From assembly GCF_001758225.1 (NCBI RefSeq), contig NZ_MAST01000008.1, positions 62,001-126,000 on the forward strand: a stretch of DNA of 64,000 nt, in the 5' to 3' direction. Origin of the DNA: Humibacillus sp. DSM 29435. Its GTDB lineage: Bacteria > Actinomycetota > Actinomycetes > Actinomycetales > Dermatophilaceae. Positions 1 to 64,000 of this stretch are shown one piece after another; position 1 is the first letter of the stretch, and each line of letters begins with the position of its first letter. The notes beneath the pieces are model-generated. The model saw nothing but the letters and a program-made list of their open reading frames with translations, was not told the DNA's origin and ran no database searches. The translations under genes were made by a program, and so were the position numbers.

Positions 1-1892
1 ACGACGACCTTGAGCCCGGCCATGACCGCGGAGGCGGCGTTCGTGCCGTGGGCGCTGGCGGGGATGAGACAGATTCGCCGATGACCCTCACCGCGCGACT
101 CGTGGTAGGCGTGGATGGCGAGCAGGCCCGTGAACTCGCCCTGCGACCCGGCGTTCGGCTGCAACGAGACAGCGTCGTAGCCGGTGATCTCGCACAGCCA
201 GTCAGCCAGCTCGTCGATGAGCGCACGGATGCCGGTCGTCTGGTCGGCCGGTGCGAACGGGTGGAGGTTCGCGAACTCGGGCCACGTCACCGCCTCCATC
301 TCGGTGGTGGCGTTGAGCTTCATCGTGCACGAACCGAGCGGGATCATGCCGCGGTCGAGGGCGAAGTCGCGGTCGGAGAGTCGGCGCAGGTAGCGCAGCA
401 TGGCCGTCTCGGAGTGGTGCGAGTGGAAGACCGGGTGGGTCAGGAAGTCGGTCTCGCGCACCAATGACGCGGGGATGCCGCTGGGCTCTTCGCCTGCGCC
501 TGCGCTCGCGGTCAGGTCATCGGGTTCGACCTCGACGCCCACGACCTCGAGGATCGAGACGACGGTCTGGGTGGTCGTCGTCTCGTCGAGGCTGAGCGAG
601 ACCCGGTCGGCATCGACGAGGCGTAGGTTGAAGCCGCGCTCGGCGAACCGGGCGACCAGCTCGTGCGCCCCGGCTGGGACGCGCACCGTGAGGGTGTCGA
701 AGAACGTGTCGGTCTCGATCTCGTAGCCACCCGAGAGCAGTCCGCGACGCAGCGACGCGGTCAGGGCGTGCACGCGACGAGCGATGTCGGTCAGGCCCTG
801 GGGGCCGTGCCAGACGGCGTACATGCTGGCCATGACCGCGAGCAGCACCTGGGCCGTGCAGATGTTCGACGTCGCCTTCTCGCGGCGGATGTGCTGCTCC
901 CTGGTCTGCAGGGCAAGGCGGTAGGCCTGGTTGCCCTCGGCATCGACCGATACCCCGACCAGCCGGCCGGGCATGGAGCGTTCGAGCCCCTTGCGCACGG
1001 CGAGGTAGCCGGCGTGCGGCCCGCCGAAGCCCATCGACACTCCGAAACGCTGGGCCGAGCCGACCGCGATGTCGGCGCCCCACTGCTGGGGCGCGGCGAT
1101 GAGGGTCAGGGCGAGCAGGTCGGCGCAGGCGGTGACCAGGGCGCCGGCCTCATGGGCGGCGGCGGCCAGGGCGGTGAAGTCATTGATCTCGCCCGACGCG
1201 GCCGGGTACTGCACGATCACCCCGACGACAGGGCGGCCACCGGCAGCAGCCGCGAGCTCGTCGGCGTTCGTGACCGACGCGAGGTCGGCCACGACGAGCG
1301 GCAGCTCGATCGCGCCCGCGCGGGTCTGCATCACGGCGATCGTCTGAGGAAAGACCTGTGCGTCGACGATCACAACGGCATCCGGCGACGCCTTGCTGGT
1401 GCGTCGCATCAGCGACATGGCCTCGGCGGCGGCGGTCGACTCGTCGAGCAGCGAAGACCCAGCCACGTCGAGGCCGGTGAGGTCGGTGACGACGGTCTGG
1501 AAGTTGAGCAGGGCCTCGAGCCGACCCTGCGAGATCTCGGGCTGGTACGGCGTGTACGCGGTGTACCAGGCGGGGTTCTCGAGCACGTTGCGTTTGACGA
1601 CCGGCGGGGTGACGGTGCCGTAGTAGCCCAGCCCGATCAAGGACGTGAGCACCGTGTTGCGCGAGGCGAAGGCGCGCAGCTCGTCGATGACGGCACTTTC
1701 ACTCGCGGCAGCCTCCAGCGCCAAGGGAGCCTGCGAACGGATCGCGCCCGGGATCGCCCGGTCACACATGGCCTCCAGGGTCGGCTGGCCGACGACCTCG
1801 AGCATGCGCGCCACGTCGGTGCCTCGCGGGCCGACGTGGCGCCCGACGAAGTCGGCGAAGGGGGCGGTGCGGACGGCCTGGTCGAACGACAT
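1..1892 (-). CDS. gcvP: Glycine dehydrogenase (decarboxylating), P protein, 3' truncated by window
   Basis: PLP-dependent P protein of the glycine cleavage system; it decarboxylates glycine and passes the aminomethyl group to the lipoyl arm of GcvH. The minus-strand frame opens with [15 protein letters not shown] and FVGRHVGP, typical of the GcvP N-terminus, and stays open to the window edge (about 630 of roughly 950 residues). The second half of the visible part shows [13 protein letters not shown] and [12 protein letters not shown], strongly conserved GcvP signatures. The PLP-binding lysine lies beyond the window. AGGAG sits about 6 nt before the ATG. A glycine riboswitch occupies the leader, so expression should respond to glycine. 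gcvH lies about 3.3 kb away on the same strand in the conserved gcvH-garA-ftsR-gcvP neighbourhood. Confidence 0.96.
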
Positions 1893-1969
1893 ACGCGCTC
1901 CTGCGAAGAGATGGGACGGGTTTGAGCGAGTCACTCACGCTCCCCGTCTGTCGCCACCGTGCGTAGGCA

Positions 1970-2100
1970 CGGCCGTCTCCAGAGTTGCCTCCCCCACGTG
2001 GTCCGGGCGCCTGAGAGGTTCCGGGGATGTTGCCCCTTCGGCGCCTCGCAGGTGGTTCGTCGTTGAGAACCACCCCGAGGACTCTCCCACGTGGGGTTTG
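1970..2100 (-). promoter_or_regulatory. Glycine riboswitch in the gcvP leader
   Basis: Read on the minus strand, the gcvP leader contains the conserved glycine-aptamer blocks in order: GGGAGAGT, then CGCCGAAGGGGCAA, then ACCTCTCAGGC, then GGGGGAGGCAACTCTGGAGA. These are the hallmark segments of the gcvT-type aptamer, where CTCTCAGGC and ACTCTGGAGA pair back to the GGGAGAGT strand. I see one complete aptamer; a second tandem aptamer is not evident. About 75 nt separate the end of the aptamer from the gcvP start codon, enough for an expression platform. By analogy with other glycine riboswitches it probably switches gcvP on when glycine is abundant, but the switching mode cannot be read here. 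Confidence 0.92.
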
Positions 2101-2140
2101 GTCGGCACCTTGAATCTACCAGTCCGGCGCCGCACCCCTG

Positions 2141-2341
2141 CTGCGCGTCGCGCGGCGCGACGCGCAGGAAGTGCTGGTTTTACGACACCATCTGCGCGAC
2201 GCGCGGCGCGACGTGCAAGGAGTGCTGGTTTTACGACACCGTCTGCGCGACGCGCGGCGCGACGTGCAAGAAGTGCTGGATTTTCGACACCATCTGCGCG
2301 ACGCGCTGCGCGACGCGCTGCGCGACGCGCAAGAAGTGCGG
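2141..2341. repeat. 51-bp tandem repeat array, about 3.5 copies
   Basis: Copies begin with AGTGCTGG at 2170, 2221 and 2272, exactly 51 bp apart. A fourth, partial copy starts at 2335 after 63 bp because the third copy carries an extra 12-bp GCGCTGCGCGAC step. The internal part is made of CGCG/GCGCGAC runs, and a partial copy precedes 2170. The array lies between the 3' end of the MerR gene and the gcvP riboswitch. Because 51 is divisible by three it stays open in several frames, but I see no start site or family resemblance supporting a protein. Confidence 0.85.
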
Positions 2342-2345
2342 GTGG

Positions 2346-2927
2346 TCAGGCCAACCGGCGGGCGTGACGACGCGCCGTGAGCTCGTCGTCGGGGTGCTGC
2401 TCGGGAGGCTCCTCCTCGGCGCGCTCGCTCGGCAGCTGCGCCAAAGTGCCCTCGACCTCACGCCAGACGCGGCCGACGGCGATACCGAAGACGCCCTGAC
2501 CGCCTTGGACCAGGTCGATGACCTCGTCGGCGGAAGTGCACTCGTAGACCGAGGCTCCGTCGCTCATCAGGGTGATCTGCGCCAGGTCATCGACTCCTCG
2601 CCCGCGAAGGTGAGTGATGGCCACCCGGATCTGCTGGAGGGACACGCCGGTGTCGAGCAGCCGCTTGACCACCTTGAGCACGAGGATGTCCTGGAAACCG
2701 TAGAGGCGCTGGGTGCCCGAGCCGGTTGCACTACGTACCGAGGGCTCGACCAGACCGGTTCGGGCCCAGTAGTCGAGCTGGCGGTAGGTGATTCCGGCCG
2801 CCTTGCATGCGGTCGGACCGCGGTAGCCGGCGTCGGGTGCGAGGTCGGGCAGGTCATCGGTGAACAACAGGCCCTGGGCGCCGAGCGGCACCGGCCGGCT
2901 CGTGCGCGGCTCCTCCAAAGCGGCCAT
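2346..2927 (-). CDS. MerR family transcriptional regulator
   Basis: A 193-residue MerR-type DNA-binding protein. The HTH region reads YRGPTACKAAGITYRQLDYW followed by LVEPSVR and GSGTQRLYGFQDI, the helix-turn-helix plus wing of the family; the rest is a probable dimerisation and effector domain with an acidic tail. The start at 2927 is preferred over one 10 codons upstream because AGGAGGAG lies 6 nt before this ATG. It sits one gene from DUF151 and upstream of gcvP, matching mycobacterial Rv1830 between Rv1829 and gcvB. No cysteines or metal ligands stand out, so a metal or redox sensor role is unlikely. A 19-bp MerR-like inverted repeat lies upstream at 3093-3111, consistent with autoregulation. 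Confidence 0.9.
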   Translation of the reverse strand: MAALEEPRTSRPVPLGAQGLLFTDDLPDLAPDAGYRGPTACKAAGITYRQLDYWARTGLVEPSVRSATGSGTQRLYGFQDILVLKVVKRLLDTGVSLQQIRVAITHLRGRGVDDLAQITLMSDGASVYECTSADEVIDLVQGGQGVFGIAVGRVWREVEGTLAQLPSERAEEEPPEQHPDDELTARRHARRLA

Positions 2928-3092
2928 GAGGGCTCCTCCTGCACTGGTCGCCTGCACACCTTCGCGCAGACCACATCCCGATAACTACAGCAACGTCGTT
3001 CTGGGTCGTTCTCACTGACGGTAGAGCGCCAGTCAGACTCCGTCAATCACCGGCGGGTCCACAGCCTGCGTGTCGAGTGCTGTTCGACAATG

Positions 3093-3111
3093 CTTGAAGT
3101 TCTAGTTCAAG
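3093..3111 (-). promoter_or_regulatory. Candidate MerR-type operator
   Basis: The sequence CTTGAAGTTCTAGTTCAAG is an inverted repeat (CTTGAA/TTCAAG, 7-bp centre) in an AT-rich patch between the DUF151 gene and the MerR gene. Size and arm sequence resemble operators of MerR-family proteins, and TTGAAC inside it could serve as a -35 box for the minus-strand MerR gene. Binding by the adjacent regulator is inference. Confidence 0.5.
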
Positions 3112-3164
3112 GTTAAGGGTAATCCGGCCAAAAGGGACACTGCGGGCCGGCCGAGCCACCGGTG

Positions 3165-3674
3165 TCACGACGTCTGGCGGCCGGAAGGATCCTCGTCTGG
3201 CGTCTCCGGGTGCTCGAAGTCCTCGGCCGACACGTGGTCGAGGAACGCCTTGAACTTCTCCACCTCGTCGTCCTCGTCGGAAGAGACGACGATGGCAGCC
3301 TCGTCGAGGATGGCGGAGGCGACCAGAACCTTCGCCCCAGTACGCAGAGCCAGGGCGATCGCGTCAGAGGCACGCGAACCGATCTCGGCGGTGCCGTCGA
3401 CGATCAGCGCGGCGTGGAAGACCGAGTCTCGCAGTGCCACGATGCGCACCTCGGTGAGCTCGTGGCCCAGCACGGCCAAGATGTCGCGCATCAGGTCGTG
3501 CGTCAACGGCCGGGGGGGCACCACCCCCTGTTGCGCATAGGTGATGGCTGCAGCTTCGGCAGCCCCGATCCAGATCGGAAGGTAACGCCGGCCCCCGTCA
3601 CGTTCGCGCAACAGCACGATCGGCTGGTTCGTCGGCATCTCGACCCGCACACCCAGGACCTCGACCTCTTTCAC
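3165..3674 (-). CDS. Bifunctional nuclease family protein (DUF151)
   Basis: A 169-residue DUF151 protein. It opens with MKEVEVLGVRVEMPTNQPIV and continues with LLRERDGGRRYLPIWIG and AAEAAAI, the diagnostic DUF151 core, followed by SDAIALALRTGAKVLVA. Plant members have reported RNase/DNase activity; the role in actinobacteria is unproven. The acidic tail is typical of the actinobacterial Rv1829-like branch. It lies between two MerR regulators, 48 bp after ftsR, in a neighbourhood conserved from mycobacteria to this genome, so the genes are probably co-transcribed. Confidence 0.9.
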   Translation of the reverse strand: MKEVEVLGVRVEMPTNQPIVLLRERDGGRRYLPIWIGAAEAAAITYAQQGVVPPRPLTHDLMRDILAVLGHELTEVRIVALRDSVFHAALIVDGTAEIGSRASDAIALALRTGAKVLVASAILDEAAIVVSSDEDDEVEKFKAFLDHVSAEDFEHPETPDEDPSGRQTS

Positions 3675-3722
3675 TCCCCCACCGTACCCCGAGGCCCGGC
3701 CCTGACGACCGGGCCCATGGGC

Positions 3723-4448
3723 TCAGCCGCGGCTCAGACCCGAGCGGACCAGGGCGACGTGCAGCGCGATGCAGGCCGAGGCGATCTCGGCCGCCCGGTC
3801 GTCGTCGGAGCCATCATCTCGACGGGTGGCCAGAACCTGCTCGACGAGGCCCACCTCCCGGTCGGCTGCTGTACGAAAGGACCGCAGGTGGCGCGCTTCG
3901 AGCCCGTGTGAGGAGAGACTCTTCGCGGCCGCCGCGATCGCGAGGGCATCACCCGTGAAATGCCCACGGGAGTCGGCTTGCACGAGCCCGAAGTTCTCGA
4001 GCGCCACGAGGGTGTCTCGGTCGATGCCAGTGGCCTCCCGCAGCTCGGGCCCGGTGAGACTGACGCTTTGTCGCTGTCGCAGGCCGGCCCCGTCAGGCAC
4101 CTGGGGATCGCTCGTCGGGGTCGGCGGGCGAGGCCTGCTGGTGCCGTCGTCAGGCTCGGTGAGGCCCCGGTCGAGGGCATCGAGCGCGTCGCGGATGACC
4201 TTGAGCGGCCAGAAGCGGTCTCGCTGCGCCGCCAGCACGTACTGCAGGCGCTCGAGGTCGGCGCTGGTGAAGGTGCGATACCCGGCTGCGGTGCGGCTCG
4301 GTGTCACCAGACCCTCCGCCTCGAGAAAGCGGATCTTGGATGCCGTGACGTCGGGAAACTCTGGCCGCAACCGGGCCAGCACCTTGCCGATCGTCAGTCG
4401 TTCGCCGATCGAGGGGCTGCTGCTTCTGGCACCGGGCTGCGACGTCAT
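3723..4448 (-). CDS. ftsR: MerR family regulator of the FtsR type
   Basis: A 241-residue protein with an N-terminal MerR HTH: ERLTIGKVLARLRPEFPDVT, then ASKIRFLEAEGLVTP and a wing AAGYRTFTSADLERLQYVL. A proline-rich linker at about residues 110-130 leads to a C-terminal alpha-helical domain. The order gcvH-garA-this gene-DUF151 identifies it as the orthologue of Rv1828 and of C. glutamicum FtsR, an activator of ftsZ. The cell-division role is inferred from that orthology. It begins about 75 bp after the end of garA on the same strand. Confidence 0.88.
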   Translation of the reverse strand: MTSQPGARSSSPSIGERLTIGKVLARLRPEFPDVTASKIRFLEAEGLVTPSRTAAGYRTFTSADLERLQYVLAAQRDRFWPLKVIRDALDALDRGLTEPDDGTSRPRPPTPTSDPQVPDGAGLRQRQSVSLTGPELREATGIDRDTLVALENFGLVQADSRGHFTGDALAIAAAAKSLSSHGLEARHLRSFRTAADREVGLVEQVLATRRDDGSDDDRAAEIASACIALHVALVRSGLSRG

Positions 4449-4523
4449 GTCGTGCTCATCTGAAGGGCACGTCGAGAACGGGAGGAGTCATCCCTGCGAC
4501 ACGGTGAGGTGATGGCCAGGCGC

Positions 4524-5033
4524 TCAGGCTGCGCCGTAGTAGACGAGGCGGAACTTGCCGACCTGTACTTCGTCACCGGTGTGCAGGGCAGACTCGTCGA
4601 CCAGCTGCCGGTTGACGTAGGTTCCGTTGAGAGACCCGGCGTCACGCACCGCGTAGCTCGAAGCACCCTTGACGAACACGGCGTGCTTGCGAGAGACCGT
4701 CACGTCGTCGAGGAAGATATCGGAGTTCGGATGCCGGCCGGCCACGACCTCGGAGTCGTCGAGCAGGAACCGTGCCCCGGAGTTCGGGCCGCGGAGCACG
4801 ACGAGCAACGCCGTGCCCGGGCGCAGTGCCTCGATCGTGGCCTGATCTTCGGCAGAGAGTCGGCCACCGTCGGGAGCCTCCGGCTGCTCCTGGGCAGGAA
4901 CACCCTGGAACCGCATCGTGCTGGGGTCGACCGTGCTCGTGCGGTCGGAGTCGAGCGGATGAGCCAGCTCGGGGCGCTGGTCGGGTTCGTGCTGCTCGTG
5001 TCGTGGGTCGGACTCGGGCGGCTGGCTCGACAT
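4524..5033 (-). CDS. garA: FHA-domain regulator GarA/OdhI-like
   Basis: A 169-residue protein: a disordered acidic N-terminus (residues 1-60) and one FHA domain (about 75-165). The FHA phosphothreonine-binding residues are all present: R100 in VAGRHPNSD, S114 and H117 in VSRKHA, N136 in SLNGTYV. GarA/OdhI proteins inhibit 2-oxoglutarate dehydrogenase and control glutamate metabolism according to PknB/PknG phosphorylation. The usual ETT phosphoacceptor is not conserved literally; RTSTVDPST at residues 31-39 is the likely equivalent. The start is set by GGAGGAG 4 nt before the ATG, 16 codons inside the longest open frame. Confidence 0.9.
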   Translation of the reverse strand: MSSQPPESDPRHEQHEPDQRPELAHPLDSDRTSTVDPSTMRFQGVPAQEQPEAPDGGRLSAEDQATIEALRPGTALLVVLRGPNSGARFLLDDSEVVAGRHPNSDIFLDDVTVSRKHAVFVKGASSYAVRDAGSLNGTYVNRQLVDESALHTGDEVQVGKFRLVYYGAA

Positions 5034-5194
5034 GCGCTCCTCCTCGGACGGATCAGGCTGTAGTTGTTGGTGTGTTATCACTCTAGTTCACCCGACTGAC
5101 GTCGCTCCCACCGTGCGGTGGCAGACGACGGGCCGAGGCGCGTTCCCGCTCCGCGGCTGACCGCTGGGCGCTGCGGCGTAGGGTGCCGGACCGG

Positions 5195-5584
5195 TCAGGT
5201 CAACGAGGCCTGGTAGGTCTCGGAGTCCATGAGGGCCTCGAGCGCAGAGCTGTCTGCCAGCTTCATCTCGAACATCCACCCCTCGCCGTAGGGGTCGGAG
5301 TTGATCAGCTCGGGAGTGGCGTCGAGAGCGGGGTTGACGGCCGTGACCTCGCCTTCGAGAGGCGCGTAGACGTCGCTGACCGACTTGGTCGACTCGACCT
5401 CACCACAGGCGTCGCCGACCGCCACCGTCTCGCCCGCCGCGGGCAGCGACACGTAGACGACGTCGCCGAGGGCGTCCTGTGCGAAGGCGGTGATCCCGAT
5501 GCGCACCATTCCGTCTGCACCGACACGGATCCACTCGTGGTCGGTCGTGTAACGCAGGTCGTCGGGGTAGTCGAGGTCGCTCAT
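5195..5584 (-). CDS. gcvH: Glycine cleavage system H protein
   Basis: The 129-residue lipoyl carrier protein shuttling the aminomethyl group between P, T and L proteins. It starts MSDLDYPDDLRYTTDHEWI; the lipoylation motif GEVESTKSVSDVYAP carries K67, and the NSDPYGEGWMFEMK block near the C-terminus is canonical. ACAGGAG lies 5 nt before the chosen ATG; the longer open frame upstream has no ribosome site. gcvT is not visible, so the T protein must be encoded elsewhere. Unlike gcvP, no glycine riboswitch is apparent upstream of this gene. Confidence 0.96.
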   Translation of the reverse strand: MSDLDYPDDLRYTTDHEWIRVGADGMVRIGITAFAQDALGDVVYVSLPAAGETVAVGDACGEVESTKSVSDVYAPLEGEVTAVNPALDATPELINSDPYGEGWMFEMKLADSSALEALMDSETYQASLT

Positions 5585-5791
5585 GTCGCTCCTGTGGATC
5601 TGCCACCGGACGGGTCGGACGCCAAGGCGCCGCGGAGCCGATGGGAACTGAGGGGGTGGGCCGGCCGTCGACTGCACCGACCGGCAGTTGGCAAGGATGC
5701 CATGAGTCGAGCACTCGTGCGCCCTCAGGGCCCAATTTCTGTCATCGTGCCGTCGCTCACCCCCACGGCCGCGGTCTGCGGCGTTCGCGCC

Positions 5792-6619
5792 TCAGGGGAC
5801 GGGCTTGGCGTGGGTCATCGGCGTCGGTGTGTGCAAGGAGGTGATCTGCAGCGTGCTCTGCTCTGCGATCGAGGCCGATGCGCCCTTCTGGCGCACGGTC
5901 TCGACGATGCCCCCTGGGATCGACATCGCCGACGCGAGCGTCTTCCGGTCACCGATGGCTTTGATCACCACCGGACGCGCCACCCCGGCCCCGTCGACCG
6001 TGAGGGTGCCGTCGTTGTCGCCGACGAACGTCGAGGCGACCACCCGCACGCCGCCGATGTCGATCGCCTCCGCACCGGCGTCCCGCAGCTCTTGGATCAC
6101 GTCGAGGATGATCGGGCCCGTGACCGCACGATCTGGGTCACGGATCGTGAGCACGATGCCGGGTCCCTGCGCTCCGATGGTGCCGGCCAGGATGCCGAGG
6201 GTGTCGACCCGCTTCGTCGCCTGGTCGATGGCCTCGCTGCCGGTTCCGACGCCACTCTTGAGTCGGTCACGTGTCGCTTCGAGCTCGCGCACCTGCTGGT
6301 CGAGGCGCGACGCCCGCAGAGAGACGTCGTCGAGCACCCGGATGAGGTCGCTCTGGCTGAGCTGACCCAGGTCGCGGTCGTTCGTCAGCTTCACCTGGGC
6401 CGCGATGGCGCCGCCCAGGGCGATCGCCAGCACCGCCGCCAGCGCGTTCGCCCGGGTGGCTCGTGGACGTCCGATGCGCAGCAGCCGCCGCCAGGCTGCG
6501 GCCCCCTCGACCGAACCCGAGCTCGTTCGTTGCTTCGGCGGCTTCGGCGGCTGAGCGCCGTCGCCGCGATCCGAGCGCTCGGGCCGCTCGTTCGTGGGGT
6601 GCTCGGCAGGGGAGGTCAT
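5792..6619 (-). CDS. DUF881 family protein (second copy)
   Basis: A 275-residue protein with a cytoplasmic N-terminus, one membrane segment at about residues 58-78 (ALAAVLAIALGGAIAAQ) and an extracytoplasmic DUF881 domain: a coiled-coil stretch (LRASRLDQQVRELEATRDRL), then GTIGAQGPGIVLTIRD and VIQELRDAGAEAIDIGGVRV. It starts next to the stop of sbp. The DUF881-Sbp-DUF881 trio is conserved in actinobacteria and firmicutes near division and wall genes; its biochemical role is not established. It corresponds to Rv1825. Confidence 0.88.
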   Translation of the reverse strand: MTSPAEHPTNERPERSDRGDGAQPPKPPKQRTSSGSVEGAAAWRRLLRIGRPRATRANALAAVLAIALGGAIAAQVKLTNDRDLGQLSQSDLIRVLDDVSLRASRLDQQVRELEATRDRLKSGVGTGSEAIDQATKRVDTLGILAGTIGAQGPGIVLTIRDPDRAVTGPIILDVIQELRDAGAEAIDIGGVRVVASTFVGDNDGTLTVDGAGVARPVVIKAIGDRKTLASAMSIPGGIVETVRQKGASASIAEQSTLQITSLHTPTPMTHAKPVP

Positions 6620-6622
6620 CGA

Positions 6623-6955
6623 CTAGGCCTTGAACAGGTGTCGCCGGATCGAGGCGACGTTGGAGAAGATCCGGATGCCGAGCACGACCACGACCCCGGT
6701 TGAGAGCTGCGCGCCGACGCCGAGCTGGTCGCCGAGGAAGACGATGAAAGCCGCGACGACGACGTTCGAGAGGAACGAGACCACGAAGACCTTGTCGTTG
6801 AAGATGCCGTCGAGCACGGCGCGCACAGCGCCGAAGACGGCATCCAGAGCGGCGATCACGGCAATGGGTAGGTAGGGCTGGAGCCAGATCGGCACGGACG
6901 GGTCGAGCAGCAGGCCCACCACCAGGCCGACGACGAGACCAAGAACGGGGATCAT
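6623..6955 (-). CDS. sbp: Small basic protein Sbp (DUF1290)
   Basis: A 110-residue membrane protein with three predicted helices: residues 1-17 (VLGLVVGLVVGLLL), about 25-48 and 55-75. The family signature LPIAVIAALDAVFGAVRA and the ending RIFSNVASIRRHLF are clear. It overlaps the upstream DUF881 gene by 4 bp and abuts the downstream one. Sbp homologues occur beside division genes in Bacillus, but function is unknown. Matches Rv1824 in synteny. Confidence 0.9.
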   Translation of the reverse strand: MIPVLGLVVGLVVGLLLDPSVPIWLQPYLPIAVIAALDAVFGAVRAVLDGIFNDKVFVVSFLSNVVVAAFIVFLGDQLGVGAQLSTGVVVVLGIRIFSNVASIRRHLFKA

Positions 6956-7992
6956 GGTGTTTCAGCTCCTGTGGGGACGCCCTGTGCCGCGGGTGATGTG
7001 GTAGGTGGGGTGGTGGGTGCTGACGTCGCCGTCGACACCGAGGGCGCCCCGGCATTGCCGAGCGGCGCTCCGAGCGGCTCCGCCACGAAGAGTCGGGCAC
7101 CGGGGTCGCCCGGCACGCTCAGGCTGTCGCCCGCGCTCAGGTCTGACTGGATGCCGAACTCCTTGGTCAGCTGGGCAAGGTAGACGCCGCCGAACGACGG
7201 CTCGAACCGGGCTCGCAGCGTGTCGGGGTCGCCGAGCGCCGTCACGGTGTAGGGGCGGGTGAGCGGCCGGAAGTCGACGATGACCGCCTGCCCGGCGAAC
7301 CGGATCGCCGACGTCGAAGTGAGCCGGTGGCCGTTGATGCCGACGGCCTCGGCGCCCGCCGCCCACAGGCCGTTGACGACGACCTGCAGGTCTGCCGAGC
7401 TCACCCGACCAGCCTCGAACCCCCCGGTCGGGCGGTTGCCGGCATCGGCGTTGCCCCCCGACGACACGGCATCGTCAAGCGTGAGGGTGAGCCCAGGGCC
7501 GGTGACCGCGACGATGCCGGCCTGCCGTTCGAGCGTGTTGATCTTGGCGGTGAGATCGCTGCCCCCGGCTTGGGCCAGCTCGAGGGCCTCGAGGTCGTGC
7601 ACCTGACGGGTGAGCGCGACGATGTTGGCCTCCTGAGTGGCGCCGTGGGTCTGTAGACCTTCGATACGGCTCACCAGCTCACTCTTGACCGTCGCGGCCG
7701 CCGTCGGTTTCGGACGCAGCGACTGGGCCGCCACGGCAAAGAGAAAACCGGTGATGATCGCCATCACTACGACGATCACGGTGCGGGTGGAGGTGGCCGC
7801 GGGTAGACCACCAGCCGTGCGTCGATCGGCGGCCTCTTGGTACCCGGGCTCGAGGGGTCGCTCGAGCACCGCGGTGATCAGCGTCATCGACGCGTCGGGT
7901 CGCGGCTTCGCGCTTCCGTTCCCGCCGGTCCCGCCGTTGTCGTCGCTACCGAGGTTCCGGTCATCGCCGGGGCTGCGCACCGGCTCGCTCAT
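6952..7992 (-). CDS. DUF881 family protein (first copy)
   Basis: A 346-residue relative of the protein at 5792-6619. There is a low-complexity Gly/Asn/Asp N-terminus, one membrane segment (VIVVVMAIITGFLFAVAAQ), a coiled coil, and a DUF881 domain with AVTGPGLTLTLDDAV and LWAAGAEAVGINGHRL, ending in a Thr/Pro/Ala-rich tail. The start at 7992 gives a 4-bp ATGA overlap with the phosphatidyltransferase gene and is preferred to the longer frame. Corresponds to Rv1823. Confidence 0.87.
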   Translation of the reverse strand: MSEPVRSPGDDRNLGSDDNGGTGGNGSAKPRPDASMTLITAVLERPLEPGYQEAADRRTAGGLPAATSTRTVIVVVMAIITGFLFAVAAQSLRPKPTAAATVKSELVSRIEGLQTHGATQEANIVALTRQVHDLEALELAQAGGSDLTAKINTLERQAGIVAVTGPGLTLTLDDAVSSGGNADAGNRPTGGFEAGRVSSADLQVVVNGLWAAGAEAVGINGHRLTSTSAIRFAGQAVIVDFRPLTRPYTVTALGDPDTLRARFEPSFGGVYLAQLTKEFGIQSDLSAGDSLSVPGDPGARLFVAEPLGAPLGNAGAPSVSTATSAPTTPPTTSPAAQGVPTGAETP

Positions 7993-8597
7993 GTGCTCGC
8001 CCGGCGGGTGCGACCAAGCACAGCCTTGGCCTGCACCGCGTAGAGCACCACCGACAACCAGTACAGCGAGACGCCCCACCAGGCGAACCCCCACCCGATG
8101 GGTCGGGCGAGCTCGCCGATCCAGTCATCGCGATGCGCGAGAAGCAGCATCGGGAAGGCATACAGCAGGTTGAAGGTCGCGGCCTTGCCCACGAAGTGCA
8201 CTGGCAGTCCGGTCTGGCCGCGGCCGCGCAGGTAGAGCAGCATGACGGCCATCACCGCCTCACGGGCCAGGAGGGCGACCACCAGCCAGACCGGGATGAT
8301 GTCGCGCCAGACCAGACCGAGCATCGTGGTGAGGATGTACAACCGGTCGGCGATCGGGTCGAGGAAGGCGCCGACGCGCGACTCCATGTTGAAGGCTCGG
8401 GCGATCTTGCCGTCGAGGTAGTCGGTGATCCCCGACAGCATCAGGATCACGAGCGCCAGCAGGTCTCGCTCGTCAAGGATGGCCCAGAGGAAGACGGGCA
8501 CCCCGAGCAGCCTCAGGGTCGAGAGCGCGTTGGGCAGAGTGAGCACGCGTTCCGACGCGCCAGCCGGTTCGGCGGCCTCTGCCTGGTCCTCGTTCAC
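7989..8597 (-). CDS. CDP-alcohol phosphatidyltransferase family protein
   Basis: A 202-residue integral membrane enzyme. The CDP-alcohol phosphatidyltransferase motif DGx2ARx8Gx3Dx3D is complete in DYLDGKIARAFNMESR followed by VGAFLDPIADR. Such enzymes join CDP-diacylglycerol to an alcohol (glycerol-3-phosphate, inositol phosphate or cardiolipin-type acceptor); the acceptor cannot be read from sequence. By synteny it matches mycobacterial PgsA2, whose substrate is not settled. It is the first gene of the minus-strand run pgsA-like/DUF881/sbp/DUF881. Confidence 0.88.
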   Translation of the reverse strand: MNEDQAEAAEPAGASERVLTLPNALSTLRLLGVPVFLWAILDERDLLALVILMLSGITDYLDGKIARAFNMESRVGAFLDPIADRLYILTTMLGLVWRDIIPVWLVVALLAREAVMAVMLLYLRGRGQTGLPVHFVGKAATFNLLYAFPMLLLAHRDDWIGELARPIGWGFAWWGVSLYWLSVVLYAVQAKAVLGRTRRAST

Positions 8598-8716
8598 GCG
8601 CCGAGCCTAGCCGCCGCCCGGCGAGCGGAGCTCATCGGCGAGTCCGTCGTGGCCCACGCCCGGGCGACCTTGGTCATCCGGGCAAGGGTCATCGTCATCC
8701 CAGCGCCGACACCCCT

Positions 8717-8780
8717 GTCGACACCCGCGTCGACACCTCTCGACGCCGCCGTCGACGCCGCTGTCGACACCGCCGTCGAC
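8717..8780. repeat. 12-bp-period GTCGAC repeat
   Basis: GTCGAC recurs at 8717, 8729, 8751, 8763 and 8775, with a variant CTCGAC at 8739, giving a 12-bp period of the form GTCGACRCCGYY. It lies in the 215-bp gap between the divergent 5' end of the phosphatidyltransferase gene and the 3' end of the VOC gene. No gene is supported in this gap. Confidence 0.7.
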
Positions 8781-8812
8781 ATCGACCACGACACCTCGGT
8801 CGACCGGAGTGG

Positions 8813-9226
8813 TCAGTCGCGACCGGCTCTGGGTCGGTAGGGCGACGGCCCCGCCAGCACCACGACGTAGCCGTCGGGGTCGCGCAACCAGACCTCCAGC
8901 TGGCCAGCATTGGGATTCCGCTCGACGTCACGCACGATGGGTGGGTCGAGCTCGGTCACGCGCGCCGACGCCGCCTCGAAGTCGTCGACCTCGAACCAGA
9001 GCAGGATGCCGTTCCCCAGGGGGACAGCGGCATCCGCGAGCCGACCGTGGTGGTCCTCGACGTCGATGCGGTGCAGCTGCAGCACCAGCTCGCCGTCGCA
9101 GGTGACCTGTTCGTACTCCTCGCCACCGTGACCGCTCTCGCCGCCCAGCAGGCTGCAGTAGAAGGCGCTCGAGGCCTCGACATCGGTGACCACGACCAAC
9201 GGCTGGGTCCAGACCCGTGAGCTCAT
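8813..9226 (-). CDS. VOC (glyoxalase/bleomycin-resistance) family protein
   Basis: A 137-residue single vicinal-oxygen-chelate unit with two beta-alpha-beta-beta-beta modules: PLVVVTDVEASSAFYCSLLG at the N-terminus and WLRDPDGYVVVLAGP at the C-terminus, the usual family signatures. H52 and the final-module residues may bind a metal, but the set is incomplete and I would not assign glyoxalase activity. Isolated gene; the function is unknown beyond fold. Confidence 0.85.
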   Translation of the reverse strand: MSSRVWTQPLVVVTDVEASSAFYCSLLGGESGHGGEEYEQVTCDGELVLQLHRIDVEDHHGRLADAAVPLGNGILLWFEVDDFEAASARVTELDPPIVRDVERNPNAGQLEVWLRDPDGYVVVLAGPSPYRPRAGRD

Positions 9227-9417
9227 CCATCGACGCTAGCCCGGCGTCAGCTCGCCGGCTTGGACGAACGCGCACCCGCCTCGACCAGCGCGATTGAGTC
9301 GTGTGACCGATGCCCACCACCGCAGACCGGCGCACGATGAGCGATGCAGGTGCCACCTCCGGCCGCGCGCCCTCGATCCGTGAGGGCGACCCACGACAAC
9401 CAGATCGGGAGCCTCTC

Positions 9418-10218
9418 ATGGCCCACAACCGTCTTCCCGTCGTCTTCATCCACGGCCTCTGGCTGCACGCCACCTCGTGGCAGCCCTGGGCCGAGCTGTT
9501 CACGGAGCACGGCTACGAACCCCACCTGGCGGACTGGCCCGGCGAGCGTCCGACGGTCGCCGAGACGCGGGAGCATGGCGACGACATGGCCGACCGCGGT
9601 ATCGACGACGTCTTCGCGCACCTGGTCGAGCTCATCAACAGCCTCGACCAGAAGCCGGTGCTGATCGGCCACTCCTTCGGAGGCCTGCTCGTCGAGAAGC
9701 TGCTCGGCGAGAACCACGGCACCGGTGGCATCGCGATCGACGCCGCCCAGATCAAGGGCGTGCTGCCGCTGCCGCTGTCGTCGCTGCGGGCGACTCTTCC
9801 CGTCTTCAAGAACCCCGCCAACCGGCACCGCGTCGTGTCACTCACCGCCGACCAGTTCGCCTTCGCGTTCGGCAATGCCCTGCCACGAGAGGAGTCGGAC
9901 CGGCTGTACGAGGCGTGGACGATTCCGTCACCGGGTCGGCCGCTCTTCGAGGCGGCCGCCGCGAACTTCTCGCTGCACTCTCCGGCGAAGGTCGCGACCG
10001 ACAACGCCGACCGGGGCCCGTTGCTGCTCATCATGGGCGGCGAGGACCACACCGTTCCCGAGGCGATCACCAGATCGACCCTCAAGCAGTACCGCGGCTC
10101 CCCCGCCGTGACCGACCTCGTCGAGTTCGCGGGCCGGGGTCACTCGCTCACCGTCGACGGTGCCTGGCGGCTCGTGGCGGAGTCCTGCCTGTCGTGGTTG
10201 GACGCCCAGGAGCTGTGA
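9418..10218 (+). CDS. Alpha/beta hydrolase
   Basis: A 266-residue alpha/beta-hydrolase. The oxyanion region is VVFIHGLWLHATSW, the nucleophile S86 lies in LIGHSFGGLLVEK, the acid is probably D in GGEDHTVPEA and the histidine is in GRGHSLTVDG. The start at 9418 follows GGGAG; a longer frame upstream lacks a ribosome site. The related family includes small esterases and haloalkane or epoxide hydrolases, but the substrate cannot be assigned. It is convergent with the LuxR-type regulator downstream. Confidence 0.88.
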   Translation: MAHNRLPVVFIHGLWLHATSWQPWAELFTEHGYEPHLADWPGERPTVAETREHGDDMADRGIDDVFAHLVELINSLDQKPVLIGHSFGGLLVEKLLGENHGTGGIAIDAAQIKGVLPLPLSSLRATLPVFKNPANRHRVVSLTADQFAFAFGNALPREESDRLYEAWTIPSPGRPLFEAAAANFSLHSPAKVATDNADRGPLLLIMGGEDHTVPEAITRSTLKQYRGSPAVTDLVEFAGRGHSLTVDGAWRLVAESCLSWLDAQEL

Positions 10219-10294
10219 CCCCTGTTCTTCGCCCCGCGGCCTGACGCGGTCTCTACGAGCCTTCGCCCTCAGCAGCGGGTGGCGCCCGTGCTGC

Positions 10295-13066
10295 TCAGGG
10301 CGCTGGGCGGTCCAGGGCATCACGCAGCTGACCCCTCGACGTCACTCCGAGCTTGGGGAACAGTCGGTACAGATGCGACCCGACGGTGCGGTGCGAGAGG
10401 AAGAGCCGCTGGGCGATGTCGCGGTTGGACAGCCCCTCGGCCGCCAGCCGGGCGATCTGCAGCTCCTGTGGTGAGAGGGTCTCCCAGGGTCGAACCCTCG
10501 GTTCGGCGCTCGTCTCCCCCGTGGCCCGCAGCTCGTGGCGGGCGCGGACGGCCCACGGCACGATGCCGAGCGCGTCGCAGCTGTCCCGCGCGTCACGCAG
10601 CGGCGCTCGGGCATCGGAGATCCGTCGCTGCCGGCGCAGCCATCTGCCGTGCTCCAGGAGCAGACGGGCCCGGTACCACGGCCAGCGTGACAGGGGGGAG
10701 GCGAGCGCATCTCGGAAGGCGACGTCCGCCTTGTCGTCGTCGGCGAGCAGCGGGGCCGCGTAACGGAAGGCCAGGTCGCTCCAGGGCGAGACCGCGACGC
10801 CGGGTCGCGCGCGCAGGGCTTCGAGCAGCGTGCGGTCGTCGGCCGAGACACCACAGCGCGCGCCGGCCTCGACGAGGTCGCCCAGCCCCCACACCCCTTG
10901 CACGGGGTGGAAAGACGGGTCGGACGGGTCGAACAGGCGTCGCAGATGGTCGTGGGCCTCGTCGTAGAGACCATCAGCGATGGCGCTGACGCCGCGAACG
11001 TACTGGATGCCGCTGAGCACCGGGTTCGCTCGCAACGGGAGTGCGAGCCGTTCGGCCTGTTCGGTCAGCCGCAGCCCAGCCTCGGCGTCACCGCGCAGTG
11101 CCGCGATCATCGCCTGGCCGGTCATCGCGGCCGCTCGCCACAGTGGTTGGTGGCTCTCGTCCGACAGGCGCACGGCCTCGTCGAGGGCAGGGACGGCGGT
11201 CTGCCAGTCGCCGAGCGCGATGGACGTCCAGGACTGGACCGTGAGCACACGCGGCAGCGCCGTCAGCTGACCCCGCGACCGGAGCTTGTCGACCACGCGG
11301 GCCTGCAGGGCCGACACCCCGGCATCCGCCCCCGTCAGGAACACCGAGACCGCGAGCTCTGCGGATGCCGGGTCGAGCTCGTCGGGACGCAGACGCCGAA
11401 CCTGGTCGACGATCAACCTGCCGTGCCTGCTGGGGTCGGCGTAGCCGAGGATCGAAAGTCGTCGTGGGTCAGCAGGGCCCAGGGGCAAGGACTCGGCCAC
11501 CGCGACCACCTCGTCACAAGCCTGCTGGCCCGGGTCGCTCGACCAGGCGTGTGCTGCGGCGGCGAGCAGCACTCGCACCGCGAGGTCGGTGGCCCCATCG
11601 TCGATCAGACGTGCAGCGAGGTTCGCCAGGGAACGGATTCGTCCGGGGTCACCCGGTGTCTGGGCCAGCAGGGCGTCACGCACCAGCGCGACCCGTGCCT
11701 CCGCTCGAAGACCGGCGACGAGGGGCTCGGCCCTGGCCAACAGCTCCGCGGCGCGCACCGGTTCGTCGATCTCCAAACGCAGCTCGGCGGCGTGGAGCAG
11801 GCGGTCACCCTCGCGGCGGCGGTCGGGGCTGAGCTCGGCAGCCCGTTCCCAGGTGCTCGCGCTCAACGCCTTCGAGCCGTGCAGGTCGCCCGACCTCGCC
11901 CGCTGCTCCAGCGCGGCCGCCACTGCCTCGTCGGGCCGCCCGGCTGCCGAGGCCAGGTGCCAGACCTGACGGTCGGGCCGCGTGGCGAGCACCGCCCCGA
12001 GGGCCGCGTGTGCCTGCCGTCGCTGGTCGAGGCCCGACGACTGGTAGATCGCGGATCTCACCAGGGGATGGTGGAACCTCACCTGAGTGCCCAGCATGTC
12101 GACCAGCCCCGCCGCTACGGCCGGTGAGAAGACCGCGGCGGTCACCAGCTCGCCGGGGACCTGTCTGGCCGTGGCCGCGATGATCTCCTCGAGGTCGAGC
12201 CCGTCAGACGCGGCCGCCGTCACGAGCGCCGTACGGGTGATGGCGTTCAGGTCGGGAAGCCGGGCGGCGAAGCTGCGTTCAAGCCGCGCCGTGAGGGTCG
12301 GCTCGGAGGTCGAGCCGGCGCCCCAACGGGTCGACGGGTCGTTGGTGCTCCCACTACCCCCTCCGATCCCACCGGGTAGCTCGACGAGCGCGAGGGGGTT
12401 GCCCGCGGCAGTGTCGAGCACGCGTCGGCGAGCAGTGTCGGCGAGGTCTGGATGCCGTTGGGCAAGCACCATGCCGGCGGCCTCAGCGTCGAGCGGTTGC
12501 AGCTGGATACGCGGCAGACCCAGTTCGGACAGCGGCGTCGGGTAGCCGTCACGCAGCCCGACGAGCAGCACGATCGGGTCGGCCTCGATGCGCCGCGAGA
12601 GGAAGGAGAGCACGTGAACGCTGGCGCTGTCGATCCACTGCGCATCGTCGACGACGACGAGCAAGGGCGCGTCGGCAGCAACGTGAGTCAGGAGGTCTAG
12701 AACCGCCAGCGCGACGAGATACGGCTCCGCCGGTTGGCCTCTCACCTGCCCGAACACGGTGCGAAGCACCGCCTGCTGGTCAGGCCACAGCTGTTCGATG
12801 CGGGGTGTGATCGGGTGCAGCAGCTGGTGCAGGGCAGCGAAGGGCAATGTCGTCTCAGACTGCACTCCCGTGGCCGACACGGCCAGCATTCCCTGGTCGA
12901 GGGACTGCTCCCAGGCGTGTCGCAGCAGCGAGGTCTTGCCGATGCCGGCCGGACCGGTGACCAGCGCCGCCGTGCCCGAGTCTCCGACCCCCCGAAGCCA
13001 GGCCGCGATCGCGCCGAAGTCGGTGTCGCGTCCGAACAGCAGCTCATCGGGCTCGAGACTGCGCAT
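10295..13066 (-). CDS. Large ATP-binding LuxR-family regulator (LAL type)
   Basis: A 923-residue regulator. An N-terminal AAA/STAND ATPase begins at LLFGRDTDFGAI, with Walker A at residues 38-46 (GPAGIGKTS) and a Walker B-like LLVVVDDAQWID. A long alpha-helical TPR-like middle follows. The C-terminal LuxR HTH reads LSPQELQIARLAAEGLSNRD and IAQRLFLSHRTVGSHLYRLF. LAL regulators are ATP-dependent activators of metabolic or antibiotic genes. No target operon is adjacent except the small gene divergent at 13318. The start at 13066 follows GGAGGGG, 37 codons inside the longest frame. Confidence 0.9.
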   Translation of the reverse strand: MRSLEPDELLFGRDTDFGAIAAWLRGVGDSGTAALVTGPAGIGKTSLLRHAWEQSLDQGMLAVSATGVQSETTLPFAALHQLLHPITPRIEQLWPDQQAVLRTVFGQVRGQPAEPYLVALAVLDLLTHVAADAPLLVVVDDAQWIDSASVHVLSFLSRRIEADPIVLLVGLRDGYPTPLSELGLPRIQLQPLDAEAAGMVLAQRHPDLADTARRRVLDTAAGNPLALVELPGGIGGGSGSTNDPSTRWGAGSTSEPTLTARLERSFAARLPDLNAITRTALVTAAASDGLDLEEIIAATARQVPGELVTAAVFSPAVAAGLVDMLGTQVRFHHPLVRSAIYQSSGLDQRRQAHAALGAVLATRPDRQVWHLASAAGRPDEAVAAALEQRARSGDLHGSKALSASTWERAAELSPDRRREGDRLLHAAELRLEIDEPVRAAELLARAEPLVAGLRAEARVALVRDALLAQTPGDPGRIRSLANLAARLIDDGATDLAVRVLLAAAAHAWSSDPGQQACDEVVAVAESLPLGPADPRRLSILGYADPSRHGRLIVDQVRRLRPDELDPASAELAVSVFLTGADAGVSALQARVVDKLRSRGQLTALPRVLTVQSWTSIALGDWQTAVPALDEAVRLSDESHQPLWRAAAMTGQAMIAALRGDAEAGLRLTEQAERLALPLRANPVLSGIQYVRGVSAIADGLYDEAHDHLRRLFDPSDPSFHPVQGVWGLGDLVEAGARCGVSADDRTLLEALRARPGVAVSPWSDLAFRYAAPLLADDDKADVAFRDALASPLSRWPWYRARLLLEHGRWLRRQRRISDARAPLRDARDSCDALGIVPWAVRARHELRATGETSAEPRVRPWETLSPQELQIARLAAEGLSNRDIAQRLFLSHRTVGSHLYRLFPKLGVTSRGQLRDALDRPAP

Positions 13067-13317
13067 CTCAGCCCCCTCCGAGGACGAGCAGTAGAGGATC
13101 GGCCCGGTCAGGGCTGGTTTTGATGCTAGTGCGCGCGCGGTGGCGGCGCACCCGACGCAAGAACGCCGGGGGGCCACGCCGGGCGAGCGATGACCTCGTG
13201 CAGGCGCTTTCAGTCATCCGACCGATACCGCACGGGTCTGCCGCGGGCCTACCGTCGGAGCAGCCGTCGCGCCTGCATCGAGGCGATGTCACCCAGCGCA
13301 GCCATCGAGGAGACACC

Positions 13318-13572
13318 ATGAACCGCGTTCCCGACTCCGAGCTCACCATGGTTCCGGGAGGAACCCTCATCACCGCGACACCGGAAGAGGGCCGGGCTCT
13401 CGCCTTCGCCATGGCGCGACACACCATTCACAACATCCAGCCCGACCTCGACGTGCTGGCGGGCGGGCGCCCGAACTACGCCACGTCACCCGACAGCCTG
13501 ATCGCGGCCGGACACGTCGTGGCCGTCGAGTTCCAGACGATCGCCGCGGCGAACCACTACTGGCGTTCGTGA
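13318..13572 (+). CDS. Hypothetical small protein, 84 aa
   Basis: I do not recognise this protein. It starts at an ATG 6 nt after GAGGAG and runs MNRVPDSELTMVPGGTLI, with RALAFAMARHTIHNIQPDLD in the middle. It has no membrane segment or signal peptide. The gene is divergent from the LAL regulator 251 bp away and could be its target. It is followed at once by a strong hairpin, so it is probably transcribed alone. Confidence 0.6.
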   Translation: MNRVPDSELTMVPGGTLITATPEEGRALAFAMARHTIHNIQPDLDVLAGGRPNYATSPDSLIAAGHVVAVEFQTIAAANHYWRS

Positions 13573-13589
13573 CCTCGATCGGCGTCGCG

Positions 13590-13628
13590 GCCGGGCCCGT
13601 CCCGAACGGGAGTCTGGACGGGCCCGGC
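13590..13628 (+). terminator. Hairpin, probable terminator
   Basis: A perfect 13-bp inverted repeat (GCCGGGCCCGTCC / GGACGGGCCCGGC) with a 13-nt loop lies 17 bp after the stop of the 84-residue protein. There is no T-tract, as is common for actinobacterial terminators. Confidence 0.6.
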
Positions 13629-13657
13629 TGCGATAGCACCACCGTTCAGGCGCAGCA

Positions 13658-14023
13658 GTGAGTTTCGACGAGCTGGTCCAGGCCGCCGGTCAGGTCATGG
13701 AGGCAGCCGGGGTGCTGGCCGTGCTGCTCGGGACCCTCATGGTGGCGGGGCAGGCTCTCGGCCGGCTCGCCCGACACGAGCCCGCTGTCTATGTCGGCTT
13801 TCGTCAAGGGCTCGGCCGATCGATCCTGCTCGGCCTGGAGCTGCTCGTGGCGGCCGACATCGTGCGCACCGTGGCCACCCGCCCGACCCTCGCGAGCGTC
13901 ACCGTGCTCGCCGCGATCGTGCTCATCCGCAGTTTTCTCAGTCTGGCCCTCGAACTTGAGGTGACCGGCCGGTGGCCGTGGCAGCCTCGTTCAGAGGTCC
14001 GTCCAGAGGTCACCGGTCGCTGA
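13658..14023 (+). CDS. DUF1622 membrane protein
   Basis: A 121-residue membrane protein with three hydrophobic helices. FRQGLGRSILLGLELLVAAD followed by IVRT is the DUF1622 signature, and the third helix reads LIRSFLSLALELEV. Function unknown. It starts at GTG. It is convergent with the OsmC gene, whose end lies 3 bp away. Confidence 0.85.
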   Translation: MSFDELVQAAGQVMEAAGVLAVLLGTLMVAGQALGRLARHEPAVYVGFRQGLGRSILLGLELLVAADIVRTVATRPTLASVTVLAAIVLIRSFLSLALELEVTGRWPWQPRSEVRPEVTGR

Positions 14024-14025
14024 GC

Positions 14026-14489
14026 TCAGGGTCGCGCATCGACCACGGTCGCCTCGACCGTGACGTCGGACCTGAGCGAGTTGGCGATGAAGCACCCTTC
14101 GTGGCCTTCGTGCACCAGCCGAACCACGAGGTCGTGGTCGGTGCCGGCTGCCACCGTGATCGTCGGCCGCAGACGGATGGTCTCGATGCTCATCGGCCCG
14201 TCGCCCTCGCTCATCGTGCCAACAGCGGCATCCTCGTAGTGCAGCACGTCGACGTGTTCGCGAGTGGCCACGGCGAGGAACGCCAGGAGCTGGCACGAGC
14301 TGGCCGCCATGACGAGCAGCTGCTCGGGGTTGAGGCGGTCGCCGTGACCACGAAAGCGCGGGCCGGCACTCAGCTCGACCGCCGCTGTTGCCGGTGGGCG
14401 GTCGCCCGGTGGTCACGGGTGTAGGCGCGTAGGCCCTCGCCGGTGGAGCCGCTCCAGAGCAGCGTGGTCGTGTACGTGTGATCGGTCAT
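14026..14489 (-). pseudogene. OsmC/Ohr family protein, frameshifted
   Basis: OsmC proteins are thiol peroxidases acting on organic hydroperoxides. Two frames together make one OsmC protein. The first, from ATG at 14489, reads MTDHTYTTTLLWSGSTGEGL and AYTRDHRATA. The second continues PPATAAVELSAGPRFRGHGD, then RLNPEQLLVMAASSCQLLAF with the conserved cysteine. They join if one C is added near 14394 (minus-strand GCCCACC instead of GCCCCACC). Either the gene is broken or this is a homopolymer sequencing error. The second resolving cysteine expected near the C-terminus is replaced (EGHEGCFIANS retains one Cys). Confidence 0.85.
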
Positions 14490-14556
14490 CTCGCCACCAT
14501 GACACGACGTCGTTCGACCGCGCATCCGTCACTCGACTGGTCACGAGGGCGGCAGC

Positions 14557-15639
14557 TCAGGACTGGTCGAGCCAGCGGATGACCGCCTGGACGCGGCGGT
14601 TGCCGGCCGGGTCCTCCCAGAGGTCGAGCTTGGTCATGATCGAGCGCACGTGAGACTCCACCGTTCGTGCCGACAGGGTGAGCCGGTGGGCGATCGCGCT
14701 GTTTGACAGCCCCTGTGCCATGAGCTCCAGAACAGACCGTTCTCGTTCGGCGAGGGCCGCGAGCTGGTCGCGGTTGCGGTGTCGGGCCAACAGCTCGTCG
14801 GTGATGAGCGGGTCGATGACCGTGCGACCGGCGGCCACCGCCCGGGCGGCATCCAGGAACTCGTCCAGTGCCGTGACTCGTTCCTTCAGCAGGTACCCCA
14901 GTCCCGAGGTCTGGCGGGTCAGCAGGTCGGCGGCGGCTCCGGCATGAACCGACTGGCTGAGCACGAGCACGGCCAGGCCCGGTTGCTCGGTGCGCAGCAA
15001 CGACGCCGCGCGCAGCCCCTCGTCGCCCTGCTCCGGTGGCATCCGAACGTCCGTGATCATCAGGCGCGGTCGCGTGGCCCGTACGGTGGCCAGCACGGAT
15101 TCATAGTCACCGGCCTCACCGACGACGCCGAAACCGTCGTCCCGCAACAGGCTGACCAGACCGGCACGGATGAGCGCAACGTCCTCCGCGACGACGACGG
15201 TGATGGGCGTGTCATCGACGTTCCGCGGCCACGTGATGGCGTGCACCAGCTGAGCGGGCTCCCCGATCGACGTGGCCAGCTCGTCGGACCAGTGAGCAGG
15301 GGCCGGTGTGGGCAGGAGCATCCGCACAACCTCGGTGGCGAGGATGTCGCCCGGGTGCCCCCGCTCTGCAAGCTCGCGAACCAGCGCGACAGACGCGGGT
15401 TCCGCAGCATCGGCCCGGTAGGTCACCTCGGCAACGTGGAGCGCGAGCGACGTTGCGGGATGGTCCTGCTCAGCCTGCTGCCAGTCGATGGCCGCGGCCA
15501 CGGCATCCGCCGTGCCCGTGAACAAGGCCAGCCCGGACCGATGCGGGAACCGACCGCCGTGCCACTCGACCCGCGCGCGGACCGCCGGTGTCGGTCCGGG
15601 AGCGTTGTGCGGCCACGCCAGCAGGGTCGTGGTCGTCAT
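14557..15639 (-). CDS. Response regulator with extra N-terminal domain and LuxR HTH
   Basis: 360 residues in three parts. Residues 1-140 resemble a degenerate class III nucleotidyl-cyclase domain (SGLALFTGTADAVAAAIDWQ, ALVRELAERGHPGDILATEV) without its catalytic metal residues. Residues 145-262 are a REC domain with acidic pair E152/D153, phospho-acceptor D197 in LMITDVRMP and K252. Residues 294-350 are a NarL/LuxR HTH (LAERERSVLELMAQGLSN, TVESHVRSIMTKL). It overlaps the dead-kinase gene by 4 bp and is third in the operon. The N-terminal assignment is tentative; the rest is secure. Confidence 0.88.
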   Translation of the reverse strand: MTTTTLLAWPHNAPGPTPAVRARVEWHGGRFPHRSGLALFTGTADAVAAAIDWQQAEQDHPATSLALHVAEVTYRADAAEPASVALVRELAERGHPGDILATEVVRMLLPTPAPAHWSDELATSIGEPAQLVHAITWPRNVDDTPITVVVAEDVALIRAGLVSLLRDDGFGVVGEAGDYESVLATVRATRPRLMITDVRMPPEQGDEGLRAASLLRTEQPGLAVLVLSQSVHAGAAADLLTRQTSGLGYLLKERVTALDEFLDAARAVAAGRTVIDPLITDELLARHRNRDQLAALAERERSVLELMAQGLSNSAIAHRLTLSARTVESHVRSIMTKLDLWEDPAGNRRVQAVIRWLDQS

Positions 15640-17267
15640 GGGTGGTCTGGCCCAGTCTCGGTCGGCAGGCGAATCACCCAGCCAGGGCCGTGGCTCGACA
15701 CCGTGCCGCCGAGGGCCGTAACGCGGTCACGCACGTCATCCGCGGGCGCGGGGCTGGTGAGGATGACCAGACACGGACCATCCTCACCCATCGTCTCCTC
15801 CACGGTTGCGGTCGGGTCGGCCTGCGCTGCCAGATAGGTGGTCATCTCGATGACGGGAGCGTACCGACGATCCGGCACCAGGTGGCCGCCCAGTGAGGCG
15901 CGCAGGCCGCCGGTCGCCAGCGAAGCGGAGAGCACCCCGTGCGAGATGGCTCGTACGTCGGCGGCGACAGCGGTCAGCCGCGCCACGACATCCGCCATCG
16001 GCGTCCCGCCGGCCAGTGCTTGCGCCACGCGGTCGAGCTCGGCCAACGGGCCGTTCACGAGCGTTGTGCGCAGGGCTGATCGTGGCTCGTCGGAGGCGAC
16101 CAGCAGTCGTTCCGCCAATGTTCGCGCCTGTTCGAGGTCGCTGGCGGCGGATGCCCGCAGGCGCTCGGTCTCCATGATGAGCCCCGCCCCGGTCGCCACG
16201 ATCTCGACGGCGTCGGGGTGGGCGGTGGTGGCGGCGTCCTGGTCGATGAGTCCGATGAGTCGCGATCCGCGGACGATGACCGTGGTGGCGCGGTCGGCAG
16301 TTCCGGTCTCGAGAGAGGCGCTGCTGCCTGCGGCGCTCACCCAGGTCTGCGCGCCGTCGACCGGATAGCGGACTCGGATCGATGGGTCGGCGAGTGCCCG
16401 TGAGAGGTACTGCTCGACGTTGACGGTCGACGTGCGGGGGGCGGGAGTGCCTGCCAGTGACGTCGGGATTCGAACGGTCAGGTCGACCCAGCCGATGCCG
16501 GCAGCGAGAGCCCCGACCAGGAAGGCGGGCAGGATGACGAAGAGCGTCGAGTCGAGAACGAAGGACAGGTCGCGTGTCGGTGAACCGAAGGTGCAGGCGA
16601 CCGCCCAGACCTCGCTGGCGGTGAGGGCCAGGGCCCAGCCGGCGACGGGCCACATGATGGGGCGCGCCGCGACCCGCGAGGCTCGCGGCATCCGGCGCAC
16701 CACGGAGGTGCCAGCGAGTACGAGCGGCCCCGTGCACACCAGTGCTGAGTGAAGGATGAGCAGGAGCTTCGTCAGATCTCCGACGGGGCCGGGCGACCTC
16801 GTGAACCACAGGGCGGTCGGGACGGACCTTCCGATGACGAGCACGAGGCCCAGCACGACACCGAGCGCCGTGGCTGCCCAGAAGCAGCGGGACACGAGGC
16901 GCACGGCGCGCAGGGGGAAGATCAGTGCGGTGTACCGCGACACGACGAGCGCCGGCAGGGGCGCCGCCAGGAGCGCAGTGACGCCCGCGAACTGCGCCAC
17001 CGGCCCGAGGTCCGTGGTGCGACAGGCTGCGAGCATCGTGGCCAGGACCGTGAGCCCGAGCAGCGGGCCGGTGGGCTCATCGGGATGCCGTGCCGTCATG
17101 GCCGTGGCCAGGGCGGGAGCGGCGAGCGCGCACAGAGAGACGAAGACTGCCTGCCCACTGTCGATGCGGTCGATGCCGATGTGTGTGACGATTCCGGTCC
17201 AGCCCGCGCCCAGCGCGATGAGGGTGCCGACCCACAGCGCCGCCACCTCGAGACGTCGGCGAGTCAT
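15636..17267 (-). CDS. Membrane protein resembling a catalytically dead histidine kinase
   Basis: 543 residues. About eight hydrophobic segments fill residues 1-270, as in NarX/LuxR-linked kinases of actinobacteria. A GAF-like stretch and helix with LEQARTLAERLLVASDEPRS take the position of the dimerisation domain, but the LHDGAQQ phospho-histidine box and the N, G1 and G2 boxes of the ATPase are missing; only the final WVIRLPTETG recalls the ATPase end. It is translationally coupled both to the true kinase upstream and to the response regulator downstream, so it may be a non-catalytic partner or sensor subunit. Confidence 0.8.
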   Translation of the reverse strand: MTRRRLEVAALWVGTLIALGAGWTGIVTHIGIDRIDSGQAVFVSLCALAAPALATAMTARHPDEPTGPLLGLTVLATMLAACRTTDLGPVAQFAGVTALLAAPLPALVVSRYTALIFPLRAVRLVSRCFWAATALGVVLGLVLVIGRSVPTALWFTRSPGPVGDLTKLLLILHSALVCTGPLVLAGTSVVRRMPRASRVAARPIMWPVAGWALALTASEVWAVACTFGSPTRDLSFVLDSTLFVILPAFLVGALAAGIGWVDLTVRIPTSLAGTPAPRTSTVNVEQYLSRALADPSIRVRYPVDGAQTWVSAAGSSASLETGTADRATTVIVRGSRLIGLIDQDAATTAHPDAVEIVATGAGLIMETERLRASAASDLEQARTLAERLLVASDEPRSALRTTLVNGPLAELDRVAQALAGGTPMADVVARLTAVAADVRAISHGVLSASLATGGLRASLGGHLVPDRRYAPVIEMTTYLAAQADPTATVEETMGEDGPCLVILTSPAPADDVRDRVTALGGTVSSHGPGWVIRLPTETGPDHP

Positions 17268-19054
17268 GCCTTCACCGCACGGTTCCCATTCGGCCGACGT
17301 ACCCGGATGCCCAGCACTGTGCCGCCCAGAGGGGGGCTCGTCACGTGGACGGAGCCGTCGAGGGCATCCAGCCGACTGGCGATGCTGGGGGGTACGTCGG
17401 TGACGGCGCCGATGCCGTCATCGCTGACGCTCAGTTCGGCATGCACGGCGTCGACGGCCAGGCGCACCCGGATCAGACCTGCGCCCGAGTGTTTGACCGC
17501 GTTCGTGATCGCCTCGCCGGCGGCGAGGTACAGGGTCAGGGCCAGGGGGTCATCGGCCGGTAGGTCACCGACGGCGTCGACCAGGGCGGGGATGGGGCAC
17601 ACCGTGGCGAGGGCGTGCAGCGCGCCGGCCAGCCCGTCGGCCAGCGCCGCTGGTGTCGCCTGGTCGACGAGCGCAAGAATCTCGCGACGGACCTCACCGA
17701 TCTGGTCGATGATGATGTCCGGCCCGGGCGCACCACGTCTGGCCGTCAGCCCTGCCGCCAGCGCCAGCCCGACGAGCAGCTGCTGAGCCCCGTCGTGGAG
17801 GTCCCGCTCCAGCTGGCGTCGGCCGCTGTCGGTGGCCGCCACCAGCTCGCGTGATCGAGCACGCACCTCGGCTCGCCGCGCGTCCGCGATGGCGGTGGCC
17901 CGTTCGTTCGCTGACCGCGCGGCGATGAGACTGACCGCCAGGTCGGCGAGCAGCGGTGACAGCGGCGTAGAGGCGGCGACCTCCAGCGCGGCCGTCGTCG
18001 AACCCGTCTCGTCCAGCACGGGTAGGAGTCGCCGAGTGCCGTCGGCCTCGGGCAAGGTGACGCCGACCGCGTCGATCCAGCTGCCGTCCGGGCGCCGGTA
18101 GCGAACCAGCGCCGTCGGGTCGCCGGTGGTGGCCACTGCTGCCGCAGAGGGACTGATGACGGCCGGTGCGGACTGCAGGTCGACCTCGCGGTGCTGACGA
18201 CCCAGAGAGACGGCGCGGCGACGGCGACGGGCTCCGACGAGCACGCCGAGCGCTACGAACCCGATCATGAAGTACGGGCCGAGGAGGGTGATGACCCGCC
18301 AGATGCTCAGGGCTGGGCCGTAGCCGAGCAGGTTGCCGAAGACCTGCCAGCCGAGGTGCAGCACGAGCAGCGACGCGCAGATGAACACTCCGGACGTCGT
18401 GATGGGCGTGATCAGCGGCCGGACGGCGGGTGGCACCGAGCGCTGCCGACGCACCAGAACCACCAGCACGATGGCAGCCGGAAGGGCCTGCGTGGCCAGG
18501 GCCTGGAGGGGGTCGACGACGCGAAACACCGTGGGGACGGCGAACAGGGCCTCGAACGGGTCCGGCCAGTCCTGGGATGCGCTCGGGTGACGGCTGAAGA
18601 CACCCCCCACGAAGACGAGCACGGCGCCGGCCACGGTCCACCAGGTGACGATGCTTACGAGGCGTCGGCTCGGGCGCCCGGTCGGCCAGCTGAGGACGAT
18701 GACGACGATGAGGGGTTCAATGACGACACCGACCCAGGCGAGATCACCGGCCAAGCGCGATCGTGGCCAGCAGTAGCAGATGAGGGCGAGCCAGTCTGCG
18801 GCGGCGGCCAGGTAGAGCAGGCCACCGGTCGGGTTGGCCGGAGCGCGCCACCACCACCACCACCCGACACCCAGCCCGAGAACCCCCCCAACCAGGCGCA
18901 CGCTGACGAGGACGACGTTGTAGCCGTCCCAGGCGGCGCCACGCATCCAGTTCTGTTTGATGAGAACGGTCCCGATGACGACGAGGGCGACGGCAACGAC
19001 TGCCATGGCCGGGAGCAGAGCTGAGTTGCGGCGAGCGTCCAAGAGACGACGCAT
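17264..19054 (-). CDS. Membrane sensor histidine kinase (HisKA_3 / NarL-partner type)
   Basis: 596 residues. About eight transmembrane helices lie in residues 15-290; a PAS/GAF-like linker and coiled coil follow. The phospho-acceptor box RQLERDLHDGAQQLLVGLAL contains H420. The HATPase shows N box GEAITNAVKHSG and G1 box VSDDGIG, and the end LGGTVLGIRVR. The start at 19054 follows a perfect AGAAGGAGGT 6 nt before ATG. It is first of the three-gene operon with the dead kinase and response regulator. The signal is unknown; the lipoprotein gene just upstream on the same strand could be functionally linked. Confidence 0.9.
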   Translation of the reverse strand: MRRLLDARRNSALLPAMAVVAVALVVIGTVLIKQNWMRGAAWDGYNVVLVSVRLVGGVLGLGVGWWWWWRAPANPTGGLLYLAAAADWLALICYCWPRSRLAGDLAWVGVVIEPLIVVIVLSWPTGRPSRRLVSIVTWWTVAGAVLVFVGGVFSRHPSASQDWPDPFEALFAVPTVFRVVDPLQALATQALPAAIVLVVLVRRQRSVPPAVRPLITPITTSGVFICASLLVLHLGWQVFGNLLGYGPALSIWRVITLLGPYFMIGFVALGVLVGARRRRRAVSLGRQHREVDLQSAPAVISPSAAAVATTGDPTALVRYRRPDGSWIDAVGVTLPEADGTRRLLPVLDETGSTTAALEVAASTPLSPLLADLAVSLIAARSANERATAIADARRAEVRARSRELVAATDSGRRQLERDLHDGAQQLLVGLALAAGLTARRGAPGPDIIIDQIGEVRREILALVDQATPAALADGLAGALHALATVCPIPALVDAVGDLPADDPLALTLYLAAGEAITNAVKHSGAGLIRVRLAVDAVHAELSVSDDGIGAVTDVPPSIASRLDALDGSVHVTSPPLGGTVLGIRVRRPNGNRAVKA

Positions 19055-19122
19055 ACCGGCACCTCCTTCTGCATCGGAGCTATCGCGTGTGCTCGTGATT
19101 CCCCGAACCGCGGTGCGCGTCG

Positions 19123-20154
19123 TCACGGGACGAGGATCGTGGCGGTGGCGGAGGTGGGCACGGCGTCGGTGATCTTGAGAACGTAGCGCCCTGCGAGCCC
19201 GGTCGGCACGGGTATACACATGAGGATGTTCGGGCTGGACTGGTCTGTGTTCCACACCTTGAGGGGTGGGCTGATGACCGCAGCTGTCGTACCGTCGGGG
19301 GCGGTGATGCTCATCTGCCCGATGACGTTGCCACCCACGGCCACCGACCCGGCGCCTGCGGTGCCGTTCAAGGCAATCACGGACACCGACTTGGCCGACG
19401 GGATGAAGGCCGTCAGTGGCGGAACACCCGAACATGACCATGGCAGCAGCTGCGCCGAGGTGATCCGGTAGTAGATGTGACCAGGAGTGGTCAGCCGGGC
19501 GGGCGGTCTCAGCGCGACCGGGCGCTCACCTGACCCGGACGCGCCGGCTCGCAGCGGAACGAGCCATTGGTGGTTCGCCGCCTTGCCGAGCACGAGTACC
19601 GCCTTGTCGAATGACGCTCCGGCTGGGGCGGGAAAGGCAAGGGTCGAGGTGGCCGAGGTGCCGGCGACGACCTGGGCATCGGGGGTGACCGACTGGATCG
19701 GCACCAGGCCGGACCCGTCTCCGGGGTCGAAGCTGATCTCCTGGGCGTTCTCGTTGAGCCGCCGGTCGACCTGGGAGGTATTCGTCAGCGTGACCCCGAT
19801 GGTGATGAGGTGAGTTGTCGGGTCGATGCTGGCCGCCTTGACCGCTACCTTGAACCCGGCCAGCCATCCGCTCGCATCGAGAGTGACCGACTGCGCGACC
19901 GGCACTGCCGGGCCCACGGACGACGGGGTGGCTCCGGGCCTGGGGGTGTCCCCAGGCCGCGGGGTGTCCCCAGGCCTCACGGTGTCTCCTGGCCTCGGGG
20001 TCGGGGTCTGCTGACTGGTCGGGGTCGGCACGCCGACTGCGGTGCGGGAGGTACCGGCAGGTGTTGCCCCGGTTCCGGCGCCGCACCCCGTGAGCGATCC
20101 GGCGACGACCAGGCCCAGGCTGATGATGGCGATGCGCTGCAGTCTCGTTGTCAT
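19123..20154 (-). CDS. Secreted lipoprotein with RPGDT repeats
   Basis: 343 residues with a lipoprotein signal (RLQRIAIISLGLVVAGSL, lipobox LTGC). A Thr/Pro linker at about residues 45-75 contains RPGDT three times and RPGAT once. The mature part looks like beta-sandwich domains (TLDASGWLAGFKVAVKAA, VTLTNTSQVDRRLNE), resembling DUF4352-like folds, but I assign no family. The start at 20154 sits 16 codons inside the open frame. It ends 68 bp before the sensor-kinase start on the same strand, so it may belong to that signalling operon. Confidence 0.8.
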   Translation of the reverse strand: MTTRLQRIAIISLGLVVAGSLTGCGAGTGATPAGTSRTAVGVPTPTSQQTPTPRPGDTVRPGDTPRPGDTPRPGATPSSVGPAVPVAQSVTLDASGWLAGFKVAVKAASIDPTTHLITIGVTLTNTSQVDRRLNENAQEISFDPGDGSGLVPIQSVTPDAQVVAGTSATSTLAFPAPAGASFDKAVLVLGKAANHQWLVPLRAGASGSGERPVALRPPARLTTPGHIYYRITSAQLLPWSCSGVPPLTAFIPSAKSVSVIALNGTAGAGSVAVGGNVIGQMSITAPDGTTAAVISPPLKVWNTDQSSPNILMCIPVPTGLAGRYVLKITDAVPTSATATILVP

Positions 20155-20332
20155 ACCAATGACGCTAGAGATCGGCCATTCTTCGAACCTCCGTGCTGCC
20201 ACGCAACATTTCCCCCAGCGTCAGCCGATGAGAAGGGGTGGCACGGATCCGTGGTGCGACTGACACGCGTGACACTTACTCCGGTAGACAGCGCTCGTTG
20301 CTGCCTGCCCCCTCATCGAAAGAAGCGAACCC

Positions 20333-20779
20333 ATGACGTCGCAACCCGAATCCGCTTCCGAGGTCCGCACCCCGCAGAAGGTCGTCGAGGAGTATTTCTC
20401 CCGTCTTCATCGACGGGAGGAAGCGGCCTTCGACCTGGTGGCCGAGGACTTCATCAACCACGCTGCGACGCCCCAGGGCCGGACCGGAATGCGGCAGATC
20501 TCGCTCGTCCTCGACCACGACCTCGGGAGTCCCGAGATCCGCATCCACCACGTGGTCGCCGCAGGCGACCTGGTGTCGGTTCACCTCGACCTGGTGGGCA
20601 CCCACACCGCGTCGACATCTCCGCTCTTGAGCGCTGTTCCGCCCACCGGCAAGCCCCTCGTCTGGACCTTCATGCACCTGTTCCGGGTCAGCAACGGCAT
20701 GATCGCCGAGCACTGGGCCTGTCGCGACGACCTCGGTCTGCTGGTGCAGCTGGGCGCTTTTCAAACACCCAGCCCGTAG
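20333..20779 (+). CDS. SnoaL-like / ester cyclase family protein
   Basis: A 148-residue NTF2-fold protein. TPQKVVEEYFSRLHRREEAA then FDLVAEDFINHAA and GRTGMRQIS match SnoaL-like polyketide-cyclase relatives, and HLFRVSNGMIAEHWACRDD is the characteristic C-terminal strand. Most such proteins in non-biosynthetic contexts have no known substrate. It stands alone, divergent from the lipoprotein gene. Confidence 0.85.
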   Translation: MTSQPESASEVRTPQKVVEEYFSRLHRREEAAFDLVAEDFINHAATPQGRTGMRQISLVLDHDLGSPEIRIHHVVAAGDLVSVHLDLVGTHTASTSPLLSAVPPTGKPLVWTFMHLFRVSNGMIAEHWACRDDLGLLVQLGAFQTPSP

Positions 20780-21133
20780 GCACGAGGAACTGACCAACCC
20801 TTCAGTGACCATCCGCATCGCTCGATGCCACCACCCAACCCTGCGAGGCCGGGCAGGGGCCCGGATTCGGTCTAACACATCGGCGCCGAGGATGACGGGG
20901 TGAGGGGCGTTCCTATGTGGGGCGACATGTCCAGGTCCAGCACCGACAAAGACATTGGCGGGGGCCGCTCGCCCCAGATGTGCGCCAGGAACCGTCATTC
21001 GCCGCCCGTGCGGCCGTCGGCTTGCTGCTCGTCCTCGGGGATGTGCAGCACGATGTTCTTGACGGATTGTTACAAATCGCCCCGATCCCCCAATATGTGA
21101 CTACCGAACTCACAGGAAAGCGAACTTAAGACG
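20780..21133. other. Gene-free stretch
   Basis: Short open frames overlap here on both strands but none has a ribosome site or recognisable family. AGGAAAG just before 21134 probably belongs to the next gene. Confidence 0.5.
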
Positions 21134-21712
21134 ATGAGCAGCGATACCACGCCCACGCCCGACTCTGCCACAGAGAACATCGCTCCACTGCCCGCTCACG
21201 CGCGGCATTCCCGCTGCGGGCCTGCCTCGGCGGGGCCTCAACCGTCGAAGAAGACCATGAAGCACCTGATCGGCTACTCAGCCACCGCCCTCGCCCTCGG
21301 TGCAGCGGGCTGCGGCGCAGACACCAGCACTTTGCCCGCCGCCACCGTCCCGCCCGTCACCATCACGCAAAGTGTGACTCCACCCCCGATTGCTCAGACG
21401 GTCACCCAGACAGTGCGTGAGACCGTGACTTCAACCGCCCCCGAACTGGCAGTCACCACTGGCGCGGCAGCGCCGAAGGCGGCCGGCAAGATCACCGTTC
21501 CCGACGGTGTCGGTATGAACTATCAAGAGGCTCAAGACACCTGGAGGGCAACCGGCCTACACGTCGCTCCCGCCAAAGACGCAACCGGCGCGAACCGCCT
21601 GCCCGTCTTGGACTCGAATTGGATCGTGCTGTCCCAGGACCTGGAGCCCGGCAGCAAGGTCGCAGCCGACTCCTTCATCACCGCAACCATCAAGAAGAAG
21701 ACCGATGACTGA
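21134..21712 (+). CDS. PASTA-domain lipoprotein
   Basis: 192 residues from the ATG at 21134, or 151 from the ATG at 21257. From 21257 the protein begins MKHLIGYSATALALGAAGCG, a lipoprotein signal with lipobox GAAGC. A Thr/Val/Pro-rich linker follows, then one PASTA domain (VPDGVGMNYQEAQDTWRATG ... VLSQDLEPGSKVAADSFITA). PASTA domains bind peptidoglycan fragments or muropeptides. The 21134 start has AGGAAAG 14-20 nt upstream; the 21257 start has only weak GAAGA. I list the longer form but consider the lipoprotein start equally likely. Confidence 0.8.
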   Translation: MSSDTTPTPDSATENIAPLPAHARHSRCGPASAGPQPSKKTMKHLIGYSATALALGAAGCGADTSTLPAATVPPVTITQSVTPPPIAQTVTQTVRETVTSTAPELAVTTGAAAPKAAGKITVPDGVGMNYQEAQDTWRATGLHVAPAKDATGANRLPVLDSNWIVLSQDLEPGSKVAADSFITATIKKKTDD

Positions 21713-21823
21713 GCACGGTGCGGCGGACAGGTGATTACTGCGAATCCGGCTGAAGCGCGATATTTGCCCATCGAGCTGGCCCCGAAAGCGCGGAGTCACC
21801 AAACCACAAGGCTGTAAGCAGTT

Positions 21824-21857
21824 GAGGCCCGCACCGACAGAAGTCGGTGCGGGCCTC
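21824..21857 (-). terminator. Strong hairpin downstream of the tRNA-like 3' end
   Basis: A perfect 15-bp stem (GAGGCCCGCACCGAC / GTCGGTGCGGGCCTC) with loop AGAA. On the minus strand it follows the tRNA-Pro-like 3' end by about 17 nt, the position of a tRNA terminator. On the plus strand it could also end the PASTA gene, whose stop is about 110 bp away. Confidence 0.7.
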
Positions 21858-21873
21858 TGACCTGCAAAAACAC

Positions 21874-21896
21874 GGTCGGGCTGACAGGATTTGAAC
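21874..21896 (-). other. tRNA-Pro-like 3' end, probable integration site (att)
   Basis: Read on the minus strand, GTTCAAATCCTGTCAGCCCG plus ACC matches the T-loop, T-stem 3' strand, acceptor 3' strand and discriminator of actinobacterial tRNA-Pro(TGG) as I remember it. The sequence 5' to it does not continue the tRNA (no D- or anticodon arm). This is what a tyrosine recombinase leaves at one end after insertion into a tRNA 3' end, and an integrase gene begins 164 bp away. The intact tRNA should stand at the island's other end; I do not find it in this window. Confidence 0.7.
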
Positions 21897-22059
21897 TTGT
21901 TCACTCGGCAGATCCCGAGGTCTCTCTGACCAGCAGTTTTGCCCAGCAATAGTAGGCTGACCTGCAAGGACGTCCACCTGGTCGATGGACCATGATGGAC
22001 GGAAGTGGTCATGAATACACGTTCGTTCTTGCACGTATCTTGCACGGAGGGGCATCACA

Positions 22060-23241
22060 GTGCGCAAACCTGAGGAGCCCAAGGAGGCAGACGCGCCGGC
22101 TCCGGCACGTCCTGCGGGAGGAAACAACTCCGGGCGGCGTCGAGGATTCGGCAATCTTCGCCGGCTGCCATCACGGCGATATCAAGCCAGCTATCTCGGG
22201 CCAGACGCCAAGCGTCACCTTGCCCCCACCACGTTCCAGACCAAGGGGGACGCGGAGGGGTGGCTCAGCATCCAACGGGCCGCGATGACAGAGAACCGCT
22301 GGCGTCCTGCCCCCCGCTCCCCCGCAACGCGTCCAACCTTCGATGTCTACGCACACCAATGGTTGGTGGGTCGCGAACTTAAGGCCCGCACCCGGGCGGA
22401 GTACGCACGCCTCATCAACGTTCTCGTACCCGTCTTCGGCGATACTCCGCTCGATGCGATCACCCCCGAAGCGGTGAGGTCGTGGCATGCGGCCTGGGGC
22501 TCCGGTCGTCCCACTGCTCGCGCTCACGCCTACTCGCTCCTGCGAACCATCTTGAACACGGCCGTTGAGGAAGAGGCCCTGTCCACCAATCCGTGTCGCA
22601 TCCGTGGCGCAGGCCGGGCCCCAGTCCGTCATGGCATGCGCCCGGCAACAATCGACGAGCTCACGCAGATTGCTCAGGCGATGCCTGAGCGATACCGCCT
22701 CATGGTGCACCTGGCCGCGTGGTGCGCCCTAAGGTTCGGGGAACTGACCGAGCTACGTCTCAAGGACGTCGACGAGCGTGCCTGCCTGATCCGCGTTCGG
22801 CGTGCCGTGACCTGGCCCGGTGGTCAGCCCGAGGTCGGAACCCCGAAGTCGGCGGCCGGCATACGAGACGTCAGCATCCCGCCGCACCTCATTCCCGTGA
22901 TCCGCGACCACCTCGCGTCTCACGCCCAGCGCGGGCCGGACGGCCTGGTCTTTCCAAACACCGACGGCCACCACATGCACCACGGCAGTCTTTACAAGGT
23001 CTACAAGCCCGCTCGGTCTGCCGCAGGACGACCCGACCTGCGATGGCACGACCTTCGCCACACCGGTGCCACACTCGCTGCTCACGCTGGGGCCACCACC
23101 CGTGAACTGATGGACCGCCTCGGGCACTCCACCTCAGCAATGGCAATGCGCTATCAACACGTAGCTGACGACCGTCCGGCCGAGATCGCGAGACGCTTAT
23201 CAGCACTGGCCCAGCAAGAGGGTGAGCCTGCCCGTAACTAA
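22060..23241 (+). CDS. Tyrosine recombinase / site-specific integrase
   Basis: A 393-residue phage- or ICE-type integrase. There is an Arg-rich N-terminal arm-binding region, a core-binding SAM-like domain (VYAHQWLVGRELKARTRAEY) and a complete catalytic domain: Arg in WCALRFGELTELRL, Lys in GTPKSAAG, HxxR in WHDLRHTGAT, His in MDRLGHST, and the nucleophile Tyr in MRYQHVA. It starts at GTG after GGAGGGG. It lies next to the tRNA-like att site and points into the island. An integrase remnant at 50304 shares the same catalytic-domain style. Confidence 0.93.
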   Translation: MRKPEEPKEADAPAPARPAGGNNSGRRRGFGNLRRLPSRRYQASYLGPDAKRHLAPTTFQTKGDAEGWLSIQRAAMTENRWRPAPRSPATRPTFDVYAHQWLVGRELKARTRAEYARLINVLVPVFGDTPLDAITPEAVRSWHAAWGSGRPTARAHAYSLLRTILNTAVEEEALSTNPCRIRGAGRAPVRHGMRPATIDELTQIAQAMPERYRLMVHLAAWCALRFGELTELRLKDVDERACLIRVRRAVTWPGGQPEVGTPKSAAGIRDVSIPPHLIPVIRDHLASHAQRGPDGLVFPNTDGHHMHHGSLYKVYKPARSAAGRPDLRWHDLRHTGATLAAHAGATTRELMDRLGHSTSAMAMRYQHVADDRPAEIARRLSALAQQEGEPARN

Positions 23242-23284
23242 CATCTGACCGTTCCCGGTTTGGTGGACACGAGGGCTGACACGG

Positions 23285-24034
23285 TCAAGTGCGAGCCATG
23301 GAGACACCACCACCTTGTCTCTGCAGCTGCTTAGTGATCTCGTCATTTGCCGTGTCAATCAGGGCGCGAGTGGCCCGCTCAGCCTCTTCTGCACTGCCGG
23401 ACTCGATCGCATCCGTGATCGCTTGGTGGGACGCGACGGTCTCCGGTCCGAGGTCGTCTGGGAGAAGGTGTAGGTCTTCACGCGCCCTCAGCGCGGCCTC
23501 AACTGCGCCGGCGATCTGGGCCAGGATTCGATTCCCAGACCCGGTGAGGAGATCGGTGTGAAAGGCGATGTCGGCGGTGGTAAATGCACTCGCGTCGCCA
23601 GACTCGATGGCGGCTGACATCGCCTCGCAGTGCGACCGTAGCGTGGCGACTGCTGCTTCCTGTTCTCGAGTCTGCGCGAACCGTCTGGCGGCCAATGGTT
23701 CGACGGCAGTCCGCAGTTCGACAAGTTCCCTCAGTTGGGAGTCACGAGCCGGTCCCGCTACGCGCCACCCGATGACGTCACGGTCCAGCAGGTCCCAGCG
23801 CTCAACCGGCAGCACTCGCGTTCCGGTCTTCGGACGTGCCTCGACCATCCCCTTGGTTTCCAAGACCTTGAACGCCTCACGCACCACGGTTCGTGACACC
23901 CCGAAATGGCTCCCGATCTCGTCAGGCACGAGTTGCGAGTCGTAGCCTAACTCGCCGGCGGCAATGGCTTGCCCGAGCTCGTCCACCACGAGGGCATGCA
24001 TGCCTCGTGGTGGACGAAGTGGTTGCGCTGCCAT
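23285..24034 (-). CDS. FadR/GntR family transcriptional regulator
   Basis: 249 residues: an N-terminal winged HTH (QLVPDEIGSHFGVSRTVVRE, AFKVLETKGMVEARPKTGTR) and a C-terminal FCD effector domain (LVELRTAVEPLAARRFAQTR, FHTDLLTGSGN, HQAITDAIESG) whose histidines and aspartate normally bind a metal and a sugar acid. GGAAGGA lies 7 nt before the ATG. It is the last gene of the sugar block and is the likely repressor of it; galactonate- or gluconate-type acids are typical FCD effectors. Confidence 0.9.
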   Translation of the reverse strand: MAAQPLRPPRGMHALVVDELGQAIAAGELGYDSQLVPDEIGSHFGVSRTVVREAFKVLETKGMVEARPKTGTRVLPVERWDLLDRDVIGWRVAGPARDSQLRELVELRTAVEPLAARRFAQTREQEAAVATLRSHCEAMSAAIESGDASAFTTADIAFHTDLLTGSGNRILAQIAGAVEAALRAREDLHLLPDDLGPETVASHQAITDAIESGSAEEAERATRALIDTANDEITKQLQRQGGGVSMART

Positions 24035-24096
24035 TGGGGGTCCTTCCTTCTCTGTCGGTGCCGCTATTGTGCCCGCCGGTCACCGTCGACGCGCGT

Positions 24097-24870
24097 TCAG
24101 GCGAACCGCACGCCAAGGCCGCCGTCCACTGCCCAGTCTGCGCCAGTCACGAACCCGGCCCGGCGAGACCCGAGAAAGCAGACGACCTGAGCGACGTCCT
24201 GCGGCGTTCCAAACCGTCCAAGTGGTTGCACAGCCAAGGCCCGCGCCCTGACATCCGGATCGAGATGCTGGTCGAAGTACTCCTCGACCAGCGCGGTGGC
24301 GATGTAGCCGGGGCTCACCGAATTGACTCGAATTCCGTGGGGGGCGACGTCCAGAGCGAGACTGCGGGTCATGCCGACGAGGCCCGCCTTAGCGGCTGCG
24401 TAAGGGAACATGCCCGCGCACGTCAGTGTCGCGTGCAGGGACGCCAGGTTCACGATGGACCCGTGCCCGGCTGCGATCATGGCGGGGAGGACCTCCTTGG
24501 AGGTCAACCACGCCCCTTTTAGGTCGACGTCGAAGACCGCATCCCACTCAGAGGTGGTCATCGTGGTCGCGTCTGCGTACGCGTTGCGGCCCGCGTTGTT
24601 GACCAGGACGGTCACATCGCCGACGGAGGCAGACACGGCGGAGATGGCACCAGTGACTGACTCCGGGCTGGTGACATCCATGCAGGCCGAGAAAACGTCG
24701 TGACCGCGAGCGGCGAGCACCTGAGCCGATACATGAACCGCATCGCCCATGACATCGACGAGCGCGACCAGTGCTCCTTCTTCAGCTGCCCGCTCGGCGC
24801 AGGCGAGGCCGATGCCGCGGGCGGCGCCGGTCACCAGGACGACCTCGCCCGCAAGAAGGCCTCCACTCAT
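24097..24870 (-). CDS. SDR-family NAD(P)-dependent dehydrogenase
   Basis: A 257-residue classical short-chain dehydrogenase. It has the cofactor motif VTGAARGIG at residues 13-21, NNAG in VLVNNAGRN, catalytic Ser in NLASLHA, YxxxK in PYAAAKAGLVG and the PG motif SVSPGYIAT. Asp after the second strand (LVDV) suggests NAD preference. In this block it is the likely aldose 1-dehydrogenase feeding the sugar-acid dehydratase. It overlaps the aldolase gene by 4 bp. Confidence 0.9.
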   Translation of the reverse strand: MSGGLLAGEVVLVTGAARGIGLACAERAAEEGALVALVDVMGDAVHVSAQVLAARGHDVFSACMDVTSPESVTGAISAVSASVGDVTVLVNNAGRNAYADATTMTTSEWDAVFDVDLKGAWLTSKEVLPAMIAAGHGSIVNLASLHATLTCAGMFPYAAAKAGLVGMTRSLALDVAPHGIRVNSVSPGYIATALVEEYFDQHLDPDVRARALAVQPLGRFGTPQDVAQVVCFLGSRRAGFVTGADWAVDGGLGVRFA

Positions 24871-25589
24871 CCGGGGTACTCCTCCGTAACTTTCTCGCAG
24901 GCACTTGACTCTGCATTCGCGAACGCCGCGGCGTCGCGCAACAACTGCAGGTTCTCACGCATTCTCCCCGGTGTCGTACTGGCGAGCGCAGATCCGATAC
25001 CGACGGCGAACGCCCCTGCTCGCAGCCAGGCCGGGACGGAGTCGATGCTCACTCCTCCGGTCGGCACGATGTGCAGTTGAGGCAGTGCTTCACGAACATC
25101 GGCCAATGCTGCGGGTGTCCACAGTCGTGCGGGGAACAGCTTGACTGCGTGGGCTCCGAGCTCGTGGGCATGCAGCATTTCTGTCGGCGTGGCGCACCCG
25201 GGCACGACAACGACTCCGTACCGTCCGGCGGCCGCGATGACCTCGGGGTGCAACGCCGGCGTCACGAGCAGTCGCGCACCCGCGCGGATGGCGGAGATAG
25301 CGGAGACGGCATCCAGGACGGTACCTGCCCCGACTAATGCCATCGGGTGGGCACGCACAACTCGGCGGATGGCGTCGAGGGCGTCCGGGGTGGTCAAGGA
25401 GATCTCGACCACGCCCGCGCCCAAGGACAACAGAGCGCTCGTTTGCACGAACGCCGTGTCGGCGTCTGGGGCACGAACGATGGCGATGTACCGGTAGGTG
25501 GCGATAGCGGTGAGGGTGCTCAGACTGGTTGGTCGGTGCCGCGCCCCCGCGAGGGTGGGGGCATGTCGCTCTGGCTGTGATTTGGTCAC
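24867..25589 (-). CDS. KDPG/KHG-type (KDPGal) aldolase
   Basis: 240 residues, class I aldolase of the Eda/DgoA family. Catalytic residues are visible: Glu in GVVEISLTTPDA, the Schiff-base Lys in HAVKLFPARLW, and the phosphate loop IVPTGGVSID. It cleaves 2-keto-3-deoxy-6-phospho sugar acids to pyruvate and glyceraldehyde 3-phosphate. An N-terminal extension of about 25 residues precedes the usual start. GTG start, AGGAG 5 nt upstream, 8 bp after the kinase gene. With the kinase it completes a phosphorylated oxidative branch. Confidence 0.92.
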   Translation of the reverse strand: MTKSQPERHAPTLAGARHRPTSLSTLTAIATYRYIAIVRAPDADTAFVQTSALLSLGAGVVEISLTTPDALDAIRRVVRAHPMALVGAGTVLDAVSAISAIRAGARLLVTPALHPEVIAAAGRYGVVVVPGCATPTEMLHAHELGAHAVKLFPARLWTPAALADVREALPQLHIVPTGGVSIDSVPAWLRAGAFAVGIGSALASTTPGRMRENLQLLRDAAAFANAESSACEKVTEEYPG

Positions 25590-25597
25590 GGGGTCTC

Positions 25598-26548
25598 CTA
25601 TCGGAGAACGTCGGCGCCGGAGGTGCCGAGGTCAGTCAGTTCCTGGCGGGTGGGCAGGCCTTCGATGTCACCACGGGTCGCCACGACGAGTGAGGCCACA
25701 GTGCAGGCTCGCTTGAGTCTTTCGGAGATCGGGAGCTCGTCGACATGGGCGCTGAGCCAGCCGGCTGCGAACGCGTCACCCGCCCCCACCGGGTCGACCA
25801 CGGGAACAGGGCGTGCCGGCTGGTGCCAAGAGCGGGTTCCGTCGGTCGCGTAAGCGCCGTCCGCTCCTCGTTTGACGACGACGGTCGTGGGACCCGCGGC
25901 GAGGCACGCCTGGGGGTCGGGCAGCTCGAGGGTGAGCATCTCGGTGTCGCCGATGAGAACGGTGTCTGCCTTGGGAATGAGGCGCGCCATCAGGTCGCGC
26001 CATGTCACCGCGTCCGCCAGTCGCAACCGCACGTTGGGGTCGAAGCTGACGTGGACGCCGCTCTGGCGGGCAGTGTCCATGGCGAGCTCGACCGCAGCAA
26101 ACGCCGAGTCGCTCAGGACTGCACTGAGACCGGTGACGTGCAGGACTCGGGCGTCACGCAGTACCTCCATGCGGAGGTCATCAGGGTGCAGGGCGGCTCC
26201 GGCGCTGTTGCTGCGGTGATATTCCACCGTGACGGGGCGACCTGCGGGGGCGTCACGCAGCAGCAACCCCGTTCCTCGTTCCGGATCCGTCACCAGGTGC
26301 TCGATGTCGACACCCTCGCCCTGTAGACGGGCCCGGACACGGCGTCCGGACGGGTCAGCGCCGACGCGCCCGAACATGGTGACGTGGTGTCCGAGTCTGG
26401 ACAGGCCGCAGGCGACGTTAGCCTCGGCGCCGGCGATGGACGCCACGAAGGTCGGCGTCTGGCTGCTCGACAATCCGTCCACGGCCAGGAGCAGCAGCAT
26501 GGTCTCGCCCAGGGTGACGACGTCGGTGGACACTCGCACGCCCGTCAC
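25598..26548 (-). CDS. PfkB-family 2-keto-3-deoxy sugar-acid kinase
   Basis: 316 residues of the ribokinase/PfkB fold, closest in style to KDG kinases (VVTLGETMLLL at the start, then GGAEAN-like IAGAEANVACGLSRLG). The catalytic motif DPVGAGDAFAAG supplies the base Asp and anion hole. The GTG start at 26548 overlaps the TGA of the upstream DapA-like gene (GTGA); a longer frame inside that gene is unlikely. It would phosphorylate KDG or KDGal before the aldolase step. Confidence 0.9.
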   Translation of the reverse strand: MTGVRVSTDVVTLGETMLLLLAVDGLSSSQTPTFVASIAGAEANVACGLSRLGHHVTMFGRVGADPSGRRVRARLQGEGVDIEHLVTDPERGTGLLLRDAPAGRPVTVEYHRSNSAGAALHPDDLRMEVLRDARVLHVTGLSAVLSDSAFAAVELAMDTARQSGVHVSFDPNVRLRLADAVTWRDLMARLIPKADTVLIGDTEMLTLELPDPQACLAAGPTTVVVKRGADGAYATDGTRSWHQPARPVPVVDPVGAGDAFAAGWLSAHVDELPISERLKRACTVASLVVATRGDIEGLPTRQELTDLGTSGADVLR

Positions 26549-27453
26549 CGACTCACCTGTGGGAGGTCGGCTGCGAACTCGTCGAGGAACGCATCCACGG
26601 TGTCTTGCTCTGTCTTGTCGAGAACCCATCCCGGCGCCCGGCAAACGTCGGTCTCGGTCAGCCCGCGCCGCATCGACACGCGCTTCTCCGCGGCGACGAT
26701 GAGTTCGACATGCTGCATCCAGTACGACAGATAGGGCAGCATCCGTTGGTGCAGTGAGGTGGCCCCAACGGTGTCACCGGAGGTCCATAGACTCCAGAAG
26801 TGCTGGTATAGCTCGGTGAACGAGCAACCCGGCTGAACACCGACCGCACCACGTCGCAGCGCGTCCGGCAGCTGTAGCCCGGCGTACCCGACCATGCTCG
26901 GCAACGGCCGGGGAAGCAACGTGAGCGCCTCGATGAAGCGGCCGGGCGGGGCCGACTCCACCTTGACGTATGCGAGGTTCTCGTGCGCGTCGGCAAGCGC
27001 CCCGATAGCCTCCACCGTCAGGCACGTGCCCGTCTGCGCCGGTGCGTACTGCAGGACGACCGGGGTGGGAGCCACCGCCGTGAGGATGGCGCTTACGTGT
27101 GCGAGGACTTGGCCGGCCGACGGTCCGAGCTGATGGGGGGGGAGGATGTTGATCAAATCCGCGCCGGCCGTGACGGCTCGGGTAGCGCGCCGAACCGCCA
27201 AGTGGGTCGAGTGGTGCGGGACGGACACGACAGCGGCAGTTGAGGATCCGGCGGTCTGCCGGAGTAGCTCCGCGGTGAGCGCGTCTACCTCCGTGTCAGA
27301 CAGTTTCAGCATTTCAGATGCGAACCCGGGGAACATGACACTGGCCACGCCCGTGGACAGCACATGGTCCACGATGCGTGAGAACCCGTCGATATCGAGT
27401 GTCTCGTCGTCCCGGAATGCAACCTCCAGGACGGGGCACACCCCAGACGGCAC
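26545..27453 (-). CDS. DapA-family aldolase/dehydratase
   Basis: About 302 residues of the dihydrodipicolinate-synthase superfamily. It has the Schiff-base Lys in NLAYVKVES and a catalytic Tyr in PVVLQYAPAQT. The usual GxxGE substrate loop appears as MFPGFASEMLKLSD, with FASEM in place of GTTGE. In sugar-acid operons such proteins are 2-keto-3-deoxy-acid aldolases or dehydratases, so this may be a non-phosphorylative branch parallel to the kinase/Eda pair. The preferred start is GTG at 27453 behind GGGGGGAG; the open frame extends 31 codons further. Confidence 0.82.
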   Translation of the reverse strand: MPSGVCPVLEVAFRDDETLDIDGFSRIVDHVLSTGVASVMFPGFASEMLKLSDTEVDALTAELLRQTAGSSTAAVVSVPHHSTHLAVRRATRAVTAGADLINILPPHQLGPSAGQVLAHVSAILTAVAPTPVVLQYAPAQTGTCLTVEAIGALADAHENLAYVKVESAPPGRFIEALTLLPRPLPSMVGYAGLQLPDALRRGAVGVQPGCSFTELYQHFWSLWTSGDTVGATSLHQRMLPYLSYWMQHVELIVAAEKRVSMRRGLTETDVCRAPGWVLDKTEQDTVDAFLDEFAADLPQVSR

Positions 27454-27582
27454 ATTGGAGATGTCTCCCCCCCTCAAAGTGCGCAAGTCGTCGACCACCT
27501 CTGAGCGCGGTCCGCCAACGGCGTAGAAGCCACAGCCTGCTGGCACAAAGGTTCAGGCGGCCCAGCCCAATCATCAGCCATT

Positions 27583-29301
27583 TCAGAAGCTCGGGCGTTC
27601 GGGGGCGTCGCCGCTGCCGCCCACGAGAAAGTCGAGGTCGGCACCGGAGTCGGCCTGCGTCACATGGTCAACGTACAACCGTGTCCAGCCCCGCGCGCTT
27701 CGAGGTGGCGGTGCAGACCAGTCGACCAATCGCTGGGCCAGCTCTTCATCGGGTACCAGTGCGTTGATCCGTCGGGAAGGCACGTCCAGTTCGATCAGGT
27801 CGCCGGTGCGGATCAAAGCCAGCGGTCCCCCGGCAGCCGCCTCGGGCGCCACGTGCAGGATGCAGGTGCCGTAGGCGGTGCCGCTCATCCGCGCGTCGGT
27901 GATGCGGACCATGTCGGTGATGCCGGCGGCCAGGATGCGCTGCGGCAGAGGGAGGTTGCCCACCTCAGGCATCCCCGGGTAGCCGCGCGGGCCGAGGTTG
28001 CGAACCACGAGAACGGTGTCGGCGTCTACCGGTAGCTCCGGGTCGTCGACCACGTCGAGGTAGTCCTGCAGTGCGTCGAAGACGAGGGCGGGCCCGGTAT
28101 GCGTCATCAGGTGCGGTGACGCGGCAGAGATCTTGAGGACGGCCCCGTCGGGCGCGAGGTTGCCACGCAGCACCGCCGTGCCGGAACCGGCCGGCTGGAC
28201 GGGGTCAGAGAGGTCCCGGATGACGGTCACGTCGTAAGGCGCTTCAGGTGCGACGCTTTCCGAGAGCGTCTTTCCCGTTACCGTCAGGGCGTTGAGGTCG
28301 AGCAGGGGCGCCATTTGACGCAGTAGGGCTGGGACGCCGCCTGCGTACGCGAACTCCTCCATGAGGAACCGCCCGCTCGGCAGCAGGTCAGTCAGCAGCG
28401 GTACGTCGCGCCCGATGGTGTCGAAGTCGGCCAGGGTGAGGGAGACCTCGAGCCGTCCGGCGAGAGCAAGCAGGTGTAGGACGGCGTTCGTCGAGCCGCC
28501 GAGGGCGGCGTTGACCTTGACTGCGTTCTCCAAGGCGGCACGCGTCATGATGTCAGACGGCCGGATCGGCTCCCGCGCCAGTTCGACGGCACGCATTCCA
28601 GTGAGTTCCGCGAGCGCCGTGCGCCGTGAGTCGACCGCGGGATATGCGGCGGCACCGGGCAACTGCATACCGAGCGCTTCGGTCAGGCACGCCATTGTCG
28701 ATGCCGTACCCATCGTCATGCAGTGCCCCGCAGAGCGGTTCAGGCAGGTTTCGAACTCGGTGAAGTCGGCTCGGGACGCTGCTCCCACACGCAGCGCCTC
28801 GGTCATCCTCCAGATATCCGTACCGGAGCCGACGTCCTTGCCGCGGAACTTCCCATTCAGCATGGGGCCCCCGGTCAGCAGTATCGTGGGCAGGTCGACG
28901 CTCGCTGCACCCATCAGGGCCGCGGGGGTCGTCTTGTCGCAACCGGTCAGCAGTACAGCGGCATCAAGGGGGTTGGCGCGCAGGTCCTCCTCTACCTCCA
29001 TTGCCATGAGGTTGCGATACAACATCGAGGACGGCCGCAAGAACGGCTCTCCCAAACTCATGATGGGGAACTCCAGCGGTAAACCGCCGGCCGCGAGGAC
29101 GCCCCGTTTCACGGCTTCAGCCAGTGAGCGCAGGTGCGCGTTGCACGGCGTGAGCTCGCTGAACGTGTTACCGATGCCGATCACCGGGCGGCCTTCGAGC
29201 ATGGGGCTGCTCACCCCCATCGCGCGCAGGTGGTGCCGGGCGATGAACCCGTTCTTACCACCGTCACCGAGCCAGGTGCGTGAACGCAACGTATCGCTCA
29301 T
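27583..29301 (-). CDS. IlvD/Edd family sugar-acid dehydratase
   Basis: 572 residues. It begins SDTLRSRTWLGDGGKNGF and shows the [Fe-S] and Mg ligands of the family: VIGIGNTFSELTPCNAHL, LLTGCDKTTPAALMG, and NRSAGHCMTMGTASTMACL with its cysteine. RITDARMSGTAYGTCILHVA near the C-terminus is typical of the xylonate/arabinonate/galactonate branch rather than IlvD proper. It probably converts an aldonate to its 2-keto-3-deoxy acid. The ATG at 29301 overlaps the permease stop (ATGA); the much longer open frame is not used. Confidence 0.92.
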   Translation of the reverse strand: MSDTLRSRTWLGDGGKNGFIARHHLRAMGVSSPMLEGRPVIGIGNTFSELTPCNAHLRSLAEAVKRGVLAAGGLPLEFPIMSLGEPFLRPSSMLYRNLMAMEVEEDLRANPLDAAVLLTGCDKTTPAALMGAASVDLPTILLTGGPMLNGKFRGKDVGSGTDIWRMTEALRVGAASRADFTEFETCLNRSAGHCMTMGTASTMACLTEALGMQLPGAAAYPAVDSRRTALAELTGMRAVELAREPIRPSDIMTRAALENAVKVNAALGGSTNAVLHLLALAGRLEVSLTLADFDTIGRDVPLLTDLLPSGRFLMEEFAYAGGVPALLRQMAPLLDLNALTVTGKTLSESVAPEAPYDVTVIRDLSDPVQPAGSGTAVLRGNLAPDGAVLKISAASPHLMTHTGPALVFDALQDYLDVVDDPELPVDADTVLVVRNLGPRGYPGMPEVGNLPLPQRILAAGITDMVRITDARMSGTAYGTCILHVAPEAAAGGPLALIRTGDLIELDVPSRRINALVPDEELAQRLVDWSAPPPRSARGWTRLYVDHVTQADSGADLDFLVGGSGDAPERPSF

Positions 29302-30311
29302 CCCTTCACGGCCCCAGCCGACAAACCGGAGACGAAAGCCTTCTGTGCAAAGACGAACAGGGCGACAACGGGAATCATCGAAAGGACGGAGGCTGCGATG
29401 AGTAGATGCGTGACAGGGATCGCAGGAAAGGTTCGAAGCGAGTTGATGAACACGGGATACGTCTTCTGGTCCTGGAGGTAGGTCAACGGAAGCAACAGCT
29501 GTGTCCAGCTGGACAGGAAGAGCCAGATCATCAGGCCCGCGACTCCGGGTCGCAGGATGGGCAAGACAACCTTGCGAAATGTCATGAGCTCTCCAGCACC
29601 GTCGATGCGGGCAGCTTCGAGAATCTCGTCTGGCACCGTGCTGATGACGAACTGGCGCATCCAGAATATGCCGAACGCCGGTGCGAGCTGGGGCAGGATG
29701 ACCGCCCACAGCGAGTTCAACAGCCCGAGCCTCGATATGATGATGTAGTTGGTCGTCAGGGAGACCATGAGTGGAATCATCATGGTGGCCAGCAGGATTC
29801 GGAAGAGGAGGTCGCGGCCTGGGAAGTGCATCTTTGCGAACGCGTAGCCAGCGAGGGTGGCGAAGTAGGCGCCGGCGATGGTGACCACACCCGACACAAC
29901 GAGACTGTTGCGCACGGCTGGCCAGAACTCCTGGTTCTGCAGCAGCAGTCGATAGTTCTCGAGGGTGAACGCATTGGGGATGACACGCTGCTTGGCTCCC
30001 AAGATCTGTTCCTTGGGTAAGAATGAGGTCGAGACGAGCCAGTAGATGGGAAAGACCATCGCGAGCCCTACGATCCACAGGAGGGCATTGGTGGACAGCA
30101 CTCCGAACCACCGGGCCCTTCGCCCCGGTCCCCGAGACCCTTGCTCGGCCTCGCAATCCGCGAGAGCAGCGCTCGAACGCAGCGCACCGGCACCGGCACC
30201 GGCACCTCGGACACGGCCCTGGGCCACCGCTGCAGTCGGTTGGGTCGTAGACCCCAGAACGTCACCAGCCGCCGCTGGCCGCGACGAGCGCTGGATGGGT
30301 GTCTCAGTCAT
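29298..30311 (-). CDS. Carbohydrate ABC transporter permease (CUT1, MalG-like)
   Basis: 337 residues with six predicted membrane helices after a 70-residue Ala/Gly/Arg-rich cytoplasmic N-terminus. The cytoplasmic EAA loop reads ILEAARIDGAGELMTFRKVV followed by LPILRPG. The MalG-type end (VFAQKAFVSGLSAGAVKG) is canonical. It overlaps the other permease gene by 8 bp. No ATPase is encoded in the block, so a shared MsiK-like ATPase must energise it, as is usual for actinobacterial CUT1 systems. Confidence 0.92.
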   Translation of the reverse strand: MTETPIQRSSRPAAAGDVLGSTTQPTAAVAQGRVRGAGAGAGALRSSAALADCEAEQGSRGPGRRARWFGVLSTNALLWIVGLAMVFPIYWLVSTSFLPKEQILGAKQRVIPNAFTLENYRLLLQNQEFWPAVRNSLVVSGVVTIAGAYFATLAGYAFAKMHFPGRDLLFRILLATMMIPLMVSLTTNYIIISRLGLLNSLWAVILPQLAPAFGIFWMRQFVISTVPDEILEAARIDGAGELMTFRKVVLPILRPGVAGLMIWLFLSSWTQLLLPLTYLQDQKTYPVFINSLRTFPAIPVTHLLIAASVLSMIPVVALFVFAQKAFVSGLSAGAVKG

Positions 30312-31245
30312 TGCGGGTAACCCTCAGCTGCAGCAGGGACAGGACCAAGACGACTGCGGCAACCGTGTACGAGATGGCGGAGGCGTAGCCGAGGTTGAAG
30401 TACTCGAAACCCTGTTTGAACATGTACGTGCCCAAGGTCAGTCCGGCTTGGTCCGGTCCTGCATCCGATCCGAACAGGACGTACGGTTCGTCGAACAGGT
30501 TGAAGGTGCCGATCGTCGACATGATGGTGGTGAACACCAGGGTGGGTTTCGACATCGGGACGATGATGCGCCAGAACGTCTGCCAGGCCGTCGCGCCGTC
30601 GACCCGGGCTGACTCGATGACATCGGTCGGGAGCGACTGGAGGGCCGCCAGGTGAATGGTCATGTTGTAGCCGACCCAGCGCCACAGGATGACCGCGGCC
30701 AGCACCGGCATGGCCACGTCTGGGTTGTTCTTCAGGTCTATCGCTGGTAGCCCGAGCGACTGGAGCACGATGTTGGGTAGCCCGAACACCGGGTCCATCA
30801 GGAGGAGGAAGAGGACACCGACCACGACGAGGGAAGGCAGGACGGGAAGGAAGAAGAAGGTGCGTAGCAGCGATTTGGCCCGAACCAGCTTTGAGTTCAA
30901 CACGTACGCTAGAGCGAGCGCACCCAGTGAAAGGGCTGGCACGGTCAGCACCCAAAGGATGACGGTGTGCCACAACGCCTTCAGGAACGCCGGGTCCGAC
31001 AGCAGCGCCGTGTAGTTGCCTAGAGCAACATACTGGCCACCGTTCCCGCCCTTCCAGTTGGTCAGGGACAACCCAGCAGAAGCGATCACGGCCACCAGCT
31101 GGAAGATGCCGAACACGAGGAAGAAGGGGGCGATGAAGGCGAAGGCGGCCCACTGTTTGCGCCCCGACGAGGCCTTCGGACGCCGCTCCGCCTTGGGCCT
31201 ACGCCCGCGCAGACCCAAGGCGGAGCTGGGCGTCGGGGCTGTCAC
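30304..31245 (-). CDS. Carbohydrate ABC transporter permease (CUT1, MalF-like)
   Basis: 313 residues with six predicted helices. The EAA motif is VIESARVDGATAWQTFWRII and VPMSKPT. The start is a GTG one base after the TGA of the binding-protein gene; a longer frame reaching back into that gene is less plausible. It pairs with the downstream permease and the upstream binding protein. Confidence 0.9.
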   Translation of the reverse strand: MTAPTPSSALGLRGRRPKAERRPKASSGRKQWAAFAFIAPFFLVFGIFQLVAVIASAGLSLTNWKGGNGGQYVALGNYTALLSDPAFLKALWHTVILWVLTVPALSLGALALAYVLNSKLVRAKSLLRTFFFLPVLPSLVVVGVLFLLLMDPVFGLPNIVLQSLGLPAIDLKNNPDVAMPVLAAVILWRWVGYNMTIHLAALQSLPTDVIESARVDGATAWQTFWRIIVPMSKPTLVFTTIMSTIGTFNLFDEPYVLFGSDAGPDQAGLTLGTYMFKQGFEYFNLGYASAISYTVAAVVLVLSLLQLRVTRND

Positions 31246-31246
31246 C

Positions 31247-32650
31247 TCACTGTGCCTTGTCGGTATCGGCGGCAACAGAGTCAAGCATGGACTTCGCGTC
31301 ACCGGTGCCCGCGAGGAACGGACGGAGACGCTGCTTGAAGGCAGACTCAAGCTGGTTCGTTTTCAGGTTTTCGTAAAAGATCGGCGCGTCCTGAGCGGAC
31401 TTCGCGACGATTTTCAGGAACGGGTCGTTGCCGAAGTACGGGTCACCAGCCTGAAAGCGTGCATCCTTCGCGGCGGGCAGAAACAGGTTCTCGACCAGCC
31501 CACCAACCTGGTAGTTCTTCCACCGTGAGTCCACGCGAAGCAGCCAGAACTGCAGGAACTTCCACGCCGCTTCGGGGTTCTTCGACTGCCCTGTGATCGC
31601 GATGGACGTGCCCCCGCGGATCGCGCCCCGGTTCCCGCCTGCGGTGAATGCGGGCAGTTCCATGGCGCCCCACTTACCGCTCATGTCCTTCAGAGTGGAT
31701 TTGAGCGCGAAGGAGACCGAAGCCTGCTGCAGGATGGTCGCTACCTGATCGCCCTCGAACGCGGCCTTCTCCGCTTGTCCCGACGAGACATCGTTGAGGC
31801 TGATACCTGCCGTGCGGAACTTGGCGAGCATTTCGAGTGCTGTGACGCCCTCCGGCGCGTTAACGGCCACCTTGCCGTCCTTCGAGAAGTACAAACCCCC
31901 CTGCTGGTTCAGCATCATGTTGAAGTCGCTCATGATGTGGCCGGCAATGCCGTTGTCATTCGAGACCGGCAATGACATCACCATTTTTGTCTTGCCGCCG
32001 GAGGCGGTGTTCAGCGCCTTCCCTGCGGTGATGTAGTCGTCCCATGTCTTTATGCTGCTCGGGTCGATCCCGTACTTCTTGAACAGGTCTCGCCGATACA
32101 CCATGACCGCTGCGTCAGCCTCCCAAGGGGCGGCCTGCAGCTGGCCGTTCGGACGAGCGATCTTGTCCCACTTGAACTCAGGGAAGTCGGTCTTGTAGGG
32201 CGTGAGACAGTCCGTCAGGTCGATCAACGGGAGGTTCCAGAACCGCGGCGCGTCCCGGTCCTGGACCATGGACATATCCGGGGCTCCCGCACCGCCGGCC
32301 AACGCGGTGGCCAGTTTGGTGTGCGTGTCAGACGTGGAGAAGTCGACGAACTTGACGTTGATGTTGGGGTAGATCTTGTGGAAGTCATCCATGACGTTCT
32401 TGGGAACGAGGTTGTACCAGCCCCAGAAAGTCAGGTCTGCCTTGATGGAGGGGTCAGGCGTCAGTGGCGCCGTTCCGGTGGGGTCGGGCTTTTGCTTGCT
32501 ACAGAAGCTGGCTGGCAGCGCCGAGGCGCCGTCGGTTGACCCACCGGGTCCGGCGGGGCCACCAGCCGCACTCGCGCAGGCCGACGCGGTCAGGACGGCG
32601 GTGAGTGCAACACCAAGCCGCAAGGCGGCTCGCGGGGAGAAGCGGGTCAT
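31247..32650 (-). CDS. Sugar-binding lipoprotein of the ABC importer
   Basis: 467 residues, family 1 extracellular solute-binding protein. The lipoprotein signal is RLGVALTAVLTASACASAAG, cysteine at about residue 25. ADLTFWGWYNLVPKNVMDDF then YPNINVKFVDF and GAPDMSMVQDRDAPRF match sugar-binding proteins of CUT1 systems; AIRGGTSIAITGQSKNPEAA is the usual C-lobe motif. The ligand is probably an oligosaccharide related to the substrates of the two glycosidases. An AT-rich regulatory region precedes it. Confidence 0.92.
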   Translation of the reverse strand: MTRFSPRAALRLGVALTAVLTASACASAAGGPAGPGGSTDGASALPASFCSKQKPDPTGTAPLTPDPSIKADLTFWGWYNLVPKNVMDDFHKIYPNINVKFVDFSTSDTHTKLATALAGGAGAPDMSMVQDRDAPRFWNLPLIDLTDCLTPYKTDFPEFKWDKIARPNGQLQAAPWEADAAVMVYRRDLFKKYGIDPSSIKTWDDYITAGKALNTASGGKTKMVMSLPVSNDNGIAGHIMSDFNMMLNQQGGLYFSKDGKVAVNAPEGVTALEMLAKFRTAGISLNDVSSGQAEKAAFEGDQVATILQQASVSFALKSTLKDMSGKWGAMELPAFTAGGNRGAIRGGTSIAITGQSKNPEAAWKFLQFWLLRVDSRWKNYQVGGLVENLFLPAAKDARFQAGDPYFGNDPFLKIVAKSAQDAPIFYENLKTNQLESAFKQRLRPFLAGTGDAKSMLDSVAADTDKAQ

Positions 32651-32669
32651 GGGTCCTCCGAGTACGAGT

Positions 32670-32713
32670 AATTAAGTAGTATAGTATGACTGTAGTATCA
32701 TTGCCCTTGTCAA
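32670..32713 (-). promoter_or_regulatory. Promoter/operator region of the importer gene
   Basis: On the minus strand, TTGACA (32713-32708) is followed after 19 nt by CATACT, with TATACT just beyond: plausible -35/-10 boxes. GTAGTAT occurs twice on the plus strand, at 32676-32682 and 32692-32698, 16 bp apart, and covers the -10 region. The same 7-mer is found inverted before the second glycosidase gene (36859-36865). This AT-rich island is likely an operator of the GntR-type regulator; that link is inference. Confidence 0.55.
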
Positions 32714-34101
32714 GGCTTTGCCGTGAAGTCATCCGACAGACCGACGAACGGATCGGTGCGGGCTGGTACGAGCAGTTCCCGGGTGCGGTTCAAACCCCAG
32801 TCGTCCAGCACTGCCAGCCGATCCGAACTGATACGTGCTGCGCTGTAGCGGCTCACGTGCTCAGACCACTCCTCTCGCCGTTCGATTCCGGGCCGGAGCA
32901 TGAAGCAGTCGGCGTCATTGAGCCAGAACCGGCCTTGAGTGAACGCCCGCCCTTGGCTGGAGACGAGTGCGCTGGCCAAGCCGGGGCGAGAGTAGTCGGC
33001 GCCGGCAGGAGCCCACGTGAGGCCGACGTCAGGGCCGACGCGCATCGTGTCGACGAGTCCGATGGAGGGGAACATCGGCGCACCACAGCCCTGCAGGATG
33101 ACGTCAGGCCCGATGGCGTCACGGATGAGGGTCAGGGCGTGTCGATAGGCGGTGATGGCATCCACGTCTTTGTCGTGACGGGCGCCGGGAAGGGCACCGG
33201 CGAACATGAAGTCGACCATCAGATATCCCATGCCGTAAGAGACCCAAGTCTGAAGCACGTCACGGATATAGGCCGCGGCCCCTGGATGGGTGATGTCGAG
33301 CGCGAAGCAGTCCTGGTCCCAGTTGTACAGGGCCACCGTGGGAGCCCCGTCCGCCGTTCGCACGACCCACTCAGGGTGCTCCGCGTACAGCCGGCTGTCC
33401 TCGCCCACGAGAAGGGGCGCGATCCAGAGTCCGGGTGTTCGGCCGCGCTGCGTGACCGCGTCGAGCGCACCCGGCAGGGAGGTGAAGCCGCCGGCCAGCT
33501 CGAGCCAGTCGCCGATACCGGCCTGGAACGCGTCGTCGAGTCTTACGACGCCAATGTCCAGACCGAGCCGATCCATGGCCTCAAGGTTCTCGATGAGGTC
33601 CGTCTCCGTGAAATGGGTGAAGTACTGGTACCAGCTGGCCCAGATTGGCGGCGTCGGCCGCAGTCGGGGGCGTCCGACCCGATCGAGGTATCGGTCGGCA
33701 TACCGGGCCAAGGCGCCCGCGATACCACCGGGACCTTTGTCGACAACGACTTCGACAGGCCCGTCGGAACTGATGCTGACGACGCGTCGAGGCCCGTGAC
33801 CCGGTTCGGCCTTGGCGCGGATGGTGGGAACGACGGAGCGGCCGTCGAGCGCCCCAACCACCGTCACCGGCCCGTTCGGTTCCCCTTGAACGGCGAGGAG
33901 GCCGTCACCCTGGTAGCTGTCATCGGGTTTAGGCACATCGGGGCGATAGCCGCTGATGGCGCGTGCCGCGCTTTGCGGGCGGTGACTCGGCGTTCCGAGG
34001 ACGTACGCGCTGGAGGGTGTCCAGGACTGCCATCCGAACTCGTAGACGCGGGCGCGGTAGTCGGTGGCGGCACTTTCGGCGACCATGTCAAAACGGGTCA
34101 T
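32710..34101 (-). CDS. GH36-like glycosidase, first paralogue
   Basis: 463 residues with a clan-D (GH36/GH27-like) barrel. The N-terminal part has YEFGWQSWTPSSAYVLG, the barrel starts at IWASWYQYFTHFTETDLIEN and continues VVRLDDAFQAGIGDW, GLWIAPLLVGEDS and WDQDCFALDITHPGA. YLMVDFMFAGAL holds the candidate nucleophile Asp, and GCGAPMFPSIG/TMRVGPDVG the downstream acid-base region. It is much shorter than classical GH36 alpha-galactosidases (about 700 residues). The Lys two residues before the nucleophile, present in the paralogue at 35449, is Met here. AAGGAGAG precedes the start. Confidence 0.82.
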   Translation of the reverse strand: MTRFDMVAESAATDYRARVYEFGWQSWTPSSAYVLGTPSHRPQSAARAISGYRPDVPKPDDSYQGDGLLAVQGEPNGPVTVVGALDGRSVVPTIRAKAEPGHGPRRVVSISSDGPVEVVVDKGPGGIAGALARYADRYLDRVGRPRLRPTPPIWASWYQYFTHFTETDLIENLEAMDRLGLDIGVVRLDDAFQAGIGDWLELAGGFTSLPGALDAVTQRGRTPGLWIAPLLVGEDSRLYAEHPEWVVRTADGAPTVALYNWDQDCFALDITHPGAAAYIRDVLQTWVSYGMGYLMVDFMFAGALPGARHDKDVDAITAYRHALTLIRDAIGPDVILQGCGAPMFPSIGLVDTMRVGPDVGLTWAPAGADYSRPGLASALVSSQGRAFTQGRFWLNDADCFMLRPGIERREEWSEHVSRYSAARISSDRLAVLDDWGLNRTRELLVPARTDPFVGLSDDFTAKP

Positions 34102-34228
34102 GCTCTCTCCTTGGCGCCCTGGTTGAGGTGATCGTGAGCCTCCTCTCTGCAGTTCGGCCCTGAACGACCGATCCTGACGTGCCTAGCTGGGCCCGGAGAG
34201 GACTTCGGTGGCGTGGCCATTCCGGTGT

Positions 34229-35452
34229 TCATGGAAACGCCTCACCCCGGCTCATCACCCGCGAGAGTGCTTCAACGATCAACGCACGTGACTCGTCGCC
34301 AAAACTCAGGTGCGCCGAGATGCGGACGCGATCGTGGCGGACACTGACGGTGACACCCTGTTCAGCGAGCTCGCGCCGGACCCGTTCGGAGTCGATGCCT
34401 GGCAAAGTGAAAGACACAACCGGCCCACGCTGCTCGAGACCCCACTTCGCTCCGATGACGTCTGCGTCGAAGGTGGCCAGCGTCTCGAGCACGCTTTGGA
34501 CCACCTGCTGCTGTCGAAGGTGAACACCGGCGGGGCCAACGGCGTCGAGGGCCGACAGTGCGGCGTGCAAACCTGCGGCCGCTTCGAGGTCGACGTTGCT
34601 CGGAAGCAATCGTTCCGGTCCGCGCCCAAGGCTCGCGCTGACCACCGTCGCGTCGGGTGCAAGCTCCGGCATGGACGGCCAGCCGCCTAGTGCAGATTGA
34701 AGCCGGTCAACGACGTGGTCCCTCACCGCGAATACGGCCGCGCCCTGACCAGCTCGTAACCATTTTTGGCCACCGGCAACAACGACGTCTGCCGCATGCA
34801 GCTGGAGATCACAGATCCCAAGGCCCTGAATCGCGTCGACGACGAGGAGGCGGTGAGGGCCGATGACATCACGAATCTCAGACAGAGGTGCTCGCCACCC
34901 GGTGGCATAGTCGACCGCGGACACTGTGACCGCGATCGTGTTCGTGGTCAGCGCTCGGGCGATCTGGTCAGCACCAATGCTTCCATCCGGCGCCCGAGAT
35001 GCCCGGGTGATGGTGGGCCCGCCGCGCGCGGAGGCCCGCAGCCAGGGAACGACGTTTGCCGGGAACTCCCCTACCGGCACGATGACGTCTCCTTGCGACG
35101 GCAGGGCAAACGCAACGCTCATCAGCGCTGCAGATGTCGAGGGTGCGATGGCACATTCGTGCTCGGCGAATCCCACGACATTGGCGGCCTGGTTCCTGGC
35201 CAGCTCTAGCAGATCCTCCAACGACGACACCGCGCCGACCCGTCCGCCCGCAAGCGTCTCCAGCGCCTTTACCCTGGCGGCCATGACACTGCCCAACGGC
35301 GGCCCCACCCTGGCGAAGTCCAGGTATCCAGGCGCTTCTCGACAATCCTGTAGATACACGGCCAGGGGGCCTGATAGAAGCCCAGGCGCCTCAGACCGAA
35401 ACACATCCGAGGGATGCTGCCCGGCCCGCGAACCCTGTCTGGTCCCACTCAT
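34229..35452 (-). CDS. Class V aminotransferase-fold PLP enzyme
   Basis: 407 residues of the class V (cysteine desulfurase/kynureninase/EgtE-like) fold. The PLP lysine lies in VVVAGGQKWLRAGQG, the PLP-phosphate and ring-contacting parts in CAIAPSTSAALMSVAFALPS and LLVVDAIQGLGICDLQ. The C-terminal small domain ends GVTVSVRHDRVRISAHLSF. It overlaps the second glycosidase gene by 4 bp, so it is co-translated with a sugar hydrolase. The reaction is unknown; a C-S or C-N lyase or an amino-sugar role are possible. It is the outlier of the sugar operon. Confidence 0.85.
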   Translation of the reverse strand: MSGTRQGSRAGQHPSDVFRSEAPGLLSGPLAVYLQDCREAPGYLDFARVGPPLGSVMAARVKALETLAGGRVGAVSSLEDLLELARNQAANVVGFAEHECAIAPSTSAALMSVAFALPSQGDVIVPVGEFPANVVPWLRASARGGPTITRASRAPDGSIGADQIARALTTNTIAVTVSAVDYATGWRAPLSEIRDVIGPHRLLVVDAIQGLGICDLQLHAADVVVAGGQKWLRAGQGAAVFAVRDHVVDRLQSALGGWPSMPELAPDATVVSASLGRGPERLLPSNVDLEAAAGLHAALSALDAVGPAGVHLRQQQVVQSVLETLATFDADVIGAKWGLEQRGPVVSFTLPGIDSERVRRELAEQGVTVSVRHDRVRISAHLSFGDESRALIVEALSRVMSRGEAFP

Positions 35453-36849
35453 ACGGCCACCAAGGGCTTGAGCGTAGAGCGCTGCAGCAGATGTCGGGTC
35501 GTCTCGAGCCCCCAGTCATCAAGCGCGTTCACGCGGTCGCTTGCGGCGCGCACCCCCGAGTACCTGTCGACGTGTGCAGCCCACCGGTCGCGGTGCTCTA
35601 CCTCGGGCCGAACGATGATGCAGTCAGGGTCGTTGTGCCAGAAGCGACCGTGCATGAAAGCCCGACCCTCCCCCGACAGGACCGCGCCCGCTTGAGACGG
35701 CTGGCTGATGTCACCGCTCTCGGGCGCGAAGCGGGGGGCGGTGTCGCAAGATACGCGCATCCCGTCGACGGTTCCGATGCTTGGTAGGAGCGGCGCTCCG
35801 CAGCCAAGGATGGTCGCGCCGGATCCGACAGCGTCGCGGATTGCCCGCATCGCAATGGCGTAGTGGTCAAGGGCAGTAATACTTTCTCGCCGGCGGCCCT
35901 CCAGCGCACCGGCGAACAGGAAGTCGATCTTGAAGTAGTCGAACCCGTACTCCCGCCACGTCTGAAAGACCTGGCGTAGATAGTTCATCGCGCCAGGATG
36001 GGTGACGTCCAGTGCGTAGAGGTCCTGATCCCAGTTGTTTCCAGCCCACACCGGATTGCCGATGTCGTCAGTGACCAGCCAGTCGGGGTGCTTGGCGAAC
36101 AGGTTTGAACGGGCTCCAACCCACAACGGAGCGATCCACACGCCGGCCCTTCGATGGCTGGCGTGAATGCGTCGGACGAGCTTCGGCAGAGACGTGAACC
36201 TGTCCGACAACTCAAGCCAGTCACCGACCTCACGTTGGAACGCGTCATCGACGCCGATGACATCGACTGGTAGGTCGTGCTTGTCGATCGCCTCCACGTT
36301 CTCGTACATGTCCGCTTCGGTCAGATGCGTGAAGTACTGGTACCACGGACACCAAACGGTCGGATACTCAGCCGGGAGCGCCACTTCGAGTGTTGCCGCC
36401 ATCCGAACGGACCACCGAGCCAAGGCAGCACCCATACCCCCGGGGCCGGAGTCGACGTCGTGACGGACGCGCCCGCTGGCAGTGATGGTCGCTGTTTCCT
36501 TGTGTAGCTCGAGGCGGATGCTCGGACAATCAGCGCGTGGGTCCGGAGCATAGAACACGTGGGTAGCCCCATCGTCGGCCAGGGCAAGCAGCCCTTCACC
36601 CTGAAATCCAGTGCTCGGACCTCGGCGACCCGGCCGGTAAGAGGTCATCTGCCAGAGATCCGAGTGAGAACGTGGAGACGTCGCCGTGACGGGGTAGACG
36701 CCAGACGGGCTGAACGAGGACCACCCGTTCTCGAAAACGGTGGCGCACTCAGGGTTCACAACGACAGAAGTTACCGGGCTGAACCGGTGCTGCCACGAGG
36801 AAGAGCCGCTCCAGGTGGTGGGTGGACGTGACGACGACGGCTCAATCAC
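35449..36849 (-). CDS. GH36-like glycosidase, second paralogue
   Basis: 466 residues, clearly paralogous to the protein at 32710: ENGWSSFSPSGVYPV, then VWCPWYQYFTHLTEADMYEN, VIGVDDAFQREVGDWLELSD, GVWIAPLWVGARSNLFAKHP and NWDQDLYALDVTHPGA. FDYFKIDFLFAGALEGRR contains the KxD nucleophile motif typical of GH36/GH27. GCGAPLLPSIGTVDGMRVS is the second active-site segment. No signal peptide, so it acts in the cytoplasm on imported substrate. First gene of the block, with its own AT-rich promoter. Confidence 0.84.
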   Translation of the reverse strand: MIEPSSSRPPTTWSGSSSWQHRFSPVTSVVVNPECATVFENGWSSFSPSGVYPVTATSPRSHSDLWQMTSYRPGRRGPSTGFQGEGLLALADDGATHVFYAPDPRADCPSIRLELHKETATITASGRVRHDVDSGPGGMGAALARWSVRMAATLEVALPAEYPTVWCPWYQYFTHLTEADMYENVEAIDKHDLPVDVIGVDDAFQREVGDWLELSDRFTSLPKLVRRIHASHRRAGVWIAPLWVGARSNLFAKHPDWLVTDDIGNPVWAGNNWDQDLYALDVTHPGAMNYLRQVFQTWREYGFDYFKIDFLFAGALEGRRRESITALDHYAIAMRAIRDAVGSGATILGCGAPLLPSIGTVDGMRVSCDTAPRFAPESGDISQPSQAGAVLSGEGRAFMHGRFWHNDPDCIIVRPEVEHRDRWAAHVDRYSGVRAASDRVNALDDWGLETTRHLLQRSTLKPLVAV

Positions 36850-36880
36850 AACGTTAATATACTACAATATGATTAATCTT
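36850..36880 (-). promoter_or_regulatory. AT-rich promoter/operator before the glycosidase gene
   Basis: A sharply AT-rich 30-bp patch in otherwise GC-rich DNA. It contains ATACTAC (36859-36865), the reverse complement of the 7-mer repeated twice before the binding-protein gene, and TAGTAT/CATATT usable as a -10 box for the minus strand. Confidence 0.5.
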
Positions 36881-37079
36881 GCTGCATTCCTCGCCTCGTG
36901 ATCTCCGATCACCACCCGCCTTGTTCGGGTAGGGGTTTCGGTGCTGATGCGTCGGTCACGCCGGCTCATTGCTCGTAGTTGCGTCCCGTTGTGGCGCGTT
37001 ATGGCACGAGGCGCTGACAATGGCCGTGTCGGGCCTCCCACAGGGAGTGAAACCGTGTCTTACCTGCGGAATGCGCTGA

Positions 37080-37123
37080 GTTGGCGAGAGGACTCGAACC
37101 CCTAGCCGCCTGTTTACAAGCCA
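37080..37123 (-). other. 3' half of a tRNA gene (TGT anticodon loop), probable second att site
   Basis: Read on the minus strand, CTTGTAAACAGGCGG is an anticodon loop with 3' stem, followed by variable loop, T-arm AGGGGTTCGAGTCCTCT (4 Watson-Crick pairs plus one G-T) and acceptor 3' strand CGCCAAC. The sequence 5' of the loop (GTGTGG) does not pair with the 3' stem, and no D-arm exists, so only the 3' half is tRNA. TGT would be tRNA-Thr. Flanking direct repeats GTCTTACCTGC at about 37052 and 37151 may be recombinase arm sites. Confidence 0.6.
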
Positions 37124-37268
37124 CACAGTGTTCGTGCTGCCTAATGCGGTCTTACCTGCACCGATGCTGTCGCCCTGGGGGTCCGCCAAGGCCCTCGTGC
37201 CATCAGCGTGCGATACGAAAGCGCACCGGGGTCCACACCTGTCACGGCCATGGCGAAGGCGCCTAAAT

Positions 37269-37732
37269 TCACCAGGGTTGGAGGTGGGGGATCAGTTGGT
37301 GCATCGCGGTGACGATGTCGTGGGCCTTGGGAAGGTCCTCAGTGGTGTCCTCGACCGTCAGCTCGGGGTGTCCAGGCGGGGGTAGTCGGCGTCGTTGCGG
37401 GTCCGCCGTGGCCGACCGAACGGGCGGACCACGGTTCCGCTGCGGCCGAGCGCAGCGGCGACGGCCTCTTGGACCGCGAGATGCCAGCCGGCGCTGGTGG
37501 CCCGCAGCCCCTGGACCGCGAGGGCGGCGGCCATCGCCTTGCGGGCCGCGGCATACAGCAGGTCGTACCCGCCGGCCGGATCAGCGTCCGCGACGAGCTC
37601 GGCCGAGCGCAGGTGCCGGTCGGCATCGGCGAGCAAGCGGGTCGCGTTCTCGCCAGCGGGTGCCACTCGCTCGAGGTCGCCGGCGGCGAGCATGGCCTCG
37701 ATCTCGGCCCGGCCGGTCTCCCACCGCGTCAT
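37269..37732 (-). pseudogene. HEPN-domain toxin, C-terminal frameshift
   Basis: A helical HEPN-family protein, toxin partner of an MNT nucleotidyltransferase. The first frame (124 residues, from 37732) holds VELVADADPAGGYDLL-type helices and the catalytic-site motif RRTRNDADYPRLD. It stops at 37358, but a second frame continues ELTVEDTTEDLPKAHDIVTA and MHQLIPHLQPW to a stop at 37269, as in full-length relatives. The frames join if one base is added near the CGGGG run at 37364-37368. The catalytic motif is upstream of the shift, so a truncated product might keep activity. Confidence 0.78.
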
Positions 37733-38319
37733 GCCAGGTCACCTCCGGCCAGGGGGACCATCGGCCGGGACGTCACCGTCGACTTGAATGGGTCAGCCTC
37801 AGCCTTGTGCCACGCGGCTGGTCGGACCCGGCGGACGTTCACCTCACGGCCCAGCCGCTTCCCCGCGGCCGCGGCCACCTCATCGAGGACGTCCGGGTCC
37901 GCCGTCCCGACCACCAGCACGTCGATGTCACCAGGCACCGGGTCCGGCTGCTGGGCATACCTGGCCGCCCACGACCCGTAGATCCACGCCTCCCGTACCC
38001 CTGCCACGTCGGCCATCAGCCCCCGCAGCACCGACACCGGCCCGAACGTCACAGCCATCAACGCCGCTAGCGGCCCGAACACCACGTTCTCCGTCTCCGC
38101 CCGAACCAGACGCTGATTCCCCCGCCGCACCTGGCGGACCAACCCCGCCTCGGCCAGCCGGTTCACCTCCCGAGTCACCGTCGGCCCCGGCACCCCCACC
38201 GCCCGGCCGATCTCCACCAGCGAGGACTCCTGGTCCGGATGCAGCATTATCCACGCGATCATGTCCACCTGCGCCCGGGAGCGCAGCAACGGCAACAAGA
38301 CCGGAGACGGCTCTTTCAT
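37729..38319 (-). CDS. HTH plus minimal nucleotidyltransferase (MNT) antitoxin
   Basis: 196 residues. Residues 10-80 form a winged HTH (MIAWIMLHPDQESSLVEIGR, GPTVTREVNRLAEAGLVRQV); the rest is an MNT domain with GSWAARYAQ and the Asp pair GDIDVLVVG. MNT antitoxins AMPylate their HEPN toxins; the HTH suggests the protein also controls its own operon. It overlaps the HEPN gene by 4 bp. The ATG at 38319 lies just after TATAGC on the minus strand, so the mRNA may be nearly leaderless; an alternative GTG start is at 38364. Confidence 0.85.
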   Translation of the reverse strand: MKEPSPVLLPLLRSRAQVDMIAWIMLHPDQESSLVEIGRAVGVPGPTVTREVNRLAEAGLVRQVRRGNQRLVRAETENVVFGPLAALMAVTFGPVSVLRGLMADVAGVREAWIYGSWAARYAQQPDPVPGDIDVLVVGTADPDVLDEVAAAAGKRLGREVNVRRVRPAAWHKAEADPFKSTVTSRPMVPLAGGDLA

Positions 38320-38399
38320 AAATACGAGCACAACATCCGCTATACGGAAGGACACCACCCGCACCTCGCCGCCGACACGGCCGACCCCACCGCCATGAC

Positions 38400-38790
38400 C
38401 TCGCCTCTCGAGGGCCGGCGTCGGTCAACACCGTCATGGTCCGGATCCCGTTGCGCACGTCACCGCCCGGACCACCCTTGGGCATGTGGTGCTTCTCGTG
38501 CCCCAGGTGCTCGGCCATCTCCTCCTCCAACGCCCGCCTGCGCCGCCGTGGCCGTGATCGTCTTCAGCAGCCCCTCCGGGCCCGTCAGGCAATCCCCGCG
38601 GGCACCGGCCGCCTTGACCAGCTCCCCCACCGCGGCCCGCTCAGCACCACCTGGCTTGGCGCCCTTCTTCGCTGCCTTCGGCATCGAGCTCATGCCGTTC
38701 AGGGTCTTGGTCATCGGTGACCAGCCTTCCTCGCCGACCATTGTCGGCGTGTTGGGCCAAAAACACAGTGAGCGGACAGTCCCGATGCCG
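38400..38790 (-). pseudogene. N-terminal fragment of an IS256-family transposase
   Basis: On the minus strand [20 protein letters not shown] and [20 protein letters not shown], then (other frame) EEEMAEHLGHEKHHMPKGGP, match the start of the IS256 transposase at 57519-58568 over about 110 residues, with frameshifts. Upstream, TCACTGTGTTTTTGGCC resembles the outer end of the copy at 58.6 kb, so one IS end is included. The remaining three quarters of the element are absent. Confidence 0.8.
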
Positions 38791-38821
38791 GGCATCGGGC
38801 CCGTGCAGCCAGAATGGAGGT

Positions 38822-41251
38822 GTGTCGACAGAGTCCGGGCGCGAAGACGAGAGCACGGCCATCTCGTCAACGAACCCGGACCAGGAGTTGACTGGCCTGC
38901 ATCGTGAAATGACCCGGTTGCGGAATGAGAACGCCCGGCTCCTTCGCCTCCTGGACTTGACGCCGGCGCAAGCTCGCCCACCTGGGCCGACGCAGACGGC
39001 CATCTTTGAGGCCGCGCCCGGTGCTGTGCATCTTGGCTCGCCACCGCCAGCCAAAGTGGCGTTCTACGCGGCGCTGTTCGGCGCCCGTACCGACGTGTAT
39101 GCGGTGCGGTGGGACAACGCGCGCACCGGCCGTTCTGGCTGGATGCCGGCCGTTCGAGGCGGGTGGCGTAAAGGAATCCCCCCGGCCCAGCGGCAGTACC
39201 TGCCGCTGACCGCAGAGGTGCTCACCGCGCACCTGTCCGGCGAGATGGAGATCGGGCTTTACCCGATGCTGGACGGCGACCGGTGTCAGTGGTTGGCGGC
39301 GGACTTCGACGGACCTGCTGCGATGCTCGACGCGTTGGCCTACCTCAAAGCTGCCCGCGCAGTGGGCGCATCGGCCGCCCTGGAGGTGTCCCGCTCGGGG
39401 GTGGGGGCGCACGCTTGGTTGTTCTTCACCTCTGCGGTCCCGGCCGTGACGGCTCGACAGGTCGGCGCCGGCCTTTTGCGTGAGGCCATCGCCCAGCGAG
39501 GCCGGATGGATCTGAGCAGTTACGACCGGCTGTTCCCTTCCCAGGACGTGCTCCAGACCGGAGGGCTCGGCAACCTGATCGCGGCCCCACTTGCGGGTCA
39601 GGCCCGCCGCCGCGGCACCACCGTCTTCCTCGAACTTGCCACGATGGAACCCCACGAGGACCAGTGGACCTACCTGTCCAGCCTCGACCGGCTCACCCCC
39701 CGCAACGTAACCCGCCTTGCTCAGCAGCTGGGCGGGGCCCGGGCTGTCACGGTCGGCGTCGACGTCGACCGGCTCCGGGTGGCCACGGCCAGCAAGATCT
39801 CCGCTTCCCCACCGCCAGTAGTCCACGCTCAACTCGGGGCGAGGATCACCGTGACGGGCGCTGACCTGCCGCCCCCGCTGCTGGCCACGCTCAAACACGC
39901 CGCGTCGATGCCCAACCCGCTGTTCTACGAACGGCAGCGCCGCCGGGCCTCGACCTGGGATGTCCCCAGGTTCCTGCGCAGCTACGACGAGACCCTCGAG
40001 GGTGATCTCATCCTGCCTCGGGGACTGCTCGAGCGACTTGGCACACTCGTCGAGCAGGCCGGAAGCCACCTCCAGCTCAACGACGAACGCAGCCATGGGC
40101 AGAGCCACGCGTTCGCGTTCAGCGGGCTTTTGGAGCCACCGCAACAGGCCGCGCGCGAGGGCCTGCTGCGTCATGACCTGGCCGTGCTGGTCGCTCCGCC
40201 CGGCGCCGGCAAGACCGTCATCGCTTGCTCGGTCATCGCCCACCATGGGGTGTCCACGCTCGTCCTGGTGGATCGCAAGGCGCTGGCAGACCAGTGGCGT
40301 GAACGCGTGCATGACCTACTCGGGGTCAAAGCCGGGCAACGCGGCGGCGGCCGGACGAAAACTACCGGGATCCTGGACATCGCCACACTGCAGACCCTCT
40401 CCCGACGCGACGACCTGGCCGAGCTGACCACCGGGTACGGTCTGGTCGTGGTCGATGAATGCCATCACGTCCCGGCGGCGGCGTTCGAGCGCGCCGTCCG
40501 ACAAATCCCGGCCCGCCGCTGGCTCGGCCTCACCGCAACCCCCTACCGGCGCGACCAGCTCGATGACCTCATCGCCTTGCAGATCGGACCGGTCCGGCAC
40601 ACCATCGCCCTCGCAGCTGCGGGGACGCTACCTACCGGCTCGCCCAACCTCATGACGCCCCACCCAGTGCTGAACCTCCATGCGACAGACTTCCGCTATG
40701 TCGGTGACCTCGACCCCTCCGCGCCAGGCGGAATCGCAGCCGTGCACCGCGACCTCGCCACCGACCCGGATCGAACCAACCAGATCGTTGACGACGTCAC
40801 CGCCGCACTGACCCGTGGGCGACACTGCCTGATCCTGACTCAACGCACCGACCAACTGCAGCAAATCGCCGAAATCCTGACCGGTCGCGGACACGACCCC
40901 GTCATCCTTCGCGGCGGTATGGGAACCAAAGCCAGAGCCGCCGCTCACGCCCGACTCGAACCGACCGCGGGCGGGCCGCCGCTGCTGGTCGTTGCGACCG
41001 GCGCCTACATTGGCGAGGGCTTCGACTGCCCAGCGCTGGACACCCTGTTCCTCACTGCGCCGATCGCATTCAAGGGCAGGCTCGTTCAGTACGTCGGACG
41101 CGTGATGAGGCCCTACCCAGGTAAAAACACCGCCGAGGTCCACGACTACCACGACATCCACACCACTGTTCTGGCATCGTCACTGAGTAAACGCGCACCC
41201 GGTTACACCAGCCTCGGCTTCCCCGACCCCCGACGGCACCCCACCCCGTAA
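38822..41251 (+). CDS. TOTE-type archaeo-eukaryotic primase fused to SF2 helicase
   Basis: 809 residues. N-terminal coiled coil ([19 protein letters not shown]); residues 75-340 match the primase (AEP) domain of so-called TOTE conflict systems: [35 protein letters not shown] with the metal-binding DxD-like pair, then [21 protein letters not shown] and [10 protein letters not shown]. From about residue 445 an SF2 helicase follows: Walker [17 protein letters not shown] box, [11 protein letters not shown], and [12 protein letters not shown] as motif VI. No nuclease domain is visible. GTG start at 38822 is the best N-terminal choice; ATG 38909 is possible. It lies beside a toxin-antitoxin pair, a defence-like context. 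Confidence 0.85.
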
Positions 41252-41858
41252 ACATCGGGACGTTGTCCAACATCCTCGCTCCGGCATGATCGAGGACGCC
41301 GCACACGGGAATTGTAGATCGCCGACGGACACGACCAGCGCAGTGTTCTCAATGCCCTAACGCGGCTGGAAAGACGCAGCGCATTCGTGAGTCTCAGGCG
41401 ACGCAGGGGTCTCGCGCGTGTTGTCGCTTGTTCCACGGCCCCGGCCAGGCTCGCTTACCTCGACAATGCATCACGGAGGGCCAGTGGTGCTGTCGGTGTA
41501 GTCCAAAACAATGGTTTGCGTGCGACGGCCAAACCAAGGTCGTTGGGAAGCATCTTGGCCCATTGGGTTCACGACGAGGCAACCTGGAGGGCCGAGTTGA
41601 AGGTGCTGCTCAGGAGCCGGTGTTTCCGACCGCGGTCGCCGACCTGGTTTTGGACCCACCGGCCCAGGCCCCGAGCAAGTTGCTCTGGCGACTCGCCAGC
41701 GATGGCCCGCCCGGGCCGATTGGGCTGATGACAGCAACGTTGCAGCACCGCTGGATCTGCAGCCAGCGCGTTCACGACATGTTAAGGGCGATTGGCTTCT
41801 GGCAGGGGGTCGTGACACCTGCCCGGCAGCGGTCACCTCGCCGGTTGGGGTGCCGACG
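41252..41858. other. Gene-free stretch
   Basis: Overlapping short frames exist on both strands. One minus-strand frame near 41569-41775 (RGRKHRLLSSTFNSALQVAS) has the look of a transposase scrap, but I cannot place it in a family. No ribosome site or complete gene is supported. Confidence 0.4.
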
Positions 41859-43292
41859 TCAACAGTGCCGTGGCGCCCACCCGTCAGGTCTGGTCGTACT
41901 GGGGCCGAGTCCTTTCCGAGCTGGTGAGATCGGCAAGGCGATGAGGGCACGGACACCGGGGTCGGCGTCTTCGAGCGTGATGCTGCAGCCGTTGCGCGCC
42001 AAGAGCTCTCGGGTGATCGCTAGGCCGAGCCCGCTGCCGCCGCGGTCTCGGTCGCGGGCGTCGTCCAGCCGGGTGAACCGGTCGAAGACCCGCTGCCGGT
42101 CGGGCGCTGGGATGCCGTGGCCGTCGTCGGTGACGGTGACGGTGACATCGGTCGAACCGCCGGTCCGGCTGGCACCTATGGCAACGATCACCTGGCTTGC
42201 AGCGTGACGTACCGCGTTGTCCACCAGGTTGGTCATCGCCCTGAACAGGTCATCTCGCGACGCGTCGATGACCGCCTCGGTGTTGCCGCCGCGACGGACT
42301 GGAACCCGTGCCCCGGTGTACTTCCCGACTACCTCGTCAACGAGTGCACCGATGTCCACCGAGGTCACGGAAACCCTTCGGGAGGGTGCGTCGGTGCGGG
42401 CCAACAGCAGGAGGTCTTCTACAAGAGCGGTGAGGCGGGTCACGTCGCCGGTCAGCTCGGCAGGAAGCTGGCCGCCCTCACCGAGACGCTGGGCCACCTC
42501 GAGCTGGGTACGGATGCTCGCCAGCGGACTCCTCAGCTCGTGCGCGGCGTCGGCGACGAACGAGCGCTGCATGCGCCGGGCCGCCGCGACCCGGGCCAGC
42601 ATCTCGTTGAGCGTCATCGCCAGAGCCGCCACCTCGTCACGGGTGGGCGGGACGGGCAGGCGTTCGTCGTGGTCGGAAGATCCGTCGATGCGGGCCGCGC
42701 GCCGACGCATCTGTTCGACCGGTCGTAGCGCGGCGGCGATGACCCGCCAAGCGATCAGGGCAAGCACGAGCAGCAGCAACGGGAAGATCACCAGGAGAAG
42801 ATTCCGCAGCCGGGCGCTGGCCGAGTCGAGGTCTGCGGTCGGTAGAGCGGCCACCACGGCCACACGAGCGTTTGACGGTCCGGCTGCGACGGCAGCGACC
42901 TGGAGGTTCCCGGCGATCCCGGACCGGTTGCCCGGGACCAGCACCGTCTCGCCGTTGAGCGCCTCCCGCAGCTCCTCGGGAGTCAGCAGCGGGGTCAGCC
43001 GGTCGCCGGCGAGCGAGGCAGTGACGACGCGGTCTCGGTTGTCGATCACCTGCATGACCTGGGCGCCCGAGGTCGGCAACGGGTCGGGGACCTGGCCAGA
43101 GTCCAGGAGCAGAGCGAGCTGGAGCGCGCTCGAGCGAGCCTCGGCCTGGACGGAGCCCATCAGAGAGGTGGTCAGCACCAGGTAGAGGATTCCCCCGCCG
43201 ATGAGGAGGGCACCCGCGACGCCGAGGACGCCGACGGTCATCAGCCGGCCGCGTAGCCCGATCCGCTCGATCCTGCTGGCGAACGACCTCAT
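41859..43292 (-). CDS. Sensor histidine kinase (OmpR-partner type)
   Basis: 477 residues. Two membrane helices (about residues 18-42 and 166-190) flank an extracellular domain; then HAMP (ALRPVEQMRRRAARID), HisKA with phospho-His in ADAAHELRSPLASIRTQLEV, N box MTNLVDNAVRHA, G1 DDGHGIP, F box VFDRFTRLDDARDRD and G2 GGSGLGLAI. It overlaps the response-regulator gene by 4 bp. Its divergent neighbours are a LolA/RseB-like protein and an ABC-2 exporter, a common arrangement for envelope or antibiotic stress sensing. Confidence 0.94.
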   Translation of the reverse strand: MRSFASRIERIGLRGRLMTVGVLGVAGALLIGGGILYLVLTTSLMGSVQAEARSSALQLALLLDSGQVPDPLPTSGAQVMQVIDNRDRVVTASLAGDRLTPLLTPEELREALNGETVLVPGNRSGIAGNLQVAAVAAGPSNARVAVVAALPTADLDSASARLRNLLLVIFPLLLLVLALIAWRVIAAALRPVEQMRRRAARIDGSSDHDERLPVPPTRDEVAALAMTLNEMLARVAAARRMQRSFVADAAHELRSPLASIRTQLEVAQRLGEGGQLPAELTGDVTRLTALVEDLLLLARTDAPSRRVSVTSVDIGALVDEVVGKYTGARVPVRRGGNTEAVIDASRDDLFRAMTNLVDNAVRHAASQVIVAIGASRTGGSTDVTVTVTDDGHGIPAPDRQRVFDRFTRLDDARDRDRGGSGLGLAITRELLARNGCSITLEDADPGVRALIALPISPARKGLGPSTTRPDGWAPRHC

Positions 43293-43939
43293 GGTGCGAT
43301 CCGATAGCCGACCCCACGCACGGTCTGGATGCGCTCCCGGCCGAGCTTGCGGCGCAGGGTTCCTACGTAGACCTCGACGATGTTGGGGTCTTCTGCGTCG
43401 TCCCAGACCGCGTCGAGAAGCGTGTTCTTGGCGACGACCGCAGGCGCCGACCGCAGCAGGTGCTCGAGGACCAGGAACTCCCGCGGAGCCAGGTCGACCT
43501 CGACTCCATCGCTGTGGACCCGGTGGGTGGCCGGGTCCAGTCGCAACCCGCCGGCCTCGAGCACTGCAGGCCGGGGCCCGGGTTTGCGGCGTACCAGCGA
43601 CCGCAGCCGAGCCAGCAGCACGACGAACGAGAACGGCTTGGTCAGGTAGTCGTCCGCTCCGTAGTCGAGCCCGTCCGCCACGTCGTACTCGCCGTCCTTG
43701 GCCGAGAGCAGCAGTACGGGCACCCAGTTCTGCTCCTCGCGAAGGGTCCGGACGACGGTGTACCCGGACGCACCGGGGAGCATGACGTCGAGGACGACCA
43801 CGTCATAGGTGCCGAACCTCGCCGCTTCCAGCCCGGCAGGGCCGTCTACGACGTGGTCAACGACGTACCCTTCCGCGCCCAAACCGCGCACCAGGGCCCT
43901 GGCCATCCCGGGCTCGTCCTCAACGAGGAGCAGTCTCAC
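43289..43939 (-). CDS. OmpR-family response regulator
   Basis: About 216 residues. REC domain with acidic pair in LLLVEDEPGMA, phospho-Asp in VVVLDVMLPGASG and Lys in DDYLTKPFSF; C-terminal winged helix (VDLAPREFLVLEHLLRSAPA, VYVGTLRRKLGRERIQTVRG) ending GVGYRIAP. The start is uncertain: GTG at 43939 gives the standard N-terminus VRLLLVEDE, with TTG at 43963 an alternative. It drives the kinase gene that follows and, probably, the divergent genes from 44041. Confidence 0.93.
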   Translation of the reverse strand: MRLLLVEDEPGMARALVRGLGAEGYVVDHVVDGPAGLEAARFGTYDVVVLDVMLPGASGYTVVRTLREEQNWVPVLLLSAKDGEYDVADGLDYGADDYLTKPFSFVVLLARLRSLVRRKPGPRPAVLEAGGLRLDPATHRVHSDGVEVDLAPREFLVLEHLLRSAPAVVAKNTLLDAVWDDAEDPNIVEVYVGTLRRKLGRERIQTVRGVGYRIAP

Positions 43940-44040
43940 AGTGACCAACTCTGCCACGAGCAACGGGCACGGCGAGGTCGATGAGACCCGGGGTCGAGGA
44001 CTTCAGGATGCCTTCAGGTGGTCTGACGGATCATTGAGCC

Positions 44041-45150
44041 ATGAGCTTGCTGGTTGACCACCCCCGCCTGCGTTGGGTCGCGCCCGCCGCCGCTGTCGCT
44101 GTGATCGCTGCGGGAGGTGTCTTCGTATCGCGTATCGCCAGCGCCGACACCGGGCTTCCACCCCGCAGCGCAGCCCAACTGCTCGCCGACGTGCAGCAGG
44201 CGAGCAGAAGCGGCCTCTCCGGGACCGTCGTCCAGACCGCAAATCTCGGCATCCCGCAGATCCCGAGCCTGTCAGGGAACGGGACTGGTGCCGTGGCGAC
44301 CGGCACCGGCGTCTCGTCACTGACCTCGATCATCGCGGGCACTCACACCTGGCGGGTCTGGCTGGCCGGAGAGCAGCAGTCTCGGCTCGCCCTCCTCAGC
44401 GGAGCGAACGAGTCGGACATCATCCGCAATGAGTCTGACCTGTGGGTCTGGTCGAGCCGGGACAAGTCCGCGACTCACTACACCCTCCCGGCGAGCGCCG
44501 CAGCCAGTCCCACCCCGCCGGTCTCGCCAACCGACCTGCCGAAAACACCTGCCGACGGCGCTTCGGAGGCGCTCGCGGCCATCGACCCGAGCACGAGCGT
44601 GACCACCGACGGTGCCGCCTCGGTCGCCGGTCGCCAGGCGTACGAACTGGTCCTCCAACCCAAATCCCAGACGACACGCGTCGCGCAGGTCCGCATCGCC
44701 ATCGACAGTGAGACCCACATCCCCTTGCGTGTGCAGGTCTACTCCACCAAGGCCGCCAACCCCGCTTTCGAAGTTGGCTTCACGTCCGTGGACTTCTCGA
44801 CTCCGGATGCTCGCCAGTTCCAGTTCACTCCTCCCTCGGGGACCAAGGTCACCAACTCCGCCATCACGCCCCAGTCCGTCGGGGGCGGCGCCAAGCCGGC
44901 CACGCTCACCCACAGGCTCGTCGGCACCGGCTGGGACTCGGTGCTGGTCGCCACTCTTCCCGCCGACCTGGCGACGCGGCTGGGGCAACTTAAGCAGCTC
45001 CTGACTTCGCTACCCTCGGTATCCGGCTCGTGGGGTCGTGGGCGCGTCATCGACGGCACCCTGTTTTCGGCAGTGCTGACTGACGACGGGCGAGTGGCCG
45101 TCGGTGCGGTCTCGCCGAACGCCCTCTACGCAGCCCTGTCGGCCCCGTGA
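44041..45150 (+). CDS. LolA/RseB-like secreted or anchored protein
   Basis: 369 residues. An N-terminal hydrophobic helix (VAPAAAVAVIAAGGVFVSRI) is a signal or anchor. The mature part has LLADVQQASRSGLSGTVVQT, then WVWSSRDKSATHYTLP and ARQFQFTPPSGTKV, characteristic of LolA-like/DUF2092/RseB folds that bind lipids or misfolded envelope proteins. It is divergent from the two-component system and coupled by GTGA overlap to the ABC ATPase gene, suggesting a joint envelope function. Confidence 0.85.
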   Translation: MSLLVDHPRLRWVAPAAAVAVIAAGGVFVSRIASADTGLPPRSAAQLLADVQQASRSGLSGTVVQTANLGIPQIPSLSGNGTGAVATGTGVSSLTSIIAGTHTWRVWLAGEQQSRLALLSGANESDIIRNESDLWVWSSRDKSATHYTLPASAAASPTPPVSPTDLPKTPADGASEALAAIDPSTSVTTDGAASVAGRQAYELVLQPKSQTTRVAQVRIAIDSETHIPLRVQVYSTKAANPAFEVGFTSVDFSTPDARQFQFTPPSGTKVTNSAITPQSVGGGAKPATLTHRLVGTGWDSVLVATLPADLATRLGQLKQLLTSLPSVSGSWGRGRVIDGTLFSAVLTDDGRVAVGAVSPNALYAALSAP

Positions 45151-46136
45151 CCCTGCCCGCCACCCGTGCTCCGGAGATCTCGACGGAGGACCGCCCACCC
45201 TCAGCCGTCGACCTCGCCATCGAGACGGTAGGCCTGACCAAGCGTTTCGGGGGGCGGGCTGCCGTCGACGGGCTCCAGCTCGAGGTGCCGCGCGGGTCGG
45301 TCTACGGGTTCCTCGGACCCAACGGCTCCGGCAAGACGACAACGATCCGCATGCTGCTCGGCCTGGTTGAGCCGACCTCAGGCACTCGTTCGTTACTCGG
45401 CTGCCGGGTCCCCTCCGAGTCAGCCACGGTCCTTCCCCGCGTGGGCGCCCTTGTTGAAGGTCCGGCCTTCCACCCCTACCTCTCCGGCCGGCGCAACCTG
45501 GCCCGGCTCGACGCTGCCGACCTCTGGAGCGACCCACGGACCGCGAGCCGCCGGATCGACGCGGCCCTCGACCGGGTCGGGCTTCTGGCGGCGGCCACCA
45601 AGCACTACCGGGCGTACTCGCTGGGCATGCGCCAGCGTCTCGCGATCGCGGGCACGGTCCTCGCCCACCGGGACCTGCTGGTCCTTGACGAGCCCACCAA
45701 CGGGCTCGACCCCCAAGGAACGCGTGAGGTGCGCCACCTCGTGGAGTCGCTCGCGCACGACGGAGCAACGGTGTTCATCTCGAGCCACCTGCTCTCCGAG
45801 GTCGAACAGATCTGCACCCATCTGGGAGTGATGAGCGACGGACGGCTCGTCGCCCAGGGGCCGACGCAGGAGCTGCGCAGCCGGGGGGAGAGGACCGTAC
45901 GCGTGACGACGCCGCAGCCCACCGAGGCCGCCGAGGTTCTGCGCGGGCTGGGTGTCAGTGGTGTCGAGGTTGGTGCCGGCGAGGTCCACGGGACTCCGGG
46001 CGCCACCGAACCCGAGGTGATCGTCGCCGCGCTCGTGCACGCCGACGTGCGCGTGCGGGGGTTCGCCGTGATGACGCCGAGCCTCGAGGACCTGTTCGTC
46101 GACCTGACCGGGGAGGGCTTCGATGTCAGTGGCTGA
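45147..46136 (+). CDS. ABC transporter ATP-binding protein
   Basis: 329 residues. Walker A GPNGSGKTTTIRM, signature YSLGMRQRLAIAGTVLAHRD, Walker B LLVLDEPTNGLDP, H-loop FISSHLLSEVEQIC; a C-terminal regulatory extension typical of CcmA/drug-exporter ATPases (VMTPSLEDLFVDLTGEG). GTG start overlaps the upstream stop; the stop overlaps the permease start by 14 bp. It energises the ABC-2 permease that follows. Confidence 0.94.
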   Translation: MTLPATRAPEISTEDRPPSAVDLAIETVGLTKRFGGRAAVDGLQLEVPRGSVYGFLGPNGSGKTTTIRMLLGLVEPTSGTRSLLGCRVPSESATVLPRVGALVEGPAFHPYLSGRRNLARLDAADLWSDPRTASRRIDAALDRVGLLAAATKHYRAYSLGMRQRLAIAGTVLAHRDLLVLDEPTNGLDPQGTREVRHLVESLAHDGATVFISSHLLSEVEQICTHLGVMSDGRLVAQGPTQELRSRGERTVRVTTPQPTEAAEVLRGLGVSGVEVGAGEVHGTPGATEPEVIVAALVHADVRVRGFAVMTPSLEDLFVDLTGEGFDVSG

Positions 46137-46983
46137 ACGGCTCTCCCGACCAACCCGAAAGCGCGGACGTGTCGTCTCGACCCGGTTGCTGCGCAGTGAG
46201 ATCGGCCTCATCGCGGGTCGACGACGCAATCAGATGGGACTACTGGTCCTCGCGGCGCTGCCCATCGTCCTGGCGATCGCTGTCAAGGTCTCTAACCGCA
46301 CGGCTGGCGGCGGCCCGGACTTCCTCGACTCGGTAACCTCCAACGGGCTCTTCGTGTCGCTGGCCGCACTGACCGTTGAGATGGGGCTGTTTCTCCCGCT
46401 CGCCATCGCCATGCTCGCCGGAGACGCGGTCGCGGGTGAGGCGAACCTTGGGACGCTGCGCTACCTTCTCACCGTTCCGGTGAGAAGGACCAGGCTGCTG
46501 GTGGTCAAGTACGCGTCGCTGTGCTTCGGAGCCCTCTGGGGGGTAACGGTCGTGGCGGTGGTCGGCGCGGCCATCGGGATCGCCCTGTTTGGCACCGGAC
46601 CGCTCACGACCCTTTCCGGTTCGCAGCTCCCGTTCGGCGCTGCCTCCGGACGCCTCGTGCTCGTTGTTCTTTACTGCAGCGCCGGCATCGCGGCACTCGG
46701 GGCGGTGGGGCTGTTCATCTCCACGCTCACGGAGCAGCCGATCGCCGCGACCATCGCCCTGACGATCTTCACCATTCTTTCCTGGATCCTCGATGGCGTC
46801 CCGCAACTGGACTGGCTGCACCCATGGCTGATCGTCGACCAGTGGCTCGCCTTCGCGGACCTGCTACGCGACCCGCCGTTCTGGGACAACATCCTGCGCG
46901 GGCTCTCGGTAGATGCTGGGTACGCCGTGGTCTTTTGGCTCCTCGCGTGGGCGCGGTTGGCGGGCAAGGACATCACGAGCTGA
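46123..46983 (+). CDS. ABC-2 type permease
   Basis: 286 residues with about six membrane helices, ABC-2 transporter family: LPIVLAIAVKVSNRT at the first helix, VAGEANLGTLRYLLTVPVRR as the conserved cytoplasmic loop, VVKYASLCFGALWGVTVVAV next. Substrate unknown; peptide antibiotics or lipids are typical for exporters regulated by a neighbouring two-component system. Confidence 0.9.
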   Translation: MSVAERLSRPTRKRGRVVSTRLLRSEIGLIAGRRRNQMGLLVLAALPIVLAIAVKVSNRTAGGGPDFLDSVTSNGLFVSLAALTVEMGLFLPLAIAMLAGDAVAGEANLGTLRYLLTVPVRRTRLLVVKYASLCFGALWGVTVVAVVGAAIGIALFGTGPLTTLSGSQLPFGAASGRLVLVVLYCSAGIAALGAVGLFISTLTEQPIAATIALTIFTILSWILDGVPQLDWLHPWLIVDQWLAFADLLRDPPFWDNILRGLSVDAGYAVVFWLLAWARLAGKDITS

Positions 46984-47726
46984 ACTGCCGCGAACCAGGA
47001 CTGTCCGAGGCGAACCTGCACTCCAATGCGACAGTCCGCAGCAGCAGACTCCCGGAGACTCGCTTCGCTTCGTGAAGCTGCCACCCTCGACCCGGCCGAC
47101 GGTCGACACTCTCTGGGACCAGCGGCAGGCCCCGCACACCCCTGCGCCTCGCTCTGCGCCGCCCAAGGCAGCCCCGATACCGCGGCAGTCCCCCGCGCCG
47201 GACTGCGCGCCGGCTACCGGCCCCACAATGAAGAAACGTCGGACCAGAGGCGCGGCCTGGCGCGGCGTAATGGCGGGCGTGATCCTCATGGCCGCCTCCG
47301 TTTCCAGCCTCTCCAAGTCGCAAGCCTTCGCAAAGCCCGAGACTGGCCCCCTTCGGACACTGCTGTTCGGGCTCGGCGCCACGTCGCCATCATCTCGCTG
47401 GGTCGGCGGTTGACGGGCTGGTTTAGACGTGTGAACCGCAGCCGGTGTGGCGACCATCAGGGGGTCGGCCCACCGTCAAGGCCAGCATCGAGACTTTCAC
47501 TTCGCATCGAAGCGCCGCTCGCCTACAGCCTCCTTCGCCCTGGACGTGGAAGGTCCGCGAGCACAGCCCGTGTTGAGCTGGAACAGGTTGGGCTGATACT
47601 GCGGTTCGTGAAGCCGGAGCAGCACCAGGGCAACCCTCCGATCTCGCGGCGTACGACGCGTCCTGTCTCGAGTCTCTCGAAGGCAAAGGACGCATAGGGC
47701 TATCCATCTGAGCCGACTATTCTGGT
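46984..47726. other. Mostly gene-free stretch
   Basis: Many overlapping short frames but no family match. A possible small gene starts at ATG 47228 (62 codons; KKRRTRGAAWRGVMAGVILM then AASVSSLSKSQAFA looks like a signal peptide), without a convincing ribosome site. GGGCTATCCATCTGAGCCG at about 47697 is probably the left end of the IS1595 element. Confidence 0.4.
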
Positions 47727-48243
47727 GTGATGCAGTACCGCGGCTCGCAGGGTGGCGCCCTGTACCCGCGTTCGTTGGGCGAGTTCCAGTTATGGTTTGC
47801 CACGGACGCGGACTGCTTGGACTATCTGGAGTGGCTGCGCTGGCCGGACGGGTTCCTCTGCCCACGATGTGAAAACGTCGGGGGTTGGCGGGTCTCGGAC
47901 GGCAGCTTCAAGTGCGCCAGATGCAAGGCCCAGACGGCGGTGACGGCGGGCACGCTGTTCGACCGACGTCGCACGCCGTTGACGGTGTGGTTTCAGGTCT
48001 GCTGGGAGTTCGCCACGGCTAAGGATGGTGTCTCGGCGTTGGCAGTGAAGCGGACCTTGCAGATCGGCTCATACCAGACCGCGTGGGCGATGCTGCACCG
48101 ACTGCGTTCGGTGCTGATCCGTCCCGGCCGAGAACTGCTGTCCGGGCAGGTGGAGGTCGATGAGACCTACATCGGTGGCGAGGAGGCATGCCTGGCCGGC
48201 GGCCGGGCCAAGGGCAAGAAGGCGCTGGTCGCCGTTGCTTTCT
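47727..48243 (+). pseudogene. IS1595-family transposase, 3' truncated
   Basis: About 172 residues are transposase: LSEFQLWFATDADCLDYLEW-like start, zinc ribbon CPRCENVGGW/CARCKAQ, then GVSALAVKRTLQIGSYQTAW and the first catalytic Asp in VEVDETYIGGEE. At about 48243 (KKALVAVAF) homology ends and the frame runs antisense into UPF0158 sequence up to 48485. The remaining D/H/E residues are lost. The left end probably lies near 47697. Confidence 0.88.
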
Positions 48244-48547
48244 TGAAGCGCCGAAACGCACCCTTTCCCTCCAGCGAGCGGCTGAGGCGCTCGCCGGCGC
48301 CGCGCTTGCTGATGCCTTCGGCGAAGTCGACCATGTCCTGGTACCAGACGTGGGTCGGGAGGGGGTCGATCGGGATCAGGTCCAGCTCGTCGAGCTCGAC
48401 CGGGTTCTCACCGTCGATGCCCGTGTCGCTGGTCCAGAAAGCAACCTCGCCGGTTCTCGGGTCGATCAACCACCGATGCTCGTAGTCGGTCTGATCTGCC
48501 AGCGCGGTGGCGATCTCCTCAACGTCGATGGCGTCCAGGTCGAGCAT
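48244..48547 (-). pseudogene. UPF0158 family gene, 3' truncated
   Basis: Minus-strand MLDLDAIDVEEIATALADQT, then WLIDPRTGEVAFWTSDTGID and GERLSRSLEGKGAFRRFK are typical UPF0158. After FRRFK the frame enters the antisense of the IS1595 transposase, so the last 30-40 residues are missing. Function of UPF0158 is unknown. An alternative GTG/ATG start lies at 48589. Confidence 0.82.
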
Positions 48548-48704
48548 GTACTCAGCGTAGGACCGGAGTGGGTCGCGTGCACCAGTCAACGGCTGGCGGG
48601 CGCTGAGCGACTCGCGGCGAAGGGTCTACGTCTGGTTTTCGCTCATCGTTGGGATGTCACGCTCGAGTTCGATAGGATGGAGTCCTACTAGATGGAGGTG
48701 TGCG

Positions 48705-48968
48705 ATGAGGACAACGCGGCAGATGAGCGTGACCCTGCCTCACGAGATGGCCAACATGGTGCGTGCCAAGGTCACTTCCGGGGAGTACGCCTCCGAGAGC
48801 GAGGTCATCCGTGACGGCCTGCGCGCCCTGGCTGCCCGCGACCGTGCCGTCGAGTCGTGGCTGCGCGATCAGGTGGTGCCGGCCTACGACCGGCTGCACG
48901 CCGACCCGGACAGCGTCCTCACCGTTGACGCGGTCCGTGCTCGCCTGGGCGCCGTGCGCGAACAGTGA
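48705..48968 (+). CDS. parD: ParD/CopG-type antitoxin
   Basis: 87 residues. RQMSVTLPHEMANMVRAKVT and SGEYASESEVIRDGLRAL form the ribbon-helix-helix of ParD antitoxins; the C-terminus wraps the toxin. GGAGGT lies 6 nt before the ATG. The start overlaps nothing, but the stop overlaps the toxin start (GTGA). Confidence 0.92.
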   Translation: MRTTRQMSVTLPHEMANMVRAKVTSGEYASESEVIRDGLRALAARDRAVESWLRDQVVPAYDRLHADPDSVLTVDAVRARLGAVREQ

Positions 48969-49282
48969 CCTATCGCGTCCGGTTCGCCCGCGAGGCCGCC
49001 GACCAACTCGAGGACCTCTACGGGTACATCAGCCGGTCAGCGACCCCGGCCATCTCGGCAGGGTACGTCGACGCGATCGTGGAGCATTGCGAAGGGCTGG
49101 CAGTCTTTCCGCACCGAGGCCAGTCGCGCGAAGATCTGCGACCCGGACTGCGGACCGTGTCGTACCGCAAGCGTGTCGTGATTGCCTTCAGCGTCGATGA
49201 GGCCATCAAGCAGGTCACGATCTTGGGTGTCTTCTACGGCGGGCAGGACTACGAGTCATCTCTGAGCGAGCCCGACGAGTAG
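48965..49282 (+). CDS. parE: ParE/RelE-type toxin
   Basis: 105 residues, RelE/ParE superfamily: TYRVRFAREAADQLEDLYGY, then GLAVFPHRGQSREDLRPGLR and VVIAFSVDE. ParE toxins poison DNA gyrase. Translationally coupled to parD by a 4-bp overlap. Intact, unlike many neighbours. Confidence 0.92.
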   Translation: MTYRVRFAREAADQLEDLYGYISRSATPAISAGYVDAIVEHCEGLAVFPHRGQSREDLRPGLRTVSYRKRVVIAFSVDEAIKQVTILGVFYGGQDYESSLSEPDE

Positions 49283-49604
49283 CCCCGCACGCGGCGAATA
49301 GACACAGTCTGGGACAGCTCGGTCAGGTCAATCACCGGGGAGCGACGGATCCCCCCTGACGGGTGTCCTCGAAACGGTTCTTCGGGGGATCGCGATCGAG
49401 GCACACAAAACCATGCCGGCCGGAACACAGCCTCGGCAGCGGTTCGAATCCGCGTCTGGACACGTCGCAGCTTGGTGGCACCTGGATTCCGGTCCTCGAG
49501 TCGTCTGCCCACGTCGAAGAACGACTTCACGGAGACCTACCGTTTCGATAACAGCGGGCAACACGCACGGTGGTGCGACGAGGGACCTGCCCGCGTGTGC
49601 CCGG

Positions 49605-50060
49605 CTAGCCTCGCACGGCACCATCAATCGCTCGATCGACGCCATAGACACCGAGTTCGAGCAGGCGGTCAAAGATGTCGAGAAGCGCAGCGACGCGCTC
49701 CCGGCCCCGAGTCTGTGCGAGTCCCCGGAAAACGAGTTCGGAGATATAGTGGTCATCTGCGGCACCGGTCCGAATGTCTGCGACGTCGCTGCCATAAACG
49801 TTGAGAAAGCGGTGTGCGGCGAGGTCCACGAGGTCGTCTACCTTGTCCGGCGCTTCCTGCAGCGTGATGAGCAGTTGCGGGGTCGCGTGCACGTAGCTTG
49901 GTGACGCGATCAATTCAGCCAGGAACTCGGCGTAAGGGCGCAGGTCGTCTCCACGCAGGTGACCGGCCAGGGTGCCCACCTGTTTCCGAACCTGATCGTC
50001 CTTGTCATGCATCAGGCGGTGCAGAGTCGACAGCACGAGTTCTGAGTCGGCGGATCGATC
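49605..50060 (-). pseudogene. C-terminal remnant of a large helical-repeat protein
   Basis: About 150 residues with HEAT-like helices (ELVLSTLHRLMHDKDDQVRK, YAEFLAELIASPSYVHATPQ, VAALLDIFDRLLELGVYGVD). It looks like the end of a big NTPase or repeat protein. The frame has no start of its own: it is fused at about 50060 to an integrase scrap. I cannot name the parent family. Confidence 0.55.
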
Positions 50061-50160
50061 AACCCTTGCGGCGCAGACATGTCTCAGGACGTGGGGGGTG
50101 ATGGTCTTGCCGGTCAGGCTCGGGCAGGATGCTGCGGCGGTTTCGGCGTGGAGGGTCAGG
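50061..50160 (-). pseudogene. Fragment of a second tyrosine recombinase
   Basis: AAASCPSLTGKTITPHVLRH followed by VCAA matches the HxxR segment of XerD-like integrases linked to transposons. Only about 30 residues remain, joined in frame to the helical-repeat remnant. Confidence 0.65.
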
Positions 50161-50303
50161 CGGGCGCAGCGGACCCCGCATTCTTCGAGTCGACCCGAAC
50201 GATGTTGACAACATGATGGTTCGACTCCCAACCCGCTGACTGACCTGATCGTCTGGGTGGTTGTTCACCGAGGGCCAGGTTACCCGGAGCCTGGTTGGTG
50301 TGC

Positions 50304-50905
50304 TCATTCGTCACGATCAATTCGAAGCCCGCTTGGATGCTGCACTCCGGAGGCCAGAACCGATAGGGCCGCTGCGATCTCGACATCGCGGCCTGCCGCG
50401 GCGTGCTGGTAGCGGAGGGCGGCCGCCACCGACGAATGGCCCAGTCGCTGTTGCAATTCCGCAAGTGTCGCTCCAGTCATCGCCGCCCACGTCGCCCCAG
50501 TGTGTCGAAGGTCGTGGACTCTGAGGTCTTCCCTCCCCGCTAAGACCCGGGCCTTGTGGAAGGCGTCCTGAAACACGGTTGGTTGCAGGTGGCTAAGACC
50601 GTCTCGAGCTGGTAAAAGAAGCGCCTCTTTCTCTCGACCCACATGTCGGGCGAGGTGCTCGGTCAGGGCGGGGATGACATGCGGTGGCACGGTCACCGAC
50701 CGACGGCCGGCAGCTGACTTCGGGGTGCCGACAATGGGCGCACCCCTGACTCTCGCTACCGAGCGCTCGATCTGCACCGTACCCCTGGTGAGGTCGATGT
50801 CCTTTCGGCGAAGCTCAAGTACCTCCCCAATTCGAAGAGCGCACCAGGAACACAGGAGGGCGATGGCGCGTCGATTCTCGGGAAGGGCCGAGACGACGCC
50901 CTGTC
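50304..50905 (-). pseudogene. Tyrosine recombinase, 5' truncated
   Basis: About 200 residues. The whole catalytic domain is open: SALPENRRAIALLCSWCALR with the first Arg, GTPKSAAGRRSVTVPPHVIP with Lys, VHDLRHTGATWAAMTGATLA with HxxR, LGHSS and the nucleophile Tyr in ALRYQHAAAG. Upstream of about 50905 the N-terminal binding domains are missing. Sequence is related to the integrase at 22060 (GTPKSAAG, HDLRHTGAT shared) but clearly diverged, so it marks a second, decayed integration. Confidence 0.8.
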
Positions 50906-51018
50906 GCTGGCGGGGTGACGCACAAAAGCCGACCCCAAATGGTCAAGGCGTTAAGACCCAGCACGCAATGGCCGGGCGTAGCCATTGGCCGATGCCGCCC
51001 ATCTGCGAAATGGTGGTC

Positions 51019-51879
51019 TTAACGTTCGTCGAGGAGCGGACTGAGGTGACGCGAACCGAGGGCTCGGACAGCCTGGGCTGCTGCTGACCGCAGCGCAGAC
51101 CCGACCCCTTCGCCACCTCTGGTAGCGGACAAGAAGCCAGCCAGAAACGCGTCGCCCGCCCCGTTGGTATCAACCACCGTCGCGGGTAGCGCGTCGACTT
51201 GATGCCACCCCGCGGCGTCTAAGGCGATGGCACCCTCGGAAGCCCGCGTGCACACCACGAGCTGCTTGCCCTCAGCGCGCATCTCGAGCATCAATGATCG
51301 AGGGTCTGGTAAGGCGTCGCTGCTCATGAACACGATGTCGGCTGCATCCCGAAAGGGCCGGTGATAGGCCGATTGACCGTCGTAGTCGTGTAGGTCTGTC
51401 CACACCGTTGCCTGACTCGACACGGCGTACGGGATCGCGTCTCGGGCGCGCTCGGACAGGTCGAGGACTACGTGGTCGGCACGCCCGATCGCCTCTTGCG
51501 TTTCTACCGGGACCGCTCCGGGCGGCACCGCCGGGAGGGACAGGTAGATAGACACCCGGGCGGCGCCGGCCATCAGATTCAGGTGTTGCTCGGAACGCCC
51601 GCTGGCACGCTCAAGCACCACATCGAGCCCACGATTTGTGAGGGCAGTGCGGATGAGGTCCGCCACGTCATCATCACCTACGACCGTGCTCAACAGCAGC
51701 GGCCGAACACCTAGTTCGGCGAGGTGCAACGTCTTCCCCGCGGACGTACCACCCAGCGTTGTCCACGATCCCGACGCGAACAATGTTTGCGGGCGTTGAG
51801 CGGGCAGGTGAGCTAGCTGGACAATCGTGTTCCAGGACGATGGCCCCACCACCACAACCCCATTGCTGCTTCGTGTCAC
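51019..51879 (-). CDS. PfkB-family carbohydrate kinase
   Basis: 286 residues of the ribokinase fold. The N-terminal motif is GSWTTLGGTSAGKTLHLAEL, the catalytic motif VVDTNGAGDAFLAGF. It is shorter than ribokinase (about 310) and ends a few residues after the anion-hole helix. Substrate unknown; the lid region SIYLSLPAVPPGAVP is unusual. It is not part of the 23-36 kb sugar block. Its 3' end faces the broken integrase. Confidence 0.86.
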   Translation of the reverse strand: MTRSSNGVVVVGPSSWNTIVQLAHLPAQRPQTLFASGSWTTLGGTSAGKTLHLAELGVRPLLLSTVVGDDDVADLIRTALTNRGLDVVLERASGRSEQHLNLMAGAARVSIYLSLPAVPPGAVPVETQEAIGRADHVVLDLSERARDAIPYAVSSQATVWTDLHDYDGQSAYHRPFRDAADIVFMSSDALPDPRSLMLEMRAEGKQLVVCTRASEGAIALDAAGWHQVDALPATVVDTNGAGDAFLAGFLSATRGGEGVGSALRSAAAQAVRALGSRHLSPLLDER

Positions 51880-51922
51880 ACAAATGAGTATCCCCTCTGG
51901 AGCGTTCCCCCCGCCACACTGC

Positions 51923-51965
51923 GGCCGGCCCGAGCTGGGTTAAACCACCCCAGCCCGGGCCGGCC
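51923..51965. terminator. Long hairpin upstream of the PfkB gene
   Basis: GGCCGGCCCGAGCTGGG and CCCAGCCCGGGCCGGCC form a 17-bp stem with one mismatch and a 9-nt loop. It lies 44 bp from the start of the minus-strand PfkB gene and may stop transcription entering from the right. Confidence 0.55.
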
Positions 51966-52004
51966 TGATGCTCAACCGGTCCACCACCTAACGTTCCGGT
52001 GAGG

Positions 52005-52100
52005 TGAGACGGGTCCAGTGAGCGACAGACGCTGCGGACCGGCAAGATTCGGTCCGAGTCGAATGAGTCGACTCCGAGCACATAGCCGTCATAGACCTGA
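52005..52100. repeat. Diverged intergenic repeat, copy 1
   Basis: GACGGGTCCA, then ATTCGGTCCGAGTCGAATGA and GTCGACTCCGAGCAC to TCATAGACCTGA recur with few changes at 53360-53470. The centre is palindromic (CCGAGTCGA / TCGACTCCG, 5-nt spacer). The minus-strand translation contains GVDSFDSDRIL, echoed as GVDSFDIDRML in copy 2. Confidence 0.6.
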
Positions 52101-52211
52101 CCTAACGGCACCCGGAACGGGCAACCACCCCGGGGCCGAGAAGAACCACCACCCGTCACGAACCACCCGCCCCGGCTGGTTCCCCACCTGAGCACTGAAG
52201 GGGTCAACATC

Positions 52212-52400
52212 ATGGTTCGCAACAAACTGGCCAGGGCAGTTTCCGCCCTGACACTCACCCTCGGAGTCACCGCCAGCGGCATAATTTGGGACTCGGTCGG
52301 AACCCAATCCGCCCCCACCACCGCCAGCGGTATTGTCTGGGACTCGGTCGGCCACCACGGCGGGTCTGCCGCGACCGATGACGGCAACCACTGGGGCTGA
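52212..52400 (+). CDS. Small exported peptide with an internal repeat
   Basis: 62 residues. MVRNKLARAVSALTLTLGVT is a basic-plus-hydrophobic leader resembling a Sec signal, with cleavage plausible at ASG. The rest carries TASGIIWDSVG (residues 20-30) and TASGIVWDSVG (37-47), an exact 17-residue (51-nt) spacing, then a Gly/His/Asp-rich end with NHWG. AGGGG lies 9 nt before the ATG. I know no family for it; a secreted signalling or modified peptide is conceivable. The conserved intergenic repeat lies 110 bp upstream. Confidence 0.6.
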   Translation: MVRNKLARAVSALTLTLGVTASGIIWDSVGTQSAPTTASGIVWDSVGHHGGSAATDDGNHWG

Positions 52401-53330
52401 AGCGGTTCCAGAACCGGAGCACCGCCGCCGCCCTAACGAAGTCGTTCACCTCGCACCTATGGAATCCCCTTCGGCACAACCAGATTGGACGGCATGCCAC
52501 AATGGCAATGGCCCAGTCTTCTGATGCCACGACGTGACCGTCGATTCTCCGGCTAGGTGCTGTGAGGAACTACTCGTGTTGCACCCTTGGACCCGCTGAC
52601 CCGTCGAACCGTCTCGCCCCCCGGTATCGCGGTCAGCGACCCCACGGCCCCGGTGTGACGAGACCCCCGTCACGCCGGGGCCGGCCGGACACGCACATGC
52701 GGCACCACCTCGACGGCGCCCCTTCTTGCAACGAACTCGACACCTCGCGACGGCGGTCCGAACCATGTCTGAGGTTGGCGACTCTGGCGTCACCCAGATC
52801 ACGAAGCCGAACCAAGTCAGCACGGAGCCTGCTGACAGCTGAACATCATGCGTCATCGCCATACCCCCTTCCTCAGAGCGGCACCGCGAGGCGAGCCCAG
52901 AACCAGTCGTCTGGGTTCACCCCAGCCCATGGCGCGCCTCACAAGGGCACTACGTCTTTGACCCACACACGAAACGTCCCGCGCCCCTACGGCCCGGTCG
53001 CTCCGCAGCCGGAGCCACACTGCCCGCTGCCGCGTGGCCCTGGGGTAGGTCGGTGGTGGGGTCGGTCTACCCGGCCCAAAGTTCTTCGACGCCCAGCCCT
53101 GCCCTGCCGTCCCACACCGACAGATGCCGTTCTGCCAGCATCTTCGCCAAGGGTCCAAGGTGCTGCGCTGTACCGTTCGTCGGCTCGTTATGCTGCAGGG
53201 ATCATCGTCTCAGCGGTCCGACTCCTTGATGCCCCTCTGTGTTTCGTGGAGCCGGCACGCACTCACGCTGCAGTTCACCCCGGGTGGGCCAACCCTCCTC
53301 GGACCGATTCGGCGTAACGGACACCAACGC
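52401..53330. other. Gene-free stretch
   Basis: About 930 bp with long but featureless open frames on both strands, rich in Pro/Arg/Ser translations as expected of non-coding GC-rich DNA. No ribosome site or family match supports a gene. Confidence 0.5.
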
Positions 53331-53359
53331 AGCACCCCAGCACCCCAGCATCACCGGGT

Positions 53360-53470
53360 CGATACGACGGGTCCATGCCAACACCTCCACTCGAGAGTCG
53401 TTGCCGGCCAGCAACATTCGGTCTATGTCGAATGAATCGACTCCGAACAGCAAGTGTCATACACCTGAGA
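53360..53470. repeat. Diverged intergenic repeat, copy 2
   Basis: CATTCGGTCTATGTCGAATG, ATCGACTCCGAACAG and TCATACACCTGA parallel copy 1 at 52005-52100, and GACGGGTCCA lies at the same end but about 15 bp further out. It lies upstream of menG. Confidence 0.6.
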
Positions 53471-53633
53471 CACCCGTCCACCACACCGCCCAGTAGCCAC
53501 CAAGGCGGCCACCAACCGACGACCTCGCGCGGCTGACCTGGACCCGCGGGCGAGGGTTGACCGCGCTGGCCACCGTGTCCTCACAGTGTCCGTTCGCACT
53601 GATGAAACGCTGTTCGAGAGTCGGAGCACGATC

Positions 53634-54368
53634 GTGAAGGATGCACACGTTTCCCCCAGGGGAGAGTCCCGCGCTGGGCTGGATAAGAGGCCCGCTCAGA
53701 TCCAGGACATGTTCGATCATGTCGCCCGCCGCTATGACCTGGTGAACATGGTAATGACCGGTGGGCAAGTCCGTCGATGGCGAAAGGCTACGACGGTGGC
53801 CATCGCCCCACGTCGCGGCGAACGCATCCTTGATCTTGCTGCCGGGACGGGAACATCTTCGACGCCGCTGGTCGCAGCGGGTGCCCGGGTGGTGGCCTGT
53901 GACCGGTCAAGAGGCATGGTCGAGGTGGGACGACGCCAGTGTCCCGGACTGCAATTCGTCGAAGGGGACGCATTGGACCTTCCCTTCGACGACGCCTCGT
54001 TCGACACCGTGACTATCTCCTACGGTCTGCGCAACATCGAGAACCCCCTCGCAGCCCTTCAGGAGATGCGACGCGTCGTCAGAGACGGCGGCCGGATCGT
54101 CGTCGCAGAGTTCTCAACCCCGACCTGGGGCCTGCTCCGGGGTCTCTACCGGCACTACCTTCCACGAGCGATCCCGCTTGTTGGCCGACTCGTGTCGTCC
54201 AACCCATTGGCCTACCAGTACCTCGCTGAGTCAGTGGCCGACTGGCCAGATCAGCAGGCGCTGGATCATGTGCTCGCAACTGCGGGGTGGGCCGACGTCG
54301 GGCACCGGAATCTAACCGCGGGCATCGTCGCCCTGCACTTCGCCTGGAATGGTCATCGTCCCCGCTAG
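53634..54368 (+). CDS. menG: Demethylmenaquinone methyltransferase (MenG/UbiE)
   Basis: 244 residues, SAM-dependent C-methyltransferase of menaquinone synthesis. It has LDKRPAQIQDMFDHVARRYD near the start, motif I ERILDLAAGTGTSS, then GDALDLPFDDASFDTVTISY and GLRNIENPLAALQEMRRVVR, the UbiE signatures. The GTG at 53634 behind GGAG is preferred. There are three differences from the usual VMTLGQDRRWR segment (VMTGGQVRRWR). It stands away from other menaquinone genes, so it may be an extra copy. Confidence 0.9.
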   Translation: MKDAHVSPRGESRAGLDKRPAQIQDMFDHVARRYDLVNMVMTGGQVRRWRKATTVAIAPRRGERILDLAAGTGTSSTPLVAAGARVVACDRSRGMVEVGRRQCPGLQFVEGDALDLPFDDASFDTVTISYGLRNIENPLAALQEMRRVVRDGGRIVVAEFSTPTWGLLRGLYRHYLPRAIPLVGRLVSSNPLAYQYLAESVADWPDQQALDHVLATAGWADVGHRNLTAGIVALHFAWNGHRPR

Positions 54369-54429
54369 CCGTGAGCGCTGCGGGCCACGTCCAAGTTAAG
54401 TCCCACGCGCCAGGAGGTCTAGGGCCGGG

Positions 54430-55238
54430 CTAGTGGCTCGTGTTTGAAGTTGGCTGACGGTTGGCTTTCTTGAGGACTTGTTCGGCGATCTTGTCCACAC
54501 GAACGGGTGGCAGCGGTCGTTCCAGCCATCGATGAAGGCTCGGATCTTCGCGTTGAGATCTCTGACGGACCCGAAAGAGCCGCGGTGGATGGCCTGGCGT
54601 TCGATGATCCCGAACCACACCTCGGCCAGGTTGAGCCACGACCCGGAAGTCGCGGTGTTGTGGACGTGGATCCGCGGGTTCGCCGCGAGCCAGCCCCGCA
54701 CCTCGACCTTCTTGTGGGTGGCGTAGTTGTCCAGCACCAGGTGCAACGCCTGCCCATCGCCGCGGTCGGGGTAGGCCCGGGCGACCTGCTTGAGAAACGC
54801 GAGGAACTCCTGGTGGCGGTGGCGCGGTTTGCAGGCTGCGGTCACTTTTCCGGTGGCGATCTCCAGCGACGCGAACAAGGTCGAGGTCCCGGCACGAGCC
54901 GCGGCTTCAGCGTCGATGGGGTCGGACTTGCCTCGGGTACGCCGGACCCGACGGTTCGGGCGGCACACCTCGTGGACGCTCGCGCCGGCTGCTTGCAGCA
55001 CTCTGCTCAGGCCTGCGCCGTAGCTGCTGGTGCCTTCGATGCCCCAACGGCAGCCCGGGCCCAGTTCGTGGGCCCACCGCAACAGGTCTTTGAGCCCAGC
55101 CGGGTCAGTGCTGCTGGCATGTTCACCCAGCCGGCGGCCGAGGCCATCGACCGCGACGGCAACGTGGAGATCCTTGTGGGTATCGACGCCGACAATGACG
55201 GCGCCGACGCCGGTAGCGCCGTGGAGTTCTTCTGGCAT
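54430..55238 (-). pseudogene. In-frame chimera of IS110 (5') and IS630 (3') transposases, frameshifted
   Basis: Residues 1-115 are IS110-type (VIVGVDTHKDLHVAVAVDGL, RWGIEGTSSYGAGLSRVLQA, RGKSDPIDAEAAARA with three of the DEDD acidic residues). At about 54897 the frame passes without a break into an IS630 C-terminal half (GTSTLFASLEIATGKVTAAC, LVLDNYATHKKVEVRGWLA, SWLNLAEVWFGIIERQAI). Near 54503 one base is missing, after which VDKIAEQVLKKANRQPTSNT continues in another frame to 54430. Neither parent is complete. Confidence 0.85.
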
Positions 55239-55498
55239 GGCTGGTGGTGCCACCTTCGGTATGGATCGGATACGTGTGGCGGGCCAGCAGCCGACGGGTT
55301 GTCGACAGCACAGTGATGAGGGCCTGTTCGCCCAGGCTTCTATCAAGTCAGGCAACGCGTCTAGTAATCGCTGGCTCGCAGGTCCTGAGGCGGTCGACCA
55401 ATCCGTTCAAAGGCAACCCGTGAGGGCGCCGGTGTTTCTGCGAGTCAGACCGCCTCAGGACTTGCCAACCAGTCTCACTGTGTTTCTGGCATGTGATC

Positions 55499-55749
55499 TC
55501 AGAGGTTTTCGTCGGCCGGCATGCGGTCAGCGAAGGTGACGGCGAAAGCGTTGAGGGCGGGCTTCCACCGCATGGTCCATCGTGCCTGCCCCGTGCCCTT
55601 GGGGTCCAGCCCCCGCGTCACCAGGTACAGACACTTCAACGCGGCCTGCTCCGTGGGGAAGTGACCCCGCGCCCCGACCGCCCGCCGGTAGCGGGCGTTC
55701 AGAGACTCGATCGCGTTCGTAAAGAACAGGATCCGGCGGATCTCGACGT
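55499..55749 (-). pseudogene. IS256 transposase, C-terminal part (interrupted)
   Basis: VEIRRILFFTNAIESLNARY, then GHFPTEQAALKCLYLVTRGL and WTMRWKPALNAFAVTFADRM are the C-terminus of an IS256-family transposase, including the third catalytic acidic residue (E in NAIESLN). It is separated from the N-terminal part (57519-58568) by the IS1182-like insertion. TCACTGTGTTTCTGGC at about 55477 is probably the element's outer end. Confidence 0.92.
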
Positions 55750-55753
55750 CGTA

Positions 55754-57514
55754 GAGGCTGTCGCAAAATGGGGTGTCGCGGCGGGGCTCTGGGACTCCGG
55801 TTTGGGAGTACGGTGTGTGGCCAACTCCTACCGCCCAGTGCGGCGTGATCAGGCGTTTCTTCTCGCCCCGGACATGCGCGAGTGGCTCCCCGCGGACCAC
55901 TTGGTGTGGTTCCTGCTCGACACGTTGGACGCGGTGGATACCAGCGACTTTGACCGGTGCCGTCGTCTCGGTGGGGTAGGCGCCCGCGGGTATGACCCGA
56001 CCATGCTGCTTGGTCTGCTGATGTACGCCTACTGCCGTGGGGTGCGGTCCTCGCGTCAGGTCGAGCGGTTGTGCGCCATGGATGTGGCGTTCCGGGTGCT
56101 GTGCGTCCAAGACGTTCTTGACCACAGCACGATCGCGCGGTTCCGTGTGGACTGCCAAGACGCGTTCGCGGCGTTGTTCACTCAAGTGTTGCTGGTCGCC
56201 GCCCATGCTGGGCTGGCCCGGTTCGGGACAGTCGCGATCGACGGCACCAAGATCGCGGCTAACGCTTCGCTGGACGCCAACCGCGGCCAGGAGTGGCTGG
56301 AGCGTCAGGTGGGCGAGATGATCGCGGACGCCGAGCAGACCGACGCGGCCGAGGACGCAGCCGCCGCCTGCGGAGGCGAGGGATCCTCGGACCGGGTTCC
56401 CGGGCCGCTGGGTGATCGCTCCGGCCGGGCTCGGCGGATCCGTGCGGCGGCCGCTGAGGTCGCAGCCCAAGCCGGGCGGCGAGCCCGCGCGGACCAAAGG
56501 CGGGACGAGGCGGCCGTGGAGCGTCGCCGGCGCTCAGAGGCCGGCGAACCGGTGCGCGGTCGTATCCCTGAGGGGCCGCACCGCCTCGGTGAGGCCCAAG
56601 CGCACTTGGCGCGCGAGGTCGCCGAGCATCAGGGCAAGCTTGATCGGCGTGCGGCCGCCGTCGCGCAGGGTCGGGCCCTGCCGGGGCGGCCTCCGGTACC
56701 GATGGAGGCCAGCAGCCGGGTGGCGCGCGCCCGCCGGGTGGTCCAAGCTGCGGAGCAGGCCGCTGAGCCGGTTCACGCCAAAGCAACCAAGTCGAGCCGG
56801 GCAGCGGCGGCAGGCCTGCCGAAAGTCGTTGCGAACACGACCGATCCGCAGTCTCGGATCATGCCCACACGCAAGGGTTTCGTACAGGGCTACAACACCC
56901 AGGTCGCGGTGACCGCCGATCAGATCATCGTCGCTGTCCAAGTTGGACAGGCCACCACCGACCAAGGCTCGTTCGTGCCGATGCTCAACGCCGCACAGGA
57001 AGCCGCTGCGTTGCTGCATGCGCACACCGGCAACGAGGAGCACGTGATCGGCACGGTCCTTGCCGACGCCGGGTACGCCAGCGACACCAACCTCCTCGGC
57101 GCCCGGCCCGCCGCGGCTGATCGCTCTGGGCAAGAACCGGGACCAGTTCCGCGCTGCGAAGACGAGGCCTGCGACGGGAGCGCCACCACCGGGGGCCACA
57201 CCGCGCCAGGCGATGGAGCATCGGTTGCGCACCACCGAGGGTGTCGAGCAGTACAAGCGGCGAGGATCGACCGTCGAACCTGGTATCGGGAACCTGAAGA
57301 AGATCATCGACCGCTTCTCCCGCCGAGGCCTGGACAACGCCCTCAGCGAGATCCAACTCGCCGCGACCGCTTTCAACCTCCTGAAGATCCACCGCGCAAC
57401 CGCCTAAGCGCGAACGGGTAAACCCCTGCACACGACCACAAGAGACCGGGTTAGGACCCGGACCTCACGCGGCCGCTCCAGTGTCGGCGCCGAACCCCAT
57501 TTCGCGACAGCCTC
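55754..57514 (+). mobile_element. IS1182-family insertion sequence with 4-bp target duplication
   Basis: Left end GAGGCTGTCGCAAAATGGGG and right end (reverse complement) GAGGCTGTCGCGAAATGGGG form near-perfect terminal inverted repeats. CGTA flanks both ends (55750-55753 and 57515-57518). Removing the element and one CGTA restores the IS256 transposase frame through FLAYDVEIRR. Confidence 0.93.
55817..57407 (+). pseudogene. IS1182-family transposase, frameshifted
   Basis: From GTG 55817: ANSYRPVRRDQAFLLAPDMR, then EWLPADHLVWFLLDTLDAVD, YDPTMLLGLLMYAYCRGVRS and FGTVAIDGTKIAANASLDAN with the first catalytic Asp. The middle is a charged coiled-coil insert; GYNTQVAVTADQIIVAVQVG and LADAGYASDTN follow. 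Between about 57094 and 57100 the frame shifts by one; the next frame reads RLIALGKNRDQFRAAKTRPA and VEPGIGNLKKIIDRFSRRGL to the stop at 57407. Ends and target duplication are intact, so the insertion looks recent although this copy cannot make a full transposase as read. Confidence 0.88.
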
Positions 57515-57518
57515 CGTA

Positions 57519-58568
57519 CGCGAGGAACGGGGTGAACTCCTCCCACGCGGCCCGCCACAGCTTCGGGATCGCGGGGTAGGGCTTGCCCCACTTCTCCTCG
57601 AGCTCCTCGAACCCAGCCCACGCCGCCTCGACCGAGGGCGCGGTGTAGATCGCCCGCAGGTCTTTGGTCAGCTGGTCCCAGTACGTGCGGGAGGCGTAGC
57701 GCAGCGTGGCCCGGATGAGGTGGATCACGCACGCCTGCACGATCGCGGCCGGGAAGACCGCGTTGACGCTGTCCGGCAGGCCCTTGAGGCCGTCGCAGAC
57801 GACGAAGAACACGTCGGCCACACCGCGGTTCTTCAGGTCCGCGAGCACGCTCATCCAAAACTTCGCCGACTCCCCCCCGCCTTTACCGGCCCACAACCCG
57901 AGCACGTCCCGCCGGCCACCCAGGTCGACCCCGATCGCGGCGTAGAACGGCTGGTTACCGACCTGACCGTCCCTGACCTTTACGTAAATCGCGTCGATGA
58001 AGATCGCCGCATACACCCCCTGCAGGGGCCGTGACGCCCACCCCTGCATCTCCTCGACAACCTTGTCGGTGATCCGACTGACGGTGTCCTTGGAGATGGA
58101 CGCGCCGTAGATCTCGGCGAAGTGCGCGGAGATCTCACCGGTGGTCAACCCCTTGGCGTACAACGAGATCGCGATCGCGTCGACGTCGATCAGGCGCCGC
58201 TGCCGCTTCGCCACGATGACCGGCTCGAACGTGCCGGCCCGGTCCCGGGGGACCTCGATGGCGACCTCCCCGGCGGCGTCGGTCAGCACCGTCTTGGGTC
58301 GGGTGCCGTTACGCACGTTCCCGCCCGGGTCGGCTGTAGGTCGGTGTTTCTCGTGGCCGAGGTGCTCGGTCATCTCCTCGTCCAGCGCGGCCTGCAAGAC
58401 GGTGGCCGTGATCATCTTCAGCAGCCCGTCCGGGCCGGTCAGGTCATCCCCGCGGGCGCGGGCGGCCTTGACCAGCTCCCGCACCGCGGCCCGTTCAGCC
58501 TCACCTGGCTTGGCGGTCTTCTTCGCGTCCTTTGGCATCGAGCTCATGCTCGAGTGTGTCGTGGTCAT
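57519..58568 (-). pseudogene. IS256 transposase, N-terminal part (interrupted)
   Basis: About 350 residues from MTTTHSSMSSMPKDAKK: LLKMITATVLQAALDEEMTE, HLGHEKH, then the DDE-type core with Asp in YAAIFIDAIYVKVRDGQVGN and FFVVCDGLKGLPDSVNAVFP. It ends at WEEFTPFLAY, exactly at the CGTA target site. GAGGAAGG precedes the start. Its C-terminal part is at 55499-55749. Confidence 0.92.
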
Positions 58569-58676
58569 CGGTGACCAGCCTTCCTCGCCGACCCTGTCGG
58601 CGCGTTGGGCCAGAAACACCGTTGGGCGGACAGACCCCCGTTCCACAGACCGTGAATGAAAGCTTCGCTTCCGGTC

Positions 58677-59594
58677 TTAGTCCTGGATCGTGGGCAAGGA
58701 CGCTAACGCGGAGGCGATCGTCTCCACCAGCAGTCGAGCGCAGGCGCCGTCGGGGTCAAGATCGGGGTCGTAGACCGTGATTTGCAGACCACACGCCTGG
58801 GGCAGAACGGTGCGGAGAAGATCGCTCAGCTCGTCGGGGGTGACGCCGCCAGCATCGGGGCTGTCGACCGCGGGAAGGTAGGCCGGGTCCACCACATCGA
58901 CATCGAGGTGGATCCAGTACCCATCGAGCTCGGGCCTACTGACCACGGCCAGGGCGCGGCGGGCCGCGTTGGCAGGATCGTGCCGCCATTGCGAGGCTGG
59001 CACGAGGTCGGCGATGTCTTCGCGCACCTCGGAAAGGTTCTCGTCGTCATCTCGGCATCCCAGGTGCACCGTGTCGCTGGGGTTGAAGTAGGGGCCGAGG
59101 TTGTCGAGGTTCGCCACGCTGGGCCAATGTTTACCGGTGGCGGCGGCGAGGTCTTCCCCGGCCAAACTGGAACATTGCTCGGAGTTGGCGGGGTTGCGGT
59201 AGTCGGTGTGGCCATCAAGGTGAATCAGCCCGAAACGGCCGCGGCGGCGTAGGTGCACCCCAGCCGCGAGCAGGATGCTGCAGTCGCCGCCGAGCACGAG
59301 GGTCTGGGCGTCGCGGGGAACTTGGTCGAGGCGATCTGCCAGCAGCCGCGTGTACGCGACGATCAGATCCTGGTTTCGAAGCCGGCCCGGCTGAGCGTCG
59401 TCGAGGTAACGACCGGGCAACACCACCCCCAGGTCCCGCTCCGGGCTCACCTGCAGGCGACGCCATAGGCCGGCATCACGCAAAGCTTCGGGTGCGCGGC
59501 ACGTCCCTGGCACGGCCGTGGGTGCCGGAGGCCGCAACCCCAGATTGCTCGGAGCACAGATCACGTACACACAGCCACCCTCGTCGTTCATCAT
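58677..59594 (-). CDS. Arginase/agmatinase family protein
   Basis: 305 residues of the ureohydrolase fold. Mn-binding motifs: IHLDGHTDYRNPANS, HLDVDVVDP, and GGDCSILLAAG, where the family usually has GGDHS. Thus the first His ligand is Cys, as in a subset of arginase-like proteins; a one-metal or altered activity is possible. It could hydrolyse a guanidino compound, but the substrate cannot be deduced. It is intact although surrounded by decayed genes. Confidence 0.85.
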   Translation of the reverse strand: MMNDEGGCVYVICAPSNLGLRPPAPTAVPGTCRAPEALRDAGLWRRLQVSPERDLGVVLPGRYLDDAQPGRLRNQDLIVAYTRLLADRLDQVPRDAQTLVLGGDCSILLAAGVHLRRRGRFGLIHLDGHTDYRNPANSEQCSSLAGEDLAAATGKHWPSVANLDNLGPYFNPSDTVHLGCRDDDENLSEVREDIADLVPASQWRHDPANAARRALAVVSRPELDGYWIHLDVDVVDPAYLPAVDSPDAGGVTPDELSDLLRTVLPQACGLQITVYDPDLDPDGACARLLVETIASALASLPTIQD

Positions 59595-59659
59595 GGGACA
59601 CGTAAACCATATCCCGGTGATCCATGGTCATACGGAGCGAGGTCGTTGCGCGCCTTTCA

Positions 59660-59855
59660 TCATGGGTCTGTGGTCTCGCGGCCGTCGATGGTGAGTGCTG
59701 CGAGGGCGGCGGTGCCTCGAAGCAGCGCCTTGGACCTGGTCTGGATGCTGGGCCAAAGGAAGCACGCCGGCGGCCTCGAGCTTGCGGACCTGTTGGATCG
59801 AGCAGCCTGCGCTGCGGGCGACGTCGACGGTGCGCACTGAACCCTCCACAAGCAC
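59660..59855 (-). pseudogene. MerR-type regulator remnant
   Basis: SVRTVDVARSAGCSIQQVRK followed by LEAAGVLP is the N-terminal HTH of a MerR protein. After it the frame becomes nonsense (HPDQVQGAAS), while another frame carries ALLRGTAALAALTIDG. The wing and effector domains are missing. Confidence 0.6.
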
Positions 59856-59875
59856 TCGAATGATTCGGTTGAACC

Positions 59876-60299
59876 ATGACTATCGATGAGATCAGCAGGT
59901 ACGTCGAGTCCTTCGGGGGCGTCCTCACCGTGCAACCCACCCCTGGTGACGGGTCGCCCGAGGTGGCGTGGGGTGACCTGTTCTTCTACTACGCCCCGGA
60001 CGGGAAGGTCCCGAACGGTCAACCGTTCGCGACTGTGGTGACCAAGGACTACCCCGGGGAGCCATCATCAAGGCTCGCGTCAGGGGTCTTCCGGCTCAAC
60101 ATCGACGCGGGACGTCGAGGGCAGCCCGAGAGCCAAGACCCCAGCAGGCGCGATGGAGTTCTTCCTCACCCCGTATAGGGCCCGTTGGGATGGGTCTGCA
60201 TCGTGCAGCCAGGACCCCAGACCGCCGAGGAACTGCGGGCACTGCTGCGTGAGGCCCACTTTGCTGCTCAGCGTCGCTGGAACAGACGCCACGCCTGAC
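59876..60299 (+). pseudogene. DUF6194 family protein with internal amber codon
   Basis: TIDEISRYVESFGGVLTVQP, AWGDLFFYYAPDGKVPNGQP and FATVVTKDYPGEPSSRL are DUF6194. The frame meets TAG at 60176-60178 in HPV*GPLGWVCIVQPGPQT, where relatives have HPVYGPLGW; after it the same frame continues RALLREAHFAAQRRWN to a TGA at 60299. A single Tyr-to-stop change explains it. The segment before the stop is also shorter than usual. Confidence 0.75.
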
Positions 60300-60506
60300 C
60301 ACTGCCCTTGAGCGCGATGGCGCCTTTCATGGTCTGTCGGCCGCGTGGAGCTACGCCCGGTGGAGGACCCGCATGCCGTGTTCAGGCCTCGGCACCCGAG
60401 CCTGACTCTCCTGGCACCGACAACGACGTAGCACGAAGCACCTGCGCAAACGGTTCGATAGCCGATCCGCAGACGGCACGCACACATGCTCGTTCATCGA
60501 GTTGCC

Positions 60507-60808
60507 TCAGGGCTGGGCGGCGACGGGCTCTTCTAGGCCGGTCAGGCCGCGGCGAATCATCGCGCCGTAGCCGTCGTCGGGCAACGCATTGAGCGCGGCG
60601 AGCCCGGCGCTGAGTTGATCTCGTGCTTCAGAGGTGCGGCCCGCCGCAGGTAGCCATCGCCGAGGTTCAGGTGCAGGCTCGGGGCCAGACCTGCAGCAGC
60701 GGGAACGCCCACCGGGGCCAGGTCAACGTCGCTGACGTGAGCGAACGAGGCAAGAGCCTGTTCGTCCCAACCGACCTCGGCGGCGAGGTCGGTCTCCAGA
60801 TCAGCCAA
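60507..60808 (-). pseudogene. TPR-type protein C-terminal remnant, frameshifted
   Basis: ETDLAAEVGWDEQALASFAH then LHLNLGDGYLRRA is followed, in another frame, by GRTSEARDQLSAGLAALNAL and PDDGYGAMIRRGLTGLEEP to a stop at 60507. This is the usual end of actinobacterial tetratricopeptide proteins. The shift lies near 60650; the N-terminal part is absent. Confidence 0.65.
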
Positions 60809-61061
60809 GTAGTGCGCTAGCTAACCGAACAGCCTCGATGGATCATCGTCGTACACCACCGATCAGGACTTGACCCCGGGCTCACCGCGCTGACCCTCCT
60901 GATGGCGCAAGCACCCGCTGGGGCCACCGACCAACCACCTTTCTCGCCGGATCGACAGCGGACGCCTGCTAAACAGGTTGCTTCCCCGTCACACCACGTT
61001 GGGTGCCTGGTCCGAAGTGCCTCATTGACTTCAACGAGGCTTGAGGTCAGAGACTCGTGTG

Positions 61062-62117
61062 ATGACCAACGACAACCTCCTTGAGGCGCTAGACCGACTT
61101 CGCGACACCGGGCCGGAGTTCGGTGGTTTCCTGGCTAACCACGGCCCCATGGCCGCTGAAGCCTTGACGCAGATGGACGCAGCCTCGGCCGTCCCTGCCT
61201 GGGTTGATCGTTACCGCACCCGCCTGGACGCGGCACCGACGGTCGGCCACGGCATTGCGCGTAGCCAGTGGCGCGAGCACCTGGGCAACGAACGCCTGAT
61301 CGGTGACTGGACGGGGCTGATGCGCCGCGAGATCGGTGAGCAGCCCTGGCAGGACATGCTTGGCACCTGGTGGCCCCGGCTGCTTCCCGGCATGGCGGCC
61401 AGTGCCACCCACGGCGTCATCCGGGTCGCCCACGCTGTACGTTCTCTGCGTTCTGCAGGTAGGGAGCCAGAGGAGTTGCTCACTGACGAACTGGCTCAAG
61501 GCCTGGCGTTCTGGGCCGCCCGCTATCAAACGGTTCCAGGAGCTCCGGACCTGCACGGGTCGGACGCGGCTGTTGTCGCGACCGCCCACCTGCCGCGTCT
61601 GGATCCGAGCCTCCCAGGCCGGGGTGAAGGCATCACCGGTCGGCTCTTGGCCCTGGACCATCTGCCGAGGTTGCCGCATGCCTTGAACGCGTGGGGAGCA
61701 CCGGCTGACCCGGACCTGGCCCTGGATGAGCTGATCGGGGCCAGCGCGCGCGTCCTCGCTGCTCGCGATGATGCACCCATTGCCTTCTGTCACGCGGTCA
61801 CCGCACCCGCCGCGGTGCGTCTGGTCCTTCCCGAACTAGACGCGGGCCTCGCCGTCGCGAGTGTCGCCGTCAGCTGGCAGGTCGTCGGATCGATCATCGC
61901 GGCGTACGCCGCTCCACGCCACGAAGCTGAGTCCCACGACGCTCAGGAACTGCCATCAAGCGAGGTCGACGAGCTGTCGCATCGGGCTGTCCAACATGGC
62001 GACGAACATGTCATCAAACTGACCGAAGCCTGCCTGCGCGAGCACGCCCGGACCGGCGATGACACGCTCCTGGTGGCCGCACGCCGGTTCCGTGACCGAG
62101 TCGGCGTCGACAGGTAG
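61062..62117 (+). CDS. Questin oxidase-like protein (DUF4243)
   Basis: 351 residues. LANHGPMAAEALTQMDAASA near the start, then GIARSQWREHLGNERLIGDW and PRLLPGMAASATHGVIRVAH are hallmarks of the questin-oxidase family (fungal GedK/HypA relatives catalysing Baeyer-Villiger ring opening). FWAARYQTVPG and IAFCHAVTAPAAVRLVLPEL follow. The bacterial substrate is unknown. Intact gene; the start at 61062 lacks a strong ribosome site. Confidence 0.85.
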   Translation: MTNDNLLEALDRLRDTGPEFGGFLANHGPMAAEALTQMDAASAVPAWVDRYRTRLDAAPTVGHGIARSQWREHLGNERLIGDWTGLMRREIGEQPWQDMLGTWWPRLLPGMAASATHGVIRVAHAVRSLRSAGREPEELLTDELAQGLAFWAARYQTVPGAPDLHGSDAAVVATAHLPRLDPSLPGRGEGITGRLLALDHLPRLPHALNAWGAPADPDLALDELIGASARVLAARDDAPIAFCHAVTAPAAVRLVLPELDAGLAVASVAVSWQVVGSIIAAYAAPRHEAESHDAQELPSSEVDELSHRAVQHGDEHVIKLTEACLREHARTGDDTLLVAARRFRDRVGVDR

Positions 62118-62344
62118 CCCTGAGGTGGCCAACCCGGGTTGGGTGCTGGTCGGGCCCGAGCTCGTCCACCTCTCACCGACGCGCAGTGGGGCCGAGCTCA
62201 TCGTGCGTTCGGGACTGAGACAACCCGCTTGGTCCTCACCGTCACGCCAGCCGGCTTCGTATCGTCGTCCAAGTGTACTACGTGCGTGAGTACTGACCGC
62301 AGTTGAGCGCTGGTTGTGACCGCATCGGAACGCCGCTGCCATGA

Positions 62345-62600
62345 CTACATCCGGCACGGCACCAGCACCCTGTTCGCGGCAATAGAGATCGCGAAGTGCA
62401 AGGTCACCCGGGCCTGCAAACCGCGCCACCGCAACCAGGAGTTCCTCGCGTTTCTAGGGCAGGTCGCTCGCGCGCGCCTACCCCGACGAGGGCACTGGGA
62501 CCGAGCTGCACCTAGCGATGGACAACTACGCCGCGCACAGGCACTCGAACATCAAGGCCTGGCTCGCAGCATGTCTGACAAAACCGGGGCCATTCTTTGA
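62345..62600 (+). pseudogene. IS630-type transposase remnant
   Basis: GTSTLFAAIEIAKCKVTRAC and KPRHRNQEFLAFLGQVARA match the IS630 part of the chimera at 54430. After a shift near 62475 another frame continues PDEGTGTELHLAMDNYAAHR and HSNIKAWLAA. Only about 80 residues remain. Confidence 0.8.
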
Positions 62601-62709
62601 CCCCCACTGACCTCCAGTACCTTGACAAGTTCTGACCGCCCGGGGAGACGGGACCGCTCGTCACGCAAACCCACCAACCCGCCGCCACAGTGAGACATCC
62701 GAGTGCCGC

Positions 62710-62746
62710 TTGACCCGAAGTGCACTCCAGGTTGTCTACTACTTTC
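62710..62746 (+). promoter_or_regulatory. MerR-type promoter with 19-bp spacer
   Basis: TTGACC (62710-62715) and TCTACT (62735-62740) are separated by 19 bp, longer than the standard 17 and typical of MerR-controlled promoters. ACCCGAAGTGCACTCCAGGT in the spacer is a near-palindrome (arms ACCYGRAGTGC). Transcription would begin at or just before the ATG at 62747, implying a leaderless mRNA. Confidence 0.7.
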
Positions 62747-63199
62747 ATGGCCGAGACGAACGTGGAGTGGTTGACACCGAAGGAGATGGCGACCCGGTGC
62801 GGTATCAGCCCAGAAACGTTGCGCTACTACGAGCAGGAAGGTTTGCTCAACGTCGTGGCACGCAACGCTGGGAATCAGCGCCGATACGACGCGGACGATG
62901 TCGCATGGGTCGAGGTTCTGCGGTGTCTGCGGGTAACGGCACTGCCAATTCGCGAGCTCAAGCGTTTCGCAGAGCTGGTGCGCCAAGGAAACGACGGACT
63001 GGCGGGACGCATCGACCTGCTCAAGGCCCACCGCCGCGAGGTCCTGGCCCAGCGCCGCGCACTGGACGGCGCGTTGAAGATGATCGCCCACAAGATCGAT
63101 GTCTACGCCCAGCAACTCGATTCGGTGCCGCCGGTGGACACCCACGGGATGAACACGACTCCCACCCTGCGAGGTCAAGGCGTCCGGCGCGCGCTGTAG
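62747..63199 (+). CDS. MerR family transcriptional regulator
   Basis: 150 residues. HTH: WLTPKEMATRCGISPETLRY then YEQEGLLNVVARNAGNQRRY; a dimerisation helix follows (RIDLLKAHRREVLAQRRALD). The C-terminus resembles MerR proteins that regulate aldo/keto reductases. The promoter at 62710 with a 19-bp spacer precedes it, and the aldo/keto reductase gene begins 75 bp after it, a typical regulator-target pair. Confidence 0.92.
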   Translation: MAETNVEWLTPKEMATRCGISPETLRYYEQEGLLNVVARNAGNQRRYDADDVAWVEVLRCLRVTALPIRELKRFAELVRQGNDGLAGRIDLLKAHRREVLAQRRALDGALKMIAHKIDVYAQQLDSVPPVDTHGMNTTPTLRGQGVRRAL

Positions 63200-63273
63200 C
63201 CAGTCAGATTAGTCAGTGTCATGGAGCCGAACCCATACGAGGGGCCGGCCGAGGCGAAAGGGAGTTGCAGCAC

Positions 63274-64000
63274 GTGAGAACAGCACGCAGAAGGTTGGGT
63301 CCGTGGTCGGTGCCACCCGTTGGGCTAGGCGCGATGCCGATGTCGTGGGAGCCGATGCTGGACCATCGCGACCGTGCTATCGCCACGGTTCACGCCGCCT
63401 TGGACGTCGGTGTGCGCCTCTTCGACACCGCCAACATCTACGCGCCGAGCTGGGAACGAGTGGGCCACGGTGAAGCCCTGCTGGCCGAGGCCCTTGCCAC
63501 CTGGACCGGGACGGCACCGGACGTGGTGGTGTCGTCCAAGGCAGGGATCGACTGGGGCCCGGGCGGGGCGGTTCGAAATGCAAACCGAGATCACCTGCGC
63601 GCCGCCTGTGAAGCAAGCCTGACCGCGCTCGAGTGTGAGCGCATCGACCTGTACTACCTGCACTGGCCGGCCCGGGCGCCATCGTTCGCGCGTCAAGTTG
63701 AGAACATGCTGGCCCTTCAGTCCGATGGGCTAGTCCAACGTGTGGGTCTGTCTAACATCGACGCCCGACAACTGGCTGTCGCCCTCGACGTGGGCGGAGC
63801 GGTCGATGTCGGGGGCATCATCGCGGTCCAGAACGAGTACTCCCCACGCTTTCGGGCTCACCCTGACGTCATCCAGCGCACCAACGAGGCTGGCGTCGCT
63901 TTCTTACCCTGGAGCCCCTTTGGTGGAGCCGACCGAGCCCACAAGGTCGGGACGCAGTACGCCGCTTTCGAGGACGTCGCGGACGCGCACGGGCGCAGCG
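63274..64000 (+). CDS. Aldo/keto reductase, truncated by window end
   Basis: An NADPH-dependent reductase of the AKR superfamily; 242 residues are visible and the frame is open at the end. Catalytic tetrad: Asp and Tyr in RLFDTANIYAPSWE, Lys in VVVSSKAGIDWGPGG, His in IDLYYLHWPARAPS. VQRVGLSNIDARQL and IIAVQNEYSPRF are the usual barrel motifs. GTG start at 63274 with GGGAG 9 nt upstream. Probably controlled by the MerR protein just upstream. Confidence 0.93.
   Translation, partial: MRTARRRLGPWSVPPVGLGAMPMSWEPMLDHRDRAIATVHAALDVGVRLFDTANIYAPSWERVGHGEALLAEALATWTGTAPDVVVSSKAGIDWGPGGAVRNANRDHLRAACEASLTALECERIDLYYLHWPARAPSFARQVENMLALQSDGLVQRVGLSNIDARQLAVALDVGGAVDVGGIIAVQNEYSPRFRAHPDVIQRTNEAGVAFLPWSPFGGADRAHKVGTQYAAFEDVADAHGRS

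What the first reader, a model, noticed from the sequence alone, without database searches (positions are those of the whole stretch)
52212..52400. Exported 62-residue peptide with duplicated TASGI(I/V)WDSVG motif
A convincing ribosome site, a signal-like leader, and an exact 51-nt internal duplication that keeps the core IWDSVG nearly unchanged point to a selected small peptide, possibly processed into two copies of a signal or modified peptide. I know no described family. No obvious maturation enzyme is adjacent, which would leave general proteases or distant genes.
Basis: partly seen in the sequence, partly recalled or inferred. Interest (0 to 1): 0.72.

Follow-up and report, generated by a model that had tools for sequence, protein, structure and literature searches.

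The report
Repeat-bearing exported peptide in ArsR regulon
A small, apparently exported bacterial peptide that carries a short motif twice belongs to a three-member family in one actinobacterial genome, and its promoters share a predicted DNA switch with a regulator gene and a peptide-uptake gene, which makes it a testable candidate for a peptide signal in a group where such signals are hardly known.

Summary
The ORF is real. 52212-52400 encodes 62 aa behind a good ribosome site, with TASGI(I/V)WDSVG twice, 51 nt apart. The duplication is not exact: 28/33 nt in the core, 35/51 over the unit. The same genome holds two paralogues on contig C27: 60 aa with two cores, 79 aa with three. Substitutions avoid amino-acid changes in two of three comparisons (P 0.0014, 0.006; third 0.13), so the frame is probably translated. 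No homologue was found elsewhere, including a scan of 84,980 species. All three promoters carry the palindrome ATTCG-N8-CGAAT. It also lies upstream of a DUF5937/ArsR regulator gene beside the third copy, upstream of an oligopeptide-binding lipoprotein gene, and upstream of DUF5937/ArsR genes in other actinomycetes (14 of 44 sites examined). So the peptides most likely belong to a DUF5937-ArsR regulon together with a peptide-binding protein. My preferred function is an exported propeptide whose IWDS units act as a signal taken back up. That step is inferred. A secreted effector is the main rival.

The parts
52047..52064 (.). Operator palindrome ATTCGGTCCGAGTCGAAT, predicted site of the DUF5937/ArsR regulator
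   Evidence: Shared with both paralogues and the regulator gene; sites in own genome on C8 and C27, one weak site on C34; upstream of DUF5937/ArsR genes in other genomes; two exact sites in the window against 0.03 expected
52090..52095 (+). Putative -10 element CATAGA, 43 nt after the start of the palindrome (inferred)
   Evidence: Offset 43, 43 and 42 nt in the three peptide promoters, 43 in the SnoaL-type promoter; alignment
52197..52203 (+). Shine-Dalgarno-like GAAGGGG
   Evidence: Sequence; GAAGGG conserved in all three peptide genes
52212..52400 (+). 62-aa exported repeat peptide gene (P1)
   Evidence: paralogues; coding constraint
52212..52274 (+). Signal-peptide-like N-terminus, likely cleavage VTA|SG (inferred)
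   Evidence: Basic n-region and hydrophobic stretch in three paralogues, VTA/ITA/VTA at the same place; no signal-peptide predictor available
52269..52301 (+). Repeat core 1, TASGIIWDSVG
52320..52352 (+). Repeat core 2, TASGIVWDSVG
   Evidence: 28/33 nt identical to core 1
52648..52680 (+). GC-rich hairpin, probable terminator of the peptide transcript
   Evidence: Sequence conserved in the three copies; RNA fold -27.2 kcal/mol, z -2.6; z -4.4 for copy 2 but only -1.65 for copy 3
52750..52873 (+). Decayed start of the trypsin-like protein gene that follows paralogue 2
   Evidence: 70.6% DNA identity to L013:7157-7281
53218..53531 (+). Duplicated end of the ArsR gene plus peptide promoter, 93.6% identical to the paralogue-3 locus, now in front of a menG-type methyltransferase gene
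53416..53433 (.). Second operator palindrome in the window, ATTCGGTCTATGTCGAAT

Best explanation
The ORF is one of three paralogous genes for a short exported propeptide carrying two (P1, P2) or three (P3) copies of an IWDS core. Their promoters carry the operator of a DUF5937/ArsR regulator, which by the same operator also controls its own gene, a SnoaL-like protein with a signal-like N-terminus, and an oligopeptide-binding lipoprotein. I think it most likely that the propeptide is exported through Sec, cut at the TA|xG sites by signal peptidase and extracellular protease, and that the short IWDS peptides are captured by the co-regulated oligopeptide-binding protein as a self-made extracellular signal. 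Shown by computation: the family, the repeat number, coding constraint in two of three comparisons, the shared palindrome and its link to DUF5937/ArsR genes. Inferred: export, cleavage, uptake, signalling, binding of the regulator, and whether it activates or represses.
For: Three paralogues with 2/2/3 repeats. Amino-acid changes below expectation: P1-P3 19 vs 26.0 (P 0.0014), P2-P3 20 vs 26.5 (P 0.006), P1-P2 18 vs 20.8 (P 0.13); dN/dS 0.26, 0.42 and 0.54 (from the dN and dS). The coding indels are 6 and 51 nt. Palindrome with GA tail exact at P1, P2, P3 and the promoter copy at 53416, and at one mismatch upstream of the ArsR gene and of the oligopeptide-binding protein gene; backwards-pattern control 0. 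It occurs once per genome, beside the closest ArsR homologue, in four other genomes, and in a fifth beside it plus at one further site, itself beside another DUF5937-type ArsR homologue. Across the class, 14 of 44 examined sites outside this genome lie upstream of a DUF5937/ArsR-type gene. The binding protein is SBP_bac_5 (E 2.4e-62); its best solved relatives are mostly oligopeptide-binding proteins. P3 lies directly downstream of the ArsR gene and upstream of a TPR protein gene. P2 is followed by a trypsin-like protein gene.
Against: In the other genomes examined the operator sits between ArsR and a SnoaL-like gene (5 of 5 by tblastn) or an MFS transporter gene (7 of 7), and no IWDS peptide gene was seen there, so the regulator's ancestral job is not peptide sensing. 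29 of the 44 examined sites have no ArsR homologue nearby. No convincing homologue of the peptide exists in any other genome searched. The P1-P2 comparison alone does not reject neutrality, its coding and flanking DNA are about equally conserved (82% coding; 83% and 81% flanks), and the P2 lineage shows 3 synonymous of 15 changes. I recognised no permease genes by eye beside the oligopeptide-binding gene (ORFs of 150 aa or more). No expression data.
Confidence: 0.35

Rival explanations
1. Secreted effector: the peptides are small antimicrobial or surface-active products whose expression is switched by the DUF5937/ArsR regulator in response to a small molecule, as its relatives presumably switch MFS transporters. 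They do not report back to the producer.
For: Relatives of the regulator sit beside MFS transporter genes (7 of 7 tested), which suggests small-molecule sensing. Three paralogues and a variable repeat number fit a dosage product. The co-regulated SnoaL-like protein also has a signal-like N-terminus.
Against: I recognised no immunity, dedicated exporter or modification gene next to the three copies. It does not explain why an oligopeptide-binding protein gene shares the operator.
Confidence: 0.27
2. Ordinary small exported peptide or decaying duplicate: P1 is a relic of a duplicated peptide-protease segment. It may still be translated but has no specific role.
For: P1 lies in a segment that is about 81-83% identical to the P2 locus in coding and non-coding parts alike. 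The trypsin-like gene behind it is decayed. P1-P2 does not reject neutrality (P 0.13).
Against: P1 keeps the frame, the W, D and S of both cores, the C-terminal HWG, the ribosome site and an intact operator, whereas 36% of neutral P1-P2 simulations contained a stop. P1-specific changes are 6 synonymous of 13, with 27% expected.
Confidence: 0.25
3. RiPP precursor: the aromatic-X-Ser (WDS) units are cross-linked by a distant maturase into a multi-core modified peptide.
For: Repeated aromatic-X-Ser cores recall aromatic-X-X cyclophane RiPPs (recalled). The TPR neighbour of P3 hits the RiPP TPR model HaaT, but only weakly (E 9e-4, 17.5 bits against a cut-off of 1125).
Against: A scan of frames of 120 codons or more with high third-position GC on contigs C8 and C27 found one CxxxCxxC frame, which reads like lysine 2,3-aminomutase (recalled motif), and no other radical-SAM candidate. 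The N-terminus looks like a Sec signal, not a RiPP leader.
Confidence: 0.08

Closest known systems
Tandemly duplicated RRNPPA propeptides (Phr3T, Phr105; PMC11343458, abstract and section list seen)
   Same: Short exported propeptide with more than one copy of a short core, cut by extracellular proteases
   Different: Bacillus phage systems with Rap receptors. Here the genome is actinobacterial, the linked regulator is DUF5937/ArsR, and no receptor is shown.
Receptor-propeptide gene pairs of the RRNPP type (PMC10075063, passages seen)
   Same: Propeptide gene P3 lies between a regulator gene and a TPR gene; an oligopeptide-binding protein gene shares the operator
   Different: The TPR protein is 220 aa without a detected DNA-binding domain (the detector asks for 250-500 aa); the regulator is ArsR-like
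BldK oligopeptide importer signalling in Streptomyces (recalled; only a search listing seen)
   Same: An actinobacterial oligopeptide-binding protein linked to a possible extracellular peptide
   Different: No homology test to BldK was made; no developmental link is known here
DUF5937 ArsR-type regulators (Pfam PF19361)
   Same: The regulator next to P3 matches DUF5937 (partial, profile 151-264 of 267) and ArsR HTH models above their cut-offs and has the shared upstream palindrome
   Different: Elsewhere it is paired with MFS or SnoaL-like genes; among the genomes scanned only this one has several operators in front of peptide genes

Membership tests
DUF5937/ArsR regulon (for the peptide genes) | Regulator palindrome in the promoter | tested here: met
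   Exact at P1, P2 and P3; same palindrome upstream of DUF5937/ArsR genes in other genomes
DUF5937/ArsR regulon (for the peptide genes) | Binding of the regulator to the site | not testable with these tools
   Needs a binding assay
RRNPP quorum-sensing system | Adjacent receptor of 250-500 aa with peptide-binding TPRs | tested here: not met
   TPR neighbour of P3 is 220 aa, TPR_12 only; no TPR gene was recognised next to P1
RRNPP quorum-sensing system | Small exported propeptide next to the regulator | tested here: inconclusive
   P3 is directly downstream of the ArsR gene, but that regulator is not of the RRNPP kind and P1 stands apart from it
RiPP precursor | Maturase gene in the neighbourhood | tested here: inconclusive
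   Motif scan of C8 and C27 for radical-SAM CxxxCxxC found one unrelated hit; other maturase classes and the other 52 contigs were not scanned
Sec-exported peptide | Signal peptide with cleavage site | tested here: inconclusive
   n-, h- and c-region features by eye in three paralogues; P1 just below my hydrophobicity cut; no predictor available
Any described peptide family | Match to a curated model | tested here: not met
   No NCBIfam or Pfam match at E <= 1

The most novel reading that the evidence does not exclude
A peptide-based communication system in Actinomycetota in which multi-core exported peptides are sensed, directly or after uptake by the co-regulated oligopeptide-binding protein, by a DUF5937/ArsR regulator that was recruited from controlling MFS or SnoaL-like genes.
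Probability: 0.12. Interest if true: 0.85.

Novelty: new variant of a known kind. Interest (0 to 1): 0.55.

Why it matters
The introduction of PMC10075063 (passage seen) states that actinobacterial communication signals are typically small molecules and that oligopeptide signals belong to Bacillota. A compact set of peptide genes, a regulator and a peptide-binding protein under one predicted operator gives a direct way to test for an exception. Separately, the work proposes an operator (ATTCG-N8-CGAAT) for DUF5937/ArsR regulators; the term DUF5937 occurs in only one paper of the searched library, on another subject.

Tried and rejected
Weak tblastn and profile hits in other genomes: I first read them, but on the wrong strand for the minus-strand hits; re-read all on the strand whose frame length agrees with the search output (19 of 20; L034 runs off the held stretch). 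L006-L012 and L033-L045 (all other-genome hits) show no exported repeat peptide. The nearest is L038 (G047, same family, E 0.0056): one HIVWDSLGHYGAV in a 50-codon frame without a signal-like start, probably chance but not excluded. The rest of the hits were not read. The degenerate DNA pattern for two IWDS units in 84,980 genomes gave 20 stretches; those in frame are coded tandem repeats or chance frames, none a short exported peptide. The collections may leave out records very near this genome (note). L090 (VGVWDSVGPT repeated) looks like a simple 30-nt repeat and was not followed. Viral contigs, plasmids and phages: nothing. Homologues of the trypsin-like protein (3 other genomes of 276) and of the TPR protein (6 other genomes of 276) have no comparable peptide beside them by a crude small-ORF rule; that rule also missed P1 itself. 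The palindrome allowed one mismatch is not remarkable in the window (2 found, 0.91 expected); exact it is (2 found, 0.03 expected), but the two window sites are related by duplication. Rfam: nothing in 51880-53640. PDB by sequence: only a weak HTH match for the regulator, none for the trypsin-like protein. No structure prediction was run, because the regulator is not among the sequences that tool admits.

Full report
What is there. The ORF at 52212-52400 encodes MVRNKLARAVSALTLTLGVTASGIIWDSVGTQSAPTTASGIVWDSVGHHGGSAATDDGNHWG. A GAAGGGG ribosome site precedes it. The two cores are 51 nt apart and 28/33 identical. The full 51-nt units are only 35/51 identical, so 'exact duplication' is wrong, but 20 shuffled windows never exceeded 25/33.

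Family. The window is G000:C8:62001-126000 of a 5.02-Mb genome in 54 contigs. The same genome encodes P2 (C27:6659-6841, 60 aa, two cores) and P3 (C27:37177-37416, 79 aa, three cores). They share 69-70% protein identity with P1; W, D and S of both P1 cores and the C-terminal HWG are invariant. Random placement of the observed substitutions gives more amino-acid changes than seen for P1-P3 (19 seen, 26.0 expected, P 0.0014) and P2-P3 (20, 26.5, P 0.006), but not clearly for P1-P2 (18, 20.8, P 0.13). By lineage, synonymous changes are 6 of 13 (P1), 3 of 15 (P2) and 11 of 23 (P3), where about 27% is expected. Constraint is therefore likely overall, but it is not shown for P2.

No homologue elsewhere. 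A profile of the three gave matches at E <= 0.01 in 7 of 186 family genomes and 9 of 396 phylum genomes, its own included in each. All the others were read and none is an exported repeat peptide (which corrects a strand error); the nearest is a single HIVWDSLGHYG in L038. The genome-contig scan with the profile, a degenerate pattern scan, viral contigs, plasmids and phages gave none. No Pfam or NCBIfam model matches. The one other genome of the genus that I saw (G001, 94% complete) has no match to the profile and no operator site.

Operator. The promoter regions of the copies align. Each holds ATTCG-N8-CGAATGA. With one mismatch allowed, the hits in the own genome lie on C8 and C27 apart from one on C34, and the backwards control gives none. 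Besides the three peptides the sites are: a copy of the promoter at window 53416; upstream of an SBP_bac_5 lipoprotein gene (C27:12547); between a DUF5937/ArsR gene and a divergent SnoaL-like gene; and near the end of C8. The distance from the start of the palindrome to a -10-like hexamer is 43, 43 and 42 nt in P1-P3 and 43 in the SnoaL-type promoter. By eye this places the palindrome just upstream of -35, which would fit activation as well as repression.

Whose operator. The closest homologues of the ArsR protein found in 394 class genomes (43-47% identity: G703, G742, G696, G638, G623, G806) led to loci in which the palindrome ATTCGACCC(A/G)GGTCGAAT lies beside the ArsR gene in five of six. 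In those five a SnoaL-like gene (56-61% identical to the one here) is divergent from it (Pfam-tested in one). The motif ATTCGNYCNNNGNCGAAT, fixed after seeing these, was scanned over the class: 51 of 394 genomes had it, the own genome included. By my count of that listing there are 58 distinct sites outside the own genome. I looked around 44 of them (1.8-12 kb each). 14 lie directly upstream of a DUF5937/ArsR-type gene: five SnoaL-type loci, seven with a divergent MFS gene, two more at 28-29% identity whose start is extrapolated. One lies beside a decayed ArsR start (judged by eye), and 29 have no ArsR homologue nearby by tblastn at E 1e-4. The five were how the motif was found, and the seven were chosen because they coincide with ArsR hits, whose listing was cut short; 14 sites were not looked at. 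Chance would give about 0.01 of 58 (my estimate: a few such genes per 7 Mb). So the palindrome is very probably the operator of DUF5937/ArsR regulators, and the peptide genes are in its regulon. In the other genomes examined the regulator is not seen to control such peptides.

Neighbourhood history. P1 and P2 share about 800 nt at 81%, through the hairpin downstream. P2 is followed by a gene for a trypsin-like protein with a signal-like N-terminus; its Pfam score, 17.0, is below the cut-off of 20.6, but it has TAGHC and GDSGGP stretches (motif meaning recalled). P1 keeps only a decayed start of that gene at 52750-52873, with a further 63-nt piece at 60878-60940. P3 is preceded by the ArsR gene and followed by a 220-aa TPR protein. 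In the window, 53218-53531 is a 93.6% copy of the ArsR end plus peptide promoter, now in front of a menG-type methyltransferase gene.

Interpretation. Expression control is the best-supported part. The combination of exported multi-core peptide, protease-like neighbour, and co-regulated oligopeptide-binding protein resembles a propeptide-and-uptake circuit, and duplicated propeptides are documented in Bacillota (PMC11343458, abstract). But the receptor is unproved, the regulator's relatives point to small-molecule sensing, and an effector role fits nearly as well. I give signalling 0.35, effector 0.27, relic 0.25 and RiPP 0.08.

Literature. PMC10075063 (passages) says actinobacterial signals are typically small molecules. 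[quoted passage not shown] Seven searches listed no paper that I recognised from title or abstract start as describing this peptide or a DUF5937 operator; only the held open-access library was searched, and the lists were capped.

Noticed in passing
window 53218-53531: A 314-bp copy of the ArsR gene end and peptide promoter (93.6%) sits in front of a menG-type methyltransferase gene at 53586-54368, which may have been captured into the regulon.
   Followed up: partly
window 52750-52873 and 60878-60940: Two pieces of the start of the trypsin-like protein gene of C27 lie 8 kb apart, as if an insertion had split it.
   Followed up: no
L154-L160, upstream of DUF5937/ArsR genes: The palindrome ATTCG-N8-CGAAT lies between DUF5937/ArsR and divergent MFS genes in seven other genomes: a proposed operator for an otherwise little described regulator family.
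   Followed up: yes
L090:5795-5952: A MAG contig (HGW-Actinobacteria-5) has a frame with VGVWDSVGPT repeated about six times with a 30-nt period; probably a simple repeat.
   Followed up: no
L038:1453-1602: A 50-codon frame in another genome of the family contains HIVWDSLGHYGAV, resembling one repeat unit; no signal-like start.
   Followed up: no
L058:6141-6158: A further operator-like palindrome near the end of contig C8 without an evident target gene.
   Followed up: partly
window 54429-54891 and 62328-62539: Stretches related (86% and 77% identity) to a transposase-like gene on C27 (named by eye), consistent with shuffling of this region.
   Followed up: no
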